A DNA stretch of 64,000 nt from Branchiostoma floridae (taxonomy: Eukaryota; Chordata; Leptocardii; Amphioxiformes; Branchiostomatidae). The notes beneath the pieces were generated by a model, which did no database searches, was not told the DNA's origin, and saw only the letters and a program-made list of their open reading frames with translations. Location: the NCBI RefSeq assembly GCF_000003815.2, contig NC_049992.1, positions 18,447,745 through 18,511,744 of the forward strand, given 5' to 3'. Positions 1-64,000 of the stretch are shown piece after piece (position 1 is the stretch's first letter; each line of letters starts with the position of its first letter). Both the position numbers and the translations under genes were made by a program.

Positions 1-374
1 TCTTACTGTCTTGATTACTCTTGTGGCACTAAAAATGAAGGAAGAAATTTAAAGATCTACGCGAAATGGTGTTTTCAATGGAGGAATCTTCTATTGATGG
101 TGGATTCTGCTCTGCCGTTGGGTTTAGGCGCACCAGAAGAACCTATATTTGGAACGAATGAAAAAAATGTTGTCAGGAACAGAATAATAATGAGAATGAA
201 AGACTAATGCTATATGAAAATGATACATTTGTATTATGTATTTTGTATTTGCTGATTTTTCAAACACAAATAACAAACACAAACAGTAAACCATCCAGCA
301 ACAAATAATAAACCAACAAGAATATATTTAAGGGGAACACTTTGCTTGTTAATACACTGATAATAAAATTTGTA
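1..374. other. A/T-rich spacer, no gene seen
   Basis: No open frame, splice-flanked exon or clear repeat structure is visible before the first MITE. The sequence is A/T-rich with short A runs. Confidence 0.5.
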
Positions 375-377
375 TTA

Positions 378-903
378 GGCCACAGCAAGTAAATTTTATG
401 GATGACATCAGCGCGCGCATTAATTTTCGCCTGATTTCAGAAAAAAAAACAAGAATTTTTTCTTCTGCAGGGATAGTCAACATGACGATAAAGTACCAAA
501 AGGAGCAAATATGTTGTGTTGTAGCATAATAATTGTACTTGTAGAAGTGACACTTGCGAGTGACCCAGGGCTGTAGTTGTAGGAATGAAACTTATTGGAT
601 AGTTGTAAAAGTGACACCAATATGGAAGCTATGAGTGTGGTTACCAACTTTGTTGGTGATGCCAGTCTATCACACTAGTGTCACTTTTACCACACCAGTA
701 CATGTCTTAAATACAGGAATGTTGGCTCTGATACCATGTTTTGTCCCATTAATTCTTTTTACAACAGTCATCACAACTTTATGGTGCCTATGTTTGAAAA
801 TGTAGCCATCTTGTTTTTTCACCCATCTTATTTTTTTTCGCCCTATCGCACTATTTTTGCAGTCTGCAGAGGATGTCATCCATAAAATTTACTTGCTGTG
901 GCC
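378..903. mobile_element. PIF/Harbinger-like MITE (copy 1)
   Basis: Terminal inverted repeats begin GGCCACAGCAAGTAAATTTT and continue into TATGGATGACATC on both ends. The element is flanked by TTA at 375-377 and 904-906, a 3-bp target-site duplication typical of PIF/Harbinger elements (TWA). It is 526 bp and encodes no transposase, so it is non-autonomous. A second full copy in the opposite orientation lies at 55860-56364, and a diverged relative at 11024-11437. Confidence 0.82.
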
Positions 904-1139
904 TTAGTGAAAAAGCTTTTTGGGGACGGCGCTCTCCCTGTGCCCCGCCACTGAAAACTCGTAACAAGTTACAGGTACGGATTGTCGTTACAGGTGAGCA
1001 CACCTTACGGGGCAGGAGAAAGACGTAAAAACAAAATTTAAGGTTCTTACGTGCACGCTTCCGGCTCACAGCAAACCTTCGCTCCCCACTGCCAGCAGAA
1101 TGTCGGACAATTCTAGTCAACAGAAGAGATATACCTCAT

Positions 1140-1487
1140 CAATACACACCTTTCACATACATCCTGAATGAATGAATTTTTTTTCGATTATTATGATCCG
1201 TCAAAAAGTATATAGCAGCCACGGGCTTAATTGCATAATTTACACTTAAAATCATTGACTTAGGCAAATTACAGTTTTACATTTAAACGGATTAATGACG
1301 ATATTTGTGTTCTTAAGATAAAAAAAAATAAATGCTATTTTAAAACAGATAGGTTTAAACCGATATGATCCTCGTAAAGTCTACAATATCTACGCCAAAA
1401 AAGCAGTTACTAAATCAACTGGATATGATTTTGAAACTTTCAACATTGACATGCATTTTCAACACGCATTTTCAGCTTTGATTTAGG
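1140..1487. other. A/T-rich spacer, nothing recognised
   Basis: No coding signal or recognisable element; A/T-rich sequence downstream of the minus-strand gene that ends near 1873. Confidence 0.4.
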
Positions 1488-1735
1488 TTGCTACCTGAAA
1501 TGTCTGACCGTTTCCCAAGTCATGTCCAGTTGCTTGTGTAATTGCTATTTGGTGTATCTTATTACTTAGATATCTTACCTTCATCGACCTCAAATATATA
1601 TGTTTTTGAAATGAATACTACTAAGTCGACGAAGGTTAGACATCTGCAGACAATAAGATACGCAAGGTAGTAGTTACCCAAGCGACGACTGGATAAATTT
1701 CTAAATGGGCAGACGTTTCAGGAAGCATCCTAAAT
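1488..1735. repeat. Diverged fold-back inverted repeat
   Basis: The left arm (GCTACCTGAAATGTCTGACC onward) is an imperfect inverted copy of the right arm (ending GGCAGACGTTTCAGGAAGC). Shared blocks include GTATCTTATT and the CTTCRTCGAC stretch near the centre. Arm identity is roughly 70-75 percent by eye. It looks like an old fold-back or MITE copy; class unknown. Confidence 0.5.
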
Positions 1736-1872
1736 GATAGTAATTATGCGTGTAATTATGGTAAAAAGGTTGATGGGTTGATTACATTGGACCATTATCT
1801 TACTACGAAGAAGACAGAACGTGTTTGCATCTCTACATTCCAATGGGGGTATTTGGGACAACCGAAATGTAA

Positions 1873-4800
1873 CTACAATACCTTTGGTTCCGCGGCTGCT
1901 GTTGAATTGGCGGCAACTCCCGCTCCCGCCGCTGCCTCATCTGCGGTCTCTGCCTTTTCTGTAGCTGCGCCCACAGTGGCAGTCGCCTCGCCTTCTGCAG
2001 CAGTATCATTGGCTCCTGCAGCATTTCCTGCAGCCGCAGCCGCCGCCCCTGCAGCCGCTCCTGCAGCCCCCTTAGCAGCCTCACCGACGGCTTGACTCGC
2101 GCTATCAACCGCTCCCTTCGCAGCATCCGCAGCCCCCTTTGCCGCCTCTCCCAGCGCCGTTCCCTCAGCAGCCTTGGCGGCGCTGTCGATCGCTCCCTTC
2201 GCGGCGTCACCCGCGGAATCGGCGGCTCCCTTCGCAGCGGCGGCTGCAGCGGCTGCAGCCCCAGCAGCAGCCCCGTCGTCTTTCGCTCCCTCAGCTGCTT
2301 CACCGGCAGCTTCCTTGGCAGCCTCGGCGGCGGCAGCTCCTTCTGCCCCCGCGTCGTTAGCAGCATCGGCGGCTCCCTCAGCTGCTTTGCCGGCAGCTTC
2401 CTTTGCAGCTTCGGCAGCCGCAGCGGCGGCGGCAGCCGCTTCTGCCCCCGTGTCTTTGGCAGCGTCGGCGGCTCCCTCAGCTGCTTCGCCGCCTGCTTCC
2501 TTTGCAGCTTCGGCAGCCGCAGCGGCGGCGGCAGCCGCTTCTGCCCCCGTATCTTTGGCAGCGTCGGCGGCTCCCTCAGCGGCTTCATTGGCAGCGTCGG
2601 CGGCACCCTCTGCAGCTTCTCCCGCGGCCTCACCTGCAGAACCCGCGGCTTCTTTGGCAGCTTCGGCAGCGGCGGCGGCAGCAGCGGCTGCAGCGGCGGC
2701 TTCTGCAGGATCCTTTGCCTCCTCCCCCTCCTGTCTCAGCAATAGCGATTGGATTTCTAGCTGTATGGATTGAAAAATCAACGTACAATGAACATCAATT
2801 TTGCAGGTCACTGCCATGTTTGGCACCGCTATTTTGCCGCAATGCCACCAAACGGCAAGGAGTCAAGACAGGCCTAGCCCTATTCAGACAGGGCTTTTTT
2901 GGTCATCCCTGGACCGGGGGGGGGGGGGCTTTTGAGGCCCTCCACTTCTAAGTCCTCTAACTCTTGAACGACGTGCCGTAGGGCCACCAAATTTTCAGGA
3001 CATGATATCGACATAATATCTGACGAGTATTTGACGTTTGACGTTACGTTGACCTAAAATGACGTAATTATGACGTCATCAATCTGATTATATTGGCCGG
3101 ACCCATGAAAAAAGGGTATTCTCAGAATACTTCAAGTTATACTACAAAAATGTAACAACAAGTGCAGATAACAGAATAATAATGTTTATTACGACTGGAA
3201 TTGCCAATAGCAACATCGATGACGTCATAATGACGTCATAAGATGACGTCATGCACATCTAAGATACGAGTTAGGCTCCGCCATATTATATCCACTACCT
3301 TGAATTTTTAAAAGTTCTTTTTTTGCAACAAATCATCACAAAGGGCAATGGAAATAGACTAAATTCATTAATTTAGATAGTTTTTGATGAAAAAATACCA
3401 GGTAGTTACAAATTTTAAGGGATAATTAGCTTGTTATTCTTGATCTAGCCATACGGTCCGCCATCTTGGATTTTGGGCTGATGACGTCATCAAATTAGCA
3501 TAATTTATGCATACATAATTATGAAAGATATGCTAAATAATATAAGATTTTATTTATGTAACAAAATAGCAGTAATATAGCAAATAAATGTGAAAAATAC
3601 ATTGTTAGAACCAAAAATTGTGATTTTTGGCAAAACTGCCTGTCAGCAAACGGTTGCCATGGCAACACGAAAAAATGGAAAATTTGTAAAACTTTGTAAA
3701 ATTGTTGCCAACAATATTTTAGGAAAACTCACCAAATTTGGTGGCTTTAGCGTAAGGCGTTCTGGCGTTATGGGGCATCGAAGTTAGCGCGGGCCTCAAA
3801 AGCCACCCCCCCCCCGGTCTGAATAGGGCTAGAGGAATGTACCTTAAGATTTTCTGAAGCGTTTGTCATGATTAGGTAAATATCTCTCAAGTTGTGCTAT
3901 GTAAAACCTATCTTTCATACTTTGAGTGGTTAAAATGGCACAGTAACAAGCCACACAAGGAGTCCTTTGTTTATTAGAACCCTAAAAGCGCGCTGACGTC
4001 GTACGCGCCCTGCACATGGACATCACCTTTTTGCTCCGTGAATGTTGGTATGGAATGGAATAGAGTAGCTTCATCGTATTACGTAGGAAAGTGGAAAAAA
4101 TTTGTTTTACAGCTCTGAGTCAGACTGATATGCCAGCCAGGACCGGGTAGCTAGCGAGTTTCGTTCGGGGAGCCAAGGCAGTCAGCCCGCCGATCTCACA
4201 TAAGCGCTCCGGGGAGTTCAAGCCTGAAGGAGTTATCACTACCCTTGTCCCTTGGATAAGGGTAGGTGGACCTCATCGGGCTTAAACTCCCCGGGGCGCT
4301 AATAGGAGATCGGGCGGGCCTGACTGTCTTGGGCAACCGAATAAACTGTCCTAGATGCCCGATCCTGGCTGGCTCCCAGGGTATCAAGTGCAGGGCAATC
4401 CCCAAAGCGACTCCTCACCGCTGGTTGGAGCTCCACCTCCTCCAGACGATACATGTTTTCCCGCGCAGTCTCCAGTCCCTCCACTCCTGTCAGTCTGCGC
4501 ACCATGTCGTCCAACTCCAACACGCTCTGCTCCCATTTATGGAAGTCTTCACTTCCCACTGGTTGAAAAAAAAAAACACAAAAATAAAATTCAAATTTGT
4601 CGTTCCCTTGTTCAGTTATCCACCTTAGAAGATTTTGACAAAATCATCCCTGCAGTTCCAGAGCAACCTGCTAGGGGATCCAAACATACACCGCGTATTT
4701 CTTACGTAACAAGCTATCTGCCAACAAAAAATCAAGACCATAGCACATCCAGGTTCTTGAGTTATGTTAACTACAAAGATCCGGAAAACGAACAGACAGA

Positions 4801-7800
4801 CAGACAGACACACCCAAAATTATATTTCCATTATTCATGGAGATGACGACACAGGGGTGATAAATGCTATGCTTTCTTCAGCCGATCGTTTTCAGGATGT
4901 ACGCGTAACAGCTGATACACTAATGTGCCGATGTTTTTGTTTGTTTGTCACCGGCAGTTCTAATCTCTGATTGGTTTATGACAGAAAAAAAGAAGAACGA
5001 AGAAGAAGAAAACACCAACAAAAATCTTATGTTTCCCTTTGGAAGGTATAATTAGGTATGATGCAATACTCACTTGGTACGCCAGGTGTCTCTGCACGAC
5101 CTTGCTTCATGGCTTCGAGATATTTCCCTGCCTGTGATTGGAAAATTTTGAGACATTTTACAATCAGCTTCACATATGGATAGAGCACTATTGAAAAACA
5201 GGTATTAGATCTAACTGACAACTCTTAAATGACAAAGTGGCAATAAGAAATGGCATTCTTGAACTAATTTAACTGCAATATACAGCACCATAGACTTCCT
5301 GCAACTTATGATCCACTGCTCACTGAGTCACGTGTTTTATCTGCATAACGTGACGTCACGGCAGCAGTAGATTGCTCATTCCTTGACAAAGACTGATGCT
5401 GTTCAGTCGAAAATTTGGGTGAGTCCAATTTTTGTGTTGGATATTACAGTTAAACTAGTTAAAAAATGACTTCTAGCAACTTTCAAGTTAAGAAATACCA
5501 TTGATTGAACCATAAGAGTTGTTTTACCAGGTCTCCGATTTCTCTCATCCTGAAGTGCCACATTTTATCCGCCAGGGCTTCCTTAAGAGGTGCCGAGCCC
5601 CTCGTCTTCTTCAGAATGTCGTCCATCTTCTGGATGATTGCTTCTTCCTGTTTGATCTGTTCGTTCTCTGTATAGAAACAATTACAGCGCCATTTAGATA
5701 GAAAATAACCCGTAAATAAACAGCTGCAGTACTAGTAAATATAACTAGAGGGCCCAAAAATCTAACTTTGCCTGACGCTGCAGGACTACAATTCATATCA
5801 CAAAGTAACCGATAAACAAACAACTGCAGTTCTAGTAAACTTAAAGAGGGCCTAAAAGTTTACACACGTTTGCTTGGCACTACAGGACTACAAATTATTT
5901 CACAGAGAGATCGAGAAAAAACAGCTGCAGTTCCAGTAACCGTAGCTAGAGGGCACAAAAGTTCGCACACCTTTGCCTGACTACACTTCACCTCACAAAG
6001 TAACTTATAAATAGACACCTGCAGTACCAGTAAACGTAACTAGAGGGCCAAAAGTTCACACACGTTTGCCTGACGCTACAAGACTACAATCCATATCACA
6101 AAGTAACTGATAAACAAACAGCTACAGTTCAAGTAAACGTAACTAGAGGGCCTAATAGTCCACACACGTTTACTTGACACTACAGGACTACAAATCATTT
6201 CACAGAGTGATCGAGAAAAAAACAGATGCAGTTCCAGTAAACGTAGCTAGAGGGCACAGAAGTTCGCACACGTTTGCCTGATACTCCAGGACTACACTTC
6301 CCCTCACAAAGTAACTTATAAATAGACACCTGCAGTACCAGTATACGTAACTAGAGGACCAAAAGTTCACACACGTTTGCCTTACGCTACAAGACTACAA
6401 TTCATATAACTGATAAACAAACAGCTGCAGTTCCAGTAACCGTAAGTAGAGGGCCAAAATTTGATACATGTTTGCCTGACTTTACAGGCTATGAACAACC
6501 AAAAAATTACCCACTTGGTGGTCACAACAATGAAAACACACTCCATCATTTTGATAATAGCACTAGGGACAAAATCTTGCTAATAAGCTCTCCCATGTCT
6601 CGGTCAGCCGATGTCTACATACATTAAAGATTCTTGTCCCATGCTTTGTTACTAATTTTGGCAACTAACTTTACAGATTTTTTAAATCATTTGCATCAAA
6701 TAAGTGGTCAAAAAATAGATGGTAGTAAACTGTATTAATTTCTAAAAGATAAGCAGTTATGATAAGGTATCTAGGTGCCTGTCTCTCTATGTAGCACGCG
6801 TCCTTGGGTTCACACCTTGTATATGGGTCGACTCTAGTTTATTGCCTTTTAATGGTAAAATGCCTTTTAATGGCAGAGAACACTTCTTTACCATCAACAC
6901 GCATTCTTTACCATTAAAAGGTAATAAACTAGAGTCGACCCATATACAAGGTGTAAACCCAAGGACGCGTGCTACATAGAGAGACAGGGGGTGAAAATAG
7001 GACAAAGTTTTAAACTTCTGTTACATAAAATGTAGACTTTCGGTGTAAACTAAATCAAATGGATCCACAACTGTTGACAATGGTGCTATTTTTACATGAA
7101 CAACACTAACTTTAAGTTCAATTTTGATTTAATAGCGTCAGAATTGTAAGCAACGTCAACACTAATTACAAACATAGCTGACCCCAAACAAAATGGCGGC
7201 GAGCCGTCGACTCAGACACTCTTTTGTCATACGTTCACTCTAAGTCCCATATTTACACCCTTTCTCTTGGATATCTAACATATCTAGATATTAAACGCAT
7301 GAAGAGATTCTGTGGTCTGTTATCAGTCACTTGTACTGTGAAAAGAAGTTGTCTGCTAAAAGCCAAAGTATAGGTGTGTCATTTAAAGTTGTAATCTATA
7401 GTGCGGTTCGGTCATGTGGAAATCCCACCATGAAGGCAAAACTTAAGCCTAAATTCCGTAATCTTTTATTATTTATGGAAAAGTCAATCTTTAACAACAC
7501 TAATTGATTAAGGTACGTTTAGGTGAAAATTGTTGCTATTGTAGACCGTAAAGGTGCGACTATTCTACATATCATTGTTCGGTCATGTGGAACGCTCGCC
7601 ATCATTACGGCTTGACCTGAACTTACACTTACAACGTTGTCTGTAATGCATGTGTGCCAAAACTCATTGGTGTAGATAATAATACGAAATGATCATGTGT
7701 TTGTGAAAATTAAAGACGGCAGATGGGTCATTTTTGAGGATGTAATGATTAGGATATACATATATATATATAAACAATTCCAAATACAAGAGTGGCGATC

Positions 7801-9247
7801 AAGTTGTGACGGACCTGAGACCTTAAGTTCGACAGTGTTTTTTTTTTACATTTTCATTTTCATATAGACAAAAATATTTTTAAACTCTTTGTGTGTTTTG
7901 TTGTCTTGTCAGTCATATCTTTTATTACATTTGTAGGATATTCCAATGCAAAATCTAATGGTTATACAATTCTAATTCAGGTCGTAGCGAAGTTGCCTAA
8001 ATGGGCAAAGTCACCTTCAGTCTGACCGAGGTTGATGAAAGCTCCTTGGTCAGACAGGTACTAGGTGTGGGGTTGGGGGTAATTGATGGACCAAAACAAT
8101 CGCGAATTGAATATTTTAATGATTTCACGGCGGTCGGTTGCTAGGGTATTCTTTCCCGTTGCTATGCGAGTTCGACAGAGTATCGGGTTACAAGAGGCCT
8201 ACTATTTGCTAACCGTAAAATATTTCAAAATAAACAAGATGTTATGACAAGGAAAATGTTTTCAAAATAAGATTAAATTCGCAATATTAGATAGTTTGAA
8301 TCTTCCTGTTTGAATTGAGATATTTGTTTTGTTTCGATTTTGCTACCAAAGACGGTTATTTTCTGTTTCAAGGAAGGCCTTCAATTTGACCATACTCTTG
8401 ATAAGATGGGCCGCAAGTGCCATGGCAAATTCTCGATTTTTATATTTTTCGTCATCTGAGAGGCAAATAAAACTTTCTGTTTTTGGGATTTTTTAATTTC
8501 TAATTTTAAGCAAAGTTACAGTCAAAAATATGCGTAAAAATGCCATTTTTCGCACTTAATTACCAATAATTCAAAATCTAAGGCATTTTTTAAAAATCCC
8601 AAAAACAGAAATCTCGGGAAAACCGTTGCGGTCATTTTGAGCCGTCAATGAGTTATGTTGGACTCTTCTTGGTGGAGATCTTAAACGATGTTTACACGCA
8701 TGTCATACCGCACGGAGAGCTGGAGGGTGTAGTTGATACCGGTGTAAACAACACTTATGATATTCAAGGTCACCAACAAAAACGCCAGTAGCTTCGTTAC
8801 ACATTACAGGTCCCAAACAAAGTGAAAGCATAGGTGTACTATCCAGAAAATTGTTTATATTGGTTAAAAAGTATATTTTTCGCCTGATTCAAGTTAGTTG
8901 GGGGGAAAATGCCAGAATGCACGGTTTTACCTGCAATGACCGCAGATGACCTAAATAGAACACGGGTTCGGTTCGAATTACGTCAGATGGAACCTCGTAG
9001 AAGAGGGTTCAAATTCGGCTAGACATGGGAGATTTTGAGCCCGTATTTGACCACCGTGTTTCTAGATTCATGCCTATATCACTACTTTTCCACCATATTT
9101 TGGTGCATTGTCGTCGCCATTGCCGTGCTTTAAGCTCTAAATTAAAGTGTGTTTGTGCATCGAAAAGTGAAATTTTGGGCTTTATAAAATGATCCAATGA
9201 CTCACCTTTAGCTGCATTTTCACCGACAGAAGTCGGCCAAGACAATC
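1873..9247 (-). CDS. Unrecognised gene, 3' part: coiled-coil-like exons plus Ala-rich LEA-like last exon
   Basis: I do not recognise this gene. Four minus-strand exons chain in phase: 9206-9247 (phase 1 to 1), 5528-5667 (1 to 0), 5074-5131 (0 to 1) and 1873-2756 (enters phase 1, ends at a stop). Each has AG acceptor and GT donor (gtgagt, gtaaaa, gtgagt). The first three encode about 80 charged, helix-prone residues including KQEEAIIQKMDDILKKTRG and a tryptophan-containing stretch MWHFRMREIGDL. The last exon encodes about 293 residues dominated by Ala, Glu, Gly, Lys and Asp, with AAEAAKEAAGK-type blocks and a 33-codon tandem repeat. Ala codons use all four third bases, which argues for selection on protein rather than simple DNA repetition. 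The pattern resembles LEA group 3 helices in composition only. The acceptor chosen (cagctag before AAATCC) is the one whose phase fits; the link of the Ala-rich exon to the others is inferred. Upstream exons were not found between 9.3 and 13.8 kb. Confidence 0.5.
2395..2600 (-). repeat. 99-bp in-frame coding tandem repeat in Ala-rich exon
   Basis: The block beginning TTCCTTTGCAGCTTCGGCAG at about 2399 recurs at about 2498, 99 bp (33 codons) later, nearly identical. A third, more diverged copy lies at 2300-2395. In the minus frame each unit reads as an Ala-rich run of eight or nine residues followed by EAAKEA and EGAADAAKDTGAE-type sequence. Confidence 0.75.
2879..3828. mobile_element. Non-autonomous DNA transposon with CCCTATTCAGAC termini
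   Basis: The left end reads CCCTATTCAGAC then a G run and GGCTTTTGAGGCCC. The right end is its inverted copy (GGGCCTCAAAAGCC, C run, GTCTGAATAGGG). CTAG (or TA) flanks both ends as target site. The interior is rich in TGACGTCAT-like palindromes and has no transposase. It lies in the last intron of the minus-strand gene, immediately 5' of the Ala-rich exon. Superfamily undecided. Confidence 0.65.
4162..4334. repeat. GC-rich inverted repeat able to form a long hairpin
   Basis: The arm at 4162-4214 (CCAAGGCAGTCAGCCCGCCG onward) is repeated in inverse at 4278-4334, with about 85 percent pairing and a loop of about 60 bp that itself contains a small palindrome (CCCTTGTCCCTTGGATAAGGG). No A/B box or target-site duplication is evident. 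Confidence 0.6.
5680..6490. repeat. Tandem repeat with about 100-bp monomers in a three-monomer higher-order pattern
   Basis: Monomers share CTGCAGTNCNAGTAAACGTAACTAGAGGG, CACACGTTTGCCTGACNCTACA and GACTACA blocks. Three variants alternate: one with CATATCACAAAGTAACNGATAAACA, one with CATTTCACAGAGNGATCGAGAAAA and one with CACCTCACAAAGTAACTTATAAATAGA. The first variant recurs at about 5784, 6082 and 6393, a higher-order period of about 300 bp. The array fills the intron directly upstream of exon 5528-5667. Confidence 0.8.
6778..6988. repeat. Near-perfect 82-bp-arm palindrome
   Basis: Arms 6778-6859 and 6907-6988 are inverted copies with only a few mismatches (from CCTGTCTCTCTATGTAGCAC inward to TTTTAATGGTAAA), around a 47-bp loop that repeats CCTTTTAATGG. 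It contains no coding capacity. It is either a fold-back element or a recent inverted duplication. Confidence 0.85.
7000..9205. other. Long intron sequence with a 20-bp hairpin
   Basis: This is presumed intron of the minus-strand gene. A perfect inverted pair TTTCTGTTTTTGGGATTTTT lies at 8474-8493 and 8592-8611. ATG in CAAAATGGCGGCGAGC at 7197 looks like a YY1-type motif, but its frame closes after 17 codons. No other supported feature was seen. Confidence 0.4.
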
Positions 9248-9390
9248 CTAGAATGGAAAAAAGCTTGTTAGTCATATCTTCCACAACAACAACAACAGCC
9301 AGGCTTTAATTCAGAAGTTTGCTCAATTCTAATTGTTGAATGGAAAATGTGAAAACTGAGAAGTCATATATTTTTTTGTTAAAAAAAGTT

Positions 9391-9660
9391 ATGTCTTCTG
9401 CTGACGTGGCGTATTAGGTTTGTGACACATATCTAGTATATAACTAGCCTAGAAAAATTGACAGACATAGTTGTTGAATGGCCCGTGTCTGTTAAGACTC
9501 AGTGTTACAGAGTGGTGACGAATAAATAACGTCTTATGATGACGTGGCGTTAGGTTTAAGACAAATTTCTTCTAGTATATAATTAGTCTACAAAAATGGA
9601 CAGATATGGTAGTTGAAAGGCATGTGTTTGTGAAGACTCAGTATTCCAAGGGGTGATTGA
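9391..9660. repeat. Two-copy tandem repeat, unit about 135 bp
   Basis: The segment containing TGACGTGGCGTATTAGGTTT, CTAGTATATAACTAG and AAGACTCAGT at 9391-9528 is repeated with about 80 percent identity at 9531-9660. Confidence 0.65.
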
Positions 9661-9679
9661 TTAGTTCTCGGTCTATTTA

Positions 9680-9996
9680 ACCCAGAAATTATGTGCCCAA
9701 CTCAAAATTTGGGGAGCATAATTATATAGTACATAGTATAAAGCTTTTTATCAATATCCACTAAATTTCAAAACATTATGATAATTACTTTGTAGGCGAC
9801 ACCCAGTAACATTCAATGAGAGAAAGGGACAAGACTTTTTTTCTCACCACTTACTTAATGATTTTCAAAAGGAGTTCTCAATTGGAAGCAAAGGAAAATT
9901 ATAATAATCATTTGAAATGTGGTAGACATTGCTAAAAGGCTTCGTACTAGTCAATTATGCTCCAAATTTGAGTTGTGCATCTTTTTTCTGGGTTAG
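9680..9996. mobile_element. MITE with AACCCAGAAA termini
   Basis: Left terminus AACCCAGAAATTATGTGCCC continues into ACTCAAAATTTGGGGAGCATAATT; the right end is its inverted copy ending TTCTGGGTT. TA flanks both ends. There is no coding content. It matches a TA-target, Tc1/mariner-style or similar non-autonomous element. Confidence 0.65.
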
Positions 9997-10002
9997 GTCC
10001 CT

Positions 10003-10513
10003 TTTCCACTTGACGGCGCTCTCATCGCGCTCTCACTACGATGGAAAATTGGCCAAAGAAATGATAAACCTTTGTTTTTAAACTAGGTTATTCCATCTTG
10101 GTTTGTTTCATTGTAAATCATCGGTACATTTTGAACATTTCTCCGGGTTCTGTCTATGACAATTATACTTTTTCACGAACTGCGGTTGAGAGTGCAGAGA
10201 GAGCGCGGTGAGAGCGCCGTCCAAGCTGAATTTGTATCAAAAACCACTGTCAAGACATATTGAGGCTCACGGCGCTCGATGCGCGCGCTCTCTGCACTCT
10301 CTCTGCGCTTATCGTTGGATCATCCTCGACACTCTCACAGCAAAACTGTTTTGACCCGGTTCATTCAAAACAGTCGCGGAGGTGATGGCGACCTTAGCGC
10401 TCCCACCGCGCTCTCTGTGCACTTCCAAGGCGACCTTGGCGATCCCACCTCCCTCTCACCAATTTGAGGTCGCAGAGAGAGCGCGGTGAGAGCGCCGTCC
10501 TAGTGGAAAGGTG
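10003..10513. mobile_element. Inverted-repeat element with GAGAGCGC blocks
   Basis: The ends CCTTTTCCACTTGACGGCGC and GCGCCGTCCTAGTGGAAAGG are inverted copies. The interior has four further copies of a GCGCTCTCNCCGCGCTCTC-type block in both orientations. The short open frame at 10279-10467 is a by-product of this block. No target-site duplication was identified. Confidence 0.6.
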
Positions 10514-11023
10514 GTACATGTATAAGGCCTAGCGCCTAGACCTTATTGATCTTGAGAACCAAAAAATACGTTCATAGTGCCTCAAACTTTGCACTCAAGT
10601 GATTTCAAACGTAACTGACGACACGAAACAAATATTCGAATGTCTACAACACTACATTGACAAAAAGTGTCGTTTGTTCAACACATTGCAAAGTATTTAG
10701 GAACCAAATCACGTTCACTAAATGTTTCAAATCTAGTCATTGCGTCAGGCGAACTTTCCCCACCTTGATGTCCTTGAAGCGTCACTGTCAACGCGACCAA
10801 GACGATCACAAGTACCCGCGACATCTTGACAAGCTGAAGAACGCCCCCTTCCCCTCCAAGACACGACGGAAGACGTTATTGACGACAGAAGACGTCTGAA
10901 GGGTCTGTATAGCCCTAGCACACAGTGATCAGAGAGGGTGTGTGTCCTTAGTCACTTACACTACCCCGACCGGTTCGACGGCACTTTTCTGCTGGGTACG
11001 GCCACACCGCATGGGAATGGTAG
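10514..11023. other. Spacer without a supported gene
   Basis: An 80-codon plus-strand open frame (10657-10899) has no splice context, no family resemblance and sits between repeats. I do not call it a gene. Confidence 0.35.
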
Positions 11024-11437
11024 GGCCACACCGCCTTAATTCTATGGATGACATCCTTTGGAGACCCCAAAACTAATATAATGCGCGCGAGCGAGAAAAA
11101 ATCCAGCAAAAGAAAAAAACAACTGCTGGACTAACCACTTAACATTCACACAATTCTTTCACAGGCTTGGTCTGTCTTATGTAACATTGTAAGGACAATC
11201 GTCGACATTTCAATCATGTTGATATTGCCATACTTGTTTAAAGAGGGAACAGGAGCGCAGTGCCCCCATGCCCTGACCATGCTCCCCATCTACCCTAAAG
11301 AGCAAATCCTCCGACAAGCATGAAATTCTGATTGACCATCGCTATTGTGTAACATGTGGCCACAGCAGTTCTTTTGGAGTACAGGCGAAAATCTACACTT
11401 GCGCGGATGTCATTCATAGAATTAAGTAAGTGTGGCC
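11024..11437. mobile_element. Diverged PIF/Harbinger-like MITE
   Basis: The termini GGCCACACCGCCTTAATTCT and the inverted AGAATTAAGTAAGTGTGGCC share the GGCCACA start and the ATGGATGACATCC motif with the copies at 378-903 and 55860-56364. The sub-motif TGACATCCTNNGGGAACCCC recurs as fragments at about 11850 and 28390. Confidence 0.6.
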
Positions 11438-11700
11438 TGAACTGAATTCTATATCAATTACTGTTGTTTGCGCATACAGCGACACAACTGCAGTTACCAT
11501 TGCCAAGAATGTTATATTATCAGTTTTGCTTGTTTGTTTGTGTTTGTTGGTGTTGTAACTCGAGAAATGTTACATAAACCTTTCTGATATTCGGTATGTG
11601 GTATACCCCCGAGGTAGTGGGCGACCCCCTTTGTGTCAAATCGTGCGAATGACTAGGCTGTAAGCCCTGGGGCACCCCTATTTAGTTGTACGAGTGTGAT

Positions 11701-12167
11701 TAACCTCCTTCGCAGACTTTTGACATGGGATGGGCGCTAATTATACATAAAAAGAGAAAAAGATGAAATACACTCCGTCGAAGATTGTACTATCTGTTGA
11801 TGATAGAATTTCTTCTCTAGTTAGGCCATGTTGATTTACTTAATTATATGATGACATCCTCAGGGAACCCCAAAACTGATGCGAGTGTACGAGTGATGAA
11901 ATAAAGAAATTGGTAAGAAAAAGTTGCCAGACCAAGGAGCTTTTATCACTGATAAAAGCTCCTTGGCCAGACCAAGGACATTATATAAGATGTTATATAA
12001 CGTTTTGTTGTATTGAGGTCGCTTGAGTGGCGTCGAATGGCTTCATTATGGGATTAATCAATGAACCAATTAATGGTATAATTGAATTCAATTAATCCCA
12101 TTTCAAGAGCGCTGACAAAAATCGCCCGAAAACGTCCGGCACTCCTCAAAGTCTGCGAAAGAGGCTA
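11701..12167. mobile_element. Composite inverted-repeat element with internal hairpins
   Basis: Outer ends TTAACCTCCTTCGCAGACTT and the inverted AAGTCTGCGAAAGAGGCTAA bracket the region. Inside are a fragment of the GGCCA/TGACATCCTC family (about 11824-11930), a perfect palindrome at 11933-11967 (CCAAGGAGCTTTTATCA and its complement), and an ATGGGATTAAT inverted pair near 12048-12101. The nesting suggests sequential insertions. Confidence 0.55.
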
Positions 12168-12504
12168 AGACTTGTACTGGTTGAACGACTCTTAAACACA
12201 TAATTGTGGGAACCAAACTTACGTAAGAGAAGGGTCTGTAAGGAATACTTCAGAATACAGTGGCACAACAAGATAATTGAACAATTTAATTTTTCCAGCA
12301 AACAGCTCAAAACTTACATTATATAGTTTTTGGTGAAAAATCTTGTGAACCACAGGTCTTGATTCTTGTTTCTGTCACTGACGAACGGTAGTAGATGGTG
12401 TCTGAAACATCTGACTGTTTTGAAATCTATCAAAGCAATTGTCAAAATGATAAACGAGACACGGTTATATTGCATATCTATCTCTGTCGTATTATGTAGA
12501 AGTC

Positions 12505-12640
12505 GTAGCCTCCATAGCCGGGTCTCTAGGCCCTTTTTCGTCTTTTTTTGGGGGGGGGGGGGCTCAGAATACACTTCTGTTGGCCGTTTCTCAAGTTTTG
12601 TACCGGGTCGCTTGTACTGACAGCCCGTATGGGACATGCC
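12505..12640. mobile_element. Fragment of the Mutator-like family found at 35431
   Basis: TAGCCTCCATAGC, GGCCNTTTCT and GTACNGGGTCGCT match the terminal repeat of the element at 35431-36107. Only one end is seen here, and a G homopolymer interrupts it. Confidence 0.55.
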
Positions 12641-12661
12641 CAATGACCTTTTAACTAACAT

Positions 12662-13451
12662 GTTATGTAACGAGTGTGGGAAAATATCCAGCGGAGGTCA
12701 CTTTTATTAATTACAGATCGGTGCACACAAAGTTACTTTGTTTACACAATGACTTTATGTAATGTCATATGTACTACTTGTTAGACCATATGGGAGGCTT
12801 GCATAGATAAACTTATCAAGGCCTACGTCAGTAAATTCACTAGTAAAGTCACTATCTTATAATTTATTTGCAACATGTGTATATACTTACATGTACGTAA
12901 TACTTTACATTAATTTTCTATTTTTCGTTTCCACAAATGGTGGCCGGGCCCATTGGGAAATGTTAGCTTAAGTGAGCCCTAAATGGTGACCTTGTTGGTT
13001 GGAGTAATCATTGTTACACAGGACAAGGAGGTTATAGGAAGACAGGACTAGCATAGCATCTAGCAATGTGAGGGTCGACCTCAGCTCAAACACGTTGAAA
13101 AGCCTACGTCACAATTTGAACATATGCCAGCAAAACTTTTAGATCAGCTGGAGCTCGTCAAATTTCAAAAACATCTGAGTGTGGACAAATCTTTTGCTGA
13201 AAATCTTCCCCTAAGCGGTCCTTAGGGGAGCGACTAAAAGCACAAGACTGGACTCCAGGCTAATGTTTTGTTGTCTATCAAATCATACTTTGAAACGTTA
13301 ACCTTACATCATATTGCATTCATACATCCAACTTTGGTAGAGTCACTGTATGGTCAAGGTCTCTCAGCGATCACCGTTAAGAAGATAGGGTACCTAAATG
13401 GTGAATTCCATGGCTATATAGAAGATTCTTGGTCTCCAGAAATTTAAATAG
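12662..13451. other. Spacer downstream of SLC46 gene, no gene seen
   Basis: A/T-rich sequence with no supported exon. It may hold the 3' UTR end of the SLC46 gene on the minus strand, but no polyadenylation signal could be assigned with confidence. Confidence 0.35.
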
Positions 13452-13459
13452 CTCGAGAT

Positions 13460-13791
13460 CAGCGTTCTTGCCAGCCTGAAATTTTTTCCGTCCCCTGGTT
13501 TTTAAACAAAAATCCTGTTAAATGCCATGGGCTTCCATGAGACAGTCCTAGTGGGTCCGGAAAAACTTTGAAATCTGAAACACTATTTCTTGCATTTTGA
13601 GGGGCAAATGTTGCTAAGACTGGACTCAGCTCAGTTCAACGGCATCTGTGCTCAATTTCTGGAGATCTTTGTAAAATTTCTTTTCTTTAATATCATAACA
13701 AGCCAATTTTTGTCCATCACAGAGGACGGGATGGGCAAAATTTGTGTCTGTCCCCAGCTGCAAAATTCCGACAGGTGCTGGCTAGAACCTG
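13460..13791. mobile_element. hAT-type MITE with perfect 8-bp target-site duplication (copy 1)
   Basis: The element starts CAGCGTTCTTGCCAGC and ends GCTGGCTAGAACCTG. CTCGAGAT is duplicated exactly at 13452-13459 and 13792-13799. Eight-base duplications with CAG...CTG ends define hAT elements. It carries no transposase. Sister copies are at 16124-16452 and 39135-39868. Confidence 0.88.
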
Positions 13792-13834
13792 CTCGAGATT
13801 AATAACATATAATTGAAACTGGCATTATGGAAGA

Positions 13835-16800
13835 TCAGGTAATAAGGGCCGTCTTTTTGCTGTCAAAGATGTCATCATCATCAGGGTCCTGGAGAGAGGG
13901 TGAGACCCACTGGGGCTTTTCGTCCCATTCCTGCCACCTGTATGGAAAATAGAATAGAACAAAATTATGAATAACTGCTTGGTAGAAAATCACAACAAAA
14001 AGAGTCTGTGGTAATGGCTCTCATAAAACTCTTTCTAAATTCTACCTCACTGATATCCAAAATGAAGATGAAACCTCTGAGCATCTTATTACTGTATTAT
14101 AGTAGAAGCTGGGGAATTATTTGCAGATGAGTAATCCTTTTACAGGATAGTAAATTTATAACAGGACAAAATTTATTGTGGACAGCAGCCCATTTGCTAC
14201 ATATTTTTCTCCTTGACCTCCTTCTCTTTTAACTGAGCAATGGAACAATCTTATGAATCCTAGTCCTATGAGATTAAAGTGACCACATCCATTAAATATA
14301 AAATGTGTTGGTTTATTGGTAATCATGATATGAAAAAGACAAAAACCCTCTTAAAAAGTCGTGTGCAACAATGTGTACTGGGAAATAAACCCTTTTCTGG
14401 GAATGCCCATGGACATTACAGAAGTACACAATGAATTCCTAAAATCCTTGGGATTTTATATTAATACTATTAGGCTAGCCCCTGAGGTGTTGCCAAAAAT
14501 ACTTACACATTTATGACTATGATGAAGAAGCTCATGAGGACCATGAGAAGGAAGCATGCTCCGTGGAAGTACCGGATTGTCGCGGCGTACATGGAGTTGA
14601 AGATGAGGCTGGAGAAGAGAGCAGAACCGCACTCCAGCACACCCATCAGTGAGAATGTCGCACCTACACGGACAGGAAAGCAAGTAAATTCAAAACAGGT
14701 TGACCTGGAAGCATAATGCTTAGAGGCTTATAAGAATAATGTCTTTCAATAGCTAGTGGTGCAATAAATAGGCTTTTAGCCAGACATGCGCATCTGGACG
14801 CACATCATGGCATCATCTGGACAGCTTTTCTTGAAATAACAAGAAATTGGATGCACTAGAAGCCTTTTCACTGGGGAAAAATCCTCTGACAAGCATGAAA
14901 TGACACTACTAGTACATCATTTGTGGTCAGAGTCTTCTACGCTGACCTCTCTAACTATAATATAATTTTGCCACTCAGGATACCTTAGAATGCACCATTT
15001 TAACTTTTAACTAATCTTTGCGCAATTTTCAGGGAGCAGTCAGCCTCCAATATAACAGTGGATTTTGAGGCAATAAATAGCGGCATTAATGCTTGATTTT
15101 CTAGCTGTCTTGAAACTTAGTGACCCTCTAGCAAATTTGCCAAAGATCATGAAAGTGTGGCATTGACTTGAAATGAATGTGATATATATACATTTTGTAC
15201 AATCATGTCATGATTTCAGATACAGTTGGGTGTTAACGAAGCGAAAGTTTTACCTTGTTCACTGCTATCAACCTGCTTGGAGATCATCCCATGGAGTGCA
15301 CCCAAGGCTAGATACTGAAACGCACCCGCCGCAGCCGCTGGAACAACAAAAGAGGACTTAGCAATATGCAAATGCAGTGCCTGGGAAACCCAGACTGATC
15401 AAGCCAGTGCAGGAAGGGTTTGCTACCGATCCAGAGCCATATGCGCCCAGCAATTTTCATCTGTAAATGACATAAAGCTTTTCCGACCACACAATTAATA
15501 GTTTAAACTCAATCATGGTGAATGAATGGAATTATGGGGCCTCTCATTGCCACATTATTGTAGCCTGAGTACCATCCTATGTAGTGACCACTGGCTCAAT
15601 ACTTTGTTGGAAGACTAAGTTATAATTGTGAAGTAGCATAATTATATTAGGATGTGTGGTACCAAAAGTGGACATGAAAAGTGACTGGGCTGGGCTGGTA
15701 CTAGTTGATATATCTCTAACTTCTAAGCCATGGCAAAAATAGCGCAAAAAGTTACTGAAAAATTAGCAGATATGATTCCCTTGGTTTTGTATAAAGGAAG
15801 CCACGATATACAGTAGAATAATAGTACAAGCCTCACCACAGAACATGAGCCATGTGGTGCTGGAAAACGCCATGATTTCGAACTTGGCCGCGTACGAGAC
15901 GCCCCCGATGATGACAAGGGCGGTGTCCGGGAGACGCTTGGCCAGGAACGGCATGACGACCAGCAGGGTGACGGACGGAATGACGTTCTGCGCCGCCTGC
16001 CAGTAACCGTACAGACTCTCCGACCACTTTAACGGCTCCGCTTTCACGAAGAGTAGACCCACTTCTGCAACACCTTATACAAAACGATTGTAACAACACA
16101 AAAAACATTATAAAACATTCTTTCAGCGTTCTATCAAGCCTGAATTTTTTTACATCCCCTGGATTTAGAATGGAAATCCAGAATATCAAAGGCAGGGGGG
16201 TCAGGGGTATGCTGTCTGGGAAAATTTGGTTTACTAAAACAAGACCCTCTGAAATGCTATTTCCTTCATTTTGAGGGGCAAATTTTGCTGGTAGACTCAA
16301 ATTGTAATTGGATCAATTAGAATCTTTAATTACATGTCAATTTTTGTTCATCACAGGGTATGGAATGGATTGAACAAAATTTTTGTTCTTCCCCAGCAGT
16401 AAAACTCTGTCAAACTCAAAGGACAGAAGGACGGACGCTGGCTAGGACCCTGCATTCTTTTATTGAGAATATTCATCTAAAAATGATGGTTTACAATTAA
16501 GAAATGCATATAAATCATGATGCAATAGAACAGAAATGAACAAAAACAACAAGAAAGGAAACTTTGATTTTGAGCACTGCCTAATCCTCTTGCCAAAACT
16601 ATTTTCTTACCTGCTTGGATGAGTGCAGAGAGGAAAAGACACAGGTAGGTCAGGTTCACATGCACCCTTCGGTTATTTGGTCTCTTCTTCGTGCATATTT
16701 GAGCCACCTTCTTGATATTTTTAAGACTAAAAAATTGCAGACAAGCGCCCCTTTCTTCCGAAGGGTCCACGTTCAATAGAGAAGTCCCTCTCGGCCTAAC

Positions 16801-17460
16801 AGGGTCAGGGTTCTTCAACCAGAAGATGACGTAGAGTATCGCTAGAAACTGTAGAGCCGCACAAGTGACAAAGACCGGGACGTAACCGACGTTGTCCGCC
16901 ATGACACCGCTTATCAGCAAGCCGACGGTGCACCCTAACGTGTTCGTAGCGTCTACGATCCCCATTCTTTTCGTACGCTCCTCTTTGGTCGTGACGTCGG
17001 CGAGATAGCTGAACACGGACAGCAAGACCGTTGCGAAGCCGCCGCAGAATCCGCTTATGAACGGTCCAATCAGCAACAAGTACCACGGTAGGTCAATCCA
17101 CCACGACTGGAACACGATGTTGACGCTCATGAGGCAGCCTCCGAGCGCGGGAAGGATCATGGCGACCTTCCGTCCGACGCGGTCGCTCCACGGGCCGACG
17201 AAAACGGTGACGATGATGGATGGTATGGTGAGCGCGATCACGTTCGCGAGAATCCAGATGGAAGCCTGGCTCTGGACGGCGTCTTGCAGCTCGACGTTAT
17301 CGCTTTTCTCGAGACCGTCGCAGAACGTCTGGTTGAACATGCTGAGACAGGACTTGACCCAGACGACCTGCTGCAGTACCGGGGTCTGCAGGTTGAGGGC
17401 CATCATGTACAGGGCGATGACGGGCTCCACCGTGATGATGTCACGCAACGACCGCTCCAT
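13835..17460 (-). CDS. SLC46A: SLC46 / proton-coupled folate transporter family MFS permease
   Basis: Exons on the minus strand: 16614-17460, 15837-16064, 15254-15337, 14507-14663 and 13835-13937. All introns are GT-AG and phases run 1,1,1,2. The sum is 1419 bp, 472 aa, close to human SLC46 proteins (about 460). The product is a plasma or lysosomal membrane solute importer; SLC46A1 carries folate with protons and SLC46A3 acts in lysosomes, and the sequence alone does not choose between them. The MFS loop signature GPWSDRVGRK lies at residues 89-98. A second conserved segment, ADVTTKEERTKRMG, is at about 154-167, and a potential N-glycosylation site NQT at 43-45 precedes it. About 12 hydrophobic segments are seen. 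The C-terminal tail has a DPDDDD acidic run and ends KKTALIT. The start is the first Met of a long uninterrupted exon; an upstream non-coding exon is possible. Confidence 0.9.
14790..14985. repeat. Dispersed repeat sharing GGCTTTTAGCCAG family
   Basis: GGCTTTTAGCCAGACATG, TTGGATGCACTAGA and ATCCTCTGACAAGCATGAAA match the element at 21637-21979 and, in part, 11300-11360. This is a truncated copy in an intron of the SLC46 gene. Confidence 0.6.
16124..16452. mobile_element. hAT-type MITE with perfect 8-bp target-site duplication (copy 2)
   Basis: Ends CAGCGTTCTATCAAGC and GCTGGCTAGGACCCTG. CATTCTTT is duplicated exactly at 16116-16123 and 16453-16460. It is 329 bp, the same family as 13460-13791, and lies in intron 1 of the SLC46 gene. 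Confidence 0.88.
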
Positions 17461-18412
17461 AACGACCCTGATATTTAGATACTAGCCGTAATATTGGAGA
17501 TGGCTGGTAACACTAATGTCTGTAACGTTAGGACAAAATAATACATAATGTAAAAATTTAACTATTGCAAATAAATTGTTGTCTTAAGGCTAAATGAATA
17601 CCTAACATCGGTTATCTATTTCGCAATCAGATATTCATAAGCGATGTGTTCATATTAATTTCAAAGGAAAAGGCAGCTTGAATGAACATTATTACAAATG
17701 TTTAAAGTACATTCAACAGCTCCTACTCGAGATTACAATGACCAGATCACCGCAAAGCAAATTTGTCATCTAGCTGCCGACAGAAGGTCTTGGAAGAGAC
17801 TTACAGTCGCCTGCGCCACAGCCGACCGATGATTCTAAGCTGACATACCTGTGATTTGACCCTTTGCTTCCGTCTACTATTGGGATGTCACCATAGCCAA
17901 CTGGGCCTCCTTGAGTATGGGATACTGTGAAGATCCCTCTACAGCTTTTTGAGTTTAACACGTTAGTGTACGTAAAAATTGCAGTGCTGGGTAGATGTTC
18001 GTCATGACGTCCCGAACTAAGGTTTTACGTGCTGTGAAAGACTTTCGTAAGGGGTCGTGGACTTTATACACCACATTCTATTCATGGCATATTTATAGCA
18101 CTAAAAATTAGTAAGGCAGGCAGGCTATCATGATCACCCCACCTCAAGCTTGGACTTTAGACCTCCACTGCTGGTGATCATGTGATATACATGGGGGTCA
18201 ACCAGGGATGGTATCTAGGGATGGAAATTAAAAAATAACACTCCAAAAATGTGATTTTTTGTTAAAATACGTATGTTTATGGTATGTAAATGTTAGCTAG
18301 GTAATTTGCAGGAATTAAATGTCACCAAAAACATCCAAACACATCGCTTACCCCACACCTCCCCTCGGTACTGGACTGTCCCTGACTTTTGAACTTTCAC
18401 CTCTGCCCCAGC
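17461..18412. promoter_or_regulatory. Divergent intergenic region between SLC46 and GTF3C3
   Basis: The SLC46 start (minus) and GTF3C3 start (plus) are about 950 bp apart head to head, so this interval probably holds both promoters. No TATA box in proper position is obvious for either. The bases just before the GTF3C3 ATG (CTTTCACCTCTGCCCCAGC) also fit a splice acceptor, so a 5' non-coding exon is possible. Confidence 0.5.
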
Positions 18413-21400
18413 ATGGCGGACTCAGGCATGTCGTCGGCGGAAGAAGTTGAGCGAAGAGTTGCCCAATATCTCCGCGGAGAGGTGTCCTTCCAGGAGTTCG
18501 ATGCCTTCAGACAGGAGAGGGGGATCCAATCGTTCGTACAAATGGCTCCACAGCCGGGTACGAGTACAGGGGGGCCGACAGCAAGTGGGCAAACTGGTCG
18601 GTTGGTACCGCCGACGGGGGAGGGGGGCGGTGCCTCCGAAAACGACGACTCGGACGATTACTTCGATGACGACAACTTTGACACCGTAAAAACACGAGAC
18701 GACAGTGACGAAGACGAAGAAGAAATGGAAGGCGTGGAAGAAGAAGGGGACGATTCCAACACGTCTCCGGCGGACACTTCCCTTACGGCAAAGTACCTCG
18801 AAGGAAAACTTTCTTTCTCCGAGTTTGCTGAACTCATGGAACAAGAGGAAGACGATGGCAAGGAGACGGTGAAGACAGCTGTAGAGCCGAGTAAGAAAGG
18901 CGTGGACATTTCTGAAGCCTTCAGTGTGGAGCTTGCTCTGGAGCAGGAGGAGAGAAAGGGGAGGAAACGACCCAAGAGAAGGAGAGTCAACGAGGTTTGC
19001 AAAGACGGTTTTGTTGGGACTAGAATTTATAGTAGAAAATATTTTGGCAAGCTGGTATTGTGGTTAGGGTTGGTGGCTTAGAATGTAAAGGTTATGGGTT
19101 CGAATCCGTACTAGTAGTAGACGGAAAAGGCTTGGGAAAGGCACTTTTACATATTCCCTCAATCTACTTTGGTGAAAATGAGTACCTACATGTACTTCTG
19201 GCTAGGGATGTCGTCTTGGATGGGATGCCTGAAAGCCAATTTGTTTGAGGACAGCCATTCCTTCATGATCAGCACATTAAGGGACCTACTTTATATAAGC
19301 CTTCTCACATTAGTTAGGACGCATGTGCGGCGACAGGAATTCTACGAAATATGTCAAAGGGTAAGGCACACAAAAAGTAAACAGTCCTTGTCTTGACCAT
19401 TGTTTCGATTTGCATAACAATATCCAGACGAGTTTATTTACTTTTTGTGTGCCTTACCTTTGACATATTACATGTACCTAGAATTCTTGTCGCCGCACAT
19501 GCGTCCTAACTAATGTGAGAAGGCTTATAAGTTGCAAAAGAGTAGGGGTCCTTCCTGGAGTGAGTGAATCAAGTAACTCTGTCAGGAGCTGCCTGTCAGA
19601 TTGAGCAGCTTGCGCTGTTCATTACAAACCTGATGTGTTGCACCATATGCATGCTTGCCAGGCATTCAATACAAATAACTTTTTGTCTGTTTCAGGTCCC
19701 CAAGCCTCTGCGAGGGTTGATGGGAGAGGCCAACCTGAGGTTTGCCCGGGGGAAGTACGATGATGCCATCAAGATGTGTATGGAGGTCATCAGGCAGGTC
19801 AGTAGGTCAAGCTTTTGTACTCTTCCAAGACTATAGGTCAACTTAATCTCAACCTTAAGAGATTGAGAGTAGCATTTGATACTTAAAAGGAAGACCAAAC
19901 TCTGAGTCTCCCCAACACTTCAAATAAACTGACAGTTGAACCTTGTGGTGAATCAAAGAAGGAGAAGAAGATAGACATGCCTTTGCCAGTGACAAAGGCA
20001 CTGCAGTGCAAAGACACATCTTTTTGACTACTGTTCTAAATATAAGGAAGTCATTGAATAAGGTGACTCTTTTTTACACAACCATATTTACATTGCTTTC
20101 TTCTCACCAATGTTTTGGTGACTGTCTGTCACCTTTTTCAAGGCAATTCTGACTGGTTCACAATGTACTGCAGGACAGGTGTCGCTGCTCACATTACAGA
20201 TGCAGCCACAAAACGTGAAGAATTTACATATGTACGGACGGCTTTATGCAAAATATTTACAATGCGGTCCCAAATGAAAAGGAGTGTAAAACATCCGTAA
20301 CAGTTTTTAACGGTGAAAATGATGTGCAGTAACAGTTTCATCTACTACAGTTGTACTTACCAACCTGATGACTATTCTCGGATGAGGAAGTCATCACAAA
20401 AGTGATGTTTACGTGTCTTCCAGGTTCCCCACTGCTATGAGCCGTTCCAGACTGCAGCCATGGTGTATGAGGAGAAGGGGGATATGGAGCGCTCCCTGCA
20501 GTTTGCTCTGATAGCTGCACACCTTAACCCTCAGGATCCCGAAGAGTGGGTCAAGTTAGCAGAGGTGTCACTAGAACAGAACAACATCAGCCAGGCCATC
20601 ACCTGTTACAAGAAAGGTGCTTGTAGTTACATGCTAGGGGTGGGTACGTACTGGTACAAAACCTTAACCCTTAGGAACCCGAGGAGTGGGTCAAGTTAGC
20701 AGAGGTGTCACTAGAACAGAACAACATCAGCCAGGCCATCATATGTTACAAGAAAGGTGCTTGTAGTTACATGCTAGGGTTGGGTACGTACGGGTACAAA
20801 ACCTTAACCCTTAGGAACCCGAGGAGTGGGTCAAGTTAGCAGAGGTGTCACTGGAACAGAACAACATCAGCCAGGCCATCATCTGTTACAAGAAAGGTGC
20901 TTGTAGTTATAATATACATGCTTGGGGTAGGTACGTACTGGTACAAAACCTTAACCCTCAGGAACCCGAGGAGTGGGTCAAGTTAGCAGAGGTGTCACTG
21001 GAACAGAACAACATCAGCCAGGCCATCACATGTTACAAGAAAGGTGCTTGTAGTTATAATATACATGCTTGGGGTAGGTACGTACTGGTACAAAACCTTA
21101 ACCCTCTTAACCCGAGGAGTGGGTCAAGTTAGCAGAGGTGTCACTGGAACAGAACAACATCAGCCAGGCCATCACATGTTACAAGAAAGGTGCTTGTAGT
21201 TACATGTTAATTAGGGGTAGGTACGTACTGGTACAAAAACTTAACCCTCAGGAACCCAAGGAGTGGGTCAAGTTAGCAGAGGTGTCACTAGAACAGAACA
21301 ACATCAGCCAGGCCATCATCTGTTACAAGAAAGGTGCTTGTAGTTACATGCTAGGGTTGGGTACGTACTGGTACAAAACCTTAACCCTGGGGAACCCGAG

Positions 21401-24400
21401 GAGTGGGTGAAGTTAGCGGAGGTGTCACTAGAACAGAACAACATCAGTCAGGCCATCACATGTTACAAGAAAGATGCTTATGGTTACATGCTAGGTTCTG
21501 GTACAAAACCTGAACCCTCAGGAACCCGAGGAGTGGGTCAAGCTAGCAGAGGTGTCACTAGAACAGAACAACATCAGCCAGACCATCATCTGTTACAAGA
21601 AAGGTGCTTTTAGTTGCATGTATACATGCACCATCTCAGGCTTTTAGCCAGGCATGTGTCATTTGAACACACTTTTCTTAAAATAACAAAACTTGGATGC
21701 ACTGGACGCCCTTACACTTGGGAGCAGATCCTCTGACAGGCATAAAATCCTGATTGACCAGGGATGCCACTAGGTCGTATGAGGTCACATTGACTCCTAT
21801 TGTGACCTCTCTGACAGTAATTTGCCCTTTTTAACTTAAAATTCTCTTAAACTCTGCACCATAGAAAGGTGGATACCCCCGGGACCCACTTACAATATTC
21901 GTGCCTACAGTGTAAATGACTTAGCGTGACTTACCAAGAAATTTGGACCTCATATAATAAAATCCTAGCTAAAAGCCTGAGTCAGACTTATAAAAGAGTG
22001 AATCTTTTATCAAATTGGTTGGCCCTGTATTATAAGACGTAGCTGCTCTTTAGACTCAAGTTAGACATCAAGACATATGACAGGAGACCAAAAACAAGCT
22101 CAGATGTGCAAGTAGTGTACATTTTAACGAAGGTTCTATTAAAGTTCTAGATTGACAGTCCAATTTTCCCCTCCATAGCCCTGAGATATGACCCCAACAA
22201 CATCGGCATCCTCTGGGAACAGGCTAACCTACTGGAACAGACACAGGAGCCCAGGAAGGCTCTGGAGGGGTATCAGCAGATACTAAAGGTAACTTATATT
22301 CTCAGAAAGGCTCTGGAGGGGTATCAGCAGATACTAAAGGTATCTTTGATTCACAGCAAGGCTCTGGAGGGATATCAGCAGATACTAAAGGTATCTTTGA
22401 TTCATAGCAAGGCTCTGGAGGGGCATCAGTAGATATTAAAGGTATCTTTGATTCATAGCAAGGCTCTGGAGGGGTATCAGTAGACTAAAAGTAACTTTGG
22501 TTCACAGAAAGGCTCTGGAGGGGTATCAGCAGATATTCATGATAATTTGTATATTCACTGAAAGGCTGTAGATCTGGAGGGTATTGTTTATGCTAACATG
22601 AAATGGATGGCAAAGGCATATGACTACATTTTTGTCTTTTTGCACTAAAATATGTGAAATAAAATTCCTTGATCAAGAAGCAAATCTGGTATTGTTAGGT
22701 GAAGAAGATTTCATTTTTTATGTGTTTATGTGCTTTACATGTTTATTGATACTTAAAATGATAAATACTCTCCTGGACCGAAACCAGAACAATTAATTGA
22801 ACACAAAATACTAAGTTAAACATAGATTATTAAGACTATGCCACTTGTACAATAATAAGTAGTGATTCACACTAATAAGTAGTGATTCACACTAAATAAT
22901 CTAATTTTCACCATCCCCAGCTTCTCCCAGAGAAGGAAGGAAACAAGTACATGGATCTCATGAGGGACATGTCCAAAACCTACCATGCCACGGGGGAGAC
23001 AGAGGCGGCCATAGAAACCATACAGGCAGCTTTTACCAAGCACCCCACCTTAGGTAAGTACTCTAATTTTGATGAATGAATGAATGAAGACCTTTATTGT
23101 ACAGTTTTGCCCAACCAAGCTAAGTACAGGTCACAAGTCAAAACATTATACATAATAAAAGTATCACAAATCCTGTCTTATACAGAAGTTTGGCTTCTTC
23201 TCACTTCTTGGTATTATGGTAAAAATGTAGGACTGTAGGCTAGGGTTTAGCTATGGTTGGTTTGTCAAAACGCATGAGGAATATAAACTTGTCAGTGCTA
23301 CTCATGATCATGTGTCTAAATTGAGGGAATCTACTTTCTATGTAATTGAATAGAATTATATTTCTATCATTGGCATACATATCACAATCAACAGTAAAGT
23401 GCACTTCATCATCTACCATGTTTGAGGTACAAAATTGGTAGACTCTTTCTTTGTTCTAGAGGAGTGCGGTTGTGCCTTTGTGATTCAATTCACAGTTGGT
23501 GGCAACTGATAAGGCCTAGTAGTGGGTACTGGTACAGGAAATTCAGGCCAGGTCAGTTCAGGTCCAGAGAAACAGGTCAAGGTCCGGACCTGAACCTGGA
23601 CCCGATTATCTGTGATAACTAATGTGAATGGGTGATACTCAAAACAATGGTCTAATTCCATTACAAATGATTCTGTTTGGTGGAGTATCCAACATCCTTT
23701 GGCATTTTAAAATCCTATCTTCATGGAAACAACACTAACTGCATAAGTTTAGACCAAGTTTGACTGTAAAACTTTGAAAAATGACCATGAACTCTTCTCT
23801 ACTTCCCTCTTGTCTTAATTTTCTTGGACCTCAATAAGCCCCAAAATACGTCAACACCTGCAAGTATAATCTGTTCATTTTCTAATCGGTCCAAAATCCG
23901 GGACACTAATTTTTTCAGGTCCCTTTCTTCGGGAATGGCCCAACAAGAAAAATGGTTACACTGTACTGTGTACACGATACAAATGATACACACCCCAAGT
24001 TGACATCTTTTAAAGTCCTACACACATTTTACACATTTTACAAAATGTGGCTTGTGATCAGGAATACAGGTGGTTGCTCTGCCAAGCTCGATGGTACGAG
24101 GGGCGGTCAATAGGTAATGCCCCTGACCCACTTCCAGTCGTCTGATCTAGATGAAATTTTGTATGTGTAATGATTCATATCTTTATAGGTTATGTTGCAA
24201 AAAACAGCTCTGAACTAATTGTGGTTTCTGATTTACTGGTGTTTGAACTGAGTCAGGTGCGAAATGGACCAGGTGTGAAATGGAACCAGTTGAGTGTCGC
24301 GCAGTGATCCGGTTTTTGTATTTGAAAGGACGCACACCAAAGAAGACTTTTGATGAAATGAAAGAAACTTATGGTGATGATGCCCCATCATATGACCTTG

Positions 24401-27400
24401 TAAAACGCTGGCATCCTGAATTCAAACATGGCCGGAAGTCTGTGGAAACAGCTCCCAGACCTGGTCGTCCCTCTTCTGCCATTGATGAGGCATCTGTTGG
24501 AGGACCAACCTGGGGTGTCCTACAAAAACGGTGTCCAGAGCTGCATCAAACGATGGGAGAAATGCATAACTCTGGGTGGTTCCTATAAAGAGAAAGACTA
24601 ATAACTGTGCCTAGTTTCATTAATCTCTTGCTATGGAAAATGGGTCAGGGGCATTACTTATTGACCGCCCCTCGTATATGTTATCCTTCCACCTATAGTG
24701 ACATTTGAGGATGTGAACATGCTGACTGAGCTGTACGTCACCATGAAGCAGTATCGCCATGTGTTGGAGGCCATGTCCAACTACTGCAGTGTGCAGCTCT
24801 CTTGGCAAGGGGGCGTCACTGACACCATGGCTGCACTGGACAGACTGGGCATGCCTGACACAGGGAAACAGGGTAGGACTGGTTGTAGTTTAACCCTTAA
24901 ACTGCCAGAGTTTCAGCACTATAAAATGTTATCAGTGCCAGGGTTGGCTGCTGACCTCCAAAAAGAACCCCCCGAACAAGGCCAAAGTCCCTAACTTCCG
25001 GGGTTTTTGCGCTACGTGCGCGCAAAGTTGCTACTTTGGGGGAATACGCTATCCCAGATATATCCGGGTGCGGCACACAGGACATGTTTATGTGTGCCGG
25101 ATATATCCAGGTTTGGCAGTTTAAGGGTTAACCTTCTTCAGTAGAGGTAGACTTTTGCACTTGATTTTGTTTGCTACAAGGATAGGTATAATGTTGAAGG
25201 TAAACTTTTGAACTTTTGTTGTTTTGTTCCTGGCTGACCAGAACGTAAACTTGAGAGACCCACACAGATGATCTTACGAACACGTGATCTTGCGGATACG
25301 TGACGTCAGCACTTGGTCAAACATGACAGGAAGTTTCTAACACCTACCGTCTCTGTTCAGTGTTAGCTGGAGTGCCCCGATGTATATGGCCTCCTTTATA
25401 CCTCTTACAAAGTAGTCCTGTTCAGTGTCTAGTATTGTGACTTTGTCCAGTGAGACCAGTATGGCTTGGTGATTCGATGTAGATGTGTCGAGGGACTTGT
25501 AGTATATATAACACCCTCCAGATTAATTTTGGACTTCCAATTAATTCCGGACAAACCTTAATCATTTGAAAAACGATGAACCAAATGAATTAAGATTTGA
25601 AATTATGGTATATTAAAAGGTAATTAATATGTAGATTGCAATTAGATGTCTCCAGGAACAAAGCCAATTCTGGAGAATTCTGGAGAATTCTGCAGAATTC
25701 TGCAGAATTCTGGGAACCTGAGCCAGAATTCTGGGAACCTAAGTCAGAATTCTGCAGAATTCTGGGAACCTAAAGCCAGAATTCTCCAGAAGCTTTGTTC
25801 CTTGAGACATCTGATTGCAATCTACATATTAATTACCTTTTAAAAGACCATAGTTGCAAATCTTAATTCATTTGGTTAATAGTTTTTCAAATGATTAAGG
25901 TTTGTCCGGAATTAATCTGGAAGTCCAAAATTAACCTGGAGGGTGTTATTTGTACAATGTAGTTGGTTTGAAAACACAAATATGCAGTGTCCTGATTGGT
26001 CTTTTCCAGAAACCCAGGTGATGCAGTGCACCATCCCCCCTGAGACTCCCATAGACCTGAGCATTAAGCTAGCGGTCAGCCTGGTCCACCTGCGCTACCT
26101 GGCCGCAGCCAGACCACTGGTGGACATGTTACTGCAGGAGAGTGCTGAGGACATGGGGGATCTGTACCTGGACATAGCTGAGGCTTATGTCGACGTCGGT
26201 GTGTGTTATTAGTCTCCAAGCAGATGGTGGGAGACAATATTGTTATGTTTTCCTAGCTACCTATTTCTGTTGTAGACTGTTTAAGTGCTTATTACACCAA
26301 TGACATCAAAATTAAAAAGTCATGGAATTGAATCATTATACTAAATTAGTAACATACTGTAAATGTATTTAAGTTCGCGAGGATTTAATTTCGTGGTAGC
26401 GGGAAAAGGGACTTTTTGCGGTGGTTTTGTAGTAACACCATAGACTGCAGTCTAATATCATAATAGAAATCACATTAATCCACTGCGAACATTTCTGCAT
26501 TTACAGTATACGGTACATTTAGTTGCCAAGATATGCACCCTTGTGATATTATTGCACATCAAATCATAACAAAATCATGCCTCCCGCTCTTGATTCTTTC
26601 CACCAGGTACAAATGTAATTAGACTGAATGGTGACTTTCCCAGTCATGACAATACAGTGCCTTTTAGGAATTTTGCACTATGTCTCAGAAAGAACATTAT
26701 TTTGAAGCTTTGATGTGCAGATTTTTATGTATTTGCTCTTTAGGGCAAGTAAATTTTCTTAACTTGTTGAACCCCTGTCTTTACCTGTTCCCAGGTGAGT
26801 ATGACAGTGCGCGCCCCATCCTGGCTATGCTGGTGAACACAGAAAGGTACAACCTGGCAGCAGTCTGGCTCAGATATGCTGAGTGCCTCAATGCACTGGG
26901 TAAGTTACTAGATTTTTTTCTTACCATGATAGCATTGTGTGTGAACTATAAAAATACATGAAGGCAGTGTTGCAGTCTTGTCATGTAACAAAGCAAAAGT
27001 ACATTTTGTATTTCCCTTGTCTACAGTCCGTCTCTTTAGAGTGTTTGACAACACTTGTAATTAGACATGTTGTTGAGCAAATCTGAACTCACAGCTTTTT
27101 TGTCATAAGGCAGGGCTGCTAACGAACTATACACACTATCTTTCAATCTACACCATCAATCTACACATTCAACCACAACGATACTTTAACTTACTTTTAT
27201 GTCCTCCTCTCCCCTTGGTGCTCTGTTGTACAGGAAAGACGGAGCATGCAGTGCAGAGCTATGCCAAGGTTGTGGAGATGGCTCCCAGTCACCTGGGTGC
27301 ACGGCTATCCCTGTCAGCACTACAGCAGCAGCTGGGCAGGCCAGAGGAGGCGCTGCAGGCACTTTCAGAAGGTCAGAGGTCATGCATTAGGTCAGAGGTT

Positions 27401-30400
27401 ATACATTAGGTCAGAGCTATGCCAAGGTTGTGGAGATGGCTCCCAGTCACCTGGGTGCACGGCTGTCCCTGTCAGCACTACAGCAGCAGCTGGGCAGGCC
27501 AGAGGAGGCACTGCAGGCACTTTCAGAAGGTCAGAGGTCATACATTAGGTCAGAGGTCATACATTAGGTCAGAGGTTATACATTAGGATGTCAGAGGCCA
27601 TGCATTAGGTCAGAAGTCATACATGAGAAGGTCAGAGATTATGCACCAGGTCAGGCATTATACATTAGAAGGTCAGAGGTTATACACTATAAGGTCAGGG
27701 GTTATACATGACTATACATTAGGTCAGAGGGTACACACCAGAGGGTCAAAGGTTATGCAGTAGAAGTTCAGATGTCATACATTGTAAGGTGATAAGATGT
27801 CCCTCCCCAAAATCGTAAGGTAAATTTTTTCTTGACTCATGTTTACACTTAGTCAAGGGAACAATATTGGGGACTGCTAGGGATTTAAACCCAGAACCTT
27901 AAAATTCCAACTCCACTAAGCATGCACAAGACCACCTTTTGACCTAAGTCATGCATTATACATTTTGTAACTAATTAGGACATTAAGTAATGCTCTGGGA
28001 ATGTCATAGGTCAAAGTCAAAGGCTTCTTGATAAATCAAATTATCAAGTGACATCTGCCTCATATCCAGGTGCTCCAGCTGCCACCCCCACAGCTGTGGA
28101 GACAGCTGCTCAGGTGTCAAGCCAGCCTGGTCCTGACGTGCAGCTGCTGCACCACAAGAGCACCCTTCTGTACTCACAGGTCAGGAGACAGGGCTTATTT
28201 TCTGCATCAATACGTTTATTTTGAGCAAAAACATCCTAATAGGTAATAATTGTCTTTTTGTAGACCTGTTGAGACTGAGGTTAAGCTTCAACTTTCAAAG
28301 TTTTGATGTACCTACATTGTATGGAGTAAGAACATGTTCGGGTTGTCTGCATAGGTGGTTAGATTGATTGGACTGTACATTTTTGTATGTATGACATCCT
28401 CTGGGAACCCCTAAACTAATTTGAGCGTACAGAAATAAAAGTTTGGTAAAGAAAAGTTGACTTCTTTGTTGAATCAGGATTCAAGGTAACGTTGAAAAAA
28501 TGATTAACCGCACAGAGTACATGTAGACTGTATAGAAGATAATACATTCTTAATGTCGGTACTTTTACTTCTCCTTCAAGTTGACTTTTGAATTAACTTC
28601 TCTATGACATTGGTGACTGTTTTCCCATATTTTTTTTGCAAATTGTTTTTTTAATGGTAAGTTTGCAAGTAACTGACAAATTGATGCGCAGTATTCAAAT
28701 CAACATCTCCTTAACCAAGTTAAAGATTCTAATAGGGCTTTTGAATTAGTCTTTTGTTGTAGACTTTGGGGTCTGAACTCTGTCACACATAACATGTTGT
28801 GTCCACTTTAGTTGTTGTTGTCCACCAGTCCTGTTTGAAAAATTACTTTATAACCCTCCCTACAGGGAAGAATGGAAGACTTTGTGGACTCTGCCCTGCT
28901 CATGTTGTCCAAGTATTTTGAGGAGGCGTATCAACAGCAGAACCTACAGCTGGTCGTGACGAAGATAACATCCCGCAGACGGAAGTACCAGCTGAGAGCC
29001 ATGGTGAAGGAACAGGGGGGAGTCGGGCAGGGGAGGTCGGTTGGTGAGTGTACAGTACAGATCTCGATTATAGTCCGGTCTGAACGCGATTTAATCGCGT
29101 GCAAAAGTCGTGCAAGTTGCGATTACATCTCGGTAAAACGCGATTAGATATGCGTGTACCCGCGTCTGATATGCGTGAAATCACGTCTAACCGCGTTTAG
29201 ACGATCAATGAATAGATTTCAGACACGCCTCTTCTTTTCATAAACATTTTCTAGACACGCCCGTGCCGTCGGAAGTTCGGGGTTTGGCAGAAATCGGCTT
29301 CTTTTTATATGCACACCCCCACGCGGAGGGCGGAGAACGTATCACGCCCAATTTCCCAATTTGTTTCTGAACTAACGCATAACCTTGCAGTCTAGAACGC
29401 ACCCGCGCCGCTCCCAACCACGATGTTCTGAGTTTGAATTGGTCAGCCGTCATGAGGGTCTGCATAGGGGGGACACTGGAAATGCTTATCTGTAAATTTA
29501 GGTGGGCTGGTAAATGTATAACAGTGAAATCAAGATAACTGGCAAAGTTTAACAGCCAATCGACTCGTTTTTTAAAGAGAAAATGTTCAAGGTGAAGAGG
29601 CGAACATAGAAATGCTGAAATTCCCCCCTTTACAGTACTTTGCGATGCATTTGAAATTTGTATTAAAAATGGTAGGAGCGTGTGGGGCAGTCGGCAGGGT
29701 GTTCGCTTCATGAACCAGAGGTTCTGGGTTCGAATCCATTGGTGTATCACCACTCTTGTGCCCTTGGGAAAGGCGCTTAACCTGACTATCGTCACTTCAC
29801 TCAGGTGAAAATGAGTACCTATTAGTAACTTTGGTTAAATGGAGGAGAGCCACACCTCAAGCACGTTTAAGAACCCACTGCACTTATCGACAAGAGTAGG
29901 GGTCCTTCCTGGTGTGAGTGGCTCATATAAGTCTGTCCAGACATGCACTTAGTACTGTTCTTTGTGTCATACCTGTGACGCGAAAACGTTCGATACGGGT
30001 GTTCCGGACCGGGCTGTACGCTTCCGTATTGCACAGGTTCAAAAGGCGTATCACACAGGCTTTCTTCGAGTAAATCGAACCATTTCGAGCAGGCCGAATA
30101 CGGCTCGGTTGGCAATTCGAATACCTGATTCAGACGTTGGAACATTGTTGTTGCAACACTTCTGGTTCAAGGGCACCAAATTTGTTCAACTTCTGGCGCA
30201 TTTCGCATCAAAACATGGGTTTTCTGAGGTGGGTATGACATAAATAAGATACGGTCCCAGCCCTCCCGCGGGTCGGCTGATACCCTCGGGTGATACGGAA
30301 TACACCGTGTTGTATTCTATATGTACCAACCTGGTGTGTTACGCCATGAGGCGGTTTACCGGGTATACAATACAAACAAACAAACAAAAAATACATTTCA

Positions 30401-33400
30401 ATGTCCTGCATGTATCCCGTTCCAGTGGACCTGAGTGGCAAGCTGAGTTCCATCAGTAAGCTGGAATGGTGGGACCTGTTCTGTAAGGCCAGCCGGAGTC
30501 TCACTACCTTAGGCAGGACAGAAGAGGTGGAACATCTCACCATGGCAGCCCTGGCATCACCTCAGTTTGAGAGGGATCTTGCTAAACAGAAGGTAACAGA
30601 ACTCTGCCTGGTCACATATACATAACTGTATATGCCAACCCCAAAGAATGTGTCAAAAGAGATTTCCAGTGCAACATACCGGTACCTCAGTATGATGCAC
30701 TCCTGCGTAATCTAACCTGTGCATATCTGGGGAGTGCTGCACTAAAAATCTCTCACAATCACACTGCTTTGCAAGTGGCGGAATTACGTACCTTAAGAGA
30801 AAATTACAACTGGAGCTTCTATGTGTCTGACATGTCCAAAGGGTAGATCAGTGACAGTAAATTAAGCAATTGTTCTTCCAGACTGTAGCACATTTGCCAA
30901 GTTGCTATGCGGTGGTTTCCTTCTAGCTGTCTGCAAAGGTGCCTAAGGTTAATATATCACATGACGTAACTGTAGCACTATCGCAAACTGAAAGCCAATG
31001 CAAACACTCCATTTTCTCCCAAGCGGAGAGTAACTGTATTGAAATGGAACATTTGGAAACAGGGGAAAGTCTATACTTTGGAACACAGTTCCATTGAGTT
31101 TACAGAGTCAGATGCCAGTTCGCTGTCATCACTCTTTTTTTCATCATGACTGTCCTCTAGTTAAAATCTTCTCTCCGAATATTGGTGTGTCCTAGAAGCT
31201 GCTAGAAATGCTACAGTCCTTCTTGTCAGTTCCTCCGGATCATGATTCTGAGTGTGTGCTGCCTGAACAAGAATGTACATGTACAGTACATGTACAGTAC
31301 ATGTACATTTTTGTACAGTACATTTACAGTAATGTACTGTATTTACTGTAATTATGCTAGATTGGAAAATAAACATTCAGAAACAAATTGTGAGGGTACC
31401 TTAGATGTCAGTTTTCTCTAAGCCATCTGTTTTTATCGTGTCTTTTTATTGAAATCCTATGCAAAATAGTCTGAGAACGAAATTAAAGATTTACATGTGT
31501 ATTGGTGTGGCCTAGCAGCTGCTAAAAACAGAACTCTTTCATTTCACTTATTTCAGGAGCTTAAGTACATGATTCTGAGTGCGTGCTGCCTGAACAAGAA
31601 CTACCGGATGGCGTACGTGTTTGTCCGACCAATGATTATGGAGAATACGGGGGTGAACCAGCTGTGGAATGTCTTTAGTCAGATCACCACCAGCAGTGAA
31701 GATGCCCGACATCACCGCTTCTGTCTTAGACTTATGATAAAGGTGATGGCAGATTTCTTAAGGTGGGGTCACACCTGCATATATATGAGGCGTCCGTATG
31801 AGGCGCGCATGGGAGTATTTGCCTCCCCCAGGCCCCACACGTCGTTGAAAAATAATAGAAATTGGACAAACGTAAACACTCAGGTAACATGTCAGCAAAG
31901 TTAGTTGGGTCGCTAACCATACTTCTCGGTCAGCTAACTCATCTGGTTTGTTATGTTTCTATATTTGTCCAATTTTTACTTTTTTTCCGCAACCTGTGGA
32001 GCCTGTTAGAGACTAAGAGCATCATACGCACCTCAAACGGACTTGAACATACATGTATACGCATTTGTGACCCCACCTTTACGAATTTTACTCTTTCTTA
32101 AAACTGTATGTAATGTATGTAATGTATCAAAATGATGCAAGAAATGTATTTTTTAGAATTTCATGATGTTATACTTTACATGTAGCTTTGCTGCATGCAT
32201 GAATTCACTGTTACGTCAATGAAGGAAAGACATTCAGGTCACTGACAAAAGACACCGCATGGTTGTCTGAAAGGTCTCCAAAATCATATCCAGGGCTCGA
32301 AATTCATTTTTGGGATTAGGTGCACTGGTGCACCCAGTCTAAAAAATTGGATGCACCAAAAAAATTTTAGGTGCACCACTTAAATTTAAGTAGAATGTCA
32401 GAAAAACCTATGATAACAAAACTTAGTTATGTTTTCATCAAGTACCATGACAGGCATTTTTTATTATCTTTCTAACACTTAGATGCCAAGAATAGTCAAG
32501 TCAAGTCAAGTTTATTGCACAACGATTGTATCAGGTACAATGTATGGCAAGTAACATGTATTACTAGCAACTACGAACTATCTACATGAGTATACTAATC
32601 TAACATAATAGAAAATAAGGCGGCATAGTGTATTTTACATTGTTAAAGCACGACTTCTCTTTTGCATAGCATTATATATATATTGGCCTAGGTGGACAGA
32701 TATGGAGTCGGGACATGATAGAATTACATTGAATATTTCTCTACTTGTATTAGGTAGTGTTGTTCTGTTGTTACACATGGTCAATAACTTTTTCCTTTCT
32801 TCATCATAACAAGGGCATATCATCAGGAAATGGTATTCATCTTCAATACTGTCTTTGCAGATATGATGTATAGTCTAGTATACTTTGATATCTCTACATA
32901 CATAAGCCTATGAAAATATTGGGTGCACCCTGTGCACCCACAGAAAATAATTGGGTGCACAGCTCCAATTTTGGGTGCACCTGCACCCAGTATTTCGAGC
33001 CCTGATATCCATGCAGTTGCTTGAGTAACTTTTTTTGGCGCAATTATATTCACTGATTTATAAGATATTTTACAGTTCTACAGTTCTAACAAACAAACAT
33101 AATTATAAGACTAATATTAAATGAGAGTAGTCTATTTCCTTGTGTACACAATATGTTTTCCTCAGTTAGTGTGGATTGAAAGCCTTGAGTATATTTCAAT
33201 GTATCTGTGTCATAAAACTGAATAGACAAGCATTCATTTTTGGCGACACCTCAGGGGCTAGCCTACTAGTATATTGTGCGTCCTTTTGACAAAAAATCCC
33301 AAAATTCCGCAGGCATGTTAGGAATTTTTTCCATGCCTGCGTAGCTGCATCATCCTGTTAGAGGGAAATAACTCGGAAATGGGTCGACAGATCTTATATT

Positions 33401-36400
33401 TGGAACGCAGATAGCTTCAGTGATGCCTTACATAATCAAATGCTAGTCATGCAAATCAGGGGCTAATTTGCATAATTAATGAGGATGGTTTCTAAATACA
33501 TTTCTTTTAAGAATACTAATTGTCCTTTTTTCCATCTATCTCCAGAATCCACACAACATAGCTCTGTCCTTCCTGAACGGCCACAACTCGTTGATATCGG
33601 GAACGTACAAGCACGCCCTGGGCGAGTACGTGCGTGCGTACCGCCTGGACCCCAGCAATCCCATGAGTCTCCTGCTGATCGGGGTGACGTTCTTCCACAT
33701 GGCCTCGCAGAAGTACACCATCAAGCGCCACTTCGTCCTGGTGCAGGGCATGTCTTTTCTAAGTATGCACTTTCTACTCTACATGACTGGATTGTACATG
33801 GTTGGTTCTGTGACACGACACAGCAGCAAAGGGCAGTAGATATATGGATAGCAGGGTTCTACCCAGGATTTAATTTTAGCGTAGTGGGAATGGCATGGCA
33901 GCGAAGCGACCAATGAGATAGGTGGGGAAGGGAGTCTTGGCCATTCCACGGTGAGATTTTGAAAATGTAGAGTTAAAAGTTTAAGCAATCTGTTAACATC
34001 ACTTTTGGTCAGTTTTGAATGGTATATCATAATTTGTCATTGTTCATACATTGATTAGACATAGCAAATGGTAGCAAAGCACCACTACACTAGTTAAAAA
34101 TTAGCGTAGTGGCCCTTATTTTAGCGTAGAGGTCACAAATTATAGTGTAGTGGCCCACTACGCTAAAATGCACTAGCTAGAACCCTGGATAGAAACTAGA
34201 ATATAAATCAAGTCTTAGAGTGGATTCATATCTTAATTTTCAGGCCATGTGTCTTCTTTCTGATGCAGGGCATGTCTTTTCTAAGTACGCACTTTCTACT
34301 CTAGGTTCTGTGACACAGAACCTAGAGTACAGTACATACATGCAGTATGCAGTACATACACATGTGTCAGGGTTGGACATGTTTTTAAAATTAGCTTACC
34401 CTATTGGGAAAATTCATGGTCATTTAGTGATGTACACCTGCCCAAACCAACTTTTCACTGGCCCCAAATGACAATTATTTAAAATTTATGCATGGTGCCT
34501 GCAGAAAGGAAATCATTCTTTTTATTTTCTTTTTCATTTACAGTAAAATGTAACTGTTACAATGCTAACTACAAGACCAGGCAGCCTGCTGGTAGCACAA
34601 TTTATACACAGGTAGTATCCACCGTGGGGTCGTGTGGCGCGATCGGCAGCACATTGGGCTCAGGCCCAAGAGGTCCTGAGTTCTAATCTGGCTGCCGCAT
34701 CACTGATCTTGTGCCCTTGGGAAAGGCACTTTACACGACTTTCCTCACTTAACTCAGGTGTAAATGAGTACCTAGCTGCGGCTAGTGGCAGTGACAGGCC
34801 TTTGTGGCAGTGGTAGGCCTTAGGGGCATGTTCAGGCATGACGCACCCGCCATGACACACGAGTCAGGGGTAGGAGGAACCCCTTGAATCCTTGGTCGGA
34901 AGTCCTCCTAGGAGATGGAAACTCCAAATAATAAACCTGCATCTGCTGGGGCCGTCTTACGTGGCAAACAGTTGTGTCCCTGTAGGACTTAGTGTGCCAG
35001 TAGACGAGAGGGTGGAGAAGGAAGTGCACACCCCTCCTTCACCTTAAAAAAAAGTCACGTGCAGGCCAGGCAGACTGGTCGTCTAATCAACCTTGTCTGC
35101 CTACCATTGATCTTCGGATACGAAGAAACAGCCATCATCAGTATCCAAAAGTCATGTAAAATGCTTAATGGAGATGTTTTTCCCCTAGATGAATACCTGA
35201 TCCACCGAGGTGGAACACAAGAGGCTTACTACAACGTGGGAAGAGCACTCCACCAGATAGGTAAGGTTTGCATGGTCTTTCTACAAAGTCAGTGCTTTAC
35301 TCTTGATTTCTAAGTAAGACATTTTGTAATTGATTGCCATGATCCGTTATTGTTTAATTTCCGTTACTTGTCAGGAGCTGTCCCAGGACAAACCGTGATT
35401 TCGGTTGGGGAGGTAAAAGACACTAGACCCTAGCCTCCATAGCAGGCTCTCTATAGACTTTTTTGGCACTTTTGCTGGCCATTTCTTTTTGTACTGGGTC
35501 GCTAATTGCTGGCCTCTCTCATAGCCGTCCATTTTAGAGCCTGCATTTTTTCGGCGGTACAAAGTCATATTATAAAACGATTAGGGCGATTAACAAGGAT
35601 GTGCGAATTCCCTGCCTGCCGTGGACGGCTAATAAACTGCACGCATCTCCGCCGGACGCGGACAGTGCGCTGTCACGCCCCGTGTGCACTGACCCGACAA
35701 TTCTCTAACGATTTCGGGGTCAAACTGCTTTTTAAAAACACAGAAGTGAAACTTACCAGTTCGACGTTCTTTCGGTATGTCCGACGCCTTTGCTCGGGCG
35801 GAGCGCGTAGCGCGTGACATATGGGGGTTTCCCCATCTGAAGGACGGCCAAGCTCGGGCCCGAGTTGTAAAATGCTTGCAGCCGACATGCGAATTGCCTC
35901 TCACGGAGTTGTGAATTATTCCTAACGTATGTGTTAATAGGGCAGATGAATGGCTAATTGTTTTATAATATGACTTTGTACCGCCGAAAAAATGCAGGCT
36001 CTAAAATGGACGGCTATGAGAGAGGCCAGCAATCAGCGACCCAGTACAAAAAGAAATGGCCAGCAAAAGTGCCAAAAAAGTCCATAGAGAGTCTGCTATG
36101 GAGGCTAACTAGACCCCTTCTAATACTAGGACATAATTTTCTTTTACACAACCAGTTTTCCTCACCTGCTGACACAACTGGTTGTGTAAAAGAAAATTCT
36201 TATGTCCTATGATCTACCAACCTGAGGAAATTATTTTCGGCCCTTCTAATACTGTTCCCTGAACAGTGCCTAACAACCCACTGCCCCTACAGTCTCAAAA
36301 AGGCTGTTACTAACTTTACCTTTTATTTCAAACCTCCTCTGCTGCAGGACTAGAGCACCTTGCCATCCACTACTACCAGAAGGCCCTACACATGGCCCCT

Positions 36401-36538
36401 CCTGACGTTGGAGACAACAAGTATTCTCAACTCCTTGACTTGCGGAGAGAAGTGGCCTACAACCTGGCTCTTATCTACAGTGGCAGTGGATCCAAGAACT
36501 TGGCTAAGATGCTGTTAGATAAGTATTGTGTTGTGTAG
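18413..36538 (+). CDS. GTF3C3: General transcription factor 3C subunit 3 (TFIIIC102)
   Basis: TPR subunit of TFIIIC, which binds A and B boxes of tRNA-type genes in the nucleus and recruits TFIIIB for RNA polymerase III. Sixteen exons: 18413-18994, 19696-19797, 20424-20616, 22179-22288, 22921-23053, 24699-24872, 26010-26198, 26795-26899, 27234-27371, 28070-28179, 28866-29043, 30426-30592, 31557-31742, 33546-33762, 35189-35260 and 36348-36538. All are GT-AG, phases agree, and the total is 2847 bp, 948 aa (human 886). Exon 1 holds a YLxGxxSFxEF motif twice (residues 19-29 and 128-138), an acidic stretch (about 75-116) and a basic cluster GRKRPKRRR (183-191). From exon 2 the family sequence LRGLMGEANLRFARGKYDDA begins the TPR array. 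The last exon ends the final TPR. Kozak context CAGCATGG supports ATG 18413; an in-frame ATG at 18389 would add eight residues. Introns carry many junction duplications and transposons. Confidence 0.95.
19040..19600 (+). mobile_element. tRNA-derived SINE, split by a fold-back repeat
   Basis: The head contains GGGTTCGAATCC (B-box-like), followed by CTTGGGAAAGGCACTTTTAC and GGTGAAAATGAGTACCT, the shared body of this SINE family (also at 29670, 34625 and 53095). The tail GAGTAGGGGTCCTTCCTGG continues after 19530. The block 19294-19529 between is an inverted repeat. It is in intron 1 of GTF3C3. Confidence 0.7.
19294..19529. repeat. Inverted repeat with roughly 95-bp arms
   Basis: TATAAGCCTTCTCACATTAG through GTAAGGCACACAAAAAGTAAA on the left is matched in inverse on the right (TTTACTTTTTGTGTGCC to AATGTGAGAAGGCTTATA), with only scattered mismatches and a loop of about 40 bp. 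It lies within the SINE at 19040-19600. Confidence 0.8.
20523..21625 (+). repeat. Tandem copies of GTF3C3 exon 3 end plus intron start (8 units)
   Basis: The unit is 130-147 bp: the last about 94 bp of exon 3 (ACCTTAACCC to AAGAAAG) plus about 46 bp of intron starting gtgcttgtag and ending near gtacaaaa. The phrase TCAAGTTAGCAGAGGTGTCA starts at 20551, 20691, 20831, 20978, 21124, 21268, 21408 (variant) and 21538 (variant). The first copy is the real exon. The other seven retain the donor AAAG/gtgc and the coding sense (SLEQNNISQAI) but most unit lengths are not multiples of three, so they are probably intronic. Confidence 0.93.
21637..21979. mobile_element. MITE with CAGGCTTTTAGC termini
   Basis: The left end CAGGCTTTTAGCCAGGCATG and the right end CCTAGCTAAAAGCCTG are inverted copies. 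It is about 343 bp with no coding content. CAG...CTG ends hint at hAT, but no target-site duplication was found. A truncated relative is at 14790. Confidence 0.65.
22256..22545 (+). repeat. 51-bp tandem copies of GTF3C3 exon 4 end plus donor (6 units)
   Basis: AAGGCTCTGGAGGGGTATCA starts at 22256, 22307, 22358, 22409 and 22460 (exactly 51 bp apart), then at 22509. Each unit is the last 33 bp of exon 4 (encoding KALEGYQQILK) followed by 17-18 bp that begin gtaact or gtatct and end ctcag, cacag or catag. The first unit is the genuine exon end. Units 1-3 remain open in the exon frame; unit 4 gains TAG. Confidence 0.95.
23065..23170 (-). mobile_element. Non-LTR retrotransposon 3' end fragment
   Basis: Read on the minus strand, the sequence ends TGTACAATAAAGGTCTTCATTC with a (CATT)n tail. 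Similar AATAAAG plus ATTC-tail ends occur at 39240, 63650 and inside 32495-32870. It lies in intron 5 of GTF3C3; only the 3' end is recognisable. Confidence 0.5.
24097..24674 (+). mobile_element. mariner element with truncated transposase
   Basis: Terminal repeats CGAGGGGCGGTCAATAGGTA and its inverse TACTTATTGACCGCCCCTCG are flanked by TA at 24095-24096 and 24675-24676. A 102-codon open frame (24280-24588) matches the N-terminal helix-turn-helix region of mariner transposases (family pattern RAVIRFLYLKG, APSYDLVKRW, FKHGRKS, PRPGRPS). The DD(D/E) catalytic domain is missing, so it is an internally deleted, inactive copy. Its right end lies 24 bp from the acceptor of GTF3C3 exon 6. Confidence 0.9.
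24894..25127. mobile_element. piggyBac-like MITE with TTAA target site
   Basis: The ends CCCTTAAACTGCCA and TGGCAGTTTAAGGG are inverted and flanked by TTAA at 24890-24893 and 25128-25131. Length 234 bp, no transposase. TTAA plus CCCT ends fit piggyBac derivatives. The left TTAA begins 18 bp into intron 6 of GTF3C3. Confidence 0.85.
25508..25950. mobile_element. Long-terminal-inverted-repeat element around an AGAATTC minisatellite
   Basis: The arms (ATAACACCCTCCAGATTAAT inward, about 165 bp each) are inverted copies at 25508-25670 and 25790-25950. The centre is a minisatellite of CAGAATTCTGGGAACCTNAG-type units, itself palindromic. No coding content. It occupies most of intron 6 of GTF3C3. 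Confidence 0.8.
26354..26509. mobile_element. MITE with ATACTGTAAATG termini (copy 1)
   Basis: Ends ATACTGTAAATGTATTTAAG and GCATTTACAGTAT, with TTCGCGAGGATTTAATTTCG inside. Same family as 47691-47894. It is in an intron of GTF3C3. Confidence 0.7.
27254..27569 (+). repeat. Tandem duplication of GTF3C3 exon 9 end plus intron start
   Basis: CAGAGCTATGCCAAGGTTGT starts at 27254 (real exon 9) and again at 27412, a 158-bp unit. The copy keeps the complete exon tail (to TTTCAGAAG/gtcaga) with two visible changes. It passes into a minisatellite of about 19-bp GTCAGAGGTCATACATTAG units. Confidence 0.93.
27570..27790. repeat. Minisatellite of AGGTCAGAGGTTATACATT units
   Basis: About ten degenerate copies of a 19-23 bp unit derived from the start of intron 9 (gtcagaggtcat) follow the duplicated exon tail. 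Confidence 0.75.
29670..29955 (+). mobile_element. tRNA-derived SINE
   Basis: The A-box-like TGGGGCAGTCGGC and B-box-like GGGTTCGAATCC are correctly spaced, followed by CTTGTGCCCTTGGGAAAGGC and CTCAGGTGAAAATGAGTACC. The tail is CAAGAGTAGGGGTCCTTCCT. In intron 11 of GTF3C3, same family as 19040, 34625 and 53095. Confidence 0.75.
29965..30330. repeat. Dispersed repeat ending GGTGATACGGAATACACCGT (copy 1)
   Basis: GTCATACCTGTGACGCGAAA to GGAATACACCGTGTTGTATT matches 60133-60546 over most of its length at about 80 percent. Internal phrases include GGGTGTTCCGGACC, CACACAGGCTTNCTTCGAGT and GGTCCCAGCCCTCCCGCGGG. No transposase was seen. Confidence 0.75.
31181..31275 (+). pseudogene. Partial copy of GTF3C3 exon 13 acceptor region
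   Basis: ATTGGTGTGTCCTAGAAGCT through GATTCTGAGTGTGTGCTGCC and TGAACAAGAA matches 31499-31603, which is the intron end plus first 47 bases of exon 13. The copy lacks TTTCAG/GAGC in good form and is cut off by a GTACATGTACAGTACATGTA simple repeat. It is a non-functional exon fragment about 318 bp upstream of the real exon. Confidence 0.85.
31761..32078. mobile_element. MITE with AGGTGGGGTCACA termini and TTA duplication
   Basis: AGGTGGGGTCACA and its inverse TGTGACCCCACCT bound 318 bp, flanked by TTA at 31758-31760 and 32079-32081, as in PIF/Harbinger elements. It starts 16 bp inside intron 13 of GTF3C3. Confidence 0.75.
32291..33004. mobile_element. hAT-like element with 5-bp duplication (copy A)
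   Basis: CAGGGCTCGAAATTCATTTT to ...TATTTCGAGCCCTG, with GGTGCACC repeats just inside each end. ATATC is duplicated at 32286-32290 and 33005-33009. At 714 bp it is longer than copies B and C because a retrotransposon 3' end (about 32495-32870) is inserted in it. Confidence 0.85.
32495..32870 (-). mobile_element. Nested non-LTR retrotransposon 3' end
   Basis: Starts with CAAGTCAAGTCAAGTTTATT, that is an AATAAACTTGACTTGA tail on the minus strand, followed by GCACAACGATTGTATCAGGT, resembling 39250. It is absent from copies B and C of the host element. Confidence 0.6.
33852..34187. mobile_element. hAT-like MITE with CAGGGTTCTA termini
   Basis: Ends CAGGGTTCTACCCAGG and CTAGCTAGAACCCTG, with TTTTAGCGTAGTGG inverted inside. 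GATAG is duplicated at 33847-33851 and 34188-34192. It begins 89 bp downstream of GTF3C3 exon 14. Confidence 0.75.
34258..34325 (+). pseudogene. Partial copy of GTF3C3 exon 14 end and donor
   Basis: GCAGGGCATGTCTTTTCTAA followed by gtacgcactttctactct and ggttctgtgacac repeats 33753-33818 (the last ten bases of exon 14, the donor and intron start) with small deletions, about 510 bp downstream. It is preceded by CTTCTTTCTGATGCAG, which is acceptor-like. Confidence 0.85.
34625..34870 (+). mobile_element. tRNA-derived SINE
   Basis: GTCGTGTGGCGCGATCGGCA (A-box-like), CCTGAGTTCTAATCTGGCTG (decayed B box), then CTTGTGCCCTTGGGAAAGGC and CTCAGGTGTAAATGAGTACC. It lies in intron 14 of GTF3C3. Confidence 0.7.
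35431..36107. mobile_element. Mutator-like MITE with 9-bp target-site duplication
   Basis: TIRs of about 150 bp (TAGCCTCCATAGCAGGCTCT inward, including GGCCATTTCTTTTTGTACTG and GCCGTCCATTTTAGAGCCTG) are nearly identical in inverse at 35431-35580 and 35960-36107. ACTAGACCC is repeated exactly at 35422-35430 and 36108-36116. Long TIRs with a 9-bp duplication are the hallmark of Mutator-like elements. No transposase. In intron 15 of GTF3C3. Confidence 0.88.
36120..36212. repeat. Small inverted repeat
   Basis: AGGACATAATTTTCTTTTAC ACAACCAGTT pairs with AACTGGTTGTGTAAAAGAAAATTCTTATGTCCT around a loop of about 20 bp, directly beside the Mutator-like element. Confidence 0.75.
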
Positions 36539-36794
36539 TGTCTTCATCTTGCTGAAGTACCTTTTTCCTCCAGTGTTTCACGGCAAAAAATGTCTCGAAC
36601 ATACATTGCAGAACTGTATGCCTCTACCTTTTCCCAACACGTTAACATTGCATTTACTTTTTTTTTTTGTATAAAGATTTGATATCAAGTTGTCAAGACT
36701 TGAAATCGTCTGTCATATGTTTAAGTACATGTATGACACTTACATGTATGTAATAGGAGATCTCAATGTTATAAAAAGAGAATATATTTTTTGT

Positions 36795-36800
36795 AATAAA
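36795..36800 (+). terminator. Candidate GTF3C3 polyadenylation signal
   Basis: AATAAA 257 bp after the GTF3C3 stop codon, in A/T-rich sequence. Confidence 0.55.
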
Positions 36801-37560
36801 TACCACCTTGTGGTGTAAAAAGGATCAGATTGAATTGTTCTTGTTACATTACTTGTATGTTTTGTATGGAATATCTTTTAAACTAATACGCAATGCGATG
36901 TGCTATTTTGGTTCTTAAAGCTGGAGACTGGGGTTGTATGAGTTGCACGTAGGGGTGGGGTACTGGTACAGAAAATTCAGGTCCAGATTGGCTGCATGAA
37001 AACTTGTAAATGGGCGATACTTAAAACATTCTTGAGTTATCTAGTTAACACACACACAGGCACGAATGCACACGCACACATAAAGACTTGTGAAAATATC
37101 ACCCCCATGGATATTTCATGGAGGTAATTAAATCAAATCTCTCACAAATACGGGGCAACAAAAATGTGAAATCCGAACCACATCACTGTTTATTCCAGCT
37201 GCCGTGTGTCCTCAGCACCAGTTGAAGTAGTTTCTTTCTTAACTCGGGTATGAACGGGACATGTGCAACATGCTTGGATTCAAATCTCTTCAGATGTAAA
37301 GCTTATAATAGCACTATTTTTAATTTCATTGTCTCAGACAACAACACACACAGGGAAGACTACACAGAAGAAACTGAACTGACATTTGCAGCTTTCGGCA
37401 TGAATCATACATTATAATGTACATCTAATTAAGCGCTCAAGCTCTTCATAGTAACTAAATGCACACTTGGCATAACAAGTATAACATTTCCATCCATGAC
37501 TTACATTAAATTTGTATGGAGCAAGTAATGTACTTGACTAAAGAGCAGCGTCGTATTTTT
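36801..37560. other. Convergent spacer between GTF3C3 and enolase
   Basis: The two genes end tail to tail. The interval is A/T-rich, with no coding signal and a short (CACA)n stretch near 37050. It probably contains the ends of both 3' UTRs. Confidence 0.5.
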
Positions 37561-37564
37561 TTTC

Positions 37565-37570
37565 TTTATT
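37565..37570 (-). terminator. Candidate enolase polyadenylation signal
   Basis: TTTATT on the plus strand (AATAAA on minus) about 156 bp past the enolase stop codon. Confidence 0.5.
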
Positions 37571-37725
37571 TGCTTAAGGGATATCCAACAGTCAAACTAC
37601 TACAACACCTTTTTCTTGCATTCTTATGATCACACTCAAAATGCAGTCTACTACATGTAGTTCTGAGAGCTTCATATGTGTACGTGTAACATTCACTGCA
37701 GTATAACTGTGGAAACGATAGTTGT

Positions 37726-48175
<10,450 letters not shown>

Positions 48176-49442
48176 GGTGGCTGGCTATTGGTGGCTTCTG
48201 CTGAATCAAAAACATACAGATGTAAATTGAATGTAAACAAAAGAAGGCTAGTCAGGGTATATGTACTATAGTACTAATACTTTATATATCATTTCTCAAT
48301 GTTCACATAGCTGAAGATTTCGATCCTAGGGCTGGCCCAACCTCTGACATGTTGTACTACACATGTGTATTATCTCCATCAAAAATGGAGATATAGTTTT
48401 GGGTGTGTCTGTCTGTCTGTGTGTCTGTCTGTGTGCCTGTCTGTTTGTGTTTCCAGATCTAGATATTTGTGGTCAGCATAACTCAAGAACCTCTGGATGG
48501 ATTTCCACGATATTAGGGCCCCCTGGTAATGTATTGTGACCTTGGTACTGCAGCAGATATTCTGTTTTTTGTATCTTTTGACCTGGGTGTGCTATGGTCT
48601 TGTTTGGATGGTTTTACAAAGCCGGTGGCACTGTGTATGAGGGACCTTCAGATGTGCCCAACCCCTACACGTAAAAAAAGATAACACTTATCGAGAAAAA
48701 CATGGGTGACCCGGTGTGCTTGGGTAAACATGCGAGCCATTGCAAAGCTGTATCACACTACAGTACAAGCTAACAAAAAAGCGAATCTGTCCTCAATTCG
48801 ATGTTCAGCTGCTTCACCAATTTCAGTAAAAAAATTGTTCTTTTGAGGAAAAAGAATACTGACACAATTCACACAAAGAACTTGTTGCTACTGTCTGTGT
48901 CATTGGTCTAGCCTAGAGCTCAAAATAGCAGTGATATGTTTTTACAGCCTTGTTGAGGGCAGGGGTTACTGGAGCTAGCGATTACAGTCTCACTAAGTTA
49001 TGACTGCAATGGTCTATAGACTATCTGTCATCAATAACAATTCATATGAGGAAAATTTCAATTCTTTTCAGATTAATTAATAGTCTTGATTAATGTTGGT
49101 ATTCACACTCTTATTTTTGAGGATCTTTCTATATGTTAATTCATTATATTGTTAGCATTCTGGTCCGTGCTCTTTTACAGGAACTACTTGTATGGTACAG
49201 CATTGGTACTACATATACATGACTGTGTAGTTACTGTTATACTAGTATGCTGGAGTGCAGCCAGTTTTTGGGCTACTGCAGGTTGTAAGTCAGCTTAAGT
49301 TTTAGATGTGACCAGCATCCAATTGTGGTCTATACTCCTTTAGAACTGAAATTAATACTGTCAAACATTTACAACTTAAGTTACAAGTGACTTCTTCTGC
49401 ATAAGGACCAGCTGGCAATGTGACCACTTTTTGGTGGTCCCT

Positions 49443-49718
49443 TTAATTATCTTTTTTACCTTTTTTAGTGACTGCCTGCTGGTTTTTAGTGTCCTCTCCA
49501 GTAGTCTTTTTGCTAATGGGTTGTTTTGATCCTTTTCCCTTTGCACTCATTAATTCAGAGGCCATGGTGTTAATTTTGTCATTGAATATGTCATGAACTT
49601 GAAGATCAGAAATTTTTGGACGGAAAGGGTAAATTTTTGTGTGTTCGTCCGAACAAGCAGATTTCCGTCCCAGGATGAATGGACAGGCCATAGTGGCAGC
49701 CCTGACTGTAGTTAGCAT
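49443..49718 (-). other. Isolated Lys-rich open frame, doubtful
   Basis: 91 codons with a Lys-rich end (SKKTTGEDTKN, TKKGKKDN). CAGGGCTGCCACTATGG just upstream of it on the minus strand resembles a hAT-type terminus. It may be a fragment of a transposon-encoded protein; no family is recognised. Confidence 0.25.
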
Positions 49719-49984
49719 TTAGATGTAGATTTATTGAAATTGCACACTATGCAATACATCATGTCAAACCAAGTAGCTTACCTGATATTGGATGCCAACA
49801 TAGTTAGCATTACTGGGGTGTGAACTTGGAATTGGCTCAAATTTTCAAGATCGATACTCACTACAAGATTTGCATGAGGAAAATTGTTGTACATAGAAAG
49901 TAGCATATAGGACAAGGTCATGCGTCCACAAGCATATGACACCCTTCTCCCTGTAAATTGGCTCTGGGGGTATCATACAACGGG

Positions 49985-50439
49985 CAGGGTTCGAAATACA
50001 CATACTTAACTTGCAATTTGCATGTAATTTTTGAGATTTGCATGTAAAAATATTCTGAACTTGCAATCTTGCATGTTGAAAATACCTGGCCTATAGTGAA
50101 AAACTGAGGGATTAGACACCCTACTCTTAGACAGAACGACATATGGACGTCTTTCTTTTTCCTTCCTTGTTTGTTATTGAAATATTAAGTGGATATCTTT
50201 CCAAAATTTCAAGTTCGTCTATGTTTTTATGCGCCGATTTCTGTCAGTCAAAAGGGATAGAATGGGCAAAATTTTTATCAGTCCTGAGCAGCAAAATTCC
50301 ACCAAAGCATAGATGCTGGCTAAAAACATTGCAGTATAGACTAGTTGTATTTTGCATGTAAATTTTTCAAATTGCACGTAAAATTTTTGCCAACTTGCAA
50401 TTTTGCATGTAGCAAAAAAAAAGTATTTCGATCCCTGAA
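49985..50439. mobile_element. hAT-like element with CAGGGTTCGAAATAC termini, with a nested fragment
   Basis: Ends CAGGGTTCGAAATACACATA and GTATTTCGATCCCTG, flanked by AACGGG immediately on both sides (6 bp). Inside, 50200-50330 matches the right half of the 13460 hAT family (GGGCAAAATTTTTATCAGTC, GATGCTGGCTA). TTGCAATTTGCATGTAA blocks are inverted near both ends. Confidence 0.7.
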
Positions 50440-51785
50440 CGGGTATTTTAGGGCCCATTGTATGCTACCTCTAGGTTAGACATATGACAAGTCATAAAAA
50501 TTCCTGTTACACAGAGACAAAAGTTCCCATATAGTAAAATTCTCTTAAACACAAGCAGGGCAGTACTCACATCCAACGTTTCGATGTCTGGATCTGCTTT
50601 ATGGATGTTAGACTACAGACAAAAGGTGTCGTATGACCTCCATTGTATGACCAAAGAGGTCGGATACTCTCATTTGCAAATCAGGCTATACATGTAGACC
50701 ACGTAGGACTAGTACATACCATAAAAGGTACTGACTTAGATTAGCTTTTTTTTTCATATGCAACACCATGGCATGAATGTTCTTTGGTAACCCTGAACAC
50801 TGGCAATACTCCAGAATATAACTTATAAAGTTAAAATAGTAACTTGGGTCATAACTTACAGTTACTGTGTCATGGTTCATGGGTTTATTGGCAAAAAAGT
50901 GCTGAATGTCTAAATCCAATCCCTAACGTTTTATAGCTTGATTGATACATGTACAGCGCGTCTATTTTTGCAATTCAAAATAACATTATTAATAATTCTA
51001 ATATCTTCTGCCAATGCCAAGTAATAAAAACACAAAGTAAACTGCAACATCAGTGACGATTTTCAAAGTTCAAATTTCACAGTCCATCAGTACATTTGTG
51101 CAATTCTTTCTGTACTTTTGCATTTTTGCAATTGTGTGGATTTACCATTTCTTTCAAAATCCCAGCATTTTTCAATGTCACGTCCACTACATATGAATGC
51201 GGGCAGAAATTTATTTTATTTTGCATCGATCCAATTTGAACAAACAGAAACATCATAAACCTATATAAAGATATATAAGACTTGAACAAAAGTAGTATCA
51301 TAAGGTAGTAATGACAGAAGTAAGACATCTATTATCAATATCCAGTACTTTAAAAAAAAGCATAATTCAACATTTCTACATAGCAAAAGGGGAGGGGCCG
51401 AACATGCCGGCATGTAGTAACAACTGATCAGAACAAATATCTAACACGTTGTGGAATTCAGAAAGTATGGTCATCTTTTAAAGTTCTCTATTTTGTAGAG
51501 AATCTCTTAAATGTTGAAGACACAAACCGAGGTTGATGAATATTTTAACGTGCGGATCCGACGTGGTCTACGTGCAGCTATATTTTAGAAAGAGGTCACC
51601 TTCAAGTTTCACCTAACCGGCAAGGTACAGCTGATTTTATAATTCAAATTTCAGCTGAAATTCACATAGAAGAATGCTCAAATCTTTGCATAACCAAGGA
51701 AAATTGTTCAGCTAACGTTATAATCGTACGGTGTATTATATCATAGAGTTATAGAAGAGAAATTTGAGGAAGATTTGGGACATAC

Positions 51786-51860
51786 CGTGAGACGAGAGCG
51801 CGGCGGCTGCTAGTGTCAGACTGGGCAAGATGGCGAGAGACAGTCACGTGACTAGCGGGA
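51786..51860 (-). promoter_or_regulatory. Putative enolase non-coding first exon and promoter
   Basis: On the minus strand GCGCTCTCGTCTCACG is followed by a donor gtatgtcc at 51785. Just upstream lie GCCATCTTGCCC (YY1-type) and TCACGTGA (palindromic E-box at 51844-51851). G+C is high relative to neighbours. The link to enolase exon 2 (acceptor about 48200) is inferred from strand and distance. Confidence 0.5.
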
Positions 51861-51894
51861 CTCATTTGCATCCCAGGTCATTGACCTATGGTGT

Positions 51895-52100
51895 GCGTAT
51901 CTTCGAGCAGATGTGTGGTTGGGACGTTTCGTCCAGCAGATGTGTGCTATTTGAGGACTTTCTTCAAGCAGATATGTGGTTGGAGCGTTTCTTCAAGCAG
52001 ATGCGTGGTTGGGGCGTTTCTTCAAGCAGATATGTGGTTGGGCGTTTCTTTAACTTAGTTTAAGCAGATGCGTGGTTGGGACGCCTCACGAAGCAGATGT
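51895..52100. repeat. Tandem repeat, about 36-bp unit
   Basis: About five degenerate copies of GCAGATRTGTGGTTGGGRCG TTTCTTCAA, directly upstream of the presumed enolase promoter. Confidence 0.8.
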
Positions 52101-52194
52101 ATATGCATATGGCTGTCATGAATCGTCTTCGAGCGAAAAATACACCAAGCTATAGCTAATCGTTCTATTACCCCTACAAAGGATATTGCAGGGT

Positions 52195-52520
52195 TGCGGA
52201 GGGTCCTTCAGCACTAAGGCTAGGGAGTGTACAGGGTAGTACACGGTGGGGGATGGTCCTTCAGCATATAAGCTGATATAAGGCTGGGGAGTGTACAGGA
52301 TAGTACATTGTGGGGAAGGGTCCTTCAGCACTAAGGCTAAGGAATGTGTAGAGGATACTAGTAGTACAGAACTGGAGAAGTCCCTTCAATACTATAGCTA
52401 GGGAGTGTACAGGCCTAGGACAGTACACATGGCATGGTGGTGGAAGGTCTTTCAGCATAAAGCTGGGGACTGTACAAAATAGAACAGGGAGTGAAGGGTC
52501 CTTCAGTATTAAGGTTTGTA
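52195..52520. repeat. Tandem repeat, about 55-75-bp unit
   Basis: Five to six degenerate copies of GGTCCTTCAGCACTAAGGCT then AGGGAGTGTACAGG and ATAGTACA. Confidence 0.8.
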
Positions 52521-53090
52521 CGTGGTCTTCAGTACGTGGTCTTCGTGCCTCTAAATGGAATAGTACCGGGCCGAGCCATTGGGGTACCGGGTCCTTTCGG
52601 CTTAGTTGTATCCCACTGCCATGGACTTCTCACGTATGAACTGCAAAGACATGAACTTTGTACTCTCCAAGCAGAGGTTAGGTTCCGACTGTTTTTTAAA
52701 ACTTTTTTTTAGTCGTTTTTATCGGGCTTTCCATTTTGTATTTTATCTTGCTGTGTCAAAACCTGTGAACTGTCCGTTAAGTTGTGCACATATCTCTATT
52801 TGATACGCCCACTCTTCTGTCAATATTAAAAATCATTTCGCTCCACTTTGCAGATATTGAATAATCATGGCTAACCAACATAACCTCACGTTTCACTTTT
52901 TCGATAAGAACTCTAGACTTGTCCATGTTTTAAGCTGTCTCTTGTCACATAATACATTTTTCAGTTTTTTTTTTTCCACAAAATTGTTGTTTGTCTATAA
53001 AGGTCTCTTGGAAGTGTAACCCTTTTTGGCTATAGGGCCAGTGGGTTGTAATCCACTTTGTCGCGGGCAAGGTATTGGAAAGCGTAGCCT
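52521..53090. other. Spacer, no gene seen
   Basis: A/T-rich with T runs; short open frames lack splice context or family resemblance. Confidence 0.4.
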
Positions 53091-53094
53091 AATA

Positions 53095-53290
53095 CACTCC
53101 TTCTACTGCCTTTTACCGTCCCAACCAAAGTCAGGTACCCATTTTTACACCTGGGTGGAGTGAGGAAGGTCCTGCAAAGTGTCTTTCCCAAGGGCACAGG
53201 ATCGATGACCCGACAGGATTCGAACCCGGGACCAGTTGGTTCTGAGCAGAACACTCTGCCATTATGCCCCACGACCCCACAAGTTTTGTA
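53095..53290 (-). mobile_element. tRNA-derived SINE
   Basis: On the minus strand: GGGGTCGTGGGGCATAATGG (A-box-like), GGGTTCGAATCCTGTCGGGT (B box), CTTGGGAAAGACACTTTGCA, then GGTGTAAAAATGGGTACCTG. Same family as 19040, 29670 and 34625, in the opposite orientation. Confidence 0.75.
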
Positions 53291-53299
53291 GCATTTAAG

Positions 53300-53924
53300 A
53301 CTTGGGAGGCCAGAATACATGTAACTTGCAAGTAACAGCTTACGTCACAGCATCATTCGCAACCGTTATGTGTTCTTCTCCCTGATTGGATGTCGTAGCC
53401 TCATCCGTCTGAAGTAACATCGGGTCCGATTGGTCTTGTTAAATACAATCCTTTTGCATAATTTCGCAACCCTTTTAAACGTGTAAACAACTGCGCTTCT
53501 TCCTTTCGTGCTGGTCCCTTCGTATCAGCTACGTCCTGATTTCTCAGATTAGTCAACAATCAACCGAGGTATGTGTATTTCCCGTTTTTTGTCCATTTTT
53601 CTGTCTCTCCGTGTCCTTGGTAGGGTGCCCAAGGTCGTTGGAACCTTGTCATAAAATTGGAGGGAGCTACACGGATAATGAACACCTTGTAGACCGGTCA
53701 GGTCGCACCCTGGCTCAAAAACTGGGGGCCCATAGTCAGTCAGTCAAAGTTCGTCCCCTCGCCCCTCGCCATAGGGCGGCGCCCATCTCCATTTCAGTAG
53801 CCCTGGACCACACACTTTTGTGCAATCACTACAACAGGGGGCTAGACCTCTCGTAGTGGTGTGTGTTCAACTTCCATACACTTTTCCAAGTGCTGAGTGC
53901 TAAGCAGAGAAAGCAGCATGTACC
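53300..53924. other. Spacer with a possible plus-strand non-coding exon
   Basis: ATTGGTCTTGTTAAATA near 53430, G+C-mixed sequence, and a good donor CAACCGAG/gtatgtg at about 53570 could mark a 5' non-coding exon for the plus-strand gene whose coding exon has an acceptor at about 56680. No transcript evidence is available. Confidence 0.25.
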
Positions 53925-54020
53925 ATTTTTAAAGTCTTTGGTATGACTCGGCTGGGGATCGAACTCACGACCTACCGAATGCAAGGCGAACACTCTACCT
54001 ACTTGGCCATTGCACCGGTA
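53925..54020 (-). mobile_element. tRNA-like SINE head or tRNA pseudogene
   Basis: On the minus strand, TGGCCAAGTAGGTAGAGTGT, CCTTGCATTCGG and GAGTTCGATCCCCAGCC have tRNA order and spacing with a TGC at the anticodon position. The flanking acceptor stem (GGTGCAA / GTCATACC) does not pair well, so a SINE head is likelier than a working tRNA. Confidence 0.5.
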
Positions 54021-54214
54021 ATGAAATCCATACGCATATGAAACTGCCATCGCATAGCAAATAGTAGGCGGCGCAGTGGTTGAGAAATTAGTAGTTTAGT
54101 TGGTTTTGTTTTTTTTTTTCAGCCCGGGACATATGTATCGGTGTAGTTTGCTATGTGAGTCGGAATTGGAGCAGAACTATTTTAATTGACAGAATCCGTT
54201 ATCGTACTATACAC

Positions 54215-54760
54215 ATGCCCGTAGCCAGGGGGGGTTCGGGGGGTTCGGAAGAACCCCCCCACTCGCTCAAAAGGTCCGCTTTTTCAGGATCGAAGGTCCA
54301 CTTTTTCATGTCCAAGATTTTTTTTTCAAAGGCATGACTGATTTGCATTTTTCCTTGATAGACATTTCAGCCAATCGTAGTAAGTCTATCAGCAAAATTT
54401 GCCCCAGAAAGTGCAGGAAATGGCTTTTCAGAGGGTCCAGATTTCAAAATTTCCCCGGACCTCCATTGCGACGCCTCACGCCTTTGGTGTCGGACATGGT
54501 GAAAATATGTCGAGGGAGTTGGCCTCAAAGCCTTGTCCTTTAATAGAAATTCCATTAAACTTCGCAAGCGATTTTTGACGGTCAAAATGCAGGAAATGGC
54601 GTTTCAGAGGGTCAAAATTTCATTTTTTCCGGGGGAGCATGCCCCCGGACCCCCCTAGGTACCTCACGCCTTCGGCGTGAGTCTCGCGCCTGCGGCGCTC
54701 GATGGTCCCACATTTACTAAAAAGAACCCCCCCAACCGAAATCCTGGCTACGGGCATGCT
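54215..54760. mobile_element. Inverted-repeat element with CATGCCCGTAGCCAGG ends
   Basis: CATGCCCGTAGCCAGGGGGG and the inverse ATCCTGGCTACGGGCATG bound the element, with GGGGGTTC/GAACCCCCC just inside. The interior repeats GCAGGAAATGGCNTTTCAGA and CACGCCTTNGGYGTSRG. Short open frames inside show no known domain. Confidence 0.75.
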
Positions 54761-54774
54761 ACACTCAACAAATC

Positions 54775-55194
54775 CTCTGTGATGTACTATGTTGTATAGG
54801 TAACAACATAGTACTACGTACTTTGATGCCCACAACATTGCCTCACTATTTCTTTGCAAAGGTTTGCACTTTAACACTCTATTTGGCTCCCACGTCAATC
54901 AAAAGAAAGTAACATAGTTAAAGCTTAAGTAAAAGTTCTACCCGTCAGATGGACAATAGGGGACCTCTCAAATTACCCGTCAGACCACCTTCTCGACCCT
55001 CGGGTGCCATCTCTACACTAACGAGTACCCTTTGTGATAAATCCAGCTATACAGAAAAGTCCTCGTCCCAGGTGAGACAGACTACACCTGTTAATACAAA
55101 ATCCCTCTCAGTGGGACTCTCGTGTATTAAGGGAACAATACGCAATCTAGCAAACTAGTCTCGAGTAAAAGTTTAAATTCTTAGATTCCTATGT
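54775..55194. other. Spacer, nothing recognised
   Basis: No coding or repeat structure beyond a short inverted TATGTTGT / ACAACATA pair near 54790-54810. Confidence 0.4.
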
Positions 55195-55507
55195 AAAGCT
55201 AAGGGCACAAGCCGCCGTACGTGAAATTTGTCCGTATACGTTTTTTTAGGCCACGTCCGCAACGTATTTCTGAAAACGTGGAGAACGACTGGCAAGAGCA
55301 GGGAGGGAGTACGTCAACGCACGGCACACAAAGTTCTGCCTGCACGTAAAGTCCTACGGAGTGTCTGCGTGCTCCAAAATCCGTCGGATTCCCTACGAGT
55401 TCGTACGGAGGCGATACTTACCACTTGTGGATACCAAAAGATTGCCCACGTTTTGGCACGTAGACAGCACGTATTTGCACGTACGGCGGGTTGTGCCCTT
55501 AGCTTTA
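55195..55507. mobile_element. MITE with AAAGCTAAGGGCACAAG ends
   Basis: AAAGCTAAGGGCACAAGCCG CCGTACGTG and the inverse CACGTACGGCGGGTTGTGCC CTTAGCTTT. About 313 bp, rich in ACGT and CACGTA palindromes. The open frame across it (55228-55551) has no family resemblance. Confidence 0.75.
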
Positions 55508-55856
55508 ATCTAACAATTGAAACCATTCCAGGCGGTGGCCAATTAAAATAGATGTCTGTTCCCCCGTGATATACCAAATTAAAGGCAGTACAATTAACTC
55601 TTTGCCCCAGGTAACAATTTAAAACTGAAAGCCTACGCCTCTTGAAGGGCCTCTATATTTGCCTCAGGTGAAAGTATAGGCATCTTCAATCAATGAGTTG
55701 CCTTTGTTTTGAAGGGATAACTCGGAATTTTGAGATGCTCTACTTCATTATAAGTAGATTTGAATAGTCTGTATGAGCGCAGTTTTTTCCTTGCGTTTTA
55801 AAGTTTTATGAACAATGACAAGTTTTTAGCTTTGAAAAAGACCACTAACGTTAACG
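55508..55856. other. Spacer, nothing recognised
   Basis: A/T-rich sequence with no supported feature before the MITE at 55860. Confidence 0.4.
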
Positions 55857-55859
55857 TTA

Positions 55860-56364
55860 GGCCACAGCAAGTAAATTTTATGGATGACATCCTCTGCAGA
55901 CTGCAAAAATAGTGAGATAGGGCGAAAAAAAAACAAGATGGGTAAAAAAAAACAAGATGGCTAAATTTTCAAAAAGACACCATAAATGTTGTAAGAAGAG
56001 TAAAAGTGACAAAATATGGTAGTACTGACGACAAATCATTCATTCCTGTATTAAAGAAGTGAACTAGTGTAGTAGACTGGTATCACTTACCAAGTTGGCA
56101 ACTTCACTTATGACTTCCATAGTGGTGCCATTTTTCCAACTATCCTGCTGGTTTCCCTCTATAACTACAATCATGGCTACCTCGCTAATGTCACTTCTAC
56201 AAGTACAATAATTAGGTTATGATACAACATACTTTCCCATTTTGGTACTTTCTTGTCATGTTGACCATCTCCGAAGAAGAAAAAAATTCTTGTTTTTTTT
56301 TTTTAAATCAGGCAAAAATTAATGAGCGCGCGGATGTCATCCATAAAATTTACTTGCTGTGGCC
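55860..56364. mobile_element. PIF/Harbinger-like MITE (copy 2, inverted relative to copy 1)
   Basis: Same termini as 378-903 (GGCCACAGCAAGTAAATTTT), flanked by TTA at 55857-55859 and 56365-56367. It is 505 bp. The CTCTGCAGACTGCAAAAATAG block that is at the right end of copy 1 is at the left end here, so the copies are in opposite orientation. Confidence 0.85.
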
Positions 56365-56704
56365 TTACCACTGTGCAGTAGATGCACCTGTTTGTTGAAA
56401 ATGATCAAAAGTACAAAAATATTCTCTGCCAAACTCTTTAACAAGATTGGCTAGTGCAGTCGAAAAAAAGCCGCTAAGGGCCGCTTCCTTCCAGTAGCTA
56501 TCTACCAATTAAAATCATGTTCAGAATTCGATATTTCACAACCAGACTTAGCCAGTTTTTTAGAGTTGCTTTCGTGGATGAGGAATTACTGTTGTACCGC
56601 CTACTTTGTGTCATCATTGACATATTCTGTAGAAAATGTGATGCAATCTTGTTCACATTTTTGTTGATCTGGTTTCTAGGTAACATTCTGCTGTACGTGT
56701 TACG

Positions 56705-59333
<2,629 letters not shown>

Positions 59334-59883
59334 ATGTCCAGACACCTTAATCTGCAGACAGATCAACTGGTGGCATAACTCAAGCAGTTTAGCTGGCCAA
59401 GGTGCGTTCTGAGAGAGAAAACTCTTTGGCCATGCAGCTTAACTTCCGTCTCTCACCGGTAGATCATAGACACCTTTTTTCTCAAGCGGCGGCCATGATA
59501 GATCGAAACCAAGGCCAATGTAGCAAATAATAGACTGTCCATCATAATTAGCAGTTCAACCGATGATAACATGGCCATTATGAAATCGACCAATAAGAGA
59601 ATGGCTGCATGTCCGTCAAATATTTGTATTATTACGTTTTCATTTTGCATGTCTTAAGGGACTATGGTATCAGTCAACGCTACTCTAAATTGTTACAGCT
59701 TTCGGTGCATAACACAAGTTATAATATTAATTATTTGATTTTATATTGGGAAAATTTGTTTGGTTTGGGGGAAAACTAACTGGGTTGTAAAAATTAGTTG
59801 AATGAATGTGTACTGTGAGGGGTCTAATGTAGTTATCTATCTATCAATTATCTATCAATTTCATTTTCATATTTTCAATTGTA

Positions 59884-59889
59884 AATAAA
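59884..59889 (+). terminator. Candidate polyadenylation signal of the unknown gene
   Basis: AATAAA 551 bp after the stop codon at 59331-59333, in A/T-rich sequence. Confidence 0.5.
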
Positions 59890-60132
59890 GTCCATGGCAA
59901 GGGAACACATGAAGATAATTTTAAAAAGTGGTTGGTTTCTTTCTTCAAGCGCCGGTGAGCTTTAAATGGGCTTTTTCGGCTTTTCCTGTTTATGTTATTG
60001 TTTTTAGGGTGCCCATCCGCCCCACTCATACCCTGCATATTTCCCCAAAACTCAGAAGTTAAATATCAGTCGATTCCAACGTCGTTCATGTGCAGAGATG
60101 ATGCCATCGCATGGGGGATATATGATCATCTA

Positions 60133-60546
60133 TGTCATACCTGTGACGCGAAAACGATCTATACGGGTGTTCCGGACCATGTGATAACTTCCGTATCACA
60201 CATGTTCTAAGTTTGTATCACACAGGCTTCCTTCGAGTAAATTGAACTATTTCGAACGGGCCGAATACGGCACGGTTGGAAATTGGAATACCGGATTCGG
60301 ACGTTAGAATTGCTGTTGTTACAATCTTTTGTTCAAGGACACCACATTTTCTCAACTTAATTGCATTTCGCATCGAAATATGTGTTTTCGCAGGTGGGCA
60401 TGACATAGATAAAATACAACACGGTGTATTCCGCATCACCCTCGGTCCCAGCCCTCCCGCGGGTCGGATCACCCTCCCGCCGTCGGGCGATCCTTCCCCC
60501 GGTCGGGCTGGTACCTCGGGTGATACGGAATACACCGTGTTGTATT
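60133..60546. repeat. Dispersed repeat ending GGTGATACGGAATACACCGT (copy 2)
   Basis: Matches 29965-30330. Here the end also forms an inverted repeat: ATACAACACGGTGTATTCCG at 60415 pairs with CGGAATACACCGTGTTGTAT at 60527-60546, around CCCTCCCGCNGGTCGG repeats. This suggests the element is a MITE or has a fold-back end. Confidence 0.75.
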
Positions 60547-62236
60547 CCATATTTATGTCATCGCTGAGCCATAAGGTGTGACAGCAATGCCTGGAGTTCG
60601 AGTTCAAACCGCATGAGGAGACAAAAACCTTCCATACGGTGCCCTATCGGGCATTGACCTTTGCTACAACATTGAGGTGATATTAATTTCAAAGCTTTTG
60701 AGGCGTTTTGTTGTGTCTTCACGGCGTTGGCAATTTCACCTGAATAGATGACAAATGGTCTGCCATGAGAAAATGGCGTCCTTTGTTCACTGTGTGGGGC
60801 GACATTTCAAGTATGTCAACAGTGCATGGGAAATATCAACGCTAAATGTTGCGAAAACGAAGCTAGTGCACCACTGCATAACATATACGTTTATTTACAT
60901 GTACATGGCACGCACAGAGTCAAAAATCACTAGACAGATACAGTATAAAAAGGTGTACAGTGGCAAGTGATACTAGCTAACATGTTGCAAACATGATTGT
61001 TACAGTGACGGTCATCTTTTCTGTATAATTTTTCCACACGACATTATAAGCAAAAATGTCTCCTTGACACACAATATACAACCATGTACTAGTTAAGAAC
61101 GGTTGTTAACAACAAGAGTAGTGCAGAATCACAACACTCCAACAAGAAATATACAGTATGAAAAGTTGTACAGATGCAAATGATTCTAACGTACATGACG
61201 TAAAACATTAAAAGTACAAAAACTTATCATTTATACATGTGATGGTCATCTTTTTTCCTATTCACTGCTTCCAAGAAATAGTCAAGGCCTTCATTATAGT
61301 AGACCAAGGACGTTGAGTAGACCAAGAAACTTTTAATAGACTACCTAGCAACGTAATTGACCTTCATTGTCTGTCTCAAATGTACATCCCCTTTGTTAAT
61401 GCCTTTACACTATAGGTAGTTTTTGTTCACTTACAGTTAGCCTATACGGGTAAAAATTTGCAATGATTTTTTTAAGAATACCATACTTGAGACAACATGG
61501 TGATAGCAGCAGTCATTCGGGATACGGACAGTGGCAGTTTACATTGAGGAAAACATTGTCTTTGTGTTTCGATTTCTGCCTCATGATCCCTATTTGAAAC
61601 AATCTCACTAGATAGCCTATTCCACAGCTCTAATTAATAAGTAAAATTTCTTATCACTGTGGATGACAGTACAGGAGGAATCAGGGATCTCTAGTAGCTC
61701 CACCAGGCCTTCCTACGGTAGTATGGATAGTAGAATTCGGCAAAAGTCGAATAATAATTGGCTAGGAAAGTCAGTCCACAAGAAGGCTAACATTTCTCAG
61801 TCAAATCCTATGGTAGCGAATCACTCTACCTATAGCCAGCGTAGTTAGTCTGGCAGAAACTAGGTCTCTAAAGTGTCCATGTGCATTGAACTGCTCACAT
61901 GGTGCATCTGTCTGTGTTTTGGTACATTAGGCCTGTACACACAATAAGATTTTTAATGCCACATCAGTCACTAACACTAGCAACGATAGCAAAAATCACA
62001 TCCAAAATAACAATACAAAGATATGTCTATTCTCTTTCAAACTTAAACGAAAATTTGAATTCAATTTGCAAACATTTGAAGCGCATGTAGCTGACATTAT
62101 TTGCTTTTAAGACAGGCAAGGACGATACGGCACTGCACTCAAGTTATCATCTTATTTCAACAGTGCCACACAGATAGAAGGTAAAAGTAGTCCCATAGCC
62201 TTTTGAGGCCGGAATCTCTCTTAGACACTCATACAC
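60547..62236. other. Spacer, possible 3' UTR of the downstream minus-strand gene
   Basis: A degenerate duplication is visible: TACAGTATAAAAAGGTGTAC AG...GACGGTCATCTTTTCTGTA (about 60940-61030) against TACAGTATGAAAAGTTGTAC AG...GATGGTCATCTTTTTTCC (about 61150-61262). No supported coding exon. Confidence 0.4.
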
Positions 62237-62237
62237 A

Positions 62238-62500
62238 CACACACTCACACTCACTCACTCACTCATTCACTCACTCACTCACTCACTCACTCACTCACTC
62301 ACTCACTCACTCACTCACTCACTCACTCACTCTGACTCACTCACTCACTCATACACTCACTCACTCACTCACTCACTCACTCACTCACTCACTCACTCAC
62401 TCACTCACTCACTCACTCACTCACTCACTCACTCACTCACTCACTCACTCACTCACTCATACACTCACTCACTCACTCACTCACTCACTCACTCACTCAC
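62238..62500. repeat. (ACTC)n microsatellite
   Basis: About 260 bp of ACTC tetranucleotides with a few ATAC or TGAC interruptions. The open frame across it is meaningless. Confidence 0.97.
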
Positions 62501-62654
62501 ATCAGTGATTTTCTTGATTATATACCGAAAAAGAAAGTGCAAACATTCATTTTTTAGAGTTGGTCCTAACCACCTATACATTCAATCCAACTACTAACAC
62601 CACAGCGGGTTTCACAAAATCGTCGGGACAATCGACCTATCTCAGCCTCAGGTA

Positions 62655-63216
62655 CTAGGTGTATGTGTACCCTGACTTTTCAGAGGAGTACAGGTTTTGT
62701 GGTGGGGGGTGCATCGGCAGGTTCTTGCCTGGAGCTGAATATGACGGGGGCTGGGTGATGAAATAGCCGGACTGTGCCCCCGGTGGTGCTGCTGCTGCTG
62801 CTGATGCCCCCGGTGCTTGCGGAGGTACCGAGATGGGTACGTGAATAGAGCACGCCTTTCTCTGAATAGAGCACGCCTGATGACACTGGTACCAACAGTA
62901 GATCATGAGGACGGTGAAGATGAAGGTCCCGATGCTGGTCCACAGCATGGAGTGGAACATGGCGTCATACGTGAACAGTCGGGTCAGCAGGACTTTCTAC
63001 AATTCGAGAAGAAGATAAAATCGAAAATCAGTGCTACAGTCCCATCTGGAAAGAAAACGGACCTCTGTAGGTAGTTTACCGGCTGTTTTCTGCACTTTCC
63101 GGCGTGACCTCTACCTGCACCCGAGGGGCATCCTAAAGTCACTGGGCTGTTTTGGGGCACGGCGGGGCCCCTGGAGTTTTGAACTCACAGTTAAAATCAA
63201 CCGGTGTATGTGTGTG

Positions 63217-63249
<33 letters not shown>

Positions 63250-63607
63250 GCGTGTGTGTGTGTGCGTGCGTGCGTGCGTGTGTGTGTGTGTTATATTTTT
63301 GTGTATGTCTGCCTGTGTGTGTGTATGTGTCTGCCCGTGTGTGTTTGTGTGTACGCACTGCACTAGAGATCTTTCAAAAACGCTGTGTTTTTTTTCAAAG
63401 TGTATCCATATTTACAATTCCGGCGGATAAATGTTCATGAAAGTTACATATAAAGTCTACAGATATGATGATACTGACCGTTGGCCTGTCTGGATGATAC
63501 AGACACTTGTAGGATTGTCCAGGAGCGTAGGTGTCGTTGAAATTCAGGACATTTGCACGATTGTCCCTTTCATCGTCGCTGCATCGCACCGTAACACACT
63601 GTCTATT
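62655..63607 (-). CDS. BK-channel beta-subunit-like two-pass membrane protein, C-terminal part
   Basis: Two minus-strand exons, 63479-63607 and 62655-62996, join at phase 0 (donor CCAACG/gtcagt, acceptor ATTTGTAG-type before AAAGTC) and give 156 residues to a stop. The first exon is extracellular-loop-like with four Cys and [12 protein letters not shown]. The second continues [20 protein letters not shown] into a membrane segment ([15 protein letters not shown]) and a cytosolic tail rich in Pro, Ala and Gln with a PPSY motif. The order Cys-Tyr-x-Pro, V-L, D-x-x-FH-x-LW then a membrane helix matches KCNMB family proteins, which modulate calcium-activated potassium channels. The long Pro-rich tail is unlike vertebrate KCNMBs. 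The first membrane helix and N-terminus are outside the window. It could be another two-pass family. Confidence 0.6.
63207..63360. repeat. (TG)n microsatellite
   Basis: Alternating GTGTGT and GTGCGTGC stretches of about 150 bp in the intron of the minus-strand gene. Confidence 0.95.
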
Positions 63608-63644
63608 CTGTGAACGAACGTGAATAGTTTCATCAGGTTGGTAA

Positions 63645-64000
63645 TGAATGAAAGATCTTTATTGTACATTCATGCTCAAACAAGTACAGGTCTTAGCGAC
63701 AAGGCTTTGATACATGCGTATAAGAAAATTGTATCATACTAACGTTACATCTACAGAGACTACTGCATGCTAGCCATCATCATCATCGTTCGGCTGCAGC
63801 GCTAGTATGTACAGGCTTAACTTCTCGCTTCTTAAGACAGTTGTAAACATAAGGGCAGATGTAATCAATAATATATGATTTATCTAGTTGCATAAAGAGT
63901 ATCCATTTTCCATACTATTCAAATAGCGGAAATTAGGGAACATATCTTGCATGCAACCGAAGGGTAAGTGGTACGTTGCTAAATAGATAAAAAATCTACT
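63645..64000 (-). mobile_element. Non-LTR retrotransposon 3' end and spacer
   Basis: AATGAATGAAAGATCTTTATTGTACA on the plus strand reads on the minus strand as an AATAAAG plus CATT tail, resembling 23070. CAAACAAGTACAGGTCTTAG resembles the 23110 copy. The rest to the window end shows no exon. Confidence 0.5.

Follow-up and report, generated by a model that had tools for sequence, protein, structure and literature searches.

The window analysed here, a stretch of 64,000 nucleotides from Branchiostoma floridae, carries on its plus strand the gene for GTF3C3 (TFIIIC102), of which 15 exons were annotated between positions 18413 and 35260. The exons were placed from homology and GT/AG borders, and the annotation extends as far as exon 15. 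Joined together, they form a single open reading frame of 885 codons whose best match in the PDB is human GTF3C3 (8clk_D, E = 3e-194); the exon 4 region, in a reading of 46 residues, also has human GTF3C3 (8clk_D) as its best PDB match (E = 5e-6). When the proteins encoded by exons 4 and 5 are joined at the first donor of exon 4, referred to below as donor 1 (...GYQQILK + LLPEKEG...), they align with human GTF3C3 without a gap. This junction was chosen by us before the alignment to the human protein, whose length fits it. Upstream of the gene, an open frame for an MFS transporter is present on the minus strand at 16480-17481 (Pfam MFS_1, E = 5e-26). Rfam (gathering threshold) and ARAGORN gave no hits in the window, and no marker of the species was seen. 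The end of exon 4 and its donor are repeated in a tandem array, which we describe by the following features:

22179..22288, plus strand: GTF3C3 exon 4, ending in KALEGYQQILK in phase 0, with the probable true donor AAAG/GTAACT (homology, GT/AG borders, donor scoring).
22252..22567, plus strand: 51-bp tandem array of the exon 4 end and donor, seven copies, the last two decayed (TRF, repeat search, border search).
22307..22390, plus strand: copies 2 and 3, which continue the open frame, with donors AAAG/GTATCT after 22339 and 22390 (frame reading, donor scoring).
22409..22600, plus strand: copies 4-7, with an in-frame stop at 22430; copy 5 has an altered donor, and copies 6-7 lack one in register (frame reading, donor scoring).

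This array is a copied splice junction, and an earlier note on the same DNA had placed it correctly, in gene and exon, and read it as such. TRF calls it at 22252-22535 with a period of 51, 5.6 copies and 89% match, and alignment of the units confirms the claimed 33-bp exon part: each unit joins the final 33 bp of exon 4 to 18 bp from the start of the intron. Units start at 22256, 22307, 22358, 22409, 22460, 22509, and 22562, with spacings of 51, 51, 51, 51, 49, and 53 bp. The regular spacing reported for the first five copies is therefore right, but the count of six has to be extended by a seventh copy at 22562, which is decayed, as is copy 6 at 22509. The copies had been called exact, which is true of their spacing and not of their sequence: relative to copy 1, copies 2-6 carry 0-3 differences among 31-33 exon sites and 4-7 among 18 intron sites, a 2-bp deletion is present in copy 5, and the sequence decays toward the 3' end of the array. 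Similarly, the GT donor attributed to every copy is found in register in copies 1-5 and is missing from copies 6-7, and the CAG or TAG end 17 bases further on is seen in copies 1-5, whereas copy 6 ends in CTG. Units 1-3 do stay open in frame, as had been proposed, the read-through ending at the stop in copy 4. As a chance control, five 64-kb order-1 Markov sequences gave a single TRF array in total, and none with a period above 30.

When the borders of each of the 15 annotated exons were compared with positions 15000-40000 of the window, five of the 15 exons proved to have a copied splice boundary. Besides exon 4, these involve exons 3, 9, 13, and 14:

20521..21629, plus strand: sister array of the exon 3 end (96 bp) and donor, eight copies at 130-147 bp (TRF, border search).
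27254..27574, plus strand: sister array of the exon 9 end (117 bp) and donor, two copies of a 158-bp unit (TRF, border search).
27528..27709, plus strand: nested 19/41-bp minisatellite of the exon 9 donor region, in which AG/GTCAG donor-like sites are repeated (TRF, donor scan).
31180..31600, plus strand: acceptor region of exon 13 (31500-31600) with a single upstream copy (31180-31273), 74% identical (border search, direct repeats).
33731..34303, plus strand: donor region of exon 14 (33731-33781) with a single downstream copy (34253-34303), 92% identical (border search, direct repeats).

The GT is kept in register in 5 of 7 copies of the 51-bp array, in 7 of 8 copies of the exon 3 array, and in both copies of the exon 9 array. 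The exon 9 array and the nested 19-bp donor minisatellite lie together within 27254-27790. Four more matches of the border search fell wholly in intron flanks and were left out of the count of copied boundaries; they concern the donor side of exon 5 and, on the other strand, the acceptor and donor sides of exon 6 and the donor side of exon 13.

Both the exon 3 array and the 51-bp array have inner copies that resemble one another and edge copies that have diverged. With the edge copies included, divergence is 0.057 in the exon part versus 0.158 in the intron part for the exon 3 array (eight copies; 0 of 5,000 permutations), and 0.085 versus 0.307 for the 51-bp array (6 of 7 copies, p = 0.0002). 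The corresponding values are 0.017 and 0.049 for the two copies of the exon 9 array (p = 0.067), 0.083 and 0.12 for the inner copies 2-5 of the 51-bp array (p = 0.27), and 0.053 and 0.10 for the inner copies 2-7 of the exon 3 array (p = 0.053). Constraint or conversion acting on the exon part of the arrays is a possible reading of these alignments; we do not claim selection on pseudo-exons, since the difference is clear only with the diverged edge copies included. Between copies 1 and 2 of the 51-bp array, 0 of 33 exon sites and 5 of 18 intron sites differ (Fisher p = 0.0036), a pattern that could be caused by conversion, by age structure, or by some use of donor 2.

The neighbouring gene, the second annotated in the window and encoding enolase, contains two further repeats close to splice junctions:

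43440..43882, minus strand: 213-bp tandem duplication in the enolase gene, whose unit takes in an exon acceptor and four exon bases (direct repeats, gene model).
44470..45294, minus strand: intronic array in the enolase gene, 165-171 bp, ending 17 bases before an exon acceptor junction, the exon being uncopied (direct repeats, gene model).

Altogether, the window holds 16 local direct-repeat clusters, nine of which are in GTF3C3 and enolase; the other seven, where there is no gene model, were dropped from the enrichment test. The junctions used were 29 for GTF3C3 and 20 for enolase (read by hand), with two enolase junctions left out. A junction is contained in 6 of the 9 clusters versus 4.2 by random placement (p = 0.16) and lies within 40 bp of 7 of the 9 versus 5.2 (p = 0.17), so that no enrichment is observed with either measure. 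Counted post hoc at the level of units, four of the six tandem clusters in the two genes hold a junction (expected 1.3, p = 0.018). The first unit of each of the three GTF3C3 arrays holds the junction, with a product of chances of 0.0046, also post hoc.

Structures of this kind are on record in amphioxus. Excerpts of PMC3087553 describe "mirages", in which exon/intron boundaries of Adh3 and globins are duplicated in tandem in the manner of minisatellites, with units of 10-72 bp in Adh3 and 150-160 bp in the globins, AG/GT signals in many copies, and a copy number that varies between haplotypes. The globins concerned include BflGb6 and BflGb9, and splicing is apparently undisturbed, according to excerpts of both PMC3087553 and PMC3902484, which also cite the original Adh mirage report. 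The excerpts of PMC3902484 describe mirages of 60 and 108 bp in lancelet PGBD5, each in contact with splice sites, and others in troponin C (TnC). Beyond these two papers (PMC3087553, PMC3902484), the papers listed in our literature searches included no further mirage reports, and we found no mention of boundary arrays in excerpts of the amphioxus huntingtin paper. Nor did any listed paper bear the name of a lancelet transposon that was looked for. Set against the excerpted descriptions, the GTF3C3 arrays likewise have a tandem unit that spans an exon/intron boundary and a splice signal in many copies, which in mirages may be donors or acceptors. Units of 51 and 158 bp are inside the reported sizes, and those of 130-147 bp fall between the two ranges. 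The exon 3 array and the 51-bp array repeat the mirage pattern of similar inner copies and diverged edges; the exon 9 array has two copies. Differences from the mirages in these excerpts are that GTF3C3, with 15 annotated exons, contains three tandem arrays of donors as well as two dispersed copies of boundaries, and that the 51-bp array keeps the reading frame. In the features compared, all of them read from sequence, the 51-bp array fits the mirage structure.

We consider it highly probable that the array is a mirage, that is, a minisatellite spanning a splice junction, in which donor 1 works and the other copies are intron. The same anatomy at three GTF3C3 donors and one enolase acceptor supports this reading. 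Slippage or mis-repair at bases common to exon and intron (CAG; CAGAG at exon 9) would have copied the end of the exon together with its donor, and unequal exchange or conversion would then have grown and homogenised the array. The CAG ends of the array are the same as a CAG that the exon itself carries at the unit border, and CAGAG is common to exon and intron at the corresponding border of the exon 9 array; this sharing agrees with slippage at short homologies and explains why the CAG ends look like acceptors. The similarity of inner copies and divergence of edges are as in minisatellite turnover. Splicing via donor 1, the first and strongest, would give the normal protein, copies 2-7 being removed with intron 4, and changes in copy number would be nearly neutral because the working copy is at the edge of the array. 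We infer that the 51-bp array is transcribed and then removed with intron 4 and, judging from the donor sequences, that donor 1 is the site chosen. Turnover and edge decay are also shown by ordinary intronic minisatellites, which the GTF3C3 arrays resemble in both respects and in the nested sub-repeat at exon 9, but the GTF3C3 unit differs in containing coding sequence and a working donor.

Scored with a donor matrix, donor 1 reaches 8.39 and the donors of copies 2-5 reach 5.41, 5.41, 5.41, and 5.05; U1 pairing is -6.5 for donor 1 and -5.7, -5.7, -5.7, and -3.2 for copies 2-5. Copies 2-4 have a common GTATCT donor, weaker than donor 1. The three arrayed donors (-5.3, -6.5, and -5.4) are among the weaker of 15 in U1 pairing (range -5.0 to -11.9). 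Weak donors were considered as a cause of the arrays, but those of exons 1 and 14 are weaker (-5.0 each) and have no tandem array, and no conclusion was drawn.

The earlier note had interpreted the array as an alternation of exon-like and minimal intron-like segments, in agreement with models of intron birth by duplication of an AG/GT segment; the copies would then be alternating mini-exons and mini-introns, or a future new intron. Intron gain from junction-spanning arrays has indeed been proposed for amphioxus globins in the excerpts of PMC3087553. In each of copies 1-5, a GT opens a 17-nt segment that ends in CAG or TAG, and from donor 1 to the later acceptor-like ends the distances are 68, 119, 170, or 219 nt, which are possible intron sizes. 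However, a GT-to-AG segment of 17 nt looks too short, being below the size of known animal introns. As a microexon, one copy would measure 34 nt and shift the frame, and the acceptor-like ends are poor in pyrimidines (8-9 of 15, versus 9-13 of 15 in 14 true acceptors, among which exon 9 alone is as low as 9). In the sister arrays, the three unit borders examined at exon 3 are without AG, and the CAG border at exon 9 has about 6 of 15 pyrimidines. These properties speak against the proposed alternation. In the Rogers model, as excerpted in PMC4974935, duplication of an exonic AGGT segment creates a new intron, with ATP2A1 and 24-bp repeats in fission yeast as cases and potato RdRp as a variant. 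The 51-bp array resembles such gains in its tandem copies with GT and AG ends, but its unit, made of 33 bp of exon and 18 bp of existing intron, copies an existing junction instead of an exonic AGGT segment. Moreover, the gains described in these excerpts make a new intron position, and none is shown in GTF3C3, so the array does not match these models as the note had suggested. Intron birth, an idea that is not new, is not supported by the anatomy, and we regard it as very improbable.

Real use of donors 2 and 3 would lengthen GTF3C3 by 17 or 34 residues, respectively, and create a protein length polymorphism; donors from copy 4 on are behind the stop at 22430. Copies 1-3 encode the same KALEGYQQILK in frame, copies 1 and 2 agree completely in the exon part and differ in the intron part, and the Pfam TPR_2 profile is also 34 residues long. 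Against this, donors 2 and 3 score below donor 1, the human protein has no insert, and Pfam gives only a sub-cut-off TPR_2 match, at residues 11-36, which are ordinary exon 4. The model of the 70-residue read-through (mean pLDDT of 83.6, pTM of 0.47) is one 48-residue helix with no added TPR hairpin, although this single-sequence model, built with no alignment, carries little weight. Read-through of the exon 3 and exon 9 arrays meets stops at 20697 and 27407, so that an open frame is not a common feature and is special to the 51-bp array. A longer GTF3C3 thus described is unlikely, and it is doubtful that the array would act as a reservoir of alternative donors with donor 2 or 3 used in some alleles or tissues. 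If it did, a minisatellite would tune protein length, by 17 or 34 residues on one of the TPR helices of a Pol III factor, and the contrast between exon and intron parts in copies 1 and 2 would be its trace. An assembly artefact, in which one real copy was multiplied, seems extremely improbable. Repeat counts differ between two versions of a lancelet locus in the excerpts of PMC3902484, and those of PMC3087553 record a mis-assembled mirage, but multiplying one copy would not yield the substitutions and indels between copies, nor the decayed edges. The copy number of the 51-bp array may be wrong even so.

What the window adds is a housekeeping gene with a copied splice boundary at a third of its annotated exons (5 of 15), the phenomenon and the intron-gain idea being already in print in the excerpts of PMC3087553. 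GTF3C3 is a good natural test of spliceosome choice among near-identical donors, and of whether boundary arrays ever give new introns or protein length variants.

Other repeats are found in the window. On the minus strand, a long alanine-rich open frame with no Pfam match runs across 99-bp tandem repeats at 1876-2862, and an array of about 104/311 bp at 5702-6488 stops about 34 bp short of an acceptor-like sequence that bounds an exon-like stretch near 5668; the two open frames by this array have no Pfam match. In intron 5 of GTF3C3, the segment 24095-24676 holds a Mos1-type HTH_48 fragment (Pfam) flanked by a 36-bp inverted repeat (97%; 24095-24130 and 24641-24676), and this segment is probably a decayed mariner-like element.
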